Assembly (NCBI RefSeq): GCF_001715195.1
Contig: NZ_MDWE01000031.1
Coordinates: 1-54,419, forward strand
Source of the DNA: Rhodohalobacter halophilus
GTDB taxonomy: Bacteria > Bacteroidota > Rhodothermia > Balneolales > Balneolaceae
Reading direction: 5' to 3'
DNA length: 54,419 bases
Position 1 is the first letter of the stretch. Every line of letters begins with the position of its first letter. Below are positions 1 through 54,419 of this stretch, piece after piece. The notes under the pieces were generated by a model. The model worked only from the letters and a program-made list of their open reading frames with translations, ran no database searches and was not told the DNA's origin. The translations under genes were made by a program, and so were the position numbers.

Positions 1-1478
1 TCTTACGCGCCTACACCGCCAAAGATGGGAGCTCCGAGGCGTATCAGCCGGGGAATATTCCATTTCAGCCTGAAGCCTATCTGAAATTAAACAGAAGTGA
101 ACTTGCTGCCGGTGATCCGATTATCACCCTGGGATTTCCCGGCTCCACCTACCGGCTCGAAAGCAGTTACGCTTTTAAATATTATGAAAAGAGCCAGTTT
201 CCCTTCCTCGAAAAAGCATTTCAGGCGTACCTGAACGGACTGGAATTGGCGGCTGAACGTAACCCGGCTATTGGTCAGCAAAGCGCCTCAGAGCGGGCGT
301 CGATTGCCAACACACTGAAATATTTTAATGGGGTCAGGAAAGGGTTTGAACAGCACCAAATCACCAAGAGAAAGACAGATTTTGACCGCAGTTTTCAGGA
401 GTGGGCTGAAGCTGATTCCCTGCGAAATCTCCGCTATGGCCGGGTGCTTTCGCAACTTAAACAGAGTTATGATATAGCAGACCAAACCGGAGATGTGCTC
501 TATCTTACATTCTATGCCCTTCAGTTCAGCAAGGTGCTACAGGCCGCTACTCTTTTTGAGGATCTGGAAAACCGGCAGGATGAAGAGAGATGGAGTGCTG
601 AACAAAGCCGGGAGCGGCTGATGCTTTTTGATTCCCACCGCCAACTTTTGAGCAGTGCAGTGGCTGTTGCAGAAAAAGCTATTTTAAAAGATTTACTTCA
701 TGCCATGGCAGAGCTCCCGTTCGAAAAGCGCCCGCTTGTGTTTTATCGCTTTTTTGAACCCGAAGAGAGCCATGAACTAAAACCGGAAATCGATGCCTTT
801 GTAGAGCGACGATTCTCCAGCTCCGTTTTAACAGACACAACTGCTGCACGAAACCTTTTTTTCAATACCGAGAACCCGTCCGAAACTCTCCGGAAAGACA
901 GTCTGTATGTTGTTGCCGCCGACATACGGGAGATGCTGGAACAGAGCAGGGAAAATTATATTCGCCACTTCCCCTACCTTCAGCCTGCTCAAGAACGATA
1001 TGTTGAGGGCATCACAACCATGAGTGAACAGAAGGCATTTCAGGCGGATGCAAATTTCACCCTTCGTTTGAGTTTTGGTGAAATCATGGGTTTCAGTCCG
1101 GAAGATGCCGTCTACAAATTCCCTTTCACTTCCGTTGCCGGGATGGTTGAGAAACATCGTGGGAGTCAGCCCTTCAACCTTCCCGATCAGCTGCTGAAAC
1201 ACTATGAGTCTGAAACACAATTTCACAATCTCCCCGTCAATTTTTTATCTACGAACGATATTACCGGGGGCAATTCCGGCAGTCCGGCACTCAATAAGAA
1301 TGGAGAACTGGTCGGGGTCGTATTTGATGGAAATATTGAAGGAATTGCCAGCGACTACTACTTTATTCCAAATCTTACCCGCGCCTTAAGCGTGGATGTC
1401 CGGTTCATTCTATTTATGATGGAAGAGATGGACAAAACTGAACAGCTGCTCAATGAGCTGGAGATTGTAGCCGACTAA
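1..1478 (+). CDS. S46 family dipeptidyl-peptidase, C-terminal part (5' truncated by window edge)
   Basis: The reading frame is open from base 3 to the TAA at 1476-1478, giving about 491 residues with no N-terminus. The segment around residues 35-50 contains ITLGFPGSTYR, and near the C-terminus there is TGGNSGSPALNKNGELVG; both are hallmarks of the S46 family (DPP7/DPP11), where the GNSGSP serine is the nucleophile. The His and Asp of the triad lie in the missing N-terminal part. Full-length S46 enzymes are about 700-720 residues, so roughly a third is missing. Family members are periplasmic serine exopeptidases that release dipeptides from oligopeptides; substrate preference cannot be read here. 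Its stop overlaps the stop of the convergent SixA-like gene by 4 bases. Note that an internal ATG at 246 is not the real start. Confidence 0.93.
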   Translation, partial: LRAYTAKDGSSEAYQPGNIPFQPEAYLKLNRSELAAGDPIITLGFPGSTYRLESSYAFKYYEKSQFPFLEKAFQAYLNGLELAAERNPAIGQQSASERASIANTLKYFNGVRKGFEQHQITKRKTDFDRSFQEWAEADSLRNLRYGRVLSQLKQSYDIADQTGDVLYLTFYALQFSKVLQAATLFEDLENRQDEERWSAEQSRERLMLFDSHRQLLSSAVAVAEKAILKDLLHAMAELPFEKRPLVFYRFFEPEESHELKPEIDAFVERRFSSSVLTDTTAARNLFFNTENPSETLRKDSLYVVAADIREMLEQSRENYIRHFPYLQPAQERYVEGITTMSEQKAFQADANFTLRLSFGEIMGFSPEDAVYKFPFTSVAGMVEKHRGSQPFNLPDQLLKHYESETQFHNLPVNFLSTNDITGGNSGSPALNKNGELVGVVFDGNIEGIASDYYFIPNLTRALSVDVRFILFMMEEMDKTEQLLNELEIVAD

Positions 1479-1972
1479 AGCTCTTTCGGTGACATGACCC
1501 AAAGCAGCCTGCAAGATCGGTTTTCAAGATTTTTCCAGCTGCCCAGTTCCACCTCAAAACAGGCAATGGTTGCGGTAGGCACACGGTGGTCAAAGTATTC
1601 TGTTGCCAGGCCAGCCATGGCATCGGCAGTCATAGGATTGTGGCCAACAGTCATCACGGTTTGTACATCATCCGGAGCAGAACGAATTGTATTGACATAG
1701 TCAATCGAACTCCCGAAGTAGAGATCTTCATTCCAACTGACACGATTTAAATCGTAGTCCATACGACCGCAAACTGCATTTGCAGTCTCTTTTGCCCTTT
1801 TTGCAGGTGAACTGATCACAAGTTCAGGGATAATGCCCAACCCGGCCAGGTAATCGCCCATTCTGGGTGAATCTTCCTTGCCGCGCCTGTTCAGCGGGCG
1901 ATCAAAATCGCGCAAGCCCTCATCTGCCCACGAAGATTTTGCGTGTCTCATCAGTAAAATTTTCCTTTTCAT
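1475..1972 (-). CDS. SixA-like histidine phosphatase
   Basis: A 165-residue protein of the histidine phosphatase (phosphoglycerate-mutase-like) superfamily. The catalytic RHG-type motif reads RHAKSSW at residues 9-15 and the second catalytic His lies in VGHNPM. The RHAKSSW form with the following DFDRPLNRRG segment is typical of the short SixA group, which dephosphorylates phosphohistidine on signalling proteins in E. coli; the substrate here is unknown. It starts with ATG 12 bases after the MATE gene stops, so the two are probably co-transcribed. Its stop overlaps the stop of the convergent S46 peptidase gene. Confidence 0.9.
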   Translation of the reverse strand: MKRKILLMRHAKSSWADEGLRDFDRPLNRRGKEDSPRMGDYLAGLGIIPELVISSPAKRAKETANAVCGRMDYDLNRVSWNEDLYFGSSIDYVNTIRSAPDDVQTVMTVGHNPMTADAMAGLATEYFDHRVPTATIACFEVELGSWKNLENRSCRLLWVMSPKEL

Positions 1973-1984
1973 ATCGATCTATAT

Positions 1985-3295
1985 TCAAATTTCCTGTGGA
2001 ACCTTGTTTAAAATTCTGGACGGCAGGTAAAGTGCGAGAACAGCACCTCTGACAATCATAAAAAGCACCATAGCCAGCCACAACCCGTGAATACCAATCA
2101 TGGCCGTACCTATGTAGTAGGCCGGCAGGAAGAATACGAACGTTGCAGCAAGCATCGTATTCCGCATAGGAGCGGTTTCCGTTGCTCCAATGAACACTCC
2201 ATCCAATATATAGCAAATACTGGATACCGTGGGAGCCATTACCGTCCAGAACAGCACTACTTTTGCCAGTTCTATCACTTCGGTGTTGTTCGTAAAAATC
2301 CGAAGGATTAAATCACCAAACAGACCGTAAGCCATAGAACCGATCAGGCCGAGCCCCAGCCCCCACCCCAAATTGTAATACACCGCTTTTTTCAACCCTT
2401 CCTGATTTCTGCGGCCTTTGTATTTTCCAATTAAACTTTCGGCCGCATAGGCAAATCCGTCAATTCCGTAAGATGCGACCATCCACAGCTGTAATAGAAT
2501 AGTATTTGCTGCCAGAACAAGATCACCCTGTTTTGCAGACATTGCCGTAAAAAAGGAGAATGTAAATATGAGGCAGAGTGTGCGAATGAAAATATCCCGA
2601 TTCACAGAAAAGTATCTGGTCAACTCTTCGGCATTGAATATTTCTTTTTGTATGAAGTGTGAGAGATAGCGCTTATATCGCTTCAAATAGAGGAAAACAG
2701 CAATACCAAGTGCCATGTAGGTAGAAATGAGTGTTCCGTACGCCACTCCATCCACATGCATATCCAAAACCTGAATGAAGAAAATATTCAGCACAATGTT
2801 GAGCAAATTGTGAACGATGGTGACGATCATGGGATATTTGGCGTTCTGCATTCCCAAAAACCACCCGTTCAACCCATAAAGGGCGAGAACACCGGGTGCT
2901 GTCCAGATGCGGATATCAAAATAGACTTTAGTGAATTCGGCAACCTCTGCACTGCTGTCGATGATCCACAGGCTAAACAGTGCAATGGGCGACTGAAGGA
3001 GAATAATCAGCAAACCCATAGACAAAGCAATAAGCTGAACGCGGGCCAGAATCATCATCATCCCTTCCCTGTTCCTTGCGCCATACTCCTGTGCTGTCAA
3101 TCCTGTAGTACCCATGCGCAGAAATCCGAATCCCCAGAAGAGAAAGTTGAAAATCATTCCGCCAACAGCCAGTGCCCCGAGATAGAACACCTGATCCAGA
3201 TGCCCCACAAGTGCCGTATCTACAACACCCAGCAGCGGCACAGACAAGTTGCTGATGATATTGGGAATGGCCAGCTTGAGTATATTTTTGTTCAC
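1985..3295 (-). CDS. MATE family efflux transporter
   Basis: A 436-residue polytopic inner-membrane protein with about twelve hydrophobic segments. The N-terminus (KLAIPNIISNLSVPLLGVVD followed by TALVGHL) is the classic start of MATE/DinF-type multidrug and toxic-compound exporters, and the length is usual for the family. These proteins export organic cations or metabolites in exchange for sodium or protons; the substrate is not predictable. The start is GTG at 3295 with no clear Shine-Dalgarno site. It is first in a two-gene unit with the SixA-like gene and is divergent from the TPMT-like gene with 73 bases between the starts. Confidence 0.92.
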   Translation of the reverse strand: MNKNILKLAIPNIISNLSVPLLGVVDTALVGHLDQVFYLGALAVGGMIFNFLFWGFGFLRMGTTGLTAQEYGARNREGMMMILARVQLIALSMGLLIILLQSPIALFSLWIIDSSAEVAEFTKVYFDIRIWTAPGVLALYGLNGWFLGMQNAKYPMIVTIVHNLLNIVLNIFFIQVLDMHVDGVAYGTLISTYMALGIAVFLYLKRYKRYLSHFIQKEIFNAEELTRYFSVNRDIFIRTLCLIFTFSFFTAMSAKQGDLVLAANTILLQLWMVASYGIDGFAYAAESLIGKYKGRRNQEGLKKAVYYNLGWGLGLGLIGSMAYGLFGDLILRIFTNNTEVIELAKVVLFWTVMAPTVSSICYILDGVFIGATETAPMRNTMLAATFVFFLPAYYIGTAMIGIHGLWLAMVLFMIVRGAVLALYLPSRILNKVPQEI

Positions 3296-3368
3296 AGAAA
3301 GTTGGTTACATTATTGGCAATTCAAGCAGACAAAGCTATCGTTTAATTTCAAGGAAAGAAACCGCAAC

Positions 3369-4028
3369 ATGGAACTCAGTTACTGGCTCAGCAGATGGAA
3401 TAAGAATAAGATCGGGTTTCACATGCCGGAGGGGTACGCGTCTCTTCCCAAGCACCTGAATCAGCTGAAACTCCCCTATTTTAAAAATGTTTTGGTTCCG
3501 CTCTGTGGCAAGAGTCTCGATCTGCTAACCTTATCAGAGTATTTTGACCACGTAACGGGAGCTGAAATTTCTGAAAAAGCTGTTCTGGAGTTTCTGGCGG
3601 AACATCAGCCGGAACACACGAAAAGTACATTTGCTGATTTCAGTATCTACCGATCGGAATCGTTTACATTTTGGTGCGGTGATTTTCTAAAATTACCTCC
3701 TCGCAAAACTCCCCCGTTTGATCTGATTTACGATAAAGCAGCACTCGTTGCGCTCCCTCCTGAAAAACGCCCCGCCTACGCAGAAAAGATCCATTCATTC
3801 TGTTCGGAGCAAACAGCCATTCTTCTTCATCACTTCATCTACAACCAGGAGGAGATGCCGGGCCCTCCGTTCAGCGTTTCTGATGCAGAAATCAACCGGC
3901 TATTCGGGAAAAATTTTCAGACAGCGCTTCTTGAAAGGGAAAATCAGGACATTCACCGCTTCAAAAAGTTTGTGAAAAGAGGGCTAAAAAGTGGTTTATT
4001 AGAGCAATTCCTACTTCTAACCCCCTGA
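3369..4028 (+). CDS. thiopurine S-methyltransferase-like SAM-dependent methyltransferase
   Basis: I start this gene at ATG 3369, preceded by AAGGAAAG, although the frame is open further upstream; the product is then 219 residues, the usual TPMT length. The start MELSYWLSRWN, the glycine-containing SAM loop VLVPLCGKSLDL near residue 45, and the acidic DLIYDKAALVAL block are characteristic of the TPMT family. Members S-methylate thiopurines, or detoxify tellurite and selenite in some bacteria; the natural substrate here is unknown. The 131 bases after it contain only a short TTAAGA/TCTTAA dyad (4055-4071). Confidence 0.88.
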   Translation: MELSYWLSRWNKNKIGFHMPEGYASLPKHLNQLKLPYFKNVLVPLCGKSLDLLTLSEYFDHVTGAEISEKAVLEFLAEHQPEHTKSTFADFSIYRSESFTFWCGDFLKLPPRKTPPFDLIYDKAALVALPPEKRPAYAEKIHSFCSEQTAILLHHFIYNQEEMPGPPFSVSDAEINRLFGKNFQTALLERENQDIHRFKKFVKRGLKSGLLEQFLLLTP

Positions 4029-4160
4029 AAATGCAGCCTGAACATCAATATTTGTTAAGATTCGTTCTTAATCGAATATGAAGGTTGCATATCAAATTAC
4101 CTGCAATTATTTTCTGATTCGCATTTTATTCCTATATCGTAAACCAACACATTTTCTCAC

Positions 4161-4637
4161 ATGGATTTATATACGCGCAATAAGATTTTAACAGTTGTTC
4201 TCGGGATCCTCATTATATTTCTCTCCTATTTCCTTTACCGCTCAATTGTTGATCCTTACCAGGAAGTGATCGAAGAAAGAGAAATGGTAGAACGTGAGCG
4301 TCACCGAATGGAGTTGGTTCGCGATGCACTGGTACAGTACAGAAATCGCCGTGGAAACTTCCCTCCAACCGATGGCGGACTCGACAGCCTGATTCAGTTT
4401 GTAAAAACTGATGAGTTTGTTGCTCCACGGGCAGATTCCCTTTTCGCTTTCTTGCCACCAAGCACATACAATGCCGATTCTCTTGTAGTTTCACCCCGGC
4501 CTCCACACAACAGGTTTGAATATACACTGAATGACACACTGCGCCCTCAAATCTATCTGCTGGAGAATCCAGGATCAGATGATAAGATTGGCGATCTTCA
4601 ACGCACCACTCTGCTGAACGCGCCAAACTGGAATTAA
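4161..4637 (+). CDS. single-span membrane protein with pseudopilin-like periplasmic domain
   Basis: A 158-residue protein I cannot assign to a named family. Residues 8-28 form one hydrophobic helix, followed by a charged coiled-coil-like stretch (residues 32-52) and then VRDALVQYRNRRGNFPPTDG near residues 53-72, which closely resembles the region after the N-terminal helix in GspG-type pseudopilins, where a short peptide with FPPT or YPT precedes GLDSL. The C-terminal part contains NPGSDDKIGD, also reminiscent of the GspG calcium-loop end. No prepilin-peptidase cleavage motif is seen, because the N-terminus is MDLYTRNK rather than GFTLIE. One base separates it from the DUF3822-like gene, so it heads an operon with that gene and rsmD. 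Resemblance to pseudopilins is an inference from pattern only. Confidence 0.7.
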   Translation: MDLYTRNKILTVVLGILIIFLSYFLYRSIVDPYQEVIEEREMVERERHRMELVRDALVQYRNRRGNFPPTDGGLDSLIQFVKTDEFVAPRADSLFAFLPPSTYNADSLVVSPRPPHNRFEYTLNDTLRPQIYLLENPGSDDKIGDLQRTTLLNAPNWN

Positions 4638-4638
4638 T

Positions 4639-5526
4639 ATGGCTGGAGATGGTTCATGTCTCGGGGTTTCGTATGCCGACAACCACCTATTCTACTCGGT
4701 AAATGATCCTGAGACAGAGAATCATCTGAAGCACATCGGAAGTATAGACTTCAACTTTGATGTGCAGCAGGCGATTATAACGGGGGACAAAAAAGGGTTC
4801 CCCGCTCTTCAAACTTCTCTCGAAAACCTTAAAGAGACTTATGGCTGCTCAACCGTAAAAATTCTCTCACCCGCAGTTGAGGAGTGCTGGACAATCGTGC
4901 CTCGCTCTGTGTATGAAGATTCTGCTGAACGGGAAGCACACATCTCGCTTTTGATGCACGGGATAGACAGAAGCAGGATCGAAACCACCTGGATTCCTGT
5001 CAGCAATGTAGACTACAAACTTTTACTGCTGCGCAACCGCGAAGCGATGCAAGGATTCAACCATCTGCTTGGATCATTCCAAGACTCCGAATATGTGGCG
5101 GAGTTTGAAATCGGTGCAGACTGGCAGAATCACAGCCGCGAAAACGGGTCGTTCATGAAGGTTTACTGTCAAAAAAATTACATCTCCGCGGCTTCCTTCA
5201 TTTTAGGAAAACTGAGAGGCTGTACATTTCTACGTTACGATACTGCGGACGATTTGCCATATCTCTGGAACCTGTATGCCGACAAACTGAGCTGGATGAA
5301 CGGGTTGCACGACTCTGTTTACGTTTATGGAGAGTATGCAACACCGGTATCCGACGCATTAAACACTTTTTGGGGGGATGCCGGCAAAATTCAATCCATG
5401 AACTCATTAAAGATCATGGGTGTTGATGCTGACGAGAAAACGTATGGATTCAGGCTGGAGAGCGCCTATCCTGCCATTATAATGAGTTTAAATAAAGATG
5501 CTGAAATAGAAGAACCGGCAACATGA
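4639..5526 (+). CDS. DUF3822-like protein of unknown function
   Basis: A 295-residue soluble protein without signal peptide or membrane segment. The position directly upstream of rsmD, with a 4-base overlap at ATGA (5523-5526), and the overall pattern fit the DUF3822 proteins common in Bacteroidota. The early LGVSYADNHLFYSV segment followed by an internal repeat of similar length could indicate a two-lobed fold, but I see no nucleotide-binding motif to support an ATPase. The family has no established role. Translation appears coupled to rsmD, and the gene upstream is one base away, which suggests the three are expressed together. Confidence 0.7.
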   Translation: MAGDGSCLGVSYADNHLFYSVNDPETENHLKHIGSIDFNFDVQQAIITGDKKGFPALQTSLENLKETYGCSTVKILSPAVEECWTIVPRSVYEDSAEREAHISLLMHGIDRSRIETTWIPVSNVDYKLLLLRNREAMQGFNHLLGSFQDSEYVAEFEIGADWQNHSRENGSFMKVYCQKNYISAASFILGKLRGCTFLRYDTADDLPYLWNLYADKLSWMNGLHDSVYVYGEYATPVSDALNTFWGDAGKIQSMNSLKIMGVDADEKTYGFRLESAYPAIIMSLNKDAEIEEPAT

Positions 5527-6077
5527 GAATTATCACCGGAAAACTGAAAGGGCGAACCATCCCCATCCCAAAAACAGACCTTCTTCGCCCCACATCCGAC
5601 CGTACAAAAGAGGGGATCTTCAATGTTATTGAAGCGCGTACATACCTGGAAAACAGCCGCATACTCGACCTTTTTGCGGGGAGTGGAAATCTTGGGTTTG
5701 AAGCCATATCGCGAGGTGCCTCAACCGTACTGTTTGTAGATCAGGAGTCAGCACACATCAAACAGATTGAGAAAACTGCCAAGCAGCTCGGCGTGGAGGA
5801 TCAAATCAGCACGCTGGTTCTCGACACAGAGCTTTTTCTGGAGAAGAAGGGTTTTGGGTCATTCGATTTCATCTTTGCCGATCCGCCATACGATTACTTC
5901 TGGATGATCGAAATGGTGGATCAAATTATGGAAAGCGACCTGCTCAAGGAGGATGGATGGTTTATTCTGGAACACGACAAGCGTCACGATTTTTCCGGCC
6001 ATCCGCTCTGCAGATTCTCCAAGGCGTACGGCCGCACCATTGCAGCCATTTTCCGAAAAACGGCCGACGGGTTCTAA
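5523..6077 (+). CDS. rsmD: 16S rRNA (guanine(966)-N(2))-methyltransferase RsmD
   Basis: A 184-residue SAM-dependent methyltransferase that modifies G966 of 16S rRNA in assembled small-subunit particles. Visible family features are the N-terminal MRIITGKLKGR, the RPTSDRTKEGIFN segment, the SAM-binding motif DLFAGSGNLGFEAISRGA at about residues 49-66, and the catalytic FADPPYD motif at about residues 118-124. The length matches the family. It overlaps the DUF3822-like gene by 4 bases and is followed 81 bases later by coaD, a gene neighbour in many bacteria. Confidence 0.95.
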   Translation: MRIITGKLKGRTIPIPKTDLLRPTSDRTKEGIFNVIEARTYLENSRILDLFAGSGNLGFEAISRGASTVLFVDQESAHIKQIEKTAKQLGVEDQISTLVLDTELFLEKKGFGSFDFIFADPPYDYFWMIEMVDQIMESDLLKEDGWFILEHDKRHDFSGHPLCRFSKAYGRTIAAIFRKTADGF

Positions 6078-6158
6078 ATTCCATCGCAAAACTTTTCAGA
6101 ATTGGTGGAATAGCCCGATTATCTATACTTTAGCAGAAAATCTAACTCAACTTCTGCT

Positions 6159-6653
6159 ATGGAACACACCGCACTCTATCCCGGATCTTTTGACCCATGG
6201 ACCAACGGCCATCTTGACATTCTAAGCCGAGCCGTCAAAATGTTTGACAAAATCATTGTAACGGTCGCCGTCAATAACAAAAAAACGGCTGTATTTACCG
6301 GAGAGGAGAGGATTGAGCTCATACGGAATTCCATCAAACAGTACGATTGGTCCGACCAGGTGGAGGTCATCCAGTTTACCGGCCTTTTGATCGATCTGGC
6401 CCGAAAAAAGAGTGTAAATGTACTTTTGAGAGGTGTTCGCCAGATTTCAGATTTTGAGTATGAGTTCAGAATGGCACTGGCAAACCGCCGTCTGGCGCCG
6501 GAGATTGACACAGTTTTTCTGATGCCGGATGAACAGCTCACTTTTATATCTGCAACCATTGTTAAGGAGATTGCAGTGTGGGGCGGCGACCTCAGCAGTT
6601 TTGTACCCGATAATGTTGCGAATGCTCTCCATCAAAAATATGAAAAGAAGTAA
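6159..6653 (+). CDS. coaD: pantetheine-phosphate adenylyltransferase (CoaD)
   Basis: A 164-residue nucleotidyltransferase for the fourth step of coenzyme A synthesis, transferring AMP from ATP to 4'-phosphopantetheine to give dephospho-CoA. The N-terminal ALYPGSFDPWTNGHLDI holds the T/HxGH nucleotide-binding motif (NGHLDI here), and the C-terminal ISATIVKEIA matches the ISSTxVR signature. RGVRQISDFEYE in the middle is also conserved in the family. Length and start are typical. It follows rsmD and probably belongs to the same transcript or has its own promoter in the 81-base gap. Confidence 0.96.
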   Translation: MEHTALYPGSFDPWTNGHLDILSRAVKMFDKIIVTVAVNNKKTAVFTGEERIELIRNSIKQYDWSDQVEVIQFTGLLIDLARKKSVNVLLRGVRQISDFEYEFRMALANRRLAPEIDTVFLMPDEQLTFISATIVKEIAVWGGDLSSFVPDNVANALHQKYEKK

Positions 6654-6778
6654 GTTCCGCTTCTTCTGATTCGGGATCAAAACCCACACAAACTTGTACA
6701 CTCGCCTGTTCTGCCTAACAAATTATAATCGAAAGTTCGTGTTTGCGACGTGCTAAAATTAATGTGTATTATAAAAGT

Positions 6779-6795
6779 CTGTCAGATTTTGACAG
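6779..6795. promoter_or_regulatory. small perfect dyad upstream of the peroxiredoxin gene
   Basis: CTGTCA at 6779-6784 and TGACAG at 6790-6795 are perfect inverted repeats separated by five bases, lying 73 bases upstream of the peroxiredoxin start in an otherwise empty 215-base gap. It could be a regulator binding site, but no copy elsewhere in the window supports this. Confidence 0.3.
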
Positions 6796-6868
6796 CGCAC
6801 ATGAGAACGATATTCAACCGGTTTGGAGTTATGTAACTCAACCAACCCCAAAAAAATTAGTTTGATAA

Positions 6869-7342
6869 ATGATCTCAACAGGAAAAAAGATTGATACTGA
6901 TTTTACGCTATCCGTTGTACAAAACGGTGAGGAAAAAGAAGTGAAATTCGCAGAACTGCTCACCCGACCAACCATTGTATCGGTATATATGAGAAATAAC
7001 ACCAGCGGCTGTGACAAGCAAAACCGAAGTCTTGCCGAACACGCTGATGAGTTTGACAAAAAGGGATACAACCTGATAGCCTTGAGCAAAGACACCTGCG
7101 GATCGCATAAAAATTACGCCGAAAAATTGGATATCAACTACATACTGGCTTCCGATCCGGAGTTTAAATTTGCAGAAGCAACCGATTCAGTTGTTGAAAA
7201 AAAGATGTATGGAAAAACATTCAATGCACCTTCCCGTTCTGCTTTTGTGATCGGCAAGGATGGAACTGTTCTCGGAATTATTGAAAAAGTAAATACCAAA
7301 GCGCACGCAGAAGAGCTGCTTGAACTGGTTGAAAGCCTGTAA
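6869..7342 (+). CDS. peroxiredoxin of the PrxQ/BCP type
   Basis: A 157-residue thioredoxin-fold peroxidase that would reduce hydroperoxides using thioredoxin or a similar donor. The peroxidatic cysteine is C48 in NNTSGCDKQ and a second cysteine, C77 in SKDTCGSHKNY, sits where the helix-3 resolving cysteine is found in one PrxQ subgroup. The later SRSAFVIGKDG supplies the conserved Arg. The usual proline four residues before the active-site Thr (PxxxTxxC) is replaced by Met41, which is unusual. No clear Shine-Dalgarno site precedes the ATG. It stands alone between coaD and topA. Confidence 0.88.
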   Translation: MISTGKKIDTDFTLSVVQNGEEKEVKFAELLTRPTIVSVYMRNNTSGCDKQNRSLAEHADEFDKKGYNLIALSKDTCGSHKNYAEKLDINYILASDPEFKFAEATDSVVEKKMYGKTFNAPSRSAFVIGKDGTVLGIIEKVNTKAHAEELLELVESL

Positions 7343-7413
7343 CAGAAACTCTCCGGTGCCTTTATCGTCGATTTCGAAAAATGAGGTCGGCAAATCTGAA
7401 TTAAACTGCTTAC

Positions 7414-9960
7414 ATGAAATCATTAGTAATTGTAGAGTCCCCAACAAAAACGAAAACAATCAAGAAATATCTGCCAAAAGGATATGTGGTAGAATCTTCG
7501 ATGGGACACATACGCGACCTCCCCTCATCTGCCAAAGAGATTCCGGCGAAGTTTAAAAAAGAGTCGTGGGCAAATCTCGGAATTAATGTAGACGATCGTT
7601 ACGATCCGCTCTATGTGGTACCGGCCGGTAAAAAGAAGATCGTTACCAAGCTCAAAAAAGAGCTGAAAGAAGCTGACGAGCTGATTCTCGCAACGGATGA
7701 AGACCGCGAAGGTGAAGCGATCTCCTGGCACCTGACGGAGCTTCTGAAACCGAAGGTACCTGTGAAGCGGATGGCATTTCGTGAGATCACCAAAGAGGCG
7801 ATTCAAAATGCTCTTGAGAATTTCCGAGAGATCGATATGAACCTGGTGCATGCACAGGAGACCCGCCGTATTCTGGACCGGCTTGCCGGGTACACCATCT
7901 CTCCACTCCTATGGAAAAAGATTGCTCCGGGCCTTTCAGCCGGACGTGTACAATCGGTAGCTGTTGGATTTTTGGTAGCCCGAGAGCGCGAACGGATGAA
8001 GTTCAGAAGCGCCACCTATTTTGACCTGAAAGCCCAGCTCTCGAAAGAGGGGGACAAAAACAAATTTACCGGAGACCTGACCCATCTGAATGGAAAAAGA
8101 TTGGCCAGCGGTAAAGATTTTGATGAAAATACCGGCAAACTCAAAAAGCCCGATAGCGTAGTACTTCTCCACAAAGAGGATTCCGAAAAACTGCGAGATC
8201 TCCTCAATGAGGCTGACTGGAGCGTAACCGATATTGATGTTAAAACACAAAAACGGAATCCGGCACCGCCGTTCATTACATCCACCCTGCAGCAGGAGGC
8301 TAACCGAAAGTTTGGTTTCTCCGCTCGCGACACCATGAGTATTGCTCAGAAACTTTACGAAAACGGTTTAATTACCTATATGCGTACCGATTCGATGAAT
8401 TTATCGGGACAGGCAATAAATGCTGCACGGAATGAAGTTGAGAAGCAGTATGGCGAAGAATACCTGTTTAAGCGAGTTCGCAATTACGGTAAATCGAAAG
8501 GAGCGCAGGAGGCTCACGAAGCCATTCGCCCTTCCGGATCAAGTTTTGTACATCCTGAAAAAGCAGGTTTAAGCGGTCGCCAGTTTAAGCTCTACGACCT
8601 TATCTGGAAACGAACCATTGCCACTCAGATGGCTGAAGCCAAGCTGGAATTCACGAATGTAACCATTACCGCAAAGAAAGATGATACGGAAGCCGATTTC
8701 CGGTCAGGCGGTAAGAAAATTCTGTTCCCCGGCTACTTCCGAGCATACGTTGAGGGCAGTGACGATCCCGATGCAGCGATTGAAAACCAGGAAATTTTCC
8801 TGCCTGAAATGAGCATGGATGAGTCGATTGATCTGCATGATCTGGAGTCTATCTCTCACGAAACCAAACCGCCGGCACGATATACCGAAGCAACATTGGT
8901 AAAAGAGCTTGAAAGTCGGGGTGTGGGCCGGCCAAGTACGTACGCAACAATTATCAGCACCATACAAGACCGCGGTTATGCCCGGAAAGACGGAAAAACG
9001 CTCGTTCCAACCTATACCGCATTTGCCGTAACAGAACTGCTTGAAAAGCATTTTCCGGAAATTGTTGACAGCGATTTCACCTCATCCCTTGAGGATAAAC
9101 TGGATCAGATTGCCAATGGTAAGTATGATCCGGTGAAATACCTGGACGACTACTATAAGGGGGAGCACGGCCTGAAAGAAAAAGTTGACCAGCGTGAGGA
9201 TAAGATCGATCCGCAGGAAGCACGGCTTCTGGATCTGCCAATTGAAGGCTTGAATGGCATGCAGGTTCATGTTGGACGCTACGGCCCGTATGTGAAAGGG
9301 GAAATTGACGGTGAAGAAGTGACAACGTCTCTCCCTGCTGATCTGGATCCCGGAGAGCTATCGGCTGAAAAAATCAGGGAGCTGATTGAGGCCGAAAAAG
9401 AGGGGCCGAAATCGCTTGGAGAACATCCTGAAAGCGGAGAGCCCATATTTGTACTCTCCGGCCGATTTGGCCCTTATGTACAGCTCGGAGAAGTTTCTGA
9501 CGACAACAAGAAACCAAAGCGTGTTTCCCTGCTCAAAGGGATGAAACCCGCTGATGTCGATTTTGACCTGGCTGTTTCACTGCTTGAACTACCCCGAACG
9601 CTCGGAGAGCATCCGGAAACCGGAAAAGTTGTGAAGGCAGGCGTAGGGCGATATGGCCCTTATGTAGTCCATGACGGAAATTTCAAATCTCTGAAAAAGG
9701 ATGACAACGTATTGACGATCGAATTGGATCGTGCAGTTGAGCTCCTCAAAGAGAAGAGTAAAGGACGGCGTGGAAGCTCCACTATAGCCGAGCTCGGAAA
9801 TCATCCGGAGACAGATAAACCCGTTAAAGTGATGACCGGGCGTTACGGTCCATATCTGAAGTATGGCAAAAAGAACATCTCCCTGCCAAAAGATACCGAG
9901 CCTGAAAAAGTGTCCATGGGAGATGCCGTTCGGCTTATTGAAGAGAAAGGGAAGAAGTAG
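7414..9960 (+). CDS. topA: DNA topoisomerase I (type IA)
   Basis: An 848-residue enzyme that relaxes negative supercoils through a transient 5'-phosphotyrosine break. The TOPRIM domain starts at SLVIVESPTKTKTI and contains TDEDREGEA at residues 94-102; the catalytic tyrosine is Y322 in LITYMRTDS. GVGRPSTYATIISTI is the conserved central motif. The C-terminal part has four repeats of the Topo_C type recognised by GRYGPYV or GRFGPYV (three intact plus GRYGPYLKYG), and no zinc-finger CxxC pairs as in E. coli TopA. It begins with ATG and ends shortly before an intrinsic terminator. Confidence 0.97.
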   Translation: MKSLVIVESPTKTKTIKKYLPKGYVVESSMGHIRDLPSSAKEIPAKFKKESWANLGINVDDRYDPLYVVPAGKKKIVTKLKKELKEADELILATDEDREGEAISWHLTELLKPKVPVKRMAFREITKEAIQNALENFREIDMNLVHAQETRRILDRLAGYTISPLLWKKIAPGLSAGRVQSVAVGFLVARERERMKFRSATYFDLKAQLSKEGDKNKFTGDLTHLNGKRLASGKDFDENTGKLKKPDSVVLLHKEDSEKLRDLLNEADWSVTDIDVKTQKRNPAPPFITSTLQQEANRKFGFSARDTMSIAQKLYENGLITYMRTDSMNLSGQAINAARNEVEKQYGEEYLFKRVRNYGKSKGAQEAHEAIRPSGSSFVHPEKAGLSGRQFKLYDLIWKRTIATQMAEAKLEFTNVTITAKKDDTEADFRSGGKKILFPGYFRAYVEGSDDPDAAIENQEIFLPEMSMDESIDLHDLESISHETKPPARYTEATLVKELESRGVGRPSTYATIISTIQDRGYARKDGKTLVPTYTAFAVTELLEKHFPEIVDSDFTSSLEDKLDQIANGKYDPVKYLDDYYKGEHGLKEKVDQREDKIDPQEARLLDLPIEGLNGMQVHVGRYGPYVKGEIDGEEVTTSLPADLDPGELSAEKIRELIEAEKEGPKSLGEHPESGEPIFVLSGRFGPYVQLGEVSDDNKKPKRVSLLKGMKPADVDFDLAVSLLELPRTLGEHPETGKVVKAGVGRYGPYVVHDGNFKSLKKDDNVLTIELDRAVELLKEKSKGRRGSSTIAELGNHPETDKPVKVMTGRYGPYLKYGKKNISLPKDTEPEKVSMGDAVRLIEEKGKK

Positions 9961-9984
9961 ATTCAATTCCATTCAACTGTTTTA

Positions 9985-10016
9985 AAAGTCCGGTTTCATT
10001 ATCGGGCTTTTTCTTT
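9985..10016 (+). terminator. intrinsic terminator after topA
   Basis: AGTCCG (9987-9992) pairs with CGGGCT (10003-10008) around a ten-base loop and is followed by TTTTTCTTTTT. It lies 25 bases after the topA stop. The rest of the gap up to 10256 holds only weak dyads, such as TACACC/GGTGTA at 10084-10100. Confidence 0.8.
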
Positions 10017-10256
10017 TTCCGCCTTGAAATTTCGATGGTGAGCGGGAGTGATTTTGTGAACTTTATGATTGTTGTTTGTGGATATACACCGCGTTGGTGT
10101 AAATAAAATTTCCGGCTGTTTATTTTTTAATTTACTCCTCCAAAACTGATTTGCAGCCGCGGATCAAACATCAATATCCCCATGCTGCAAGTCGGGGATT
10201 GAATGGAAAAGAATCATTTAGAACACTGAAGCGGTAAAATAGTTTTTACTGCAAAA

Positions 10257-10844
10257 TCAGGACGTTAGCTCTCCATATCGAAAACAGCCTTTGGTATGGT
10301 CATTCACCAGTCCGCACGCCTGCAGATAGGCATAGATCGTTGTGCTTCCTAAAAAGGAAAATCCTCTTTTTTTCATCTCCCTGGCAATTTTATCTGAAAG
10401 TTCGGTTTTTGCCGGCACATCCCGTATTGACTCGGGTGCATTGACGATCGGGCGGTGATCAACAAACGCCCAAATATAGGAGTCATATGACCCAAACTGT
10501 TGTTGAATCTTCAGAAAAGCCTGTGCATTCCAAATAGCCGACCGGATCTTTTTATCATAGCGAACAATCCCTTCATTGTTCATCAGGCGAATTACATCCT
10601 CTTCCCCAAATTGAGCCACTGCTTCCGGATCAAAATCGGCAAATGCCTCACGATACGCTTCCCGCTTCTTTAATATTGTACTCCAGCTCAAACCGGCCTG
10701 AGCACTTTCCAGAATCAGAAACTCAAAGTGAATTCGATCATCGTGCACCGGTACTCCCCATTCACGATCGTGGTAATCGACATACTGCTGAAACGTATTT
10801 TCAACCCAGCTACATCTCTTTTTCCGGTCTAAGCTCGAACTCAC
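10257..10844 (-). CDS. tag: DNA-3-methyladenine glycosylase I
   Basis: A Tag-type glycosylase that excises 3-methyladenine from alkylated DNA. Zinc ligands of the family are visible: Cys in RCSWVEN and His in DYHDREWG near the N-terminus, and the HxxxC pair in NDHTKGCF near the C-terminus. The central SAQAGLSWSTILKKREAYR is the conserved Tag core. The frame is open to a TTG at 10874, but I favour GTG at 10844, because it gives a GTGA overlap with the stop of the upstream YCII gene and an N-terminus that meets RCSWV after only nine residues, closer to E. coli Tag. The product is then 195 residues. It is translationally coupled to the exported YCII-like gene. Confidence 0.93.
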   Translation of the reverse strand: MSSSLDRKKRCSWVENTFQQYVDYHDREWGVPVHDDRIHFEFLILESAQAGLSWSTILKKREAYREAFADFDPEAVAQFGEEDVIRLMNNEGIVRYDKKIRSAIWNAQAFLKIQQQFGSYDSYIWAFVDHRPIVNAPESIRDVPAKTELSDKIAREMKKRGFSFLGSTTIYAYLQACGLVNDHTKGCFRYGELTS

Positions 10845-11284
10845 TTCACCACCGATCCTTTTGCCAGCCACCAAGGTTTCACTTCCACCTGAAGCATTCC
10901 GGCCTGAACCATAGGATCTTCCGATGCCAGCTTCTCAGCCTCCTCCAGCGTTGCTACACTGTAAACAGAAAACCCTCGGATTTCACCGCCATCTCCCGTC
11001 GGTCCGTTCAGTACAATAATTCCATCTTCATAAAGTGATCCCAGGTAATTCAAGTGCTCCTGCTGAAGGCGCATCGCTTCTTCTTGGCTCTGAGATCTGT
11101 TCTCTCCGCTCTTCAGAAATACGATAAAATACTTCTGCATCGTCATCTCCTCCCCGGCCCATTCGTAAACAAATGTTTCCGGCACAGCTGTCGAATCTGA
11201 GTCTTGCGCTGATAATTCACTCATCACTCCTGCAGCTAAAAAGATGCCGGCAAAGAAAGTTAGTTTTTTCATCAAAGTTTCCAT
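10841..11284 (-). CDS. exported YCII-related protein
   Basis: Residues from about 45 on (YFIVFLKSGENRS through LQVEVKPWW) match the YCII-related ferredoxin-like fold, including the RGFSVYSVATLEEAE strand and the terminal PMVQAGMLQVEV pattern. Unusually, it begins with a signal peptide: MKKLTFFAGIFLAAGVMSEL followed by SAQ. The ORF starts at ATG 11284, but the second ATG at 11272 gives exactly this signal peptide and has GGAAA upstream, so I think it is the true start. YCII proteins are normally cytosolic and of unknown function. It overlaps tag by 4 bases. Confidence 0.82.
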   Translation of the reverse strand: METLMKKLTFFAGIFLAAGVMSELSAQDSDSTAVPETFVYEWAGEEMTMQKYFIVFLKSGENRSQSQEEAMRLQQEHLNYLGSLYEDGIIVLNGPTGDGGEIRGFSVYSVATLEEAEKLASEDPMVQAGMLQVEVKPWWLAKGSVVK

Positions 11285-11373
11285 CGATTCAGGTTATGTT
11301 TGGTACACTGTAAAGTCCTATTTTATTCATCCGTAACGATGAATCCACGTTAAATGATAATAAATTCTTCACC

Positions 11374-11775
11374 ATGCACATAGATCATATCGGTATTGCC
11401 GTCAAAAATATTGATGACGCCGTTAAAACATATGAGAAAATACTCAACACCAGCTGTTATAAGCGGGAAGTGGTTGAGGGTGAAAAAGTGGATACCGCAT
11501 TTTTTCAAACCGGAGAGTCAAAAGTAGAGCTGCTTGGCGGTACTGCCCCCGATTCGGTCATCAACACTTTCATTGATAAACGGGGTGAGGGAATTCATCA
11601 TGTGGCGTTTAAAGTGGATGATATTCAGGAAGAGATGAGTCGTTTAAAACGAGAAGGGTTTAAGCTGCTGAATGATGAGCCTAAACCGGGGGCTGACAAC
11701 AAACTGGTGGCCTTTCTTCACCCGAAGGGAAACCATGGTGTTCTGGTGGAACTCTGCCAGAGTGTAAAAAAATGA
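11374..11775 (+). CDS. mce: methylmalonyl-CoA epimerase
   Basis: A 133-residue vicinal-oxygen-chelate protein that interconverts the R and S forms of methylmalonyl-CoA in propionate metabolism. The expected metal ligands are present: H5 in DHIGIAV, the GIHHVAFKVDD block at residues 73-83, and E126 in GVLVEL. HPKGNHGVLVEL and LLGGTAPDS are also family signatures. Length is typical. Partner enzymes (methylmalonyl-CoA mutase) are not in this window. It is 98 bases after the divergent YCII gene start and is followed by a small membrane protein gene on the same strand. Confidence 0.93.
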   Translation: MHIDHIGIAVKNIDDAVKTYEKILNTSCYKREVVEGEKVDTAFFQTGESKVELLGGTAPDSVINTFIDKRGEGIHHVAFKVDDIQEEMSRLKREGFKLLNDEPKPGADNKLVAFLHPKGNHGVLVELCQSVKK

Positions 11776-11856
11776 CGCTTTTTATGATCGCTTTCACATC
11801 ATCTTAATTCTGCCGTACCTTTCACTCAGTTAATTTTTATTTCAAACTCTACTTCT

Positions 11857-12288
11857 ATGCAAGACGGTGCCCGATTTTTTGCCTACGCAACCTGGTCAAT
11901 CATGATTTCTCTGGCCATTATACTTTTTTCGAACCGATTTCTCGATTTTATCTCAGAACCGGGATGGATCGGAACGGTTATTCTCCTGGCTTTTGGTTTT
12001 CTCTACCTCAATCTGACGTTTGCTGCTGTTAAGCGATACATCCGAAAAGTACCGGCTCCCACCAACCTGCATATGTTGTTGGCTTTCCTCGTATTTCTCC
12101 CGCCCGCTGCCTGGATCATCATTTTTGCCGAAGCTATTACAACCACAGAAATTCTCATCGTCGCAGTACTTGCACTCTCCTGCGGACTCGGGATGGTTTA
12201 CGGAAATCGTGCCGGTATTAAAGCCAGATATGAGTACGTTCAGGCTCTGAAGGAGAGACAGAAAGAGGCCGCCTCAAATTCGCAATAA
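11857..12288 (+). CDS. small four-helix membrane protein of unknown function
   Basis: A 143-residue protein with four predicted membrane helices (about residues 10-27, 37-58, 71-91 and 96-114) and a charged cytoplasmic-looking C-tail rich in Lys, Arg and Glu (KARYEYVQALKERQKEA). I do not recognise a family. It follows the epimerase gene by 81 bases on the same strand and may share its transcript. The stop is followed at once by the hairpin at 12296, which also serves the convergent AGCS gene. Confidence 0.6.
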   Translation: MQDGARFFAYATWSIMISLAIILFSNRFLDFISEPGWIGTVILLAFGFLYLNLTFAAVKRYIRKVPAPTNLHMLLAFLVFLPPAAWIIIFAEAITTTEILIVAVLALSCGLGMVYGNRAGIKARYEYVQALKERQKEAASNSQ

Positions 12289-12289
12289 T

Positions 12290-12317
12290 TTTAAAAGGGT
12301 GGACAAAACTCCACCCT
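12290..12317 (-). terminator. terminator between convergent genes, best oriented for the AGCS gene
   Basis: AGGGTGGA (12296-12303) and TCCACCCT (12310-12317) form a perfect 8-bp stem with a CAAAAC loop. Read on the minus strand the stem is followed by TTTTAAAATT, so it terminates the AGCS transcript. On the plus strand the U-tract is missing. Confidence 0.75.
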
Positions 12318-12333
12318 CACAACCGACCCTGAA

Positions 12334-13752
12334 TCAATAGTGATCGAAATCACCTCTCTTCTTTCGGGCAAAGTAATCCTTTGAAGCTTCCACCACCTTG
12401 GGTGATAGCATCAATGTTCCGATCATGGTTGGAATCGCCATCATTGCAAACATACCATCAATCAGGTTTATCACCATATCAATGGTTGTGATAGACCCAA
12501 CGAAGATAGAGAAGATGTAGAAGTAGTTGTAATAGTGTTTTCTGTGAGCTCCACCCAGGAAGTTCAAGCACTTTGTTCCGTAGTAGGAGTAGGTAAACAT
12601 GGTTGTAATGCTAAAAATAAATACACAGATAATGAGCAGATAAGACCCAAAAACCGGGATTCCCGTGTCAAATGCCACGGCTGTCATTGTAATGCCGTCA
12701 ACAGAGGTGTCAGTCCATGCACCGGTCATCAGCAGCGCAAAAGCGGTCATTGTACAAACCAGAAGGGTGTCTATAGCCGGTTCCAGCATTCCCACCAGCC
12801 CTTCGCGAACCGGTTCTCGTGTTTTTGCAGCACCGTGAGCCATCGCCTCGGTTCCGATTCCGGCTTCGTTGGAGAAGGCTCCTCGACGGATACCGTTTGA
12901 AATCACAACTCCAAGAGCACCTCCGGCAGCTGCTTCACCGGTAAAGGCGTCGCTGACAATCAGCCAGAAGTAATACGGCACATCGACAATATTATTGATG
13001 ATGATGTAGACGACGGTCAGAACATAGATGAGAACCATCAACGGAACCAGACGTGCAGCTACATGCCCGATTCGTTTAATTCCGCCAAAAATAACCAGAG
13101 AAACCAGGGAAACCAATATCACACCCATAATGATGTCTGAAAGACGAAAACCGCTCTCCGTTAAAAATGAACCGGCCAGTATCATTGTGTTGTACCCCAA
13201 CAGTCCATTTTCTGCTAAAATGGTATCGCGAACAATTTGAGTAAGCTGGTTGGACTGAAACATAGGAGTACACCCGATCAGACCTGCAATACTGAAAAAG
13301 ATGGCCAGCGGCTTCCACTTTTTCCCCAGACCCTCGGTGATGTAGTACATCGGACCACCCTGAATTTTTCCTTCGGTATCTTTACCCCTGTACATAATTG
13401 AGAGCGTACAGGTAAAAAACTTGGTTGCCATCCCAACAATTGCCGTTATCCACATCCAAAAAATAGCCCCCGGGCCTCCAACGCCTAATGCAATCGCCAC
13501 ACCGCTTATATTACCCATGCCCACTGTAGCCGCAAGTGTACTGGAGAGTGCCTGAAAATGGTTGATATCTCCCGGTGCATCGGGATCTTCATATTTACCG
13601 GATAGAACCTCAATTCCATGTTTGAAGTTTCTGTAGGGCATAAATCGACTGAAGATCAGGAAAAAGATTCCGCCTCCAACCAGCAAAACAAGCATCGGAG
13701 TTCCCCAGGCGTAGTTCGCAAAATTGATAAACAGTTGTTCTAAAAATTCCAG
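12334..13752 (-). CDS. AGCS family alanine/glycine:sodium symporter
   Basis: A sodium- or proton-coupled amino-acid symporter of the alanine/glycine:cation family, polytopic in the inner membrane. Signatures are ATVGMGNISGVAIALGVGGP, GGPMYYI, and SNEAGIGTEAMAHGAA. The first ATG (13695) would delete the start of the first membrane helix. The same frame continues upstream for 19 codons with LEFLEQLFINFANYAWGTP, which is what family members carry before this point, and then meets a stop. The only sensible initiation there is CTG at 13752, six bases after a GAGGT Shine-Dalgarno site (13759-13763). I therefore annotate a 472-residue product with a CTG start. Confidence 0.88.
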   Translation of the reverse strand: MEFLEQLFINFANYAWGTPMLVLLVGGGIFFLIFSRFMPYRNFKHGIEVLSGKYEDPDAPGDINHFQALSSTLAATVGMGNISGVAIALGVGGPGAIFWMWITAIVGMATKFFTCTLSIMYRGKDTEGKIQGGPMYYITEGLGKKWKPLAIFFSIAGLIGCTPMFQSNQLTQIVRDTILAENGLLGYNTMILAGSFLTESGFRLSDIIMGVILVSLVSLVIFGGIKRIGHVAARLVPLMVLIYVLTVVYIIINNIVDVPYYFWLIVSDAFTGEAAAGGALGVVISNGIRRGAFSNEAGIGTEAMAHGAAKTREPVREGLVGMLEPAIDTLLVCTMTAFALLMTGAWTDTSVDGITMTAVAFDTGIPVFGSYLLIICVFIFSITTMFTYSYYGTKCLNFLGGAHRKHYYNYFYIFSIFVGSITTIDMVINLIDGMFAMMAIPTMIGTLMLSPKVVEASKDYFARKKRGDFDHY

Positions 13753-13806
13753 AGCAGTACCTCAATACGGATTTAGTTTCGGGTAAGCTGAAAAGCCGTC
13801 GGCTAC

Positions 13807-14274
13807 TCAGCGGGCAGATTGATACTGAGTATAATCAATCTTAGGCGGCTTAATATCACAATTTCTAAGAAAAAGTGAAATTTGCGCGCGATGAAATTCA
13901 CCGTGAACAATCAAATGGTGGCAAATATGTTCGAGAACGGAACTCCTTTTTACCATTTTTTCGGTGTAATAATGTATTTCGGAAGAGAGGTCTACTTCAT
14001 GATCTCCAATCAGGTCGAGCCATTTCCGGTTTAATTTCCGGGCTTTTCTTCGAAGATCTTTAGGGTTGTACTCATCCCACTTCTCAATCTCAGACACTGA
14101 GGTTTCTACCACGCGGTTATACCACACCTCCTGTATGTTTACAATATGAGCTAAAAAGGCACGGCAGGCGACTTCATCCCTGAATGGTGAGTGAGCCGTA
14201 AAGTGATCGAGAAGTTTTCGGGCACACCACAAATCGTAAGTAAAAAGCCACTGCAACTTCTGTCGTTGATTCAT
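13807..14274 (-). CDS. DinB family protein
   Basis: A 155-residue four-helix-bundle protein of the DinB/YfiT-like superfamily. The three metal-binding histidines expected for the fold are H43 (AHIVNIQEVWYNR), H124 and H128 (LIVHGEFHRAQI). Family members include metal-dependent thiol transferases and many DNA-damage-induced proteins of unknown activity; the specific role is not predictable. It is 10 bases downstream of the marC-like gene on the same strand and is probably co-transcribed with it. Confidence 0.85.
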   Translation of the reverse strand: MNQRQKLQWLFTYDLWCARKLLDHFTAHSPFRDEVACRAFLAHIVNIQEVWYNRVVETSVSEIEKWDEYNPKDLRRKARKLNRKWLDLIGDHEVDLSSEIHYYTEKMVKRSSVLEHICHHLIVHGEFHRAQISLFLRNCDIKPPKIDYTQYQSAR

Positions 14275-14284
14275 ATCAGCAGCT

Positions 14285-14965
14285 TTATCCTATTCCGAAG
14301 TATCGGCCAATTCCACTCAATATAAATTGAACACTAATGGCAAGAGCAATAAAGCCCATCAAACGGGTCATAACATTTAGTCCCGTTGGCCCGATATATT
14401 TTGCTGAAATAGGTGCAAGCCGTAGTAAACCGTAAGTGGTTAAAACAACCAAAAAAATCGACACCCCATTGATCGCATAGTCCATCATATTTTCGGCCTG
14501 TGTTGCAAAACCGATCACAACGGCAATGCTTCCCGGACCGGATAGAAGCGGGAGTGCGAGTGGGCTGAATGAAATATCCTCTTTCTCCATGGCGGCTTTT
14601 TCATCCGCTTTGGTCAGTTTTTTGCCCGATTTTTCAGGGTTCAACATAGAGTAAGCTGCTCTCATAATAATCAACCCGCCGGCAATACGAATACCGGGAA
14701 GTGAAATCCCGAAGAAACTCAGAATAAAGGTTCCGATCAGCAGAAAGACAATTAACACCCCAAACATATAAACGGACGCTTTCTTTGCGGTATAAATCCG
14801 TTCAGACTCATCAAACCGCTCGGTAAGTGAGAGAAAAAGTGGCATGGCGGCAAGCGGGTTCACAACTGAAAAGAGTGAGGTAAAACTTGCGAAAAGTAAA
14901 CCTCCCCAATGTAAAAAGTGAGCCGTTGTCCCCTCTGATACTGTATCCGGAATCCATTCAAACAT
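14285..14965 (-). CDS. MarC family integral membrane protein
   Basis: A 226-residue protein with six hydrophobic helices, matching MarC/NAAT proteins in length and in motifs SVVNPLAAMPLFLSLT and PLLSGPGSIAVVIGFA. The family was once linked to multiple antibiotic resistance, but its transport role is unresolved; some members appear to move amino acids. The start is ATG at 14965. It is divergent from the GAF-domain gene, with 124 bases between starts, and is followed by the DinB gene. Confidence 0.88.
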   Translation of the reverse strand: MFEWIPDTVSEGTTAHFLHWGGLLFASFTSLFSVVNPLAAMPLFLSLTERFDESERIYTAKKASVYMFGVLIVFLLIGTFILSFFGISLPGIRIAGGLIIMRAAYSMLNPEKSGKKLTKADEKAAMEKEDISFSPLALPLLSGPGSIAVVIGFATQAENMMDYAINGVSIFLVVLTTYGLLRLAPISAKYIGPTGLNVMTRLMGFIALAISVQFILSGIGRYFGIG

Positions 14966-15089
14966 AGCGTCAAAGATAATGAGGATTTATCCCATTTTGA
15001 ACCTAAATCTTCCGAAGAATTCAAACAAATTTGAATTCTTTGTACCTTTTCAGCCAAATCATCTCAAACGATTTAACCAAACTCCTTTT

Positions 15090-15545
15090 ATGGATCACTC
15101 AGAAATTTTAAACGAAGCAAAATCAATCATCAACGGATCAGAAAAGCGTGATGAAAAACTTCTGGCCATCTGCCAGCTGCTCGATCGTGAAGTGGAAGTC
15201 TTTGACTGGACCGGATTTTACCTGGTTGCCAAAGATGAAGAGAATATGCTGGAACTTGGCCCTTATGTGGGTGAAGCCACCGACCATACCAGAATTCCCT
15301 TTGGCAAAGGAATTTGTGGACAAGCTGCTGAAACTCTTCAAACATTTGTTGTACAAGACGTAAACAAAGCCGATAACTACCTGGCGTGCAGCATTCATGT
15401 GCAGTCAGAAATTGTGGTTCCCATCATGAAGGGTGACCAATTTATGGGCGAGCTGGATATCGACTCTCACACCAAAGATGCGATCTCTGCTGAGCTGCAG
15501 TCCCTTTGTGAAGACATTTGCAAAGAGCTCTCTGCAATTTTTTAA
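15090..15545 (+). CDS. GAF domain protein, free methionine-R-sulfoxide reductase-like
   Basis: I start at ATG 15090; the open frame continues upstream to 14979 but that N-terminus looks non-coding. The 151-residue product is a single GAF domain of the fRMsr type, shown by FDWTGFYLV, RIPFGKGICGQAA and SEIVVPIMKGDQFMGELDID. fRMsr enzymes reduce free methionine-R-sulfoxide using three cysteines. Here C76 (GICG) and C100 (YLACS, the catalytic position) are present, but the resolving cysteine before xRIP is His66. The protein may use a two-cysteine mechanism, or another thiol donor. No neighbour suggests a pathway. Confidence 0.85.
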   Translation: MDHSEILNEAKSIINGSEKRDEKLLAICQLLDREVEVFDWTGFYLVAKDEENMLELGPYVGEATDHTRIPFGKGICGQAAETLQTFVVQDVNKADNYLACSIHVQSEIVVPIMKGDQFMGELDIDSHTKDAISAELQSLCEDICKELSAIF

Positions 15546-15571
15546 CCCCCCCCTCTCCTGCTCTATTTGAA

Positions 15572-15605
15572 CGAATCCTGAACCTTCCGAGTTTTTCAGG
15601 ATTCG
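15572..15605. repeat. 11-bp inverted repeat, possible terminator after the GAF gene
   Basis: CGAATCCTGAA (15572-15582) and TTCAGGATTCG (15595-15605) are perfectly complementary across a twelve-base loop. It lies 26 bases after the GAF gene stop, but no T-run follows on the plus strand, so termination is uncertain. The rest of this 247-base gap shows nothing clear beyond a GCAC/GTGC dyad at 15645-15655. Confidence 0.5.
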
Positions 15606-15792
15606 TATCAAACCTTTGATGATTCCGTACGTCTAAATCATCGCACGAAGTGCACGTTACGGCTACAACTTCCAAATGTAATAATTTTTAAAAATCAGGG
15701 TTTTAGCTGTGATATTTTGTATCCCGTTTAAATTTCTATCGTACGACTGCGTACATTTAATATTGTCAATTTTAACAAAACGATTATTCCGG

Positions 15793-17133
15793 TTGAAAAA
15801 GCTACTATTCCTATCAAGCGCACTTATTGTTTCACTTCTACTTTCCTCATGCGGTTCATCCGATGATAACGGAAATGGCCCTCAGTTTGGCAGGCCCGGC
15901 GGATTTGGCGGTGGTCCTGCAGCCAGTGTTGAGGTAGTGCCCGTTCAAACAGAAACAATTTCGGACCAGGTTCGCTCTTACGGCACTATTCGCGCGCAGG
16001 ACGTTGTGTCCATCACGCCGCAGGTATCTAATCGTGTTACCAAAATTTTGGTTGACCTGGGCGATAATGTGAGCCGGGGGCAGGTGATGGCGGAAATTTA
16101 TGATGTGCCGTTCCGTGATGCGGTTCAACAGGCTCGAGCACAAATCCGCCAACAGGAGGTGGCCTTTGAGCGAGACAGCACAGAGTTTGCACGGCAGCAG
16201 CAGCTTTATGAACGAAATTTGATTAGCCAAGCAGAGCTGGATAACTCCCGGGCAACCTATTTGAACAGTCAGGCTTCACTTGAAGCAGCCCGGGCCAATC
16301 TGACACAAAGTGTGGAAAATCTTGAAAACACAAAAATTAAATCGCCGGTTGACGGTGTTGTTCTCAGCCGGTCTATTGCTGAAGGCGATGTTGCCTCATC
16401 GGGGCAGGTGGCTTTTGAGGTGGCTAATCTTGTAGGATTCGAAACCAGAGTATTTCTCCCACTTCAGGATTGGGAACTGATTCAACCCGGGCAGGCCGTT
16501 TCTCTCTCACTCTCCAGCCGATCCGATGAGATTGCACAGGGTGTGGTTTCGCGCATCAGCCCGCAGCTCGATGCTACCACCGGGCTTGGCGAGGTTGTTA
16601 TCACGCTCACCGAAACCACTTCCTCAATCTATCAGGGGGCATTGGTTCAGGCCCGGGTAAACCTTCAAACAAGAGAAAATGTAGTGGTAATTCCACGTTC
16701 TGCAATGGTGGAAAAGGTTGACACCTACATTGAGCCGGAAACCGGAACCATTGAGCTTGAGCGAACATATTCAGCGTTTATATCTCAGGGCGACTCCATC
16801 GCTGTACAGCGTCAGCTTGAGCTTGGCATACAACAGGGTGATCGCATTGAGATACTCAGCGGACTTCAGCCCGGAGACGGTTTGATCGTAACCGGCCACA
16901 GAAACCTGAATGATGGCCAGCGCATCAGGGTAGCTGGTGCCACACAGCAATCCCGCCCTCAACAAGTTCAGCCCAATTCAAGTGACACAACAGATTTTAG
17001 CAGCCTGAGCCCTGAAGAACGTCGAGAACGACTCCAGAATATGTCACCCGAAGAGCGCGAGGCCATGCGCGAAAGAATGCAGCAGAGTCGCGGTCAATCC
17101 GGTAACCGGCAGCAATCCTCCAACAGCAATTAG
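15793..17133 (+). CDS. RND efflux system periplasmic adaptor lipoprotein
   Basis: A membrane-fusion protein of the HlyD/AcrA type that links RND pumps to an outer-membrane channel. I start at TTG 15793 because it yields a clean lipoprotein signal peptide, MKKLLFLSSALIVSLLLSSC, with the acylated cysteine at residue 20; an in-frame GTG at 15709 would add 28 implausible residues. After the Cys there is a glycine-rich linker (GRPGGFGGGP), then beta-barrel and lipoyl halves around a coiled-coil hairpin (about residues 110-180), and the SPVDGVVLSRSIAEGD lipoyl motif. The C-tail is low-complexity, with SPEERRERLQNMSPEEREAM. It is followed 12 bases later by two RND genes. Confidence 0.92.
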   Translation: MKKLLFLSSALIVSLLLSSCGSSDDNGNGPQFGRPGGFGGGPAASVEVVPVQTETISDQVRSYGTIRAQDVVSITPQVSNRVTKILVDLGDNVSRGQVMAEIYDVPFRDAVQQARAQIRQQEVAFERDSTEFARQQQLYERNLISQAELDNSRATYLNSQASLEAARANLTQSVENLENTKIKSPVDGVVLSRSIAEGDVASSGQVAFEVANLVGFETRVFLPLQDWELIQPGQAVSLSLSSRSDEIAQGVVSRISPQLDATTGLGEVVITLTETTSSIYQGALVQARVNLQTRENVVVIPRSAMVEKVDTYIEPETGTIELERTYSAFISQGDSIAVQRQLELGIQQGDRIEILSGLQPGDGLIVTGHRNLNDGQRIRVAGATQQSRPQQVQPNSSDTTDFSSLSPEERRERLQNMSPEEREAMRERMQQSRGQSGNRQQSSNSN

Positions 17134-17145
17134 TAAGCTGAACCT

Positions 17146-20100
17146 ATGAGAAATCTACCTAAAATTGCTGTTAACAGGCCGGTAACGTTTATGATGATCA
17201 GTATTATACTGATCGGTTTCGGGTTGTATGGACTGAACAATCTGCGCCTCAATCTCTATCCTGATGTCTCCTTTCCGACGATTACGGTTTACACGACGTT
17301 CGAAGGGGTAGCGCCTGAGGATATTGAGGCATTGATCACCCGCCCTATTGAAGAACAGGTTGGGAGTATATCCGGTGTTCGGCGGGTTCGATCCCTTTCG
17401 AGCCAGGGAGCATCGGTGGTGAAACTGAACTTCAACTGGGGAACCGATCTATTTATAGCCGAAACGGAAGTTCGCAAAAGGCTCGATATGATCCGGCGAT
17501 CCCTCCCAGATGAAGTGGAGCAGCCTATTGTCTTCTCTTACGATCCGAATGACGAACCTGTTTTGGTACTTGCCCTGACCTCCGACACCCGAAGCCCTCG
17601 TGAGCTTAGAACTCTCGCCACACGACAAATAGAGCAGCGTATTGAGCGAATTGAAGGAATTGCATCAGCCGAGACTGCCGGTGGATTTGATCGGCAGATC
17701 AACGTACGGATCAGCAATGCACAAATGAGAACCTACAACCTCGATGTTGGAAATATCTCAAACCGGCTCAGGCAGGAAAATGTGCAGGTGCCTGCGGGTG
17801 AGCTGACCGAAGGAGAGACTGTTTTCTCGTTAAGAACCATCGGTGATTTTAAAAACATTGATGAAATACGAAACAGTATCGTCACTACTACAGAGGCCGG
17901 AAATCCGGTATATCTGAAGGATATCGCCCGGGTAGAGGACGGAATTGCTCAGCCAATCGGAAATGTGCGCGTTCAGGGCAATGACGGTGTGATTATGAAC
18001 ATCTACAAACAGAGCGACAGTAACATAGTGAGCGCTGCAAACGGTGTTGTCAACTCTTTGGATGAGATCCGTAACATTCTTCCGGGGGATGTCAGCCTGG
18101 AAATTCTAACCAATAAAGCCGATTTCATCAGCCTGTCGATCAATAATTTGATAATGACCGGGTTACAAGCTGTGATTCTGGTAATCATCATGTTGCTGCT
18201 CTTTCTAAGAAACGGCAGGTCGGCTTTGGTGGTTGCCATTTCCATCCCGATTTCCATCGTCGCCACCTTCAGTATTATGGACTTTTCGGATGTGAGCATG
18301 AACATCATCTCTCTTTCAGGACTCACACTGGCGGTGGGAATGGTGGTAGATAATGCAGTTGTGGTTCTTGAGAATATTTTCCGGTTTAAAGAAGATGGCG
18401 AGGATAGCAAAACATCGGCTATTGCGGGTGCCCAGGAGGTTGCTGCACCGGTGATGGTCTCTACGCTTACAACCCTGGTGGTATTTCTTCCCATCCTGTT
18501 TGTGCCGGGAATTGCCGGTCTCCTTTTTCGTGATCTGGCACTCACCATCTCCTTTGCGCTCATTGTTTCTGTTCTAATCGCGATCTCGTTAATTCCGGTA
18601 CTCAGTTCTAGGCTTTTTGACAGAGAGCTGATCGATGCCGATAAGAAAGATCCGGCCCGTAACTTGATGAACAAACTGCTGGTGTGGCGAAGACAAAACT
18701 TTTTCACCCGCCTGTTAGCAATACCTCTTTTTATTATCTACTTCCTGGCCTGGCCATTTCTGAAGCTTTGGGGATGGATTGCCAAACAGTCAAAAAACCT
18801 GTTCTCAGACCGTGTGGGCCCGTGGCTTGGCCGGCAGTTCGACAGACTTGAGAACAGCTACAAACGTGTACTCGACAAGAGTTTAAAGCGAAGTGGTTTG
18901 GTTGTACTCGGTGCATTTGCCCTGCTCTTGGCCTCCCTGCCGATCTATTATCTCCTGGGAGGTGAGTTCTTCCCTCAGGTTGATGAAAACTTTATCATTC
19001 TTGAAGTGCAGCGAGAACCCGGTGTAAGCCTGTTTGAACTGGAACGAACCATCATTCAAACCGAAAACATCATTCGGGAAGAAGTGCCCGAAGCCCGCCT
19101 CATCGTTTCTGACTACGGGGATAAAATTGGAATTGAAGGAGCTGACAATCCCGGTGGAAACCAGGGCAGAATTCGTGTTGAACTCGTTGAGGTTGGTGAC
19201 AGAGACCGAAGCCAGATGGAAATCACATCTGCAATTCTTTCATCTCTTACAGCCGTGCCCGGTGCAAATATCCGGGAAGTTCGCGAAGATCCGCTGAGTC
19301 CAGATGGCGAAACCGGCCTAATCGTTCAGATCTACGGTTTTGATCAGGATGTCAAGCGAACACTTGCATCAGATGTAATGGCGGAGCTCAACGACATCAA
19401 TGGAATTGTTAACGTGTTTAGTTCTGCAGATCAGGGCCGGCCGGAACTGCGGGTTGAGATGGACCGTGAACGAATTGCACGGGTGGGCCTGACGACCTCA
19501 CAGGTGGCCACATCCCTCAGCAATGCTGTACAGGGAGCAACTGCAACAACATTTGTAGACGAAGGCCTCGAATTTGAAGTGCTTGTCGAAATTGACCCAA
19601 TCGATAAAGCTCAATCCACATCACTCGAAGAGCTGCAAATTCAGACTCCCGGCGGTGTTTGGATGCCATTGAAAAACCTGGCCCGCGTTGACCGCTACAC
19701 AGGGCCGTCCAACATTCTTCGGGTCAACCAGGAGCGAATGGTTGAAGTTGAGGGAGACCTGGGCGGAATCGATCTTCGGACCGCCACAGAACTGGCAAAT
19801 GCAGCCATTTCAACCATCGATTTCCCGGAAGGTTACCGGTATGAACTGGGCGGCTCTGCCGAAGAGCAGCGCGAATCATTCTTCTTTTTGATCATCGCGT
19901 TTATCATTGCCGGAATTTTAACCTACATGGTGATGGCTTCGCAGTTCGAAAGTCTGGTTGAGCCGTTCATCATTATCGTAACAATTCCACTTGCACTTAC
20001 CGGTGTACTCCTGATCCTTTGGATGACATCCACACCAATCAGCGTAACTGCCATGGTTGGATTGGTTCTGCTTACAGGAATTGTGGTAAATAACGGTATT

Positions 20101-20418
20101 GTGATGATCGACTATATTAAGATTTTGCAAGCCCGCGGACAGAACAGGCACGATGCCATTGTAAACGGTGCCGGCCGCAGGTTGCGTCCCATCCTGATGA
20201 CCGCCTTCACCACGATTTTAGCGATGGTTCCTCTCGCGCTTCAACTGGGTGCCGGAGCCGAAACCTGGAGCCCGATGGCGCGAGCTGTAATTGGCGGACT
20301 GACAATGAGTACCATTTTGATGCTCTTTGCCGTTCCATGTATGTATAACATGATCAACAGTCTGGTAGAAAAAGCAGGCTTTGATGCGGTTCACAAGGAA
20401 GATCCTTTGAAAAGCTAA
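17146..20418 (+). CDS. RND family efflux permease (HAE1-like), first of two
   Basis: A 1090-residue AcrB-type inner-membrane proton/drug antiporter with the expected 12 helices and two large periplasmic porter regions. Family motifs include PEDIEALITRPIEEQV and GMVVDNAVVVLENIF in helix 4, and GIVVNNGIVMIDYI in helix 10. The second acidic residue of the AcrB Asp-Asp pair is Asn here (VDN), as in some HAE1 subgroups. Compared with its neighbour it carries an extra hydrophobic stretch between helices 6 and 7 (LLAIPLFIIYFLAWPFLKLW, near residue 530). It is 12 bases after the adaptor and 10 bases before the second pump gene. Substrate is unknown. Confidence 0.93.
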   Translation: MRNLPKIAVNRPVTFMMISIILIGFGLYGLNNLRLNLYPDVSFPTITVYTTFEGVAPEDIEALITRPIEEQVGSISGVRRVRSLSSQGASVVKLNFNWGTDLFIAETEVRKRLDMIRRSLPDEVEQPIVFSYDPNDEPVLVLALTSDTRSPRELRTLATRQIEQRIERIEGIASAETAGGFDRQINVRISNAQMRTYNLDVGNISNRLRQENVQVPAGELTEGETVFSLRTIGDFKNIDEIRNSIVTTTEAGNPVYLKDIARVEDGIAQPIGNVRVQGNDGVIMNIYKQSDSNIVSAANGVVNSLDEIRNILPGDVSLEILTNKADFISLSINNLIMTGLQAVILVIIMLLLFLRNGRSALVVAISIPISIVATFSIMDFSDVSMNIISLSGLTLAVGMVVDNAVVVLENIFRFKEDGEDSKTSAIAGAQEVAAPVMVSTLTTLVVFLPILFVPGIAGLLFRDLALTISFALIVSVLIAISLIPVLSSRLFDRELIDADKKDPARNLMNKLLVWRRQNFFTRLLAIPLFIIYFLAWPFLKLWGWIAKQSKNLFSDRVGPWLGRQFDRLENSYKRVLDKSLKRSGLVVLGAFALLLASLPIYYLLGGEFFPQVDENFIILEVQREPGVSLFELERTIIQTENIIREEVPEARLIVSDYGDKIGIEGADNPGGNQGRIRVELVEVGDRDRSQMEITSAILSSLTAVPGANIREVREDPLSPDGETGLIVQIYGFDQDVKRTLASDVMAELNDINGIVNVFSSADQGRPELRVEMDRERIARVGLTTSQVATSLSNAVQGATATTFVDEGLEFEVLVEIDPIDKAQSTSLEELQIQTPGGVWMPLKNLARVDRYTGPSNILRVNQERMVEVEGDLGGIDLRTATELANAAISTIDFPEGYRYELGGSAEEQRESFFFLIIAFIIAGILTYMVMASQFESLVEPFIIIVTIPLALTGVLLILWMTSTPISVTAMVGLVLLTGIVVNNGIVMIDYIKILQARGQNRHDAIVNGAGRRLRPILMTAFTTILAMVPLALQLGAGAETWSPMARAVIGGLTMSTILMLFAVPCMYNMINSLVEKAGFDAVHKEDPLKS

Positions 20419-20428
20419 GGCATTCGAT

Positions 20429-23400
20429 ATGAAAAAAATCACAATCACAGAACGAATTCTGAAGCGGCCGGTAACAGCCATCATGATGTCATTGCTTGTA
20501 ATCGGCTTTGGAATCTTCTCCCTGATGAACCTGAAGGTGACCCTCTACCCCTCCTTCAATATTCCGGTAATGGCGGTGTCGGTAAACTACTCTAATGTAG
20601 CTCCCGACGATATGCTCCGGCTGGTTGTTGAACCGATTGAGGGTGTAATTATGGGAGTGGAAGGAGTAGAATCTCTCGACTCAAATGTGCGACAGGGAGG
20701 AGCATTTCTTATTCTTAGATTAAAGCCGGGAACCAATATTATGGTAACCGAGCAGAAGGTTCGTGAAGCTGTTGACCGTATCCGACCGCAATTACCTGCC
20801 GAAGCGAATGAACCCTTTATCTTTCAGTTTGATCCGGACCGTGCTCCTATTATGCAGCTCAGTGTGGAATCTGATGTGCTGGGGCTGGATGAACTCCGGA
20901 CACTATCCGTCGAATTTATGGAACCCCGCTTTGAACGAATTCCCGGGGTAGCTTCTGCTGAGACACGCGGCGGCCTGAACCGTAACATCTATGTCGATCT
21001 CTATCCCGAGGCACTTTCACGCCACAGGCTCCTCCCTTCGGATGTTACCGGAGCCATTCAGTCAAATAATGTTCAACAGCCTGTGGGCAGTATTGTAGCC
21101 GACAGAACAAGTTACAGTATCCGGGCCAATTCAATGTATGACAATGTTGAACAGATCGCTCAAACCATCGTTACCATGCGCGATGGTGCGCCGATTCGGG
21201 TCCGAGATGTGGCCAGCGTCAGAGATGACTATGAAGATATCACCAATATTGTTGAGATTAACGGCAGGAACAGTGTAACCGTAGAAATTCAGAAACAGTC
21301 GGATGCAAATACGCTGGATGTTACCCAGCAGGTCGTGCAGACAATGCAGGAGTTCGCTCCGAATCTGCCGGCAAGTGTAACCATGCAGGTTCTGAATAAC
21401 GAAGGGCAGTTTATTGAGGACTCAATCTCAAATCTGGCTCAGTCTGCACTTATTGCGTTGGTCGTGGTTATTCTGATACTATTACTCTTTATGGGCGGCT
21501 GGAGAATTGCCTTTGTGGTAGCAATGAGTATTCCGGTATCACTTACGGCTACGTTTGCCTTCATGTATTTCCTCGATATCACACTAAACATCATCTCCAT
21601 TACAGGCCTTGCACTTGCGATCGGTTTGTTAGTTGATAACTCCATCGTTGTGTCTGAAAGTATTGCCAGCCAGCTCGAAAAGGGTGAGAGCCGATTTAAA
21701 GCTGCGTTAAATGGAACCAATGAGGTGGGGGGAGCCCTTCTTGGATCAACCCTTACCACCCTTGCCGTTTTTATACCCATCATGGGTTTGAGCGGTTTTC
21801 AGGGAACCGTGGCAAAAGACCTTGCTCTCACCATCTCCATCTCTATTACCATCTCGTTTATCGCCTCTATTGTACTGATTCCGGTACTTGCCTCACTTTT
21901 GCTGAAACGAGAGGAGTTTCTCAAAAAGAGCTACACATTCGCCTGGATTAAATCTCTTGAAAACAACTACATCAAAATTTTAGAGTGGATACTGGCCAGA
22001 AAATATGTCATTACCGTTGGTGTGGTTCTTGTCATCATCGGGGCCGGCTATCTGTTTCAGGATATTCAGAAAGAGTTCTTCCCGGAAACAGATGAAGGAC
22101 AGTTTGACCTTCGGATTGAACTCCCGGCCGGAACCAATCTGGCAACCACAGCCGAAAAACTTCGCGAATATACCGGTAAACTCATTGAGTCACCTGATGT
22201 ACAGACAGTAATTACCAATATTGGAAGGCGAGGCCGCAGTACTCAAACCAATGGCGGGAATTTAAGCGTAACCCTTGTGGATGAAAACCTCAGAGAGAAA
22301 TCTACCAGCGACATCGCATCTGAACTGCAAACCATGCTTCGCGAACCCGATATCAATATTGAAATTGCAAACCTGGGCGGCAGCGGCGGTATTCCGATGG
22401 GTCGAGGCGGTTGGGGAGGACGAGGAATTCGAGTCAGTCTGATTGGCCCCGATGTGGAAGTCCTGCAGCGATTAACACTCGAAATGGAAAACGCTCTGAT
22501 CGACGACCCCCAGGTTATGTCGGTAAGTAATCCGCGCTCTCGCCCTATGCCGGAACTTCAGTATCAGCTCGACCGAAACCGAATCAGCCGTACCGGCGTA
22601 ACTTCACAGAGTGTGGCAAGCGCACTGGGTGCACAAGCGCGGGGTTCACGTGCGGGCTTCTACAGAGAAGAGGGACGCGAAATTGCCATTCAGGTCCGAA
22701 ATAATCGAGACCAATTCCAGAACCGGGAAGACCTGTTCGGGCTGGAGCTGGCACAGATCGGAGACCAACGCATTCCGGTTACCGGCCTGGGTGCGTTTGT
22801 CCCCGTTGAAGGCCTCAGCACCATTACACGCCGCGACCGGGAAACCCTGCTCGATGTCATGATTATGGTACGGGGTGATATGGAAGAGTATCAGCAGCGT
22901 GTAGTTGACGTACTGGAAAATGAAATTATTCTTCCCGATGGATACCGATACGAATTTTCCGGTTCGGTATTCTCCCAGCAGCAGAGTTCAGGCGAAATCT
23001 TGCTCGCGCTCTTTTTTGCATTAATGCTTACGTACATGGTGATGGCTTCCGTTTTCGAGAATCTCCGCGATCCTTTTATCGTGATGTTCTCTGTTCCACT
23101 CGCCTTCTTTGGCTCCCTCTTGTTCCTCTACATTACCGGAACTCCACTCAGTGTTCCTGCCTACATCGGGATCGTTATTCTGATTGGAATTGTGGTAAAC
23201 AACGGAATTGTACTCCTCGACTACATTCACCTGAAAACCAAAGGGAAAGAAGATTCTCCCGACTATACCACCCTTTTTATTGAAGCCTGCAAACGCAGAA
23301 TGCGTCCGATCTTGCTTACCGCTATGACAACCATCTTCTCTATGATTCCGCTTGCGCTCGAATTTGGAGCCGGGTCCGAAACGTGGAGCCCATTGGCACG

Positions 23401-23518
23401 ATCCGTAATTGGCGGACTTGCATTTGCCACGGTTCTGACGCTTTTCGTCGTTCCAACTGTTGTGGTCGGAATTTCGAAGAAACGCAGAAAACAGGTCAAA
23501 AAAGCACTGATAGATTAA
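20429..23518 (+). CDS. RND family efflux permease (HAE1-like), second of two
   Basis: A 1029-residue AcrB-type permease, clearly paralogous to but diverged from the preceding one. Helix 4 reads AIGLLVDNSIVVSESI and helix 10 GIVVNNGIVLLDYI. The periplasmic porter region near residue 655 contains an unusual glycine-rich stretch, GGSGGIPMGRGGWGGRG. Two different RND pumps behind a single adaptor recall MdtABC, where MdtB and MdtC form mixed trimers; whether these do is inference. No TolC-like gene is present in the operon, so the outer-membrane channel must be encoded elsewhere. A strong terminator follows. Confidence 0.93.
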   Translation: MKKITITERILKRPVTAIMMSLLVIGFGIFSLMNLKVTLYPSFNIPVMAVSVNYSNVAPDDMLRLVVEPIEGVIMGVEGVESLDSNVRQGGAFLILRLKPGTNIMVTEQKVREAVDRIRPQLPAEANEPFIFQFDPDRAPIMQLSVESDVLGLDELRTLSVEFMEPRFERIPGVASAETRGGLNRNIYVDLYPEALSRHRLLPSDVTGAIQSNNVQQPVGSIVADRTSYSIRANSMYDNVEQIAQTIVTMRDGAPIRVRDVASVRDDYEDITNIVEINGRNSVTVEIQKQSDANTLDVTQQVVQTMQEFAPNLPASVTMQVLNNEGQFIEDSISNLAQSALIALVVVILILLLFMGGWRIAFVVAMSIPVSLTATFAFMYFLDITLNIISITGLALAIGLLVDNSIVVSESIASQLEKGESRFKAALNGTNEVGGALLGSTLTTLAVFIPIMGLSGFQGTVAKDLALTISISITISFIASIVLIPVLASLLLKREEFLKKSYTFAWIKSLENNYIKILEWILARKYVITVGVVLVIIGAGYLFQDIQKEFFPETDEGQFDLRIELPAGTNLATTAEKLREYTGKLIESPDVQTVITNIGRRGRSTQTNGGNLSVTLVDENLREKSTSDIASELQTMLREPDINIEIANLGGSGGIPMGRGGWGGRGIRVSLIGPDVEVLQRLTLEMENALIDDPQVMSVSNPRSRPMPELQYQLDRNRISRTGVTSQSVASALGAQARGSRAGFYREEGREIAIQVRNNRDQFQNREDLFGLELAQIGDQRIPVTGLGAFVPVEGLSTITRRDRETLLDVMIMVRGDMEEYQQRVVDVLENEIILPDGYRYEFSGSVFSQQQSSGEILLALFFALMLTYMVMASVFENLRDPFIVMFSVPLAFFGSLLFLYITGTPLSVPAYIGIVILIGIVVNNGIVLLDYIHLKTKGKEDSPDYTTLFIEACKRRMRPILLTAMTTIFSMIPLALEFGAGSETWSPLARSVIGGLAFATVLTLFVVPTVVVGISKKRRKQVKKALID

Positions 23519-23536
23519 ACCGCAACTGTATTATCT

Positions 23537-23580
23537 GCAACCTTCCTAGGATTCTGAACCTTTGGAAGGTTGCTTTATTT
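23537..23580 (+). terminator. intrinsic terminator of the RND operon
   Basis: GCAACCTTCC (23537-23546) and GGAAGGTTGC (23564-23573) form a perfect 10-bp stem with a 17-base loop, followed by TTTATTT. It lies just after the second RND gene and before the convergent acyltransferase gene. Confidence 0.85.
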
Positions 23581-23602
23581 AGAGATGAACGACCTTTCCT
23601 GA

Positions 23603-24370
23603 CTAACTCGTCGGCTCAAAAATTTTACTCATTCCCGTGTGCAGTTTTTCAGCAAGCAATTTCCGCTCATCACACTGTACGGGTTTTTCACAAAATCGGA
23701 TATTACAATCAATCCGGCGGTTCTTCGCCAACTTCATCACATGTACATGAAAGGGATCACGGGCACCGTAAAAACAGACCGATTCATCGGCTGGCGGATC
23801 TCCCTTCTGTTCTGCAGTACTGTACTTGATTGAGCAGTAGTGGACCGGAATATTTCTGTTGGCGGGAAAATCGAGCAGGGATGGCCGAAACGGCAACAAT
23901 TCCTCCCCGGCGGATGTCGTTCCCTCCGGAAAAAGAATCATCCCCTGATATCGATTCAGACTTTTTGAAATCAGCTCATTTACACGGGTTACATCTCTTT
24001 TCCTTGATCGATCCACAAAAATAACGCCCATCGTCTTTACCATAAACCCAAGTAATGGCCACGATCTCACCTCTTTTTTTGCTACAAAGGTGCAGTTCAC
24101 ATTTAAATAGAGCGGGATGATGTCGATATAGCTGAGATGGTTCGAAACCAGAAAAAATGGAGCTTCCGGCGGTTTTCCCTCCGTTACCACCCGAATATTC
24201 AGTACTGTACACATCCCTTTCGACCATAGGTACATATAGAGATTTCTGAGCGGTTCAACCCTTAGCCTAAAAACCCTCAACAGAGCATAAATAGGCAGAT
24301 AGATCAGGTAGATTGAGAGCGTATAGACGATCAGGAAAAAGATTTTTGTGGACGCGATAAAGGATCTCAT
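23603..24370 (-). CDS. PlsC/OlsA-type 1-acylglycerophosphate O-acyltransferase
   Basis: A 255-residue membrane-associated acyltransferase with an N-terminal hydrophobic hairpin. The catalytic HX4D motif is NHLSYIDIIPL, and the second substrate motif is FPEGTTSAGEELLPF. The start ATG is preceded by GAAGGGA. Enzymes of this fold acylate lysophosphatidate (PlsC) or lyso-ornithine lipid (OlsA) or lyso-glycine lipid (GlsA). Its location 27 bases downstream of an OlsB/GlsB-like gene makes the amino-acid lipid role likely, especially as a second PlsC-like gene occurs at 52.7 kb and could serve glycerophospholipid synthesis. Confidence 0.88.
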   Translation of the reverse strand: MRSFIASTKIFFLIVYTLSIYLIYLPIYALLRVFRLRVEPLRNLYMYLWSKGMCTVLNIRVVTEGKPPEAPFFLVSNHLSYIDIIPLYLNVNCTFVAKKEVRSWPLLGFMVKTMGVIFVDRSRKRDVTRVNELISKSLNRYQGMILFPEGTTSAGEELLPFRPSLLDFPANRNIPVHYCSIKYSTAEQKGDPPADESVCFYGARDPFHVHVMKLAKNRRIDCNIRFCEKPVQCDERKLLAEKLHTGMSKIFEPTS

Positions 24371-24397
24371 TCCCTTCAGGTTAATTTAAATTACTGA

Positions 24398-25153
24398 CTA
24401 TCCGAAAAACATTTTTCGAGTGCGGTCTGAAATTTTCTCCACATCCAAAAGGATCATAAAGTGTATCAGGTTGAGCTTTTTATCAAAGGATGGCCCGGCA
24501 ATTACTTTTGAGCCCACATCCAGATAGTTTTTAAAGAGCGGCGGAATTTCGATCTCTTTACTCTCTGCATCCCCGGGATTATCAAACGGTTTAAACTCCT
24601 CTTTAGGCTCAATATAGTAGTCGGGATGCAGGTGCCCCTCTTTTTTCAGATATTCGAACGTATTGCGGGCTATTTTCAGGTTACTTGTATCTAAGGCGGC
24701 ATAACCAAACAGATACCTTTTATTGAAATGCTCCAGATAGCCGGCAAATCCTTTCCAAAGCAGAAACAGAACACGGCCGCTTCTATGCTCTTTGCTTATA
24801 CACGCCCTTCCAACTTCAACGGCATTTTTTAGCACATCTTCAGGTAAAGTGTTCACTTCAAATCTTACCTCACTTGTAAACCCATTCCCCTTTTGAGCCT
24901 GCTCAAACGTCTGCATACGGTAGGTGCCAACAATTTTACCCGTCTTATTTTCAACCACAATGAGATGGTGCGACTGGTCATCATACCGATCTTTATCCAC
25001 ACCCTCTTTGAAATCAAAATCTCGGCCCAGCTCCTCTTTGAATACCCTGTATCTTAATCGAAGAGCCTCTTCAACTTCCTCTTCCGTCTTGGCAAACTTA
25101 ATTGTGTATTGTTGACTCTCAACATCAGTCAGCACATGCTCTTTAATCAGCAA
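24398..25153 (-). CDS. OlsB/GlsB-like GNAT N-acyltransferase (amino-acid lipid synthesis)
   Basis: A 251-residue protein of the GNAT branch that attaches a 3-hydroxyacyl chain from acyl-ACP to the amino group of ornithine (OlsB) or glycine (GlsB). Seen features are the N-terminal RLRYRVFKEELG, the DDQSHHLIVVENKTGKIVGT strand and VEVGRACISKEHRSG, a signature of this group. The start is TTG at 25153, with AGGTG just upstream. Together with the following PlsC-like gene it forms the two-enzyme set for a diacylated amino-acid lipid. Whether the head group is ornithine or glycine cannot be told; glycine lipids are typical of Bacteroidota. Confidence 0.85.
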   Translation of the reverse strand: MLIKEHVLTDVESQQYTIKFAKTEEEVEEALRLRYRVFKEELGRDFDFKEGVDKDRYDDQSHHLIVVENKTGKIVGTYRMQTFEQAQKGNGFTSEVRFEVNTLPEDVLKNAVEVGRACISKEHRSGRVLFLLWKGFAGYLEHFNKRYLFGYAALDTSNLKIARNTFEYLKKEGHLHPDYYIEPKEEFKPFDNPGDAESKEIEIPPLFKNYLDVGSKVIAGPSFDKKLNLIHFMILLDVEKISDRTRKMFFG

Positions 25154-25346
25154 ATCAACACCTGTATTTATATTTTAAATTAGAACCTTCAGATGGTAAC
25201 AATTTTTTTTATCGAATTGTATCAAAAATTTCACCTAAGCAATCGTGAACGAAAATGGTTTAAAACACTTTATTCAATTCTCTGATAAATGGCCTATTTT
25301 CATACACCCAAATTAAAACAGAATTTCACCCAATAACACTCCTTTT

Positions 25347-26552
25347 TTGAATTCAGAAGAGTCGAATCGAAGTCTTTTAAAAGATTTAAACTTATACATC
25401 ATATTCGGAGTCACACTCACGGCTGTAATGGGGGTCTCCAGTATAGCACCGGCATTCCCATCCATTGCCCGTTCACTTGATGTATCTTCCGATCAAATTG
25501 GGCTTTTGATTACATTTTTCACTCTTCCCGGAATCATCTTCACGCCCATTTTTGGAGTGCTTGCGGATCGGTACAACCGAAAGGTCATCCTGATTCCCTC
25601 CCTTTTTCTATTCGGAATTGCCGGAACAGCGTGTGCATTTGCCACCTCATTTGATCAGCTTCTGATGTTTCGTACTTTTCAGGGAACAGGGAGTGCTGCG
25701 TTAGGGGTACTCAATTTAACACTCATCGGCGATCTCTACTCCGGCAATAAACGGGCAACCGTTATGGGTTATAACGGTAGTGTTCTGAGCATCGGCACGG
25801 CGATGTATCCGGCTATTGGCGGAGCCCTTGCAATACTGGGTTGGCACTACCCATTTTTTCTGAGCCTGCTTGCCATACCGGTGGGGCTTTTTGCTCTCTT
25901 TTTTCTGAATCAGAACAGTGAAAAAAATGGATTGGGTATGAACCTCTACCTGAAGGAGGTGAAATCTGCCCTGATGTCTAAAATGGTTCTCGGGCTGTTT
26001 TTGGGCATGTTTCTCACGTTTATCATTCTCTACGGCGGATACATCACATTCTTCACCATCCTGTTGGATGAGAAATTTGCTAAAAGCTCGCTCGCCATTG
26101 GGGTTATTCTGTCCGGATCTTCCCTGGTAACCGCCATTACATCCGCGCAGCTTGGCAAACTTACTCAGCGATTCAGTGAAAAAAACCTGATCACAACCGC
26201 GGCCATTCTCTATACGTTGATTTTTCTCATCATCCCAATGGTTGATAACATCTGGTTTTTTATCCTTCCAATTTCACTTTTTGGTGTGGCACAGGGTATG
26301 AACATTCCGAGTATTCTCAACTTACTGACCGGCTATGCGCCCAAAGAGTTTCGGGCTGCATTTCTCTCTGTTAACTGGATGGTGATGAGAATAGGCCAGG
26401 CGGTCGGTCCATATATTCTTGGGCTCGTATATCTGCATATCAGCCTGGAAGGTACATTTTATGTAACGGCCATTGCAGGGGGCCTATTTGTTTTGGTGTG
26501 CTTGACTCTGATCCGTCCCGGTAAGCGAAAAGCGGAAATTACAACCAACTGA
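25347..26552 (+). CDS. MFS transporter
   Basis: A 401-residue major-facilitator protein with twelve hydrophobic segments. Motif A of the family is visible as GVLADRYNRKVIL after helix 2, and RTFQGTGSAALG matches motif B in helix 4, as in drug/proton antiporters of the 12-helix class. The start is TTG (25347), without an obvious ribosome-binding site. It is divergent from the OlsB-like gene (193 bases between, AT-rich, nothing else recognised) and its 3' end overlaps the convergent ABC ATPase gene by 14 bases. Substrate unknown. Confidence 0.9.
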   Translation: MNSEESNRSLLKDLNLYIIFGVTLTAVMGVSSIAPAFPSIARSLDVSSDQIGLLITFFTLPGIIFTPIFGVLADRYNRKVILIPSLFLFGIAGTACAFATSFDQLLMFRTFQGTGSAALGVLNLTLIGDLYSGNKRATVMGYNGSVLSIGTAMYPAIGGALAILGWHYPFFLSLLAIPVGLFALFFLNQNSEKNGLGMNLYLKEVKSALMSKMVLGLFLGMFLTFIILYGGYITFFTILLDEKFAKSSLAIGVILSGSSLVTAITSAQLGKLTQRFSEKNLITTAAILYTLIFLIIPMVDNIWFFILPISLFGVAQGMNIPSILNLLTGYAPKEFRAAFLSVNWMVMRIGQAVGPYILGLVYLHISLEGTFYVTAIAGGLFVLVCLTLIRPGKRKAEITTN

Positions 26553-27300
26553 GCGACTCCACACTGCGTCCGCCCGACTCCACATACTGTTCGAAAATCT
26601 CATTTAAATTGGAGTTTTTCTCCAGCTCTTTGCGTGTGGCTGAATCGAGATAAGCAAGGATTTTCCCTTTGTGCAGAATGGCGATATCGTCGCATAGATT
26701 TTCTACCACTTCAAGAATGTGGCTGGTGATAAAAATGGTTGTCCCCTTCTCTTTTAATCTTCGAATCACATTTTTCATACGTCCGATCGATATCACATCC
26801 ACGCTTTCAAACGGTTCATCCAGAAATAGCAGTTTGGGTTCTGTTAGAATAGCCGCACAAAACGCCAATTTTTTCCGGCTTCCTGAGGAAAGCTGCTTGG
26901 TTTTTACATGAGTAAATTCTGTGATCTCAAAATAGTCGAATAGGGATTTAATCTTTTCATTCAGCCCGTGAGATGCAATTCCGTACATCTCACAAACGTA
27001 TGTTATAAACTCATGAGAGGTGAAATTTTCGAATAGCAGAGGTGGCTGCAAAACAGATGCCACATCTTTTTTGATCTCAATTTCATTCGAGGAGTTGTAA
27101 CTCAATCCATTGATGATAATGGATCCCTCGTTGTAGTCGAGCAAGCCCGTTAATATTCCGATCAGCGTACTTTTACCTGCACCGTTGGGACCAATCAACC
27201 CAAAAATAGTTCCTGTTGGTACTTCCAGATCCAGCTCGGTCAGAACCGGTTCTTTGTCGTAAGCCTTTGTAAGTTTCTCAATAATCAGAGCTCGTTCCAT
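26539..27300 (-). CDS. ABC transporter ATP-binding protein
   Basis: A 253-residue ATPase subunit. Walker A is GPNGAGKST at residues 37-45, the signature is LSSGSRKKLAF, Walker B is KLLFLDEPFESVD, and the switch His lies in FITSHILEV. The sequence is of the class that drives ABC-2-like exporters. It overlaps the 3' end of the permease gene upstream by 16 bases and so is the last gene of a three-gene operon with two paralogous permeases. Confidence 0.94.
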   Translation of the reverse strand: MERALIIEKLTKAYDKEPVLTELDLEVPTGTIFGLIGPNGAGKSTLIGILTGLLDYNEGSIIINGLSYNSSNEIEIKKDVASVLQPPLLFENFTSHEFITYVCEMYGIASHGLNEKIKSLFDYFEITEFTHVKTKQLSSGSRKKLAFCAAILTEPKLLFLDEPFESVDVISIGRMKNVIRRLKEKGTTIFITSHILEVVENLCDDIAILHKGKILAYLDSATRKELEKNSNLNEIFEQYVESGGRSVESLSWL

Positions 27301-28826
27301 AGCTGGGGGATCACTTTTTCATTAAAAGAGTCAGATACACTTTGTAGCTTTTTAATATACAGAAACAGCAGTATTAGATTACCGGCAAGAAGTGCCGTAA
27401 TGTGAAACCACTGTAAATTCTCCAAAACGGGGAATGTTATCATTCCAATTAGCACTACGATAAACATACCCGTAAAATTCACGGAAGCGGGCACAACCGG
27501 ATTTGATACAGACATCAGACTCACGTCTTCAATTTTTTTATAATTGGTCATAGAGCTTTGAAAAACGTAGTGTGCAAAAACCAGTGTGATGAAGATTACC
27601 CCGATAAAAACCTGTAGCATGGTTACAGCAGAGTAGTATAAAAATGGAATAAAAATAAGCACTGAGAGCAATCCTGCGGCCGTAATCTTAAAAGCCGTAT
27701 GCAGGCGCTCCCGAATAATTTGACCGCGCTGTATGGGAGCCTGAAGGGTTAACAGCAATTCACGATTTTCGAAACCGAACATATTTGCCATCAGCACCAT
27801 TAAGAAAATTACCGGAATTAGAGACAGTAAAATAGATGTCATAAAACCACCGTTTTCTGTTCCGGTTGAGATAAAAATGATGTATGGAATAACAAAGAAA
27901 TAGGTGAGAAGAATCTGGGTTTTACTGAATGGGTGTTTCCAGACAGAGTAGAAATATTTCCCGCCATGGAGCCCAAGCCATTTGATAAAAAGCCGAACCC
28001 CGCTGTTCTCTTTGTCATTCGATTCACTTGATGCGGGTGTTAAAAGGGCACGCTCGGTTTGTAGGTAAAGATCTCGTTGAAGAAGAAAGCCACAGATCAA
28101 AACCGTAACAAACGTTACGAGTACGTTGAGCTGCCCCGGGGTCCAGATGGCGGAAGAGTAGATCACCATTCCGGGAGTGTAAACCAGCCAGTTATTTACA
28201 ATGGGAGCATAAACATCAGGCTTGGCAAAATACTGACTCAAATCAATTTGAACGAGAAAAATGAGAAAAAGCATTGCAAGCATCCCATAAAGCCCGTTAA
28301 TTCTATTTGAATTCCCTGCTGTAAACCTTTTAAATCTCCACTTGATGGCATTAATCAGTCCGTAGTTGAGCACAATGAGAATGGATACCATAATGGCCTG
28401 AATAATTGTGGTTGCCATCAAACCCAGATAAATAAACCAGAATAGGTTAAAAAGTAGGTTTACCGGGTGTAAAAATCCGGCAATATTCATGTAGTTGATT
28501 AGCCTGTGCAGAGGCATGCCCATAGCTAAGAGCTTTCGGTTATCATTAAGGCGAAGGCGGCTGATCTTTGTATAGAAAAGCTGGGCAAACCAGACCAGAT
28601 TAATAAAAAGCAGATGGATCATATACTGAACTTCTGCCGTATACCAAGGGAACTGTTCCTGTACAGCAGCGTGATCGGAAGCGAATATCAATGTAAATCC
28701 AACACCTACAAATTGCCCAAATACCAATAAGAGAAAAAGGGAGTAAAAAAGAATTGCTCCAATTTCTACAGCGCGCAGGGATCGCCACCAAAGTTTCCCG
28801 TTAAGTTCAAGAAATAATCTTGTCAT
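27285..28826 (-). CDS. ABC exporter permease, paralog 2
   Basis: A 513-residue polytopic protein with about ten to twelve hydrophobic segments and no signal peptide. I do not recognise a named family, but it is homologous to the gene just upstream: both carry the block MANMFGFENRELLLTLQAP, or in the partner MANLFGYEHREFLLHLQLP, followed by a basic ERLH/ERVL stretch. This region may be the coupling helix that contacts the ATPase; that is inference. The N-terminus (LFLELNGKLWWRSLRAVE) is also shared in layout. It overlaps the ATPase gene by 16 bases and lies 28 bases after the partner permease. Confidence 0.8.
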   Translation of the reverse strand: MTRLFLELNGKLWWRSLRAVEIGAILFYSLFLLLVFGQFVGVGFTLIFASDHAAVQEQFPWYTAEVQYMIHLLFINLVWFAQLFYTKISRLRLNDNRKLLAMGMPLHRLINYMNIAGFLHPVNLLFNLFWFIYLGLMATTIIQAIMVSILIVLNYGLINAIKWRFKRFTAGNSNRINGLYGMLAMLFLIFLVQIDLSQYFAKPDVYAPIVNNWLVYTPGMVIYSSAIWTPGQLNVLVTFVTVLICGFLLQRDLYLQTERALLTPASSESNDKENSGVRLFIKWLGLHGGKYFYSVWKHPFSKTQILLTYFFVIPYIIFISTGTENGGFMTSILLSLIPVIFLMVLMANMFGFENRELLLTLQAPIQRGQIIRERLHTAFKITAAGLLSVLIFIPFLYYSAVTMLQVFIGVIFITLVFAHYVFQSSMTNYKKIEDVSLMSVSNPVVPASVNFTGMFIVVLIGMITFPVLENLQWFHITALLAGNLILLFLYIKKLQSVSDSFNEKVIPQLWNEL

Positions 28827-28854
28827 GAGATTGAGAACACATTAAACCCGATAA

Positions 28855-30405
28855 TCAATAGTCGCTCCAAAGCTGATTCAAAATCTTATTTTTGAATGCT
28901 TTGGAAAGCAGATCAAAATTAAGCCATAAGTAGATACTGATTGCGCCGATCAGCCCAGTCATCACCCATAACCGATAGGGGTGCCATTCGCCAAGCGGAA
29001 CAAAAACCGTGTAACCGAGAATGAATATCGCGGATGACATTGTAAAAGTCACTTTTTGTGGAATTACAGGGTGCTTGAAGCTAAATGAGCTGTAACTCGC
29101 CTGCTGATATTGATAAAATGAACTCCACAAAAAAATCAGCATGAAACATACAAAAAAGAATGTATTTGCAATATAGATGGAGAAAACGGACCCGAGCTGT
29201 GGCAGGTAGATCAGCTCAAAGATGGTTATTGCGTAAAAAATAAAGAGTGGCACAACAATGATCCCCAGCACCCTCTCTTTTAATTGACGCTCAAATGGAA
29301 CCGGGAGCTGCAGATGAAGCAAAAACTCACGGTGCTCATATCCGAACAGGTTGGCCATCACCATACCGAGAAGCGCCACCGGAATGGCTGCCAGCATGGT
29401 TGTAATCAAGATTGTAGAAATTACACCGAAATCAACCAGCAGAAGCAGCGGTATATACACAAGCGGAATGAGGGCAATTGCGAACACCTGCAGCTTGTTG
29501 TACGGGTGAGTCATCACGTAGTAGTAGTACTTTCCTGCATTGCTGCCTAACCACTTTTTTAAAAAGCGAAGAAGTGAACCTGCTTCCCGGCGAAGCTTAA
29601 TGGCAGGGGGCTTCATCAAACCTTCTTTTGTTTTGTAGTAGTGATCACGAAAAATGAGAAAGGTCAGCGTAAAAAGGAATCCAAACAGAACGGTGGTAAG
29701 AAGCGGCTCATGGGAGTAAGATGCGGATTTCAGGAGGAGCCCTCCGGGCAACCAGTAAAAAAGTTCTATGAAACCTGTAAAATGCTCTGCAAATTGCCCG
29801 ATAACTGATTCCGGTCTTCGTGAAAAAATAGTCAGCAATGAAATCACCCCGAACACAATAAAAATAAAGCTGAAAACGATGATTCTGAATCGTTTTTCCA
29901 CCATCCGAAGAAACCGGTGTTTGATGGAGAATATCATCCCGTAATTGAGCAGAACCGCCGTAACCAGAATAGGGATGTTCCATCCGCTATTGACCTGAAG
30001 TGAGAGAAAAACAAGCCAGGTGATGTTGTAGATCATATTTACCGGGTGGTAAAGCGCCATCAGGTTAAGATGCCAGGAGAGTTTACCTGCCGGATAACCA
30101 AATGAGAGCAGCTTTCGATTCTGTTCCATGTTGAGCAGACGGGTACTCGTAAATGAAAAGTGCAGAATCCAGAAAACGTTCGCAAACACAAGGATGATAA
30201 GCTGATGAATTTCTGGAGTGAGCCATGGCAGATCGACTGCAAGTTCTGCGGTTGAGTCGAGAAAAATGACAACTACTGCCGAACCCATTAAATTCACTGT
30301 CATTACAATCAAAAACAGACTATACCCAATCAGAAGAATTGTCTGAAACGTCGTCAGTTTCGACAAAAACAGTTTCCAGTTTAGGTATAGAAGTTTTGTA
30401 ATCAT
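28855..30405 (-). CDS. ABC exporter permease, paralog 1
   Basis: A 516-residue polytopic membrane protein, first gene of the exporter operon. It resembles the next permease along its whole length, including the NLFGYEHREFLLHLQLP block at about residues 355-371, and begins with ITKLLYLNWKLFLSKL, a short cytosolic amphipathic entry typical of ABC-2-like permeases. Two paralogous permeases with one ATPase suggest a heterodimeric transmembrane unit. Substrate is unknown. A terminator for the upstream barrel gene lies just before it, so it is probably a separate transcript. Confidence 0.8.
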   Translation of the reverse strand: MITKLLYLNWKLFLSKLTTFQTILLIGYSLFLIVMTVNLMGSAVVVIFLDSTAELAVDLPWLTPEIHQLIILVFANVFWILHFSFTSTRLLNMEQNRKLLSFGYPAGKLSWHLNLMALYHPVNMIYNITWLVFLSLQVNSGWNIPILVTAVLLNYGMIFSIKHRFLRMVEKRFRIIVFSFIFIVFGVISLLTIFSRRPESVIGQFAEHFTGFIELFYWLPGGLLLKSASYSHEPLLTTVLFGFLFTLTFLIFRDHYYKTKEGLMKPPAIKLRREAGSLLRFLKKWLGSNAGKYYYYVMTHPYNKLQVFAIALIPLVYIPLLLLVDFGVISTILITTMLAAIPVALLGMVMANLFGYEHREFLLHLQLPVPFERQLKERVLGIIVVPLFIFYAITIFELIYLPQLGSVFSIYIANTFFFVCFMLIFLWSSFYQYQQASYSSFSFKHPVIPQKVTFTMSSAIFILGYTVFVPLGEWHPYRLWVMTGLIGAISIYLWLNFDLLSKAFKNKILNQLWSDY

Positions 30406-30453
30406 GAAGTTGGCATGGGGTATATCAGCTACCGGTTCTCGATATCAAAAAGA

Positions 30454-30484
30454 CAAAAAAGCCCCGAAATAGATTCCGGGGCTT
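30454..30484 (-). terminator. intrinsic terminator after the barrel gene
   Basis: AAGCCCCG (30459-30466) pairs with CGGGGCTT (30477-30484). On the minus strand the stem is followed by TTTTTTGTC. It lies 28 bases beyond the stop of the barrel gene that ends at 30513. Confidence 0.85.
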
Positions 30485-30512
30485 ACAGTTAAAAAGATAA
30501 ATCGGCCAGCTC

Positions 30513-31130
30513 TTAAAACATGATGCCCAAGGCAATTGAGAAGACTGCATTACGATCACTGTCCACATCACTGTCATCCCATACCGATGTAAATCCATAA
30601 CTGTAACGTGCAGTTGCATTCAACTTAGTTAAGCCAAGGTTAAAATCCAGACCAAGAGCTCCTACGCCACCAAACTCTGTACCTTTAATGCCATCGCTAA
30701 TATCATCAGTTTGGGTTACACCTCCGCTGCTGAACTCCTCTTCGGCATTAACATTAAATCCAAGGTAAGGGCCCACAGCTAAACTTGGAGTAATGGGTCC
30801 GGGAGGGCCCAATTGAAATTTAGCCATCACAGGCACTTCAATATAATCCAGCTTTATTTTTGATTCGAAATTATCCCCACTTAATTCGGCACCTTTTTGG
30901 CTATAGTAAACCCCGCTCTCTACACCGAATGGAAGTGCCGGTACATTAATATCTAAAACAGCTCCCAATAGTATCCCGGTTTTGGCGTCCGGCTCAAAAT
31001 CTGAACCATGCAGATTTGAAATATTCATCCCGGCTTTCAGCCCGAAACTTACCGGACTCTGGGCGTGCACAGATTGTGCCATTACGGTTGTTATAAAAAT
31101 TACAACCAGCAGGCTTGTTAGCTTTCTCAT
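30513..31130 (-). CDS. outer-membrane beta-barrel protein (OMP_b-brl / PorT-like), paralog A
   Basis: The start is ATG 31130, directly after GAGGAAAGAC; an ORF extension to 31184 is not needed. The 205-residue product has a signal peptide, MRKLTSLLVVIFITTVMAQS followed by VHAQ, and then alternating strands: VSFGLKAGMNISNLHG, ILLGAVLDINV, GVESGVYYSQKGA, LDYIEVPVMAKFQL. This is the usual pattern of the eight-stranded porin-family barrels of Bacteroidota, whose functions are mostly unknown. A paralog lies 124 bases upstream. A terminator follows. Confidence 0.85.
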   Translation of the reverse strand: MRKLTSLLVVIFITTVMAQSVHAQSPVSFGLKAGMNISNLHGSDFEPDAKTGILLGAVLDINVPALPFGVESGVYYSQKGAELSGDNFESKIKLDYIEVPVMAKFQLGPPGPITPSLAVGPYLGFNVNAEEEFSSGGVTQTDDISDGIKGTEFGGVGALGLDFNLGLTKLNATARYSYGFTSVWDDSDVDSDRNAVFSIALGIMF

Positions 31131-31254
31131 GTCTTTCCTCTGTCGTTTTATGTGATTTGTTTTACTTAGGATCGTTTCCCTCAACCTTTGTTACAACAAT
31201 AAATCAATTTCGGTCATTAAAACAAAGATTTACATGATCTTCTCAGCCAAAATC

Positions 31255-31857
31255 TTAATTACTGCTGCTCGGAAGACTAATCCCAAACGTAATGGCAAAT
31301 ACACGATGTTTTCCATCTCTGTCGGTAAATGCATTGGCAAGACCAAAGTTGTACCTCGCATCCATAGTAAAGATGGAATTTCCAACTTCGATATCAACTC
31401 CGCCACCGAAAGATAGCCCATAATCAACCTGTTCAGTTTGACTTTCGATGTTTGTGCTTCCGCCAAACAACCCTCCGGTACCGCCATCCTGTTCTGCAAG
31501 CAATCTTAAACCTGCATACGGACCGGCAAACAAGTTTGGCTCAACAGTTGTATTTTGATTCATTGCGAATTTAAAGAGTACGGGTATTTGCAGATAATCT
31601 ATCCTCACTTCATTATTATCTACTTTTCCACCCTGTTGACTATACATGATTTCGGGCTGAATTGAGAGAGGTGAGTCTGGAATCCCAAATTTTGCAAACC
31701 CTCCTACAACAAAGCCAGTCCGGCTGTCATATCCGTCGCTCATTGTTGCAAAGTTTAATCCGCCTTTAGCGCCGGTTTTGACGGCATCTTGTGCATTGGC
31801 TTGAAATGAAAGAAGTGTCATTAAAACAAACGTGATTATCGTAACTGCTTTTTTCAT
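31255..31857 (-). CDS. outer-membrane beta-barrel protein (OMP_b-brl / PorT-like), paralog B
   Basis: A 200-residue protein with signal peptide MKKAVTIITFVLMTLLSFQA ending NAQ, then barrel strands similar in order to the neighbouring protein: TGAKGGLNFATMSDG, GFVVGGFAKFGI, SIQPEIMYSQQGG, RIDYLQIPVLFKF, NLFAGPYAGLRLL. The two genes are a tandem duplication that has diverged. The intergenic 124 bases show no terminator, so they may be co-transcribed, although the second gene has its own strong ribosome-binding site. Confidence 0.85.
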   Translation of the reverse strand: MKKAVTIITFVLMTLLSFQANAQDAVKTGAKGGLNFATMSDGYDSRTGFVVGGFAKFGIPDSPLSIQPEIMYSQQGGKVDNNEVRIDYLQIPVLFKFAMNQNTTVEPNLFAGPYAGLRLLAEQDGGTGGLFGGSTNIESQTEQVDYGLSFGGGVDIEVGNSIFTMDARYNFGLANAFTDRDGKHRVFAITFGISLPSSSN

Positions 31858-31950
31858 AATGTTTTACTGGATTGGTTAACTGTTTGTTACTCAATGCATA
31901 AAACTTAAGAAATTGAAGAATGTTTCAACATCCCTGTTTGAAAAAGCTAA

Positions 31951-34767
31951 CTACAAAATTTCCTTCAGAAAACGGCCGGTGTGGCTCTCTTCAATGGTTG
32001 CGATCTCTTCAGGTGTTCCGGTTCCAACTACCTGTCCACCGCCAAATCCACCTTCCGGGCCAATATCGATAATCCAGTCAGCCGATTTAATCACATCCAG
32101 GTTATGTTCAATAATAATCACCGAATGGCCCTGATTCACAAGATCGTTAAACGACTTCAGCAGTTTGGCGATATCCTCAAAATGGAGTCCGGTGGTTGGT
32201 TCATCAAAAAAGTAGAGTGTGTGCTCATTGTTGGTCTTGGATAAGAATTTTGCCAGCTTCACACGCTGAGCTTCGCCTCCCGATAGCGTTGTGGCACTTT
32301 GTCCCAGTTTCAAATATCCGAGACCAACATCATCCAGTGGCTGTAGTTTATTCACAATCGATGACTCATCCACAAAAAAGTCGATGGCATCGCTTACACT
32401 CATTTCCAAGACATCGTGAATGTTCTTTCCCCGATATTTCACCTGCAGAATCTCTTTCCTGAAACGTGTGCCGCCACACTCCTCACATACCAGTTCGATG
32501 TCGGCCATAAACTGCATTTCAATCTTCTGAACACCTTCGCCCTGACACGCTTCACATCGCCCGCCCGGCACGTTGAAGGAGAAATGTCCCGGTGTATAAC
32601 CCATAATTTTTGACTGCCGCGTATTGGCAAACAGGTCGCGGATTCCATCAAAAGCTTTGGTATAGGTAGCCGGATTTGATCGAGTGGAACGCCCGATCGG
32701 GCTCTGATCCACCATCTCCACTGCTTCAACATGGCGCAGCCCGCTCAGTTTTCGATGACGACCAATCTTCTCCTTCCAGGTTCCCAGCTCATTTTGGATG
32801 GATGCGTAAAGCGTATCATGCACCAGGGTTGATTTTCCGGAGCCGGAAACGCCCGTTACACAAACCAGTTTACCAAGAGGAAACTCCACATCTATACTTT
32901 TCAAATTGTGCTCGAAGGCTCCCTCAACCAGCAACGCTTTTCCGTTACCTTTCCTCCTCTTTTCAGGCACAGGTATCTCCTTCGCTCCACTCAGATACTT
33001 TCCGGTCAGGGTCTTTGCTTTCAGCAGCTTGTCATAAGGGCCGCTAAACACCACTTCACCGCCGTAACTTCCGGCAAAGGGGCCTATGTCGATTATGTTA
33101 TCCGCCGACTTGATCATCTCGGGATCGTGCTCCACAACCAGTACCGTATTTCCGATATCCCGAAGCGATTTTAGAATATTGATCAGTCGGTCGTTGTCTC
33201 TGGGGTGAAGCCCGATGGTTGGCTCATCCAGAACATACAGACTCCCGATCAAGGAACTCCCAAGCGAGTTGGCCAGGCTGATGCGCTGAGATTCACCACC
33301 ACTTAGCGTATTTGTAAGACGATCGAGCGTGAGGTAGTCGAGCCCAACTTCGTCCAGGTACTTGAGCCGTTTTCGGATCTCATACAGTATCTGTCCGGCT
33401 ACCGCCTGTTCAAATTCCGTGAGAGTAAGATCATTAAAATATTCCCTTGCATGACCGATGGTCATCTCTGAAACCTCACCAATGTGAAGCTCGCCCACTT
33501 TCACATAAAGAGCATCTTTTCGCACACGGAAGCCCTCACAGTCCGGGCAGCGGCTATAACCACGGTATCGAGAGTAGAGCACTCGCATGTGAACTTTATA
33601 GAACTGGCTCTTTACATCTTCAAAAAATCCATGGATTCCGGCATAGCCATCTTTCCCATGCCACAATATTCGCCTGGTTTTCTTATCGAGATCTTTATAT
33701 GGCACATCGATTGGAAGTTGCTCTTTCGCCGCCACCTTTATAAAATCCTTCAGATATTTACTGAACTTTGGCGAATCGAACGGGGCAACGGCACCGCCAC
33801 GAATGGTCTTATCGTGATCGGGAATGACCAGATCTTCATCGATTCCTGCCACGCGGCCAAAACCTTCGCAGGTGTCGCAGGCGCCAAACGGGTTGTTAAA
33901 TGAAAACATCTGCGGAGTCGGCTCCAGAAACTCCAACCCGTCGCGTTCAAACCGCTCACTGAACGGGAACTCTTTACCATCTCTTACCTTGATTGAGCAG
34001 CGGCCGTTGCCTTCCCTGAATGCGGTTTCAATGGAGTCGGCCAGCCGGCTTCGTCCGTCGTCATCTTTTTTCAGGGCGAGGCGGTCAACCAAAACCCGGA
34101 ACTCTTTCGGCTTGATCTTTTTCGGATCCACATCATTACCGCTTAAGTCCACCATCTGCTCGTCATCCAGCTTCAACAGACGCGTAAAACCCTTTTCCTT
34201 CATCACTGCGAGCTGCTCTTCCATTTTTCTTCCCTCTCTCAAATCGAGCGGAAAAAGAACATAAAATTTGGTCTTCTCCTCAAGCTCATCATACAGCTCT
34301 TTGATGATCGTTTCGGGGGTATCCTTTTGAACCTGCTTTCCCGACTTCGGCGAGATCGTTTTTCCAATTCTCGCAAAAAGGAGTCGTACATAGTCATAAA
34401 TCTCTGTAGAAGTCCCAACTGTAGACCTCGGATTACTGCTGGTTGTTTTTTGTTGAATAGCCATCGCAGGAGAGATTCCCTGCATAAAATCGACATCGGG
34501 TTTATCCATCCGTTCCAGAAACTGGCGGGCATAACTCGATAAACTCTCCACATAGCGGCGCTGACCTTCGGCGTAGATCGTATCAAATGCCAGGCTCGAC
34601 TTCCCCGAACCGGACACACCGGTCACCACTGTTAGTTTATTCCGGGGAATTTCTACATCGATATTTTTGAGATTGTGAACCCTGGCACCCTTAACAACAA
34701 TGGGACGATCTGAAGTTGGGGTACCGTTTTTTGAAATTGCTTTTTTTTCGATAGCTGATTCGCTCAT
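31951..34767 (-). CDS. uvrA: excinuclease ABC subunit A (UvrA)
   Basis: A 938-residue DNA-damage recognition ATPase of nucleotide excision repair, forming a dimer that loads UvrB. It has two ABC cassettes: Walker A sites at residues 50-57 (GVSGSGKS) and again [10 protein letters not shown] in the second half; signatures [12 protein letters not shown] and [12 protein letters not shown]; Walker B sites [11 protein letters not shown] and [10 protein letters not shown]. Zinc-module cysteines are seen in CDTCEGF/CPDCEGF and [16 protein letters not shown]. The length is standard. It stands alone, followed by a 935-base gap upstream of its start. Confidence 0.98.
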
Positions 34768-34883
34768 GAAGCGTGGTTTAGATGATTCCGAAAACGTGTA
34801 AAAATACGAAACTATTTACCCGAATGGCAGAATGATTGGTAACAAATATTCTTTAACAATCAGATCAGCCTGGTGCGTTCGAT

Positions 34884-35630
34884 GGTTCACCGCAGTGGCG
34901 CTGGGTACGCGGAGGAAAATGTGGGCGCGGGGATAAATCCCGCGCTCGTGTGTACACCCCATGAATGGGTTATAACAATTGCCTGAACTGAATTAGTAAA
35001 AAGTCTAGGGGCTCCGAGCGTTAGCGACACGTGAAACGAAATTTAGAGGGGTGTTCATTGGATATTAATATTCCGTACAGCTTTACCTTTCCCAGATTTA
35101 TCTTCATGTAACTTCATGACTTGGCGTCTTTGTGGCCTAAACACTCAATTCTGCCACCAAGGCTCGAATACTCTAAGCTGTTCGAAGGATCTGAATTTAT
35201 GTTTCCTGACAATTGATCACCGTCAATTCGATGCCGCCTGAAATAGGTGGTTCACCGCAAAGACACTTGTTGCGTTGACCTTTTTTAATAAACCTGTCAG
35301 CGATGCAGGATTTCCATGCAAAACGACAAATCGAAATTTTAACCATCCTATTCCATAGGAATATCCTGTATATAGTAACCGAAAGAAATTTACAACGACG
35401 CTCCGTAGGTGCCTCCTTTTCACTGAACTTAGCCAAATAAAAATTAAATACAGGAGGCTCCTCCGGAGCCTTTTTGATAGCACTGTGATTTCTATAAACA
35501 GGAAACCCCTGACGGAGTTTTCTTAACCTGATCTATATAATTAAATTTGCTTCTGGTCATCAGATTTGATTAAGAATCAGCAATCCAATACACATTATTC
35601 TCTAAGTACACTGTGCCTCCGCGGTGAACC
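34884..35630. repeat. three dispersed copies of GGTTCACCGC
   Basis: The 10-mer occurs at 34884-34893 and 35249-35258 on the plus strand, and as its complement at 35621-35630. Each is followed by purine-rich, poorly conserved sequence (AGTGGCGCTGG, AAAGACAC, GGAGGCACAG). They resemble the decayed CGCAGAG/CGCAAAG-type intergenic repeats common in environmental Gram-negative genomes. Confidence 0.6.
35341..35520. repeat. tandem palindromic array, about 52-bp period
   Basis: Four palindromic cores occur at regular spacing: TATTCC-ATA-GGAATA at 35349-35363, GCTCC-GTA-GGTGC at 35400-35412 (one mismatch), GGCTCC-TCC-GGAGCC at 35456-35470, and AACCCC-TGAC-GGAGTT at 35504-35519 (with a G-T pair). Centres are 50, 57 and 49 bases apart. 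The linkers before the cores share an ATTTCTATAAACAGG-like stretch (clearest at 35489-35502 and 35445-35454). The third core is followed by TTTTT on the plus strand and could terminate transcription. Confidence 0.6.
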
Positions 35631-35644
35631 TTAGATCAAAAACT

Positions 35645-35678
35645 AAAAAACCCTTCTCCAAAATTATTGAAGAAGGGC
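35645..35678 (-). terminator. intrinsic terminator after the amidohydrolase-like gene
   Basis: CCCTTCT (35651-35657) pairs with AGAAGGG (35671-35677); on the minus strand the stem is followed by TTTTTTAG. It lies 26 bases beyond the stop of the amidohydrolase-like gene. Confidence 0.8.
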
Positions 35679-35702
35679 TTCTAGTTATTCATGAGGTTTG
35701 AT

Positions 35703-36947
35703 CTACTCCGGCTTGTAAACTACCTCGCCGTCAATTATCACACCTTGTACTTTCGTTAAATACTCAAACGGATCACCGTCAAACATTGCAATATCCGCAT
35801 CTTTGCCTCGCTCAAGTGAGCCGACTCGATCATCAATTCCCAATATATTGGCTGCACCTGCGGTTATTGAGTAGAGAGCATTCTCCATTCCCAATCCATT
35901 TGCGGCGGCAATAGCGGCTTCGTAACGAACAACTCGTGTTTTGGGAACGTATCCCTCAAACCCACTCTGAAATGCAATTGGAATATCTGCATCAAACAGT
36001 TTGGAAGCCGTCTCGAAGCTCATATTTTTCATTGCTCCACCGGGACGAGCCATCGTTGGGTGGATAATTACAGGAATATCCGCCGCTTTGATCTCATCCA
36101 TCAGCAGATAAGATTCTGCTCCGCCTTCCAATACCATTGGAAATCCGAACTCGCGCTGTAACCGAAGTGCAGTGTTGATATCCTGCGAAGTCTGCACGTT
36201 GATCATGGCGGTGATTTTACCATCAATCAGATCTGCAATTACCTCAGACTTAAGGTCGGTGCCATTGGTCTCACCGGAAGCTCGTTTTTTAGCATAATCC
36301 TTGGCGCGGATCAACTCCTGTCTGAGCATAGCCACAGTTTTTGACCGGGTTCCCGGAGAGCTAAATGCACGACTCACACCGGACCCCATCGTAATTGAGA
36401 GCATTGTGCCATCTTTAACCAAAGCCTCATCAACCGTTGATCCGGTTGTTTTTACGATCATCATCTGACCGCTTATCACAGCACCGGGCCCGTGACCTGT
36501 ATGCACTGTGGTAATCCCGTGCTCTTTCAAAAAATTAACCAGATACTCACGGGCATTGTACGAATCGGATGCTCGCAATTCAGGCTGAATAGCCGAGGAA
36601 GTTTCCAGCTGATCCTGATCGTGATCCTGGTTGTAATAACCGGCCAGACCCACCACAGAACGGGCATCAATCAATCCCGGTGTAACAACCTTCGCTTCGT
36701 GCACTTCATAACCCGAAGGAATATTCACCCGGTTCGCAGAACCAACCCGCTCAATCTTTCCATCGCGAATCAATACTACCCCATTTGATATGGCATTGCC
36801 ATTCATGGTATAAACCGTTTCACCTTTTACGGCAATTTGTGCATCAGCAGACTCCGGCAGAACCGATACTGCAAAACCAATCAGCAAAAGGGCTAATCCG
36901 GCTAATTTTCCTGCTCGTTTCATTATGTTATTTTCTTTGATTTTCAT
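35703..36947 (-). CDS. exported amidohydrolase-fold protein lacking metal ligands (probable pseudoenzyme)
   Basis: A 414-residue exported protein of the imidazolonepropionase-like amidohydrolase group. The signal peptide is in residues 1-37 (KLAGLALLLIGFAVSVL, ending ADAQ). It keeps the composite beta-sandwich and the C-terminal GSLERGKDADIAMFDGDPFE, but the first metal motif, HxH in the partner, reads PGLIDARSV (Arg96 and Val98), the QH pair is EG (MVLEGGAES), and the FHTDD motif is FQSG. No catalytic metal site is therefore expected. The start is the first ATG, which has a textbook AAGGAGG site 7 bases upstream. It is 12 bases downstream of its intact paralog. Confidence 0.88.
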   Translation of the reverse strand: MKIKENNIMKRAGKLAGLALLLIGFAVSVLPESADAQIAVKGETVYTMNGNAISNGVVLIRDGKIERVGSANRVNIPSGYEVHEAKVVTPGLIDARSVVGLAGYYNQDHDQDQLETSSAIQPELRASDSYNAREYLVNFLKEHGITTVHTGHGPGAVISGQMMIVKTTGSTVDEALVKDGTMLSITMGSGVSRAFSSPGTRSKTVAMLRQELIRAKDYAKKRASGETNGTDLKSEVIADLIDGKITAMINVQTSQDINTALRLQREFGFPMVLEGGAESYLLMDEIKAADIPVIIHPTMARPGGAMKNMSFETASKLFDADIPIAFQSGFEGYVPKTRVVRYEAAIAAANGLGMENALYSITAGAANILGIDDRVGSLERGKDADIAMFDGDPFEYLTKVQGVIIDGEVVYKPE

Positions 36948-36953
36948 TGTCAG

Positions 36954-36960
36954 ACCTCCT
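36954..36960 (-). promoter_or_regulatory. strong Shine-Dalgarno site (AAGGAGG) that overlaps the upstream stop codon
   Basis: On the minus strand CACTAAGGAGG joins the stop codon of the first amidohydrolase to the ribosome-binding site of the second, 6-7 bases before its ATG. It fixes the start of the second gene at 36947 rather than the later ATG, and is much stronger than most sites in this window. Confidence 0.75.
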
Positions 36961-38252
36961 TAGTGGTGAGTATGAAGAGTGGACGCCCGGAAAATATCGT
37001 ATCCTCCGGTGGCATATTTACCCTGCTCCGGATCTTCCCGATCCCAGGCTTTTTCTCCCTCAATCCAGGTCTGTTCAACATGCGAGTAGACGCTGAACGG
37101 ATCACCCGAAAGAATGATAAAGTCAGCATCTTTTCCTGCTTCAAGTGAGCCCACCCGATGTTCCAAATCCAGCATTTTAGCGCCGGAAATCGTCAGTGCT
37201 TCAAGAGCCCTTTCGCGGCTCATTCCCTCTTTCACTGCCAGGGCAGCCATTCGAAGTAAAAATCGGGAGTCAACAATTCCATCATCCGTATGAAATGCAA
37301 CTTCGGCACCGGCCCTTTCGAGCTCTCTTCCGTTGATGTCGAAGATCTCAATCGTCTCCATCTTACCGCCCGGAGAGTCCAGTCCGATAATAGATGATCC
37401 GATCACGTTTGAGTTGGCAATTTCGTCGGCCACTTTCCAGGCCTCGCTCACATGCTGCAGAACAACCCGATACCCAAACTCCTCAGAAAGGCGGATCGCC
37501 GTCAGGATATCATCATGGCGGTGGGTATGATTATGAACAATGCGTTTACCTTCCAGTACTTCCACCAGCGTTTCCATTTCAAGGTCGCGCGCAGGCATCT
37601 TTTCAGGGTCACCATCAGCCTCTTCTATTTTTTTCTGATAGTCCTGAGCTTTCAAAAACAGGGAGCGAACCATCGCGGCAGATTTTGCGCGTGTGCCAGG
37701 CGTGCCTCCGGATCGAAGCGGATTCGTACCGTTCGCCATTTTCAGTCCCCCGTAAATCCCTGTCTCCTCATCAACAACAACCAGCATCTCTTCAATTGTA
37801 TTTGCAGGCTTTGGTTTTACATAAACCGTCTGCCCACTCATCAAGTGGCCTGAACCCGGCATAATATTGACCGTGGTTAATCCACCGGCAAGCGCTTTAT
37901 AGAATGTTTTGCTTCTCGGGTCGATGGTGTCCATAATGCGAACATCCGGATGAAGTGTTGCGGACCGGTCCCCGCCATCACCTTCACCTATATGAGAATG
38001 GGTATCCACCAATCCCGGCATAATTACTTTGCCTGATGCATCAACTCGAACGGCATTTCGTGGTATGGATACTGAACCTGACTCGCCCACAGCCTGAATT
38101 TTTCCATTTTGCACAACCAACACACCGTTGGATATCACATCTCCCGTAATCGGGATGATTTCCGCACCTTCAAAAACATGCGGACGATCTTGTGCATGCA
38201 GGCTAAACACCCACATGAACAACATCATACTTACAGTAAACAGTTTTTTCAT
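36960..38252 (-). CDS. exported amidohydrolase family protein
   Basis: A 430-residue exported metal-dependent hydrolase related to imidazolonepropionases and aryldialkyl-type peptidase-like amidohydrolases. The signal peptide is MKKLFTVSMMLFMWVFSLHA with cleavage before Gln21. The metal site is complete: HSH at residues 85-87 (PGLVDTHSHIGEG), VHNHTHRHDD, VLQHVSEAW and AFHTDDG, and the C-terminal GSLEAGKDADFIILSGDPF closes the sandwich. The substrate is unknown; exported relatives act on dipeptides or cyclic amides. It is the first gene of a pair whose second member has lost the site. Confidence 0.9.
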   Translation of the reverse strand: MKKLFTVSMMLFMWVFSLHAQDRPHVFEGAEIIPITGDVISNGVLVVQNGKIQAVGESGSVSIPRNAVRVDASGKVIMPGLVDTHSHIGEGDGGDRSATLHPDVRIMDTIDPRSKTFYKALAGGLTTVNIMPGSGHLMSGQTVYVKPKPANTIEEMLVVVDEETGIYGGLKMANGTNPLRSGGTPGTRAKSAAMVRSLFLKAQDYQKKIEEADGDPEKMPARDLEMETLVEVLEGKRIVHNHTHRHDDILTAIRLSEEFGYRVVLQHVSEAWKVADEIANSNVIGSSIIGLDSPGGKMETIEIFDINGRELERAGAEVAFHTDDGIVDSRFLLRMAALAVKEGMSRERALEALTISGAKMLDLEHRVGSLEAGKDADFIILSGDPFSVYSHVEQTWIEGEKAWDREDPEQGKYATGGYDIFRASTLHTHH

Positions 38253-38749
38253 AAATCTGACTCTGTTTGGTTTATATTAACATGTGGAATTAACATAGAT
38301 AAACAGAACCATTTTGTAAAAAGAAATAAAGAAAGGCTTCAGGCTTCAGGCTTCAGGCTTCAGGCTTCAGGCTTCAACGGCAAGATGTAGAGAGTGACAC
38401 TATGCTCTATGATATACGGTGTACGGCAAAAGTGTCACGCATTCGTCTGCCGAATTCCGGTGTTCATTTCGCTGGTTCGTGCGACGAGTTTTGGAAAAGT
38501 GACGAACATTGTGGTTTGATTTCCACAAAATGAGCTTCGTTTTCGATTTACCTCGGAGGGGTGTGCTGCTTTTAGAATATCAACCAAATGTATACTCCTC
38601 CGCTGAACAGAGGGAATGGAATGGAGCTCAGAATAAACCAGAGACGGTATTCACGCAGAACATTATTTGCAGCGGAGCTGCGTGGTTGTCGTCACGTAGC
38701 AGAACTCCGGACGAGGGAATTCTCAAGACTCACATCTCAGGACTCAATA
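38253..38749. other. 497-bp gene-free region between the amidohydrolase and metK
   Basis: No convincing gene. It contains the GGCTTCA tandem repeat (38335-38376), three short palindromic patches (ACCTCGGAGG-like at 38550-38562, CCTCCGCTG-AACAGAGG at 38597-38613, and GCAGC-GGA-GCTGC at 38669-38681) and a tail of ACTCA-type direct repeats (38726-38750). These patches are similar in style to the array near 35.4 kb, but the match is weak. Confidence 0.5.
38335..38376. repeat. six perfect tandem copies of the 7-mer GGCTTCA
   Basis: Six head-to-tail copies of GGCTTCA occur with no mismatch, then GGCTTCA degenerates to ACGGCAAG. It lies 83 bases upstream of the first amidohydrolase start. Copy number could vary by slippage. 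Confidence 0.92.
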
Positions 38750-39904
38750 CTATTTTACCGCATTCGCTATCTGATCAACAAAATCCAGCTTCTCCCAAGA
38801 AAATTCATCCCGACCAAAATGTCCATAGGCAGCCGTTTTTCTAAATACAGGTTTTTTCAGGTCAAGTCTCTTAATGATTCCGGCAGGAGTCAGGTCAAAC
38901 GTTTTCATCACAGCATCGGCCAGCTTTACATCATCCACCTTACCCGTTCCATACGTATTAACATAAATGGAGACCGGGTCAGCCACACCAATAGCGTAAG
39001 CCACCTGCACCAGGCACTCATCTGCCAATTCGGCTGCAACAATATTTTTCGCGATATGCCGGGTTGCGTATGCGGCACTTCTGTCAACTTTTGAGGCATC
39101 TTTCCCCGAAAATGCGCCGCCACCGTGAGCACCGCGTCCGCCATAGGTATCCACGATAATTTTACGTCCGGTGAGACCTGTATCACCATGCGGACCGCCA
39201 ATCACAAACTTACCGGTTGGATTTACATGCAGAATGGTATCAGAATCGATAAAATCTTCAGGTATCGCGGTACCTATCAGGTGCTTTTTAATATCCTGTT
39301 TAATCTGAGCCTGCTCTACCCCCTCATCGTGCTGGGTTGAAATCACAATTGTATCTACACGCTTAGGCTGTTTGTTCTCGTCATACTCCACGGTAACCTG
39401 GCTTTTACTGTCCGGGCCAAGATATGGCATCAATGCAGTATCCTTCCTGATATGTGCCAATTTTCGGAGCAGGTCGTGCGAATATTGAAGTGTCATCGGC
39501 ATGTACTGTTCCGTTTCCCGGTTGGCATATCCGAACATCATGCCCTGGTCGCCGGCCCCCTGCTTTTTCTCACCCGATTCATCCACACCCTGCGCAATAT
39601 CCGGGCTCTGCTGATGAATCGTAGTGAGTACCCCGCACGAATCGGCATCAAACCGATAGCTCGCCTTTGTGTATCCTATATCACGAATAACTTCTCTGAC
39701 AATCTCCTGCACATCAACATAAGAGTCGGTTGTCACCTCACCGGAAACCACGGCCAAACCGGTTGTCACTAATGTTTCAACTGCTACACGAGAGTTTCGA
39801 TCCCCTTCCAGCATTTTATCTAAAATTGCGTCAGATATCTGGTCAGATACCTTATCAGGATGTCCCTCTGATACCGATTCGGAAGTAAATAATCTTTTCA
39901 TCAA
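38750..39904 (-). CDS. metK: S-adenosylmethionine synthetase
   Basis: A 384-residue enzyme making S-adenosylmethionine from methionine and ATP. Hallmarks are [20 protein letters not shown] at the N-terminus, [12 protein letters not shown] near residue 115, and [20 protein letters not shown] near residue 260. The start is ambiguous by one codon (ATGATG at 39904/39901). The 81 bases between it and ruvB show no SAM-riboswitch-like structure I can recognise. It provides the methyl donor used by RsmD and the TPMT-like enzyme here. Confidence 0.97.
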
Positions 39905-39985
39905 TTTGTCTGTAGAAATTAATTCGTTGATTTAAAAGCGGTTTGAAAGTACGAAATATTTGTAAGGTTTTCACTTTGCGGATTT

Positions 39986-41014
39986 TTAATTATCCGCCGA
40001 AAATAGATCATTGCCATCGCCGCTGCCACTCTGCTTTATCCCCAGGTATTGATACGCTTTTGCTGCCGCAACCCTCCCCTTTGGAGTGCGCTGCATAAAC
40101 CCCTCTTTAATCAAAAAAGGTTCATAAACCTCTTCAATCGTCCCTTTATCTTCCCCTACGGCAACGGCAAGTGTGCTCAAGCCAACCGGACCGCCGCTGT
40201 AGTTTTCAATAATTGCCTTTAAAATTCTCACATCCATTTCATCCAGGCCGTTTTGATCTACATCCAATGCGTTCAGTGCCTTGTCGGCTATTTGATCATT
40301 GATCTCCGTCATCTCCTCCACCTGGGCAAAATCTCGGGTTCTGCGAAGCAATTTGTTCACAATTCGCGGAGTCCCGCGGCTTCTCCGGGCAATCTCATGC
40401 GCGCCGGATTCCGTAATTCCAAATTTCAAAATGTGAGCCGTTCGCAGTGCAATTCGCTGCAATAGCTCGGTATCGTAGTAGTCGAGCCGCATATCTATGC
40501 CGAACCGAGCTCTGAGCGGTGCCGTTAACAGTCCTTTACGGGTGGTTGCTCCCACCAGGGTGAAGTGATTCAGATCAATTTGCACACTGCGGGCATTCGG
40601 CCCCGAATCGATCACAATATCCAGCTTATAATCCTCCATTGCAGAGTAGAGATACTCCTCAATAATCGGATTCAGCCGGTGAATTTCATCAATAAAAAGC
40701 ACATCACCCTGCTCCAGATTGGTGAGCAGTCCGGCCAGATCTCCCGGTTTTTCCAGTACCGGGCCGGTAGTCGGTTTGATCTGAACACCCATCTCAGCTG
40801 CAATGATATAGGCAAGAGTAGTTTTCCCCAACCCCGGAGGGCCTGAAAGAATAACATGGTCAAGAGCTTCGTTTCTCTTTTTAGCAGCCTGAATAAAAAC
40901 ATTCAGATTGTTAATCACTTTCTGTTGTCCAACAAATTCATTCAATGAAGAGGGACGCAGATTTTCTTCTACTGAAAAATCTTTTTCTTCGGGGTCTAAA
41001 AGTGGATTTTGCAA
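39986..41014 (-). CDS. ruvB: Holliday junction branch migration ATPase RuvB
   Basis: A 342-residue AAA+ motor that drives branch migration with RuvA. Walker A is GPPGLGKTT at residues 58-66, Walker B lies in [11 protein letters not shown], sensor-type residues in [18 protein letters not shown], and the C-terminal winged helix includes [16 protein letters not shown]. The start is TTG (41014), which gives the normal N-terminus [13 protein letters not shown]; no Shine-Dalgarno site is visible. It is divergent from ppk1 with 146 bases between the starts. Confidence 0.96.
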
Positions 41015-41160
41015 GGTGCTACAGGTCTGATTTGTTTAAACTTTGGTAACACTATAATACTTAACTTAAAATGAAAATGCTTCATTGCAATGATCTTCTG
41101 CCCTGATTGCAATTCGAGCCTCAGATCTATCGGTCAACTATTAAAGCATTCGAATATACA

Positions 41161-43317
41161 ATGAGTGAATTTTTGAATGAATATGAAATTCAGAAAAACG
41201 GAGGGCCTGCTGAGCTGAACCTTGCCGGAATGGATTACTTCCTGAACTATGAGCTAAGCTGGCTGAAGTTCAACTGGAGGGTTTTGCACGAAGCTCAGGA
41301 TTTAAGCAATCCGCTTTTAGAGAGAGTCAAATTTATAGGAATTGTGTGCTCCAACCTGGATGAATTTTATCAAAAGCGAGTGGGCGGATTAAAACGACAA
41401 TTCCATGCCGGTGTAACAGAGCTTTCTGTGGATGGGTTGACGCCAAAACAGCAATTAACTGCCATCCGAAAAGATGTTGGCAAGATGATCAGCTTTTACC
41501 GGAACTGCTTTTTCAATAACCTGATGCCGGCAATGAACCAGGAGGGCATTCGAATTGAGAGGTATAGAAACCTTAAGTCGGATCTTCGATCAAAAGCCGA
41601 CCACTATTTCCAAACTCAACTCTACCCGATCATCACCCCGCTTGCTGTTGATGAAGCTCACCCATTTCCATTTATTTCCAACAAAAGCAGATCGCTGGCT
41701 GTAAAACTGAAGCAACCAGGGTCAGATGAATATTTTTTTGCACGTGTAAAAATCCCGGCCAACCGCCCCAGATGGATCACACTTGAGAAGAGTTCGGGAA
41801 GTGTCACTCTTCTCTCTACAAGTGAACTGATTAAGGCAAATATCTCATCCTTTTTCCCGGGAATGGAGATCATATCAGCCCACATATTCAGAGTAACAAG
41901 AAATGCTGATTTAAAGAGAAATGAAGAAGAAGCCGACGACCTTCTTGAAATGATTGAGGATGAACTCCGGGAGCGTCGATTTTCTGAAATTGTGCGACTG
42001 GAGATAGACCGTGAAATGCCGGACGATGTCAAGCAGTATCTGATCGACCAGCTAAAAATTAAAAAACACGACCTTTTTGAGATGGACGGCCCGCTTGGCC
42101 TGGCGGATGCAACCCAGCTCTATGACCTGGAAGGATTCAATCACCTGAAATATACGCCCTGGACTCCCGCTCTCCACCCGGTTTTTAAACATCAAATGGA
42201 AGAGGATCTTCCAGATATTTTCAGCACAATACGAAAGGGTGATTTCATCGTACACCATCCCTATCACAGCTTTGAAACCTCCACTCAACGATTCATTGAA
42301 GAAGCCGCGAACGACCCAAAAGTGCTTGCCATCAAGCAAACACTCTATCGCACATCCAGTGACTCTCCGGGAATGCACGCTCTCATTCGAGCAGCCGAAG
42401 CCGATAAACAAGTGGCTGTTCTGGTTGAACTGAAAGCACGGTTCGATGAGGAGAGAAATATCAGCTGGGCACAAAAGCTCGAAAAAGCCGGTGCGCATGT
42501 ATCATATGGTATTGCCGGGTTAAAAATTCACACAAAATTGACGATCGTTGTTCGTGAAGAACATGACGGACTCCGACGTTATATTCATGTCGGTACCGGA
42601 AATTACCACCCCGATACGGCGCAATTGTACGAAGACCTTGGCTTCTTTACTTGCCGGGAAGATCTTGCGTCCGACGTGAGCGACATCTTTAATCTGCTCA
42701 CCGGCTATGCACCCGATCAGACTTATAACAAAATGCTGGTTGCGCCAAAACGGATGAGAAATCATCTGATGGAGCTCATTCAGCATGAAATTGATGCTGC
42801 TAAACGAGGTGAAAACGCCCAAATCATAGGAAAAATGAACAATCTGGAAGATCCATTGATTATTCAGAAACTGTATGAGGCATCACAGGCAGGAGTTCAA
42901 ATTGACCTGATCGTCAGAAGTGTTTGCCGATTGATACCTCAAAAAAAGGAGTTGAGTGATAATATTCGGGTTCACGCAATTATCGGGAGATTTCTGGAGC
43001 ACTCCAGATGCTACTATTTTCATCACAGCGGTGAAGATAAATACTTCATTGGCTCGGCCGACTGGATGCACCGAAACCTTGATGCCCGTGTTGAAGTGCT
43101 GTCGCCGATCGAGAACAATCAGCTTAAAAGATATCTTAAATTTTTCCTCGACCTCTACCTTAAGGATAACCGGCAACGCTGGATACTGAAACCGTCAGGG
43201 AAGTATAAAAAAGTAAAACGGATAAAGGGTGAGGATGAAATTTCCGTACACAAATTCCTGATGGATCACATCAAAAACGGAACTGAACCGATCCCTGGCA
43301 TTTACGATTCTATTTGA
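41161..43317 (+). CDS. ppk1: polyphosphate kinase 1
   Basis: A 718-residue enzyme that polymerises the gamma-phosphate of ATP into polyphosphate. I start at ATG 41161; an in-frame TTG at 41107 would add 18 residues with no family match. The N-terminal domain (LNYELSWLKFNWRVLHEAQD), the PLAVDEAHPFPF segment and the two HKD-like halves are present; the autophosphorylated His is H476 in RRYIHVGTGNYHPD. The length is slightly above E. coli Ppk. It is convergent with the anti-sigma gene, 37 bases between stops, and has no exopolyphosphatase partner next to it. Confidence 0.95.
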   Translation: MSEFLNEYEIQKNGGPAELNLAGMDYFLNYELSWLKFNWRVLHEAQDLSNPLLERVKFIGIVCSNLDEFYQKRVGGLKRQFHAGVTELSVDGLTPKQQLTAIRKDVGKMISFYRNCFFNNLMPAMNQEGIRIERYRNLKSDLRSKADHYFQTQLYPIITPLAVDEAHPFPFISNKSRSLAVKLKQPGSDEYFFARVKIPANRPRWITLEKSSGSVTLLSTSELIKANISSFFPGMEIISAHIFRVTRNADLKRNEEEADDLLEMIEDELRERRFSEIVRLEIDREMPDDVKQYLIDQLKIKKHDLFEMDGPLGLADATQLYDLEGFNHLKYTPWTPALHPVFKHQMEEDLPDIFSTIRKGDFIVHHPYHSFETSTQRFIEEAANDPKVLAIKQTLYRTSSDSPGMHALIRAAEADKQVAVLVELKARFDEERNISWAQKLEKAGAHVSYGIAGLKIHTKLTIVVREEHDGLRRYIHVGTGNYHPDTAQLYEDLGFFTCREDLASDVSDIFNLLTGYAPDQTYNKMLVAPKRMRNHLMELIQHEIDAAKRGENAQIIGKMNNLEDPLIIQKLYEASQAGVQIDLIVRSVCRLIPQKKELSDNIRVHAIIGRFLEHSRCYYFHHSGEDKYFIGSADWMHRNLDARVEVLSPIENNQLKRYLKFFLDLYLKDNRQRWILKPSGKYKKVKRIKGEDEISVHKFLMDHIKNGTEPIPGIYDSI

Positions 43318-43354
43318 GTACCCAAACATGCTCAGATTACTGAATACTACTTTT

Positions 43355-44128
43355 TTACTCTGACTCTCCATCCATTTTTTCCAGCAGATTCTCAGCCTGA
43401 CCGGCAAATCTGCCATCGGTACTGTAGACTTTATAGACGGCATCCCTTGCCTCTTCCAGAAGCTCCAGGTTCAGGTATGCATTCCCCAAAAACCACCAGG
43501 CTTTTTCCACAAAAAACTTATTCATCTCTTCAGAATTAGATGCAGCCTCAAAGTACCGTGCAGCATCTTCAAAGTTTGCCATGTTGTAGTGAAGAATCCC
43601 GAGGTTCATCATCACTCTGGCTTCCTGTTCAGGGTTTAGATTCTCCATCAAAATGGATTTAAATTTGGCATCTGCCTCTTCATACTCTCCTTCATATGCT
43701 AACGTCAGCCCCCGACTTATTTCCACATCAATAAAGGAAGCGGTAACCTCGTCAGATCGCATAATATCGGTTCCCGACATCTCGTCAATCTCAATCTGTG
43801 ATATTGAGAGAGGATGAATCGAAACCGTATCCTGCACGGAATAGAACTGAAGGCCGATACTAACAATTATGATGGCTGCGACCGCATAGAACCAGCCTTT
43901 CATGCTCTTGTTATTTCTCTCAGGTTTAGCACCGTTAACGGAATCAATCGATGTGATGTTACTCTTTTCGGCCTCTTTAGCCAAATCCCTCAAGTGCAGC
44001 TCTGTCTCAAACCACTTATAGTACTCCGGGTTATCAACAAACTTCTCCCAAAGGCTGTCAATCTCATTTCCTGACAGTTCTCCATCAATATAGCGGGTAA
44101 TTTCTCTGTAGATTTCTTTATCTGACAT
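43355..44128 (-). CDS. anti-sigma-like membrane protein with periplasmic TPR repeats
   Basis: A 257-residue protein in three parts. Residues 1-50 (EIYREITRYIDGELSGNEID) resemble the cytosolic anti-sigma domain that holds ECF factors, but there is no zinc HxxxCxxC motif. Residues 78-96 form one membrane helix, and residues 135-250 contain TPR-like helical repeats (EYEEADAKFKSI, MMNLGILHYNMANFEDAARY, AWWFLGNAYLNLELLEEARD) that should lie in the periplasm. It follows an ECF sigma gene on the same strand with 103 bases between, so it is the likely regulator of that sigma factor. The periplasmic signal is unknown. Confidence 0.8.
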   Translation of the reverse strand: MSDKEIYREITRYIDGELSGNEIDSLWEKFVDNPEYYKWFETELHLRDLAKEAEKSNITSIDSVNGAKPERNNKSMKGWFYAVAAIIIVSIGLQFYSVQDTVSIHPLSISQIEIDEMSGTDIMRSDEVTASFIDVEISRGLTLAYEGEYEEADAKFKSILMENLNPEQEARVMMNLGILHYNMANFEDAARYFEAASNSEEMNKFFVEKAWWFLGNAYLNLELLEEARDAVYKVYSTDGRFAGQAENLLEKMDGESE

Positions 44129-44231
44129 TTCTCTTTTTTTATGTATTTATGTCGGAATCTCAATGATTTTAGAATACAGTATCCGGATGTATGGCACCAT
44201 TTGTCAGAAATCCTTACAAAAAAATTTTTAT

Positions 44232-44774
44232 TTATGAGCTGTACTCTTCTGCACAGGAGCTTAAGTGCTTAATTACACGGTGTCTCCGCTGCCACGCATT
44301 ATTTACTGATATATCAAATTTTTCGGCTACATCGGCCGCATCCGCCTCCGGATAGGTAAGCAGAAATTCGACCAGAGAGCGGTAGTGAGCTTTCAACTTA
44401 TCAATACAGTGCTTTAAGATCTGTTTACGATCATCATTTATCAAATTCCAGATCTGATTTTCCGGCACAACCGGTTCTTCCGCGAGCTCTTCATACTCAT
44501 TGAAGTTGTAATCACGTAAAAGGTTGAGATAGGTGTGGCGGGCGGCTTTCATCATATATTTTGCAAGCCCGCCAGGATTATCAATCACGTCTTCACGAAT
44601 TTTGGGAATCAAATATTCAAACATCTGCTGTACAGCGTCTTCCGCATTCTCAGGCGTTGCGCCCATTCGGGCGATCAAATACTTTTTCAGAATAACCAGA
44701 GAGTCGGCACAGATCTGGTTTACAGATTGTCTATCATTCCTCTGAAGTGCTTCTACAAGTTCTGAATAGTCCAT
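44232..44774 (-). CDS. RNA polymerase ECF-type sigma factor
   Basis: A 180-residue sigma-70 family protein. Region 2 includes GATPENAEDAVQQMFEYLIP and AKYMMKAARHTYLNLLRDYN; region 4 is a helix-turn-helix in ADAADVAEKFDISVNNAWQR followed by RRHRVIKHL. The 'DAVQQMF' segment corresponds to the DDxxQExF element of region 2.1. It is transcribed before the anti-sigma-like gene. An ATG with weak ribosome-binding site is used. No autoregulated promoter motif could be identified with confidence in the 100 bases upstream. Confidence 0.87.
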   Translation of the reverse strand: MDYSELVEALQRNDRQSVNQICADSLVILKKYLIARMGATPENAEDAVQQMFEYLIPKIREDVIDNPGGLAKYMMKAARHTYLNLLRDYNFNEYEELAEEPVVPENQIWNLINDDRKQILKHCIDKLKAHYRSLVEFLLTYPEADAADVAEKFDISVNNAWQRRHRVIKHLSSCAEEYSS

Positions 44775-44874
44775 ACCCCGGCAGATTTTATTTTGTGGAA
44801 CTTTGAAGATAACAGATGATCTGAACTGAGCAAATTAAAAATAAGCTTAAACGCGTAGGTGATAACGCTATCTT

Positions 44875-45588
44875 TCAAATCAGATTCTTGTTTCGAAAGC
44901 TAATAAATCGGTCTCCCGCAATAATAATATGATCATCCAAGGGAATTCCAATATGTTTTCCGCTCTCTACGATTCGGTTTGTTAAATTGATGTCTGAAGC
45001 GGACTCCTTTGCATATCCGGACGGATGATTGTGAGCCACTAAAATAGAATTGGCCTGATTCAGAATGGCCTGGCGCATCACCTCCGGCACATCCACAACC
45101 GTTGCCTTATTTCCACCCTGACTGATTTTCTTATATCCGGTTAAAATTTTTGCGTTGTTCAGAAATGCCACGTAGAACTCCTCGTGTGGAAGATCTCTCA
45201 ACCGAGGAGCAAAAAATGCGGCCGCATCATCCGGTGATGTAATTTTTACCTGGTCGCCCAGCGATGCCATCTGGATCCGTTTGGATAGTTCAAAAACAGC
45301 CTCGAGCGTGAGCGCCTTGACCTTCGCAATTCCGGGTATCACTTTTAGGGATTGCCAGTCTTGACGTGAAAGGTTTCTGAGGCCGTCAAATCGATCCAGC
45401 AGTGCACGCGATGCATCAATTACGTTCATCCCTTTGGTACCGGTTCGCAGCAGAATGGCCAATAGTTCAGCATCAGAAAGTGAATCAGCTCCGTACTTAA
45501 GCAACTTCTCTCTTGGCTGTTCATCCGGCTGCATATCGCGCACGGCTCGTCCAAAATATTTTTTCGTATCAAATTCCTCTGTTCTCAT
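44875..45588 (-). CDS. radC: RadC family (JAB-domain) protein
   Basis: A 237-residue protein with an N-terminal helix-hairpin-helix region (LKVIPGIAKVKALTLEAVFE) and a C-terminal MPN/JAB domain. The metal motif is HNHPSGYAKESASD at about residues 190-203, with the upstream catalytic Glu in EEFYVAFLNN. I use ATG 45588, preceded by AAGGAAAG, over a TTG at 45618. RadC was linked to repair but its enzymatic role is unresolved. It has 100 bases to the sigma gene on its left and repeat-rich sequence upstream. Confidence 0.92.
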   Translation of the reverse strand: MRTEEFDTKKYFGRAVRDMQPDEQPREKLLKYGADSLSDAELLAILLRTGTKGMNVIDASRALLDRFDGLRNLSRQDWQSLKVIPGIAKVKALTLEAVFELSKRIQMASLGDQVKITSPDDAAAFFAPRLRDLPHEEFYVAFLNNAKILTGYKKISQGGNKATVVDVPEVMRQAILNQANSILVAHNHPSGYAKESASDINLTNRIVESGKHIGIPLDDHIIIAGDRFISFRNKNLI

Positions 45589-45653
45589 ATCTCTTTCCTT
45601 TTTATCTGTAAGAGGCAAAAACAGAGAGTTCCTTACAAAATTTTTTCAAATCC

Positions 45654-45684
45654 CCCGACAGACCGCTACCCGCGGTCAGTCGGG
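45654..45684. repeat. REP-like hairpin, GACCGC family (copy 1)
   Basis: CCCGACAGACCGC (45654-45666) and GCGGTCAGTCGGG (45672-45684) form a 13-bp stem with one mismatch and a TACCC loop. Related hairpins lie at 48026-48054 and 48115-48145, on the other side of the HTH/DUF2975 cluster. Confidence 0.75.
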
Positions 45685-45738
45685 AAAACCCTGAAACCGT
45701 TGTTCCCAAACTCGGGTAAGGTTGTGCCAAATACTATA

Positions 45739-45776
45739 TTCGTGGCACGACTTGGAGACGTGCCACGAGTAACAAC
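45739..45776. repeat. REP-like hairpin, CGTGGCACG family (copy 1)
   Basis: CGTGGCACG (45741-45749) and CGTGCCACG (45759-45767) make a perfect 9-bp stem, followed by AGTAACAAC. Its partner at 48073-48110 matches at 34 of 38 positions, including the flanking TTCGTGG and AGTAACAAC, and has a compensating G-T pair in the stem. Confidence 0.8.
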
Positions 45777-45784
45777 AGGTTCGT

Positions 45785-45800
45785 GGCCGACGCATCGGTC
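45785..45800. repeat. short hairpin, degenerate GACCGC family relative
   Basis: GGCCGA and TCGGTC flank a CGCA loop at 45785-45800, just before the HTH gene's stop. The core CGCAT resembles the GCATA loops of the GACCGC family, so it may be a decayed copy; the support is weak. Confidence 0.4.
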
Positions 45801-45811
45801 GGGCGGACTTT

Positions 45812-46021
45812 TCAGTCATCGTCCCGATACTCCAAAATATCACCCGGCTGGCATTCAAGCGCCTCGCAAATCACCTCAAGTGTGGAAAAGCGAATGGCCT
45901 TGGCCTTGCCAGTTTTAAGAATAGAGAGGTTCGACATGGTGATATCCACCTTCTCGGAAAGTTCTGTGAGCGACATCTTTCGCTTGGCCAGCATTACATC
46001 CAGATTTACGATGATAGCCAT
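45812..46021 (-). CDS. small HTH transcriptional regulator (Xre/YozG-like)
   Basis: A 69-residue DNA-binding protein that is almost entirely one helix-turn-helix: KMSLTELSEKVDITMSNLSI forms helices 2-3, with ALECQPGDILEYRDD at the end as in YozG-type regulators. In many bacteria such a gene sits next to DUF2975 membrane-protein genes; here it is the last gene of the run with three of them. Its ATG lies two bases after the stop that the frameshifted DUF2975 gene would have if intact, and 16 bases after the stop it actually has. It is bounded downstream by hairpin repeats. Confidence 0.88.
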   Translation of the reverse strand: MAIIVNLDVMLAKRKMSLTELSEKVDITMSNLSILKTGKAKAIRFSTLEVICEALECQPGDILEYRDDD

Positions 46022-46037
46022 GGTTACACCGTCAGTT

Positions 46038-46643
46038 TTAATTCCTGATACATATCATGCCCTTTTTCGAAAACCGCAGCAAGGGCAAAAAGCAGGAGCC
46101 AAAGACAAAACTGCCAAGTTCAAAATCGAGGCTTACCGAGATTTCATTGGCAACCATAAGTTCATCAATGGGTACCACAAAAAGCTGATACATAAGCCAC
46201 CCGAGGAGCTCGAAAGCTATGATCAAACCGGCAATAATTTTAAGCCGCTTGATATTCTTTTGGGTGAAGACTTTATCATTCCAGGCTGATTTGAGGATCA
46301 TACGAAGTTGAAAAAAACCAAACAGAGATAAACCCAATCCAATTATCAAAGAGATGATCATTCCGACATAAAGGCCAAAATGGTTATTCATGATATAATC
46401 CAGATTTAGGAAAGCTGTGGCTGAGTCGATGCTGATCATGGACGAGTCGATCGCTGTTTGAAAAGTAAGCTGATCAGCTTCTACCGGAATTTGAATTTTT
46501 AAAAATTCCACCGTCAGGCCAAAAGTATGCTTGGCGAAAATGAGTCCAATCAACAGTATTGCAACTCCACACAACGCGTACCAAAGAAAATTGATAATGG
46601 CGTATGAGTAATAAACTGAATTTTTGTCTTTAAGTGAATTCAT
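46038..46643 (-). CDS. DUF2975-type membrane protein, third paralog, with C-terminal frameshift
   Basis: A 201-residue protein with four hydrophobic segments (about residues 15-38, 88-112, 134-155 and 172-190). The tail in this frame (SCFLPLLRFSKKGMICIRN) does not match its paralogs. After TTTGG at about 46099 the other reading frame gives LLLFALAAVFEKGHDMYQEL then KLTV and stops at 46024, exactly matching the LTV ending and junction of the two upstream paralogs. A single lost base after GG explains this, either in the genome or in the sequence. The intact gene would end two bases before the HTH gene. Family function is unknown. Confidence 0.8.
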   Translation of the reverse strand: MNSLKDKNSVYYSYAIINFLWYALCGVAILLIGLIFAKHTFGLTVEFLKIQIPVEADQLTFQTAIDSSMISIDSATAFLNLDYIMNNHFGLYVGMIISLIIGLGLSLFGFFQLRMILKSAWNDKVFTQKNIKRLKIIAGLIIAFELLGWLMYQLFVVPIDELMVANEISVSLDFELGSFVFGSCFLPLLRFSKKGMICIRN

Positions 46644-46646
46644 AAT

Positions 46647-47273
46647 CTACACCGTCAATTTTTGTTCTTCGTGCATGATAGCTGCCCGGTTCAGAATTTC
46701 GGCAATCACAAAGCAGACCAAGCCGGCAAAGAAAAGAGTAAAATCAAACGGAGGCAGTACAGCTGTGATCTCATCCATCATAACATGAGAATCAAAATAG
46801 AGTTTTACTCCCCACTCGAAAAGAAATCTGAGAGGCGCGGCTATAACCAAAAGAAACCCCACAATCCGAATGTCTGATCCGTTTTGAATCGTAAATGTAT
46901 CCGTTTTATGCATGGCGTCCAGAACCCGTTTCAGCACTGAAAATCCGTAAAGCGCTAATCCAAAAATTCCTATTTGAACAAGAAGCAATATCGCGCCGAG
47001 CATCACCTCACCCTTCAGAGGCATAAAACTCATCTCTACGCTTCCGGCCGAAAACAAAAACGCCTGCTCACCCGATAATACCTCTTTTAGATGATTCACT
47101 AAAAAAGATGAATCCAGATATACCGAAAACGTAGCTCCAATCTCACCCCCCGAATAAACAAAAATGCCCAGCATCAGAAGTTGTCCGGCTATGGTAACGA
47201 GCAGAACCGCCCAGATGAATTGGGCTACAAACCTCAGAAATGAAATAATAGACCAGCTTCCGAAAGTTTTCAT
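46647..47273 (-). CDS. DUF2975-type membrane protein, second paralog
   Basis: A 208-residue membrane protein with four hydrophobic segments, the pattern of the DUF2975 family. It starts SWSIISFLRFVAQFIWAVLL and ends NRAAIMHEEQKLTV; the last residues are the same as in the first paralog. Its middle, GVRDA/VLDAMHKTDTFTIQNGSDIR, corresponds to the conserved cytoplasmic loop of the family (VFTQKN or FMAQNS in the others). It lies 3 bases from the next gene, so the three paralogs and the HTH gene form one operon. Confidence 0.8.
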   Translation of the reverse strand: MKTFGSWSIISFLRFVAQFIWAVLLVTIAGQLLMLGIFVYSGGEIGATFSVYLDSSFLVNHLKEVLSGEQAFLFSAGSVEMSFMPLKGEVMLGAILLLVQIGIFGLALYGFSVLKRVLDAMHKTDTFTIQNGSDIRIVGFLLVIAAPLRFLFEWGVKLYFDSHVMMDEITAVLPPFDFTLFFAGLVCFVIAEILNRAAIMHEEQKLTV

Positions 47274-47275
47274 AT

Positions 47276-47902
47276 CTACACCGTCAGTTTTTGTTCTTCG
47301 TAAATATTACGCCCCTCTTCCATGATGTAGCCAAACAGCACGAGTATCATCCCCACCAGAATAAACTCAACCATATAGCCACTTGAGCCGCTAATCTCAC
47401 TCCCCGGCGCAGACAACTCATCCCGGATCAAATAGGAAATAAGAAAGCCTCGGAGGTAGTAGTAAATTCCAATTGTTGCCACAGTATTACCGGCAAATTT
47501 CAGGTATTTGGAATTTTGAGCCATAAACAGCTGTCCTTTGGCAACGAGATGAAAAAACTTTGCCATCAGGAAGAAAACAGCTACAAGCGCTAAACTTTTA
47601 AGCAACTCAGCCATCATCAGGAGATAGACATTCAATCCCAGTGAAAAAGGCAGTGTTATATAGAGAGTTTCCTTACGCTGAGAGACCTCAATACTCTCCG
47701 ACAGCATATCACCGCTCGTTTTCGAAACAGTTTCTACCGGCATGCTACCCACACCTCCATCGTGAATAAAAACAGCCAACGTATAGGCCACAAAACCGAT
47801 CATAATTACCGCCCCAAAAAGCGACAAAAACGCCAGTTGACGAAGCAGAGTGAGTTCTTTTTCTAAATATTGTATCATATCGTCAAGTATTAGATCATAC
47901 AT
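47276..47902 (-). CDS. DUF2975-type membrane protein, first paralog
   Basis: A 208-residue protein of the same layout as the two that follow: four hydrophobic segments, the loop VAKGQLFMAQNSKYLK, and the terminal IYEEQKLTV. The start is ATG 47902, preceded by GGAG. The stop TAG is followed two bases later by the ATG of the next gene, an arrangement repeated at the junctions of the run (see finding). It probably carries the operon promoter in the 347-base gap upstream, together with the hairpin repeats. Confidence 0.8.
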   Translation of the reverse strand: MYDLILDDMIQYLEKELTLLRQLAFLSLFGAVIMIGFVAYTLAVFIHDGGVGSMPVETVSKTSGDMLSESIEVSQRKETLYITLPFSLGLNVYLLMMAELLKSLALVAVFFLMAKFFHLVAKGQLFMAQNSKYLKFAGNTVATIGIYYYLRGFLISYLIRDELSAPGSEISGSSGYMVEFILVGMILVLFGYIMEEGRNIYEEQKLTV

Positions 47903-47927
47903 TCATCTCCAATTACGGCAAATATTT

Positions 47928-47952
47928 ATTGATAAACAATAAATATTTGCCC
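47928..47952. promoter_or_regulatory. AT-rich inverted repeat upstream of the DUF2975 operon
   Basis: AAATATTTATTG and CAATAAATATTT around 47928-47952 form a nearly perfect 12-bp dyad about 25 bases upstream of the first DUF2975 gene start. This is a good place for an operator for the HTH protein of the same operon, but no second copy was found, so this is inference. Confidence 0.4.
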
Positions 47953-48025
47953 TTTAAAGAAATTTTATCCTTCTGTAGTCATTTACAGAATACCGAGGCA
48001 TTGTTTAAATCCTTAATAATTATGA

Positions 48026-48054
48026 CCGTCTGACCGCGCATAGCGGTCTGACGG
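48026..48054. repeat. REP-like hairpin, GACCGC family (copy 2)
   Basis: CCGTCTGACCGC (48026-48037) and GCGGTCTGACGG (48043-48054) form a 12-bp stem with one mismatch and a GCATA loop. The first 21 bases recur identically at 48116-48136. Confidence 0.8.
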
Positions 48055-48072
48055 GGGCATGAATCTCAACCA

Positions 48073-48110
48073 TTCGTGGTACGACTTTAAGGCGTGCCAC
48101 GAGTAACAAC
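48073..48110. repeat. REP-like hairpin, CGTGGCACG family (copy 2)
   Basis: CGTGGTACG (48075-48083) and CGTGCCACG (48093-48101) pair with one G-T wobble, followed by AGTAACAAC. It is in the same orientation as the copy at 45739-45776, 2.3 kb away. Confidence 0.8.
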
Positions 48111-48114
48111 CAGA

Positions 48115-48145
48115 CCCGTCTGACCGCGCATAGCGGACGGACGGG
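48115..48145. repeat. REP-like hairpin, GACCGC family (copy 3)
   Basis: CCCGTCTGACCGC (48115-48127), loop GCATA, then GCGGACGGACGGG (48133-48145); the stem has two mismatches. It shares 21 identical bases with copy 2. Confidence 0.75.
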
Positions 48146-48149
48146 ACAT

Positions 48150-48182
48150 AAAAAAACCGGCAGACTCTTTCGAATCTGCCGG
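48150..48182 (-). terminator. intrinsic terminator of the AMP nucleosidase gene
   Basis: CCGGCAGA (48157-48164) and TCTGCCGG (48175-48182) form an 8-bp stem with ten-base loop; on the minus strand the stem is followed by TTTTTTAT. It is 68 bases after the AMP nucleosidase stop. Confidence 0.8.
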
Positions 48183-48249
48183 CTCAATTTTATAGTAGAT
48201 AATATTCTAAACTAAACTCGCTTCTCGCCTTTTTCCTCTCGCCAATAAA

Positions 48250-49428
48250 TCATTCCGCTCCGCCCATTAACGGTTCGTTGAATGCACGAATGCTGGAGTT
48301 GGGCAAACCTTCAGGATAGTATGTTTTACTCAGATCCAATGCCTCAATCACCATTTTCAGATGCAGCTCCTTGGAGTTTTCGTAGAATGACTGCGCTGCG
48401 CCGGTCAGTTTTGGCTTTCCATGCAGCGGCTTATCGCTTACACAAAGGAGAGTGGCAAACGGCACGCGGTAGCGGTATCCGTTGGTCGCCACCGTAGCCG
48501 ATTCCATATCCACCGCCAAACTGCGGCTGATGTGAATCTGCTCAACCGTTCGTTTTTTAATGAATTCCCAGTTCCGGTTCGCCGTAGTATAGACCGTTCC
48601 AAGACGGTAATTTCTGTCATACTTATCCATCACCTCTTTCAGATACACATTCAACAGGTGATTGGGCGTGATTGGAATGTTGAGCGGAAGAATATCATCC
48701 AGAACTTTATCCTCGCGCATAAAGCCGGTGGCAAGGACAAAATCCCCGATCTCCTGGTGGTTTCGGAGTCCGCCGCAGTGCCCGACCATAATCATGGCAT
48801 CGGGACGCAGAACCGCCACATGATCTGAAATCGTTTTAGCATTAGACGGTCCCACCCCCATATTAATCAGTGTAACTCCTTTATTATCGGGCAGTTTGTG
48901 ATGATAGGCCGGCATCTGTACAGACCGGTTTGGCTCTACACAATCCGGGTAGCGCTCCTTAAACACCTCAACGTGCATATCGTAGTTGGTGAACAGGATG
49001 TACCGCTGAAAATCCTGAGGGCGTGTTCCGGTATAGTGCTCCAATCGGTTTAGGGAGATATCAATTCGTTCGGGAGTAAACAGGAAAAGTTTCTTCTGTG
49101 TGATATCCCACTCATCCTCATCAGCATTATCAAACAGGTTTGGGTCATTCATTTCAACCCGGGGACGGGATGGAAATATTTTCACATCCGCTCCCTTTTG
49201 CATCAGTTTTTTCAGTTCGCGCGTCAGATACCACCGGTAGGCGTGCGGAAGCGCCATCTCTCCGGTTATAATCGGGTTATGCTCCGACCACGACCGTTTG
49301 ATCATCAACTTTGGATAATCGCCCTCATCGTAGATCTCCTCCATCATATCGCACGCTTTGTTGGCGAGCTCCTCGATTTCTTTTTCGTTGCTGAATGAGT
49401 CTTTTGTAATTTCAAGTCGTTTATCCAT
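48250..49428 (-). CDS. amn: AMP nucleosidase
   Basis: A 392-residue enzyme that hydrolyses AMP to adenine and ribose 5-phosphate. The C-terminal nucleoside-phosphorylase-like domain shows LINMGVGPSNAKTISDHVAV, MIMVGHCGGLRNHQEIGDF, and DMESATVATNGYRYRVPF, the catalytic core of the family; the N-terminal domain (HNPIITGEMALPHAYRWYLT) is the AMP nucleosidase-specific part. It is shorter than the 484-residue E. coli Amn, as in several Bacteroidota. The start is ATG 49428, only 14 bases from the divergent Nudix gene, so each promoter must sit within the other's coding region or the pair are read from outside. Confidence 0.93.
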   Translation of the reverse strand: MDKRLEITKDSFSNEKEIEELANKACDMMEEIYDEGDYPKLMIKRSWSEHNPIITGEMALPHAYRWYLTRELKKLMQKGADVKIFPSRPRVEMNDPNLFDNADEDEWDITQKKLFLFTPERIDISLNRLEHYTGTRPQDFQRYILFTNYDMHVEVFKERYPDCVEPNRSVQMPAYHHKLPDNKGVTLINMGVGPSNAKTISDHVAVLRPDAMIMVGHCGGLRNHQEIGDFVLATGFMREDKVLDDILPLNIPITPNHLLNVYLKEVMDKYDRNYRLGTVYTTANRNWEFIKKRTVEQIHISRSLAVDMESATVATNGYRYRVPFATLLCVSDKPLHGKPKLTGAAQSFYENSKELHLKMVIEALDLSKTYYPEGLPNSSIRAFNEPLMGGAE

Positions 49429-49442
49429 AAAAGAGGTTACTG

Positions 49443-50012
49443 ATGAGTGTTATGTTCAAATTTTCTAAACCCGGATGGGAACTGCTCAAAGATAAGAAAC
49501 TCTATGAAACTCCCATTTTTTCTCTGCATCAATTACAACTGAATCCACCCGAATTTCAGTCCAATCACCCGTACTACATTTTAAAAGCACCGGAGTGGAT
49601 TAATGTAATCCCCCTCACTGCTGAAAATGAAATTGTCTTGGTTGAGCAGTACCGTGTTGGTATTGATGAAACAACGCTGGAATTGCCGGGCGGAATGGTG
49701 GATCCGGGAGAAAAGCCGCTGGAAGCCTGCAAACGTGAGCTGCATGAAGAGACCGGCTATCTTTCTGATGAGTGGGAAAAGCTTGGCAGAACCAGTTCAA
49801 ACCCCGCCATTTTAAACAACTTCACACATCTTTATGTAGCCAGAAACTGCTCATACACGGGAAGTAACAATCCGGACGGCTCTGAAGATATCAAAGTTCA
49901 CACCATGCCTCTTAACCGTTTTCTATCCTTAGTTCAAAACGGAACTGTACACCACGCTATCGTATTGGCTGCAGTTGCCCAGTTTCTTTTAAATGAGAGG
50001 GATCTTGAGTAA
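49443..50012 (+). CDS. Nudix hydrolase (ADP-ribose pyrophosphatase-like)
   Basis: A 189-residue pyrophosphohydrolase. The Nudix box is complete at residues 84-106: G84, E90, R98-E99, E102-E103 and G105 in GMVDPGEKPLEACKREL-HEETGY. The layout, with YYILKAPEWINVIPLTAENE before the box and EQYRVG leading in, fits ADP-ribose or nucleotide-sugar pyrophosphatases. AGAGGT precedes the ATG. It sits back to back with AMP nucleosidase, suggesting nucleotide turnover, which is inference. Confidence 0.9.
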   Translation: MSVMFKFSKPGWELLKDKKLYETPIFSLHQLQLNPPEFQSNHPYYILKAPEWINVIPLTAENEIVLVEQYRVGIDETTLELPGGMVDPGEKPLEACKRELHEETGYLSDEWEKLGRTSSNPAILNNFTHLYVARNCSYTGSNNPDGSEDIKVHTMPLNRFLSLVQNGTVHHAIVLAAVAQFLLNERDLE

Positions 50013-50151
50013 TCGGGTATCGGGTAAAGAAAATGATGTCTCCGGCATACAAACCACCAAACCCACTGCTTAGTACTTAATAATCGATGCTTACCACTCA
50101 ATACTTATTACTCACCCAAAGAACCCGATAGACAAACAACGCCCTTTTTGG

Positions 50152-50159
50152 TACCTTTG
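50152..50159 (+). promoter_or_regulatory. possible Bacteroidota-type -7 element (TACCTTTG)
   Basis: TACCTTTG at 50152-50159 matches the TAnnTTTG -7 consensus of Bacteroidota promoters, 27 bases before the aspartate aminotransferase start. A proper TTG -33 partner is not at the expected distance, so this is moderate evidence. The rest of the 173-base gap after the Nudix gene is composed of decayed TACTCAATACTTA-type repeats. Confidence 0.4.
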
Positions 50160-50185
50160 GCGTACAATCAAAATTTCAGGAATTT

Positions 50186-51379
50186 ATGATATCAAAAAGA
50201 GCTCAAAATTTATCTCCGTCCGAAACATTAAAAATAACTGCCAGGGCAAAAGAACTCGCAAGAGAAGGCAAATCAATTGTATCCCTAAGTGCCGGAGAAC
50301 CTGATTTCAAAACCCCGTCTCATATCTGCAATGCGGCAATTGAAGCCATTACAAATGGCTTTCACGGTTACACAATGAACACCGGCATGCCGGAACTGCG
50401 TGAGGCAATCAGCCATAAATTAAAAAGAGACAACCGGCTTGATTATGATTCCGGACAGATTGTCTGCTCAAATGGCGCCAAACAGTCAATCGGTTTTACA
50501 TTACTTGCCACCATCAATCCGGGCGATGAAGTGATTATCCCTGCACCCTACTGGGTTTCCTATCCTGAGATGGTAAAAATGGCTGAAGGAGTTCCCGTAA
50601 CGGTAAAAACTGACTTCAGCAACAACTACAAGCTGACGGCAGAGCAACTCGCTGATGCAATTACAAAGAAAACCAAAGCCATTATTCTCTGCTCGCCATC
50701 CAACCCAACCGGTGCATGCTACACAGATGAGGAGCTTCGGGAGCTGGCTGATGTTCTTGCAGATCATCCTGACATACTGATTCTCTCAGATGAGATATAC
50801 GAGTATATTGTTTTCGATGATCATCACACAAGTATTCTCAATGCTGCCCCTGAGCTAAAAGACCGTACGGTTATTATAAACGGTTTCTCCAAAGGATTTG
50901 CTATGACCGGTTGGCGACTTGGGTATATGGCGGGTCCTAAACAAATTGCAGATGCAGTAGCAAAAATTCAGAGTCAGGAGACCTCCGCTCCTTCATCCAT
51001 TTCTCAAAAAGCCGGGCTTGCAGCCTACACCGGCCCAATGAAACCGATTGAGGAGATGCGAAAAGCTTTTAGAGAACGACGAGATTTTATCGTTGCAGAG
51101 CTCAATTCAATCAGCGGTGTAGAGTGCTTTACACCCTCCGGTGCGTTTTATGTATTTCCGGATGTTCAGGGAATTCTTGGTAAATCAACTCCTTCAGGCA
51201 AGCGCCTTCAAACAACTACTGACTTAGCTCTCTACTTGCTGGAAGAGCATGGGGTTGCCACCGTACCGGGTGATGCTTTTGGAGAGCCCGGAGGTTTGAG
51301 ACTCAGCTATGCCGCTTCAATGTCAGATCTTCAGGAGGCTTCCAAACGTTTAAAAACAGGGATCTCTGAATTGACATAA
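50186..51379 (+). CDS. class I aspartate aminotransferase (PLP-dependent)
   Basis: A 397-residue aminotransferase of the AspB-like family, transferring amino groups between aspartate (or other amino acids) and 2-oxoglutarate. The PLP lysine is K236 in INGFSKGFAMTGWRLGYMAG; other motifs are SLSAGEPDFKTP at residues 33-44, NPTGACYTDEEL at 173-184, and SDEIYEYIVF at 201-210. The start ATG is preceded by AGGAATTT. The gene stands alone, with a possible promoter just upstream. Confidence 0.93.
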   Translation: MISKRAQNLSPSETLKITARAKELAREGKSIVSLSAGEPDFKTPSHICNAAIEAITNGFHGYTMNTGMPELREAISHKLKRDNRLDYDSGQIVCSNGAKQSIGFTLLATINPGDEVIIPAPYWVSYPEMVKMAEGVPVTVKTDFSNNYKLTAEQLADAITKKTKAIILCSPSNPTGACYTDEELRELADVLADHPDILILSDEIYEYIVFDDHHTSILNAAPELKDRTVIINGFSKGFAMTGWRLGYMAGPKQIADAVAKIQSQETSAPSSISQKAGLAAYTGPMKPIEEMRKAFRERRDFIVAELNSISGVECFTPSGAFYVFPDVQGILGKSTPSGKRLQTTTDLALYLLEEHGVATVPGDAFGEPGGLRLSYAASMSDLQEASKRLKTGISELT

Positions 51380-51463
51380 TCGATTGTCAATTTTTTCAGA
51401 AATTCATAATTGGCACATTTTCTGCTGATATGTTTCGGAAATTTAAACCAAACAATTGTTGCA

Positions 51464-51709
51464 ATGCCTACATACGAATATAAGCGGGAAGACGGGTCTA
51501 TTTTTGAAATCTTTCAAAGTATGAGTGATGATGCACTTACCTCATGTCCTGAAACCGGACAGCCGGTAAAACGAATGATATCAGGTGGCGGAGGTGTAGT
51601 TTATAAAGGTACCGGCTTCTACAATACTGATTACAAAAACAGTAAACCTGAACCCACCTGCAGCTCTGAAGCCGGTAGTTCCTGCGGTTGTTCAATTCAG
51701 AAGAATTAA
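51464..51709 (+). CDS. FmdB-like zinc-ribbon protein with degenerate ribbon
   Basis: I start at ATG 51464; the 54-base extension upstream is not supported. The 81-residue protein begins MPTYEYKREDGSIFEIFQSM, the standard start of FmdB/regulatory zinc-ribbon proteins, but the first CxxC (expected after YEY) is replaced by KRED and only C28 remains of the second pair (TSCPETGQPVKRMISGG). Three Cys occur at the C-terminus (C66, C74, C76), which may form another metal site. Function is unknown. It lies 84 bases after the aminotransferase and 6 bases before the GbsR gene. Confidence 0.8.
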   Translation: MPTYEYKREDGSIFEIFQSMSDDALTSCPETGQPVKRMISGGGGVVYKGTGFYNTDYKNSKPEPTCSSEAGSSCGCSIQKN

Positions 51710-51715
51710 GATTCT

Positions 51716-52297
51716 ATGGCCGGGTCTAAAAAGGAGATACATCAGCAGGCTATTGACCAATTTGTTCAGGTTTGGGGTGAAATGGCCTCTGCCTGGGGTA
51801 TCAACCGGACCATGGCACAAATACATGCTCTTCTATACGCCGAAGGTGAGCCGCTCGATACTGATACCATTATGGACCAATTGAGCATCAGCCGCGGCAA
51901 CGCTAACATGAATCTCAGAAATCTGATTCAGTGGAAGCTGGTGCAGAAAGTTCACTATAAAGGGCAGCGCAAAGATTATTTTACTGCCGAACAGGAAGTG
52001 TGGACCATCGTATCCAGGATTATTCAGGAGAGGCAGTTCAGAGAGGTTGAACCCATCAAGGAAAATTTATCGAACACTCTCTCCATTTTACAACAGTCCG
52101 AAAACCTAAGCATTGAAGAGGCTGATTTTAAAGAGCGAATAGAAAATTTTGTTGAATTTCTTGAGATGTTCGATCGTTTTACGAAAGCACTTCTGCCCTA
52201 CATCAACAAGAATAACCTTACTTTTTTAAAGCATCTGGTTAAACTGGCCGAAGCCCATCAGTCACTGAAAGGAACCGGAAAATCGAAAACAGATTAA
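51716..52297 (+). CDS. GbsR/MarR family transcriptional regulator
   Basis: A 193-residue winged-helix protein. Residues 35-90 contain the helix-turn-helix (QIHALLYAEGEPLDTDTIM then DQLSISRGNANMNLRNL, and the wing VQKVHYKGQRKDYFTAE), which matches GbsR-type regulators, known in B. subtilis for choline and glycine betaine control. The C-terminal half is a helical dimerisation region. Its targets here are unknown. It is 6 bases after the FmdB-like gene and 2 bases before yraN, in one transcriptional unit. Confidence 0.88.
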   Translation: MAGSKKEIHQQAIDQFVQVWGEMASAWGINRTMAQIHALLYAEGEPLDTDTIMDQLSISRGNANMNLRNLIQWKLVQKVHYKGQRKDYFTAEQEVWTIVSRIIQERQFREVEPIKENLSNTLSILQQSENLSIEEADFKERIENFVEFLEMFDRFTKALLPYINKNNLTFLKHLVKLAEAHQSLKGTGKSKTD

Positions 52298-52299
52298 AC

Positions 52300-52662
52300 A
52301 TGACTCAATCTAATCGAGACATAGGCAACCGGGGCGAAGATATTGCAGCAGCATACCTGGAATCGAAAGACTGGCTGATTTTTGACCGAAACTATTTTTT
52401 TGAAAAAGCCGAAGTTGATATTGTGGCTACCGATCGAAATTACATCGTTTTTGTAGAAGTTAAGTTCCGAAGCAGCACCTATTTTGGTGAACCGGAGGAC
52501 TCCATCACGCCAGAAAAGGAGTTGAATATTCGCAAAGCGGCCGAAGCCTGGCTCTATGAACGTAAAATGGAGACTGCCGTTGCCCGGTTTGATGTTATTT
52601 CCATTGTTCAGAAGAAAAATGAAGCGCCTGAGATCAAACATTTTAAAGATGTTTTCCGGTAG
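52300..52662 (+). CDS. YraN family protein (UPF0102, restriction-endonuclease-like fold)
   Basis: A 120-residue protein of the YraN family. Visible are NRGEDIAAAYLESKDW, EVDIVATDRNYIVFVEVKFRSS (the D-x-E-VK active-site-like core of PD-(D/E)XK folds), and AVARFDVISIV. The cellular role is unsettled; the fold suggests nucleic acid binding or cleavage. It starts 2 bases after the GbsR stop, so translation is likely coupled. Confidence 0.9.
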   Translation: MTQSNRDIGNRGEDIAAAYLESKDWLIFDRNYFFEKAEVDIVATDRNYIVFVEVKFRSSTYFGEPEDSITPEKELNIRKAAEAWLYERKMETAVARFDVISIVQKKNEAPEIKHFKDVFR

Positions 52663-52706
52663 TTTGATCAATCTATAAGCAAGCATCCCATCCTTACAAT
52701 TTAAAT

Positions 52707-53456
52707 ATGTCTGATAGTAAACAGCGATTAACCATCACGGAATATATCCGCAGTTCCCTCGCTATCGTACTGTTTTTTTTGATGCTTCTCTTCATGACTC
52801 CGTTCATCCTGATTCTGCTATTTATTTCGGCAGGTCGTTTAAGTAATTTCGTCGTTGAAAAAATAGCCCCACTCATTGTAAAACCCGTTTTTCCTGTTGC
52901 CGGTATAGATTTTAGCATAAAAAAGCATTCAGGTAACGTTCACTATCCCGCAGTTTATATCATCAATCACAGTTCAACTTTAGATATCCTCACCATTTTA
53001 GCCCTTGGCCTTCCCAGGGTTCGATTTGTAGCCAAATGGCAACTGCAGTACAATCCACTTTTCTTCCTTTTGGGACGATTAACCGGGCAGGTTTTCATCC
53101 GAAGAGAGAAGTCTGACAAGGCCGTTCAAACACTTAAAAAAAATGTAGACCGGATAAAAAGACGAGGCTTAACCGTTATGCTCGCCCCTGAAGGTTCACG
53201 CAAACACCCAGGTGTCATTGGACCATTCAAGAAGGGTCCTTTTAGAATGGCTATGGATTTAGGCTATCCGATTGTTCCCATCTATTTTGAAGGTAATAGA
53301 GAATTAAGCAAAGGTGGGTTTCTGTTTACAAAACAAGGAAAAGCAACAGCTCATATACATGATCCAATTGATACAGAAGACTGGACACTTGAGAATCTTG
53401 AGGAAAAAATTGAGGAAGTGAGGTCGCTCTATCTTAATTGGGCAGATGTAAATTAA
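52707..53456 (+). CDS. 1-acylglycerol-3-phosphate O-acyltransferase (PlsC-like)
   Basis: A 249-residue membrane acyltransferase with two N-terminal hydrophobic segments. The catalytic motif is NHSSTLDIL, the second motif GRLTGQVFIRRE, and the third APEGSRKHPG; VPIYFEGNREL completes the family core. It probably acylates lysophosphatidate to phosphatidate in phospholipid synthesis. It is the second such enzyme in the window; unlike the first it is not next to an OlsB-like gene and so is the better candidate for the general PlsC. It is the last gene of the plus-strand run from the aminotransferase. Confidence 0.9.
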   Translation: MSDSKQRLTITEYIRSSLAIVLFFLMLLFMTPFILILLFISAGRLSNFVVEKIAPLIVKPVFPVAGIDFSIKKHSGNVHYPAVYIINHSSTLDILTILALGLPRVRFVAKWQLQYNPLFFLLGRLTGQVFIRREKSDKAVQTLKKNVDRIKRRGLTVMLAPEGSRKHPGVIGPFKKGPFRMAMDLGYPIVPIYFEGNRELSKGGFLFTKQGKATAHIHDPIDTEDWTLENLEEKIEEVRSLYLNWADVN

Positions 53457-53473
53457 TGATCACACATTAAAAA

Positions 53474-53504
53474 ATGGCATCCCTATTTTTACTAAGGATG
53501 CCAT
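53474..53504. terminator. bidirectional terminator between convergent genes
   Basis: ATGGCATCC (53474-53482) and GGATGCCAT (53496-53504) form a perfect 9-bp stem. On the minus strand it is followed by TTTTTTAATG, so it serves the small gene at 53523-53774 best, and on the plus strand by AATTACTTTTC for plsC. Confidence 0.8.
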
Positions 53505-53522
53505 AATTACTTTTCAAATGAT

Positions 53523-53774
53523 CTATTTTTCTCTATAGAAATAGATCTTCTTATTATTAGCGTCTTTGCCGCTTTTAATTTTTACGTTGTTTTCCTGGTT
53601 GTATTGATATACAGCGGTACGCATCGAATTCACACTCTTCTCATTTGAATAACTAACCTCAACAGCTTGTCCGCCCGGCTCCAGTTTATCCAGCGCATCC
53701 ATTAGCGGTTTAAATTTTGAAGATCTTCGTTTACTTGATTGTACCTGAGAACGCTTTACAAATTTAATATCCAT
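53523..53774 (-). CDS. small basic protein of unknown function
   Basis: An 83-residue protein with no signal peptide or membrane helix. Residues 1-22 are strongly basic (KRSQVQSSKRRSSKFKPL), followed by a helix-strand pattern (LMDALDKLEPGGQAVEVSYS, SVNSMRTAVYQYNQENNVKI) and a basic end. The pattern would suit a small nucleic-acid-binding protein, which is a guess. A good terminator follows it and it starts with ATG, but I see no Shine-Dalgarno site. Confidence 0.55.
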   Translation of the reverse strand: MDIKFVKRSQVQSSKRRSSKFKPLMDALDKLEPGGQAVEVSYSNEKSVNSMRTAVYQYNQENNVKIKSGKDANNKKIYFYREK

Positions 53775-54008
53775 TATAAAATCACATTTACTTTAAAATG
53801 ATTGGCTGTCAAATATAAAAAAGGAGATGCACTTATACATCATGTTAATTTAAATTTTACATTCATTTCAATTTATTGATTATCAAGGAAAACTAAATTC
53901 CGCAGCTTTTATTTCAATTAAATTCATTTTAAAGAATGTTTTTTCATAAACATCCTTTAGCTTTTTTATCTTATTTAACCATTCAAAACTAACTTTATCT
54001 CTAATGGC

Positions 54009-54404
54009 ATGATTGAATCTACAAGGCAAAACTATAAGTTGATAGCGATTTTGATCTCAACGATTGCGGCCGGCATTCCGCTTTGGACGCACTCAGGAAG
54101 AGCTATTAATTTTACAGATACAACGTTTATCCTCACCTGGGTTGCCATTGGAATTGTGGCGTCATTTGTGGCTCTTTTTGTCGTCAATCTTAAAACAAAG
54201 GATATGATATCCAGTTTTATTATCGGATATATGGTTGCAGTAATTACCTATTTTGTCAGCCGTATTCTCATATCCAATATGATTCACACTCAGTTTGTGA
54301 TCTCACTTGCACTCGCCATTGGTGTTGGCGCATTTTCGGGATGGGTAGGCTCACTTTTTTGGTCGAAAGCCAAAACTAAAAATCGAAACAAGAAAAAGTC
54401 TTAA
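54009..54404 (+). CDS. four-helix membrane protein of unknown function
   Basis: A 131-residue protein with four hydrophobic segments (about residues 10-24, 40-61, 68-87 and 96-116) and a basic tail (KAKTKNRNKKKS). No family is recognised. The start is ATG 54009; an ATG at 54004 meets a stop at once. The 234 bases before it are very AT-rich and show nothing distinctive. The gene ends 15 bases before the window edge. Confidence 0.6.
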   Translation: MIESTRQNYKLIAILISTIAAGIPLWTHSGRAINFTDTTFILTWVAIGIVASFVALFVVNLKTKDMISSFIIGYMVAVITYFVSRILISNMIHTQFVISLALAIGVGAFSGWVGSLFWSKAKTKNRNKKKS

Positions 54405-54419
54405 CCTTCTTTGAATCAC

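Follow-up and report, generated by a model that had tools for sequence, protein, structure and literature searches.

The four-gene operon at 45812–47902 of the window (the whole analysed stretch of DNA, 54,419 nt) is read here, with a rough probability of 0.5, as the Balneolaceae version of a widespread pair of the YoaS-YozG type (DUF2975 plus an Xre/HTH_26 protein), in which several old, diverged receptors would act on one regulator and one site. More tentatively, at somewhat less than even odds, the wider family may represent a multi-phylum signalling device: DUF2975 receptors would control a near-invariant HTH repressor via their cytosolic tail, a single operator would be shared by Bacillota, Bacteroidota and Balneolota, and the Balneolaceae array of up to five diverged receptors, members of which drop out singly, would provide many inputs to one switch. 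The pair as such is already known, and what appears to be new are the conserved operator and the multi-receptor arrays, neither of which was found described in the literature searched.

Gene content of the operon

The operon and its surroundings comprise the following features:

44875–45591, minus strand: radC-like gene, downstream neighbour (PF04002 and PF20582; PRK00024)
45812–46021, minus strand: HTH_26 regulator (Cro/CI-type, YozG-like), 69 aa, last operon gene (PF13443, E 5.8e-24)
46038–46643, minus strand: DUF2975 membrane protein, type alpha (PF11188, 30.1 bits; translations, alignment, tree)
46647–47273, minus strand: DUF2975 membrane protein, type beta, tail EEQKLTV (PF11188, 30.1 bits; AlphaFold2)
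47276–47902, minus strand: DUF2975 membrane protein, type delta, tail EEQKLTV, promoter-proximal (PF11188, 36.2 bits; alignment)
48150–48182, minus strand: likely intrinsic terminator of amn, stem plus T run (read by eye)
48250–49428, minus strand: AMP nucleosidase-like gene (amn), upstream neighbour (PF01048; PRK08292, 367.6 bits)

An HTH gene with three DUF2975 paralogs, as proposed in an earlier note made from the sequence alone, is thus confirmed: all three membrane genes exceed the Pfam cut-off for DUF2975 (27 bits), and HTH_26 for the regulator and DUF2975 (by its Pfam description a domain of unknown function) for the membrane proteins are the only families above cut-off. Intergenic gaps of 16, 3 and 2 nt suggest that the four genes form one transcription unit, from which amn is likely set apart by the predicted terminator at 48150–48182 (identical in genomes G001 and G003, whereas G007 and G014 have an imperfect version). 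A later ATG at 47878 may be the true start of the delta gene. In case of the alpha gene, comparison of translations and alignment with relatives revealed the final ~20 residues to be out of frame, and the protein therefore lacks the conserved C-terminal tail present in the other two; the frame break is either a real lesion or an assembly error.

The AlphaFold2 model of the beta protein consists of four long helices (mean pLDDT 83.1). A Foldseek search against the PDB yielded 75 matches up to E 10, none of them at E 0.001 (best E 0.83), the top ones being mostly four-helix proteins of the TARP/claudin kind with a query TM of ~0.2–0.3. A sequence search of the PDB with the regulator gave one distant match (3tyr, E 0.00045). 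None of the four operon proteins scored above cut-off in an NCBIfam scan, the weak matches including PspC for delta (18.8 bits, cut-off 136), and Rfam returned nothing at gathering score over 44700–49500.

Distribution and diversification of DUF2975 paralogs

Public loci were fetched with a profile of the HTH protein, and DUF2975 was called by our own iterated profile, three of the calls also being checked against Pfam. All 80 loci whose HTH is closest have DUF2975 immediately upstream of the HTH gene, 79 of them as a single gene and one as two. DUF2975 is also found in Bacillus subtilis, and matches were obtained in 5 of 14 control genomes. In Balneolales, by comparison, 21 of 43 loci carry two to five paralogs and the other 22 are single-DUF2975 operons, some of them at contig ends. 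The three paralogs were therefore rightly regarded as an unfamiliar layout by the earlier note; one DUF2975 per regulator is the usual arrangement, not a defining feature, and the locus with its three departs from it. The sole frequent and consistently placed neighbour family among the 80 public loci is a DUF817 membrane gene downstream of HTH (19 loci; one member scanned), while an ABC-type ATPase-like family occurs in ten at varying position.

According to the tree, the Balneolales paralogs mostly belong to five old types that are common to several genera, which rejects a recent tandem duplication of the three. Their order is the same in 20 of the 21 multi-gene operons. No type is present in every operon, and in G001, G014 and G019 single members have decayed with the HTH gene retained. 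The latter is highly conserved, with 88–97 % identity in 11 other copies of the genus (65 % in a twelfth, divergent copy) and 78–93 % across the 80 public loci.

The paralogs have in common an FTxxN motif, predicted to be cytosolic, and a C-terminal ExxLT(V/I) tail, whereas the predicted outer loops vary. When 31 diverged paralogs are aligned, the columns that hardly vary are F126, N130, one E, and the tail's L and T. Mean pairwise identity within types amounts to 0.70–0.88 for the final 9 residues versus 0.13–0.46 for 15-residue blocks of the TM1-TM2 loop. Values as low as the latter are also found for blocks of the TM3-TM4 loop and, in certain types, for the N-terminus and TM1, and the variation is therefore not limited to the TM1-TM2 loop.

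Conserved site upstream of the operon

47917–47951, no strand assigned: candidate operator, perfect 15-nt inverted repeat (47917–47931 / 47937–47951), core 47925–47943 = TTTATTGATAAACAATAAA

This inverted repeat, absent from the earlier note, corresponds to the conserved site upstream of the operon.

The site has the consensus TTTATTG-N5-C(A/G)ATAAA and, allowing up to 2 mismatches at the 14 fixed positions, is present in 76 of 79 public upstream regions (57 exact; three fail), at a median of -58 from the called start. The same test was passed by none of 80 regions downstream of HTH and by 9 of 395 roughly dinucleotide-preserving shuffles. The unmodified Balneolaceae 19-mer had a mean best mismatch of 2.27 in the public upstream regions vs 6.54 in base shuffles. 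Within the genus, all 13 DUF2975-bearing genomes carry the site within 2 mismatches at the operon, and DUF2975 operons account for nine of the ten sites with at most one mismatch, including two at other loci, in G019 and G021, and one in G026; a divergent second operon in G002 is devoid of it. Across 28 genomes, the 19-mer has 12 two-mismatch sites away from DUF2975 operons and its reversed control 9 matches, so that two-mismatch matches alone prove little. The conservation points to a control site that is nearly unchanged across distant bacterial phyla. It could also be bound by another factor, or serve activation.

A wider regulon was considered and rejected: the sole other site within 2/19 mismatches in the genome of the window lies inside an ORF, as does the extra one-mismatch site of G003.

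Hairpin repeats and genomic place

45655–45683, no strand assigned: family A hairpin (REP-like), 3' of the HTH gene (search and fold)
45740–45768, no strand assigned: family B hairpin (REP-like), 3' of the HTH gene (search and fold)
48026–48054, no strand assigned: family A hairpin, 3' of amn (search and fold)
48074–48102, no strand assigned: family B hairpin, one mismatch, 3' of amn (search and fold)
48116–48144, no strand assigned: family A hairpin, one mismatch, 3' of amn (search and fold)

Two hairpin families do flank the operon, as had been noted, in the order A-B on the left and A-B-A on the right. All five copies fold much more stably than their shuffles do (z -4.6 to -6.9). By chance, 0.04 occurrences of the 18-mer and 0.00 of the 21-mer searched would be expected in the window, and no further A/B copies were detected in the window at the mismatch limits used. 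Genome-wide, 18 A and 12 B copies with exact arms exist (reversed control in the same genome, 0). Of the 29 copies examined, 28 lie outside ORFs of at least 120 aa, including two that overlap a called ORF start. By orientation of the adjacent genes, 18 are convergent, 8 same-strand and none divergent, with one inside an ORF and two at the end of the stretch examined, facing a 3' end. The facing stop codon is at most 80 nt away in 22 of the 29, and 46, 135 and 202 nt away for the three exact copies in the window. Beside the operon, A/B hairpins occur in only 3 of the 43 Balneolales loci.

Both families are ordinary dispersed REP-like palindromes and their bracketing of the operon is incidental, which bears out the second option of the earlier note, REP-type elements around an unrelated cluster. 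Like the REP elements described in passages of PMC3733652, they are short palindromes (20–40 nt) in many copies, mostly intergenic, near 3' ends of convergent or same-strand genes and often grouped. The GTAG- and CGTC-tagged families included there have an unpaired tag at one end, in contrast to A/B: no unpaired GTAG/CGTC end is seen in the five folds, and the CGTC of family A is paired in the stem. The suggested RAYT search did retrieve three Y1_Tnp genes, but no A/B copy lies in the 3.2–3.3 kb stretch surrounding each of them, so that A/B, unlike RAYT-linked REP elements, are not associated with Y1 transposase genes and were rejected as cognate REPs of the local ones.

The possibility that the two hairpin sets are the ends of an element by which the operon entered the radC-amn gap could draw on the similar hairpins on both sides, on the operons at other loci in G019, G021 and G026, and on five genomes of the same genus without the operon, in which radC adjoins amn at 105–157 nt. 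The absence of the operon as a block, for which the earlier note proposed to test, thus does occur, but the operon's family-wide distribution makes losses the better reading of these empty gaps. Moreover, the operon occupies the radC/amn place without these hairpins in G002, G007 and G014 of the same genus and in 20 of the 30 loci retrieved from other genera, the operons at other loci likewise carry none, and the repeats are scattered genome-wide, away from the transposase genes. Movement as one piece is hence largely refuted already, and we give it hardly any credence. Selection might alternatively have placed the hairpins as terminators, mRNA stabilisers or attenuators of the operon, since most copies lie near stop codons, those in the window fold stably and G003 keeps a similar A copy to the left of the operon and two to the right; their absence from most relatives' operons and the same placement at unrelated genes render this improbable. 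The cluster appears to be old and vertically inherited, the gap between radC and amn being its original position, and the dispersed REP-like palindromes would have inserted on the 3' side of both amn and the HTH gene.

Relation to known systems

SdpR and SdpI belong to families other than HTH_26 and DUF2975, and the comparison with them is therefore by layout only; in a Pfam scan at E up to 1, which speaks against membership of the SdpR (ArsR) and SdpI families, the regulator matched ArsR-family HTH_5 at E 0.08, below its cut-off. For the SdpR-SdpI system of Bacillus subtilis, repressor sequestration at the membrane is proposed in PMC1626106; by analogy, the system resembles the present locus, with its proposed autorepression, in combining a small autorepressor with a polytopic membrane protein in one operon. 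The gene order is different, and a toxin gene was not noticed beside the present locus.

The Xre / YoaS-like pair was already described in a passage of Makarova et al. 2009 (PMC2701414), in agreement with the earlier note, which had called DUF2975 with a YozG-like regulator a known pair. The Balneolaceae operons share with it the two families and the order membrane gene then HTH, and with public loci of this type the upstream site and the tail. They differ in that a single operon can hold as many as five diverged DUF2975 types rather than one, and in some types by longer outer loops. In excerpts of two other papers, yozG is listed among B. subtilis genes with changed expression, and YozG is an Xre subfamily name tied to restriction-modification genes, respectively.

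Proposed function

Most likely, the locus encodes a membrane sensor or immunity device that regulates its own expression and in which several receptors share one repressor. The HTH protein would bind as a dimer to TTTATTG-N5-C(A/G)ATAAA, immediately ahead of the first gene, and repress its own operon. Each DUF2975 protein would be a four-helix membrane receptor with the TM1-TM2 loop facing outward, where it may meet the stimulus, most likely an envelope-active compound. The stimulated receptor would then use its cytosolic FTxxN loop and C-terminal ExxLT(V/I) tail to keep the repressor at the membrane and thereby relieve repression of the operon, in the manner described for SdpI and SdpR. In the Balneolaceae operons, multiple receptors, old and diverged, would converge on one regulator and one site.

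Alternatively, the paralogs could be subunits of one heteromeric membrane complex, e.g., a permease, under its own regulator. Common gene order, tight spacing and the DUF817 membrane gene downstream of HTH agree with such a complex, as does the wording 'a membrane protein, likely permease' for YoaS-like proteins in PMC2701414. Yet each type is individually missing somewhere and single-gene operons are common, so that no subunit would be obligatory, and we consider a complex unlikely, if still worth keeping in mind. A toxin-antitoxin-like pair, with the membrane protein as toxin and the Xre protein as antitoxin, appears more doubtful still. Xre proteins do act as antitoxins in known systems, and those with a membrane protein as putative toxin are mentioned as potentially novel TAS in the same paper, but its authors excluded the YoaS-like pairs; furthermore, a single HTH comes after as many as five long, diverged membrane proteins, and DUF2975 members decay singly while the HTH stays.

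With the hairpin bracketing shown to be ordinary, interest shifts to the operon itself. The predicted operator, the conserved tail and the motif make DUF2975 function directly testable, and the Balneolaceae arrays, in which regulator, site and tail are fixed whereas the outer loops are variable, point to a role in sensing or immunity.

Locus organization

The assembly (3.12 Mb) comprises 92 contigs, with the window as its contig C25. Genes on the minus strand run in the order amn - delta - beta - alpha - HTH - radC, and the four operon genes are flanked by five hairpins of two families. In a domain search, DUF2975 was matched by all three middle genes and HTH_26 by the small gene.

44875-45591, minus strand: radC
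45655-45683: hairpin, family A
45740-45768: hairpin, family B
45812-46021, minus strand: HTH gene
46038-46643, minus strand: DUF2975 gene alpha
46647-47273, minus strand: DUF2975 gene beta
47276-47902, minus strand: DUF2975 gene delta
47917-47951: inverted repeat, candidate operator
48026-48054: hairpin, family A
48074-48102: hairpin, family B
48116-48144: hairpin, family A
48250-49428, minus strand: amn (AMP nucleosidase-like)

DUF2975 paralogs

Public loci (80; mostly Bacillota and Bacteroidota, two Balneolales by title) were obtained with an HTH profile; the closest HTH is 93 % identical (L221, a Balneolaceae MAG contig). DUF2975 lies directly upstream of HTH in 80/80 (79 with one copy, L230 with two), which is no census, since these 80 are the nearest in HTH among at least 573; copies were called by our own iterated profile, three of them verified against Pfam. 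Just downstream of HTH, one protein family recurs in 19/80 public loci (L224:4243-5058 and 18 others), its one scanned member being DUF817.

Balneolales are represented by 43 operon loci, i.e., 30 regions fetched from outside the genus minus L352 (no match in the fetched region with our own profile), the window and 13 other same-genus loci. At least two and up to five DUF2975 genes are present in 21/43. Most of these proteins fall into five types (FastTree), alpha to epsilon, each represented in several genera and beta forming two neighbouring clades; a few proteins (genomes G081 and G106) stand outside, and public single-copy proteins mostly cluster elsewhere. The order from promoter to end is delta - gamma - beta - alpha - epsilon - HTH in 20 of the 21 multi-gene operons, as assigned by hand with decayed genes of G001 and G019 included; G003 has an additional gamma in first position. 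The alpha gene of L325 (G052, another genus) nests among those of the window's genus, which suggests exchange between genera.

Other types share 11–20 % identity with the window's alpha protein. Columns with almost no variation in a 31-sequence alignment comprise F126, N130, one E, and L and T of the C-terminal tail, ExxLT(V/I). Within-type identity is 0.70–0.88 in the tail vs 0.13–0.46 in TM1-TM2 loop blocks; low values also occur in the TM3-TM4 loop as well as, for certain types, at the N-terminus and in TM1. AlphaFold2 predicts four long helices for the beta protein (mean pLDDT 83.1, pTM 0.70); we infer the sidedness of these proteins from the number of helices and from lysine and arginine residues close to the turn between TM2 and TM3. 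The window's alpha gene lacks the tail, its end being out of frame relative to relatives due to either a real lesion or an assembly error. Other decay affects delta of G001 (broken) and gamma of G019 (short). The longest DUF2975 ORF of the set (367 aa; L332:2227-3330, G104) has the usual tail.

Candidate operator

The inverted repeat upstream of delta is perfect, with the core TTTATTGATAAACAATAAA. Within two mismatches, this core occurs at the operon in 13/13 DUF2975-bearing same-genus genomes, including G019, G021 and G026 with operons located elsewhere than radC-amn; in G014 (C299) it lies farther upstream, behind a decayed gene. It is absent at the divergent second HTH-DUF2975 pair of G002 (L127, contig C3; HTH 65 % identical), the genes upstream of which encode, among others, a hexapeptide-repeat and a DUF4386 protein. 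Nine of the ten genus sites with at most one mismatch are at DUF2975 operons, one (G003:C152) being within an ORF. The two-mismatch level is noisy, given 12 off-operon sites in the genus and nine matches of a reversed control.

Among the 79 of 80 public loci with sufficient upstream sequence, TTTATTG-N5-C(A/G)ATAAA (A/G choice fixed after inspecting these loci) was found with at most two mismatches in 76 (57 exact), contrasting 0/80 control regions and 9/395 shuffles. It was not found in L221, L244 (gene called short, 60 aa) and L253. Relative to the called start, its median position is -58 (range -132 to +4; starts may be miscalled). The unmodified Balneolaceae core yielded a mean best mismatch of 2.27 vs 6.54 in base shuffles.

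Genomic position and hairpins

In 6/28 same-genus genomes (G000, the window's own, G001, G002, G003, G007, G014), radC and amn flank the operon on a single contig; in four (G006, G015, G017, G018) it adjoins either gene at a contig end. This place is empty in five (G013, G020, G024, G026, G027), radC directly following amn (105–157 nt apart). Of the remaining 13, G004, G019, G021 and G022 are rearranged around amn, and the others are interrupted by contig ends or miss one gene. In a midpoint-rooted four-protein tree of 25 genomes, operon-bearing G014 is sister to G013 with its empty site (support 100). Decay in place is visible in G014 from a beta-gene remnant (residues 151-208, 46 % identical).

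DUF2975 was matched at E 0.001 in 44/128 genomes of the order (41 over the cut-off). Within the limits of the fetched sequence, the 30 outside-genus regions have the operon between radC and amn (10), next to amn only (7), next to radC only (3) or with neither nearby (10); HTH lies ~2.7 kb (L327) and ~1.7 kb (L335) from radC, and the fetched region L334 has no HTH match. Since the 20 regions at radC and/or amn represent nine other genera of the family, this place probably dates back to the family's ancestor, and loss is the best reading of the empty sites. The block is indeed missing at this place in some relatives, a check that the earlier note had proposed, but probably by loss.

Exact-arm searches of the 28 same-genus genomes yielded 18 family A copies in the window's genome, 13 in G001, 10 in G003, 6 in G013, 14 in G014, 22 in G026, 8 in G027 and 0–1 in each of the other 21. 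Family B has 12, 9, 10, 2 and 6 copies in the window's genome, G001, G003, G013 and G014, and none in the other 23. Reversed controls gave 0 in every genome with at least two copies and elsewhere at most 3 for A and 1 for B. Placement of 29 of the window genome's 30 copies (one A copy on C11 left out) relative to ORFs of at least 120 aa, or annotated genes inside the window, was between convergent genes (18), same-strand genes (8) or divergent genes (0), at a stretch end with a facing 3' end (2) and inside an ORF (1). A facing stop codon is within 80 nt of 22/29, the window's three being at 46, 135 and 202 nt; its left hairpins come after HTH, the right ones after amn. REPs are placed likewise according to PMC3733652. 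The genome has three Y1_Tnp genes; no A or B hairpin lies in the 3.2–3.3 kb analysed around each of them. Hairpins adjoin the operon in only 3/43 Balneolales loci (G000, G001, G003; excluding a weak A-like match with 5 mismatches within amn of G014). The hairpin part of the locus is ordinary. In G014 (L196, C195) and G013 (L197, C60), two B hairpins ~650 nt apart, with A hairpins near, surround a short segment that carries a single small ORF.

Predicted function

In Makarova et al. 2009 (PMC2701414), an Xre / YoaS-like pair with 32 occurrences ('a membrane protein, likely permease') is left out of the toxin-antitoxin candidates. The literature searched on DUF2975/YozG/yoaS, outside subscription journals and regulon databases, held no account of an operator or multi-gene arrays. 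The present operon is a new variant of this known but poorly studied pair.

A small near-invariant DNA-binding protein and a near-invariant inverted repeat before its own operon suggest that HTH may autoregulate the operon. That the tail is conserved on membrane proteins which change fast in other parts suggests it as the part that the regulator would meet. The layout resembles that of SdpI/SdpR as described in PMC1626106. The gene order common to operons is compatible with the paralogs forming one complex. The loss of individual members favours a reading in which the DUF2975 paralogs would function as independent receptors.
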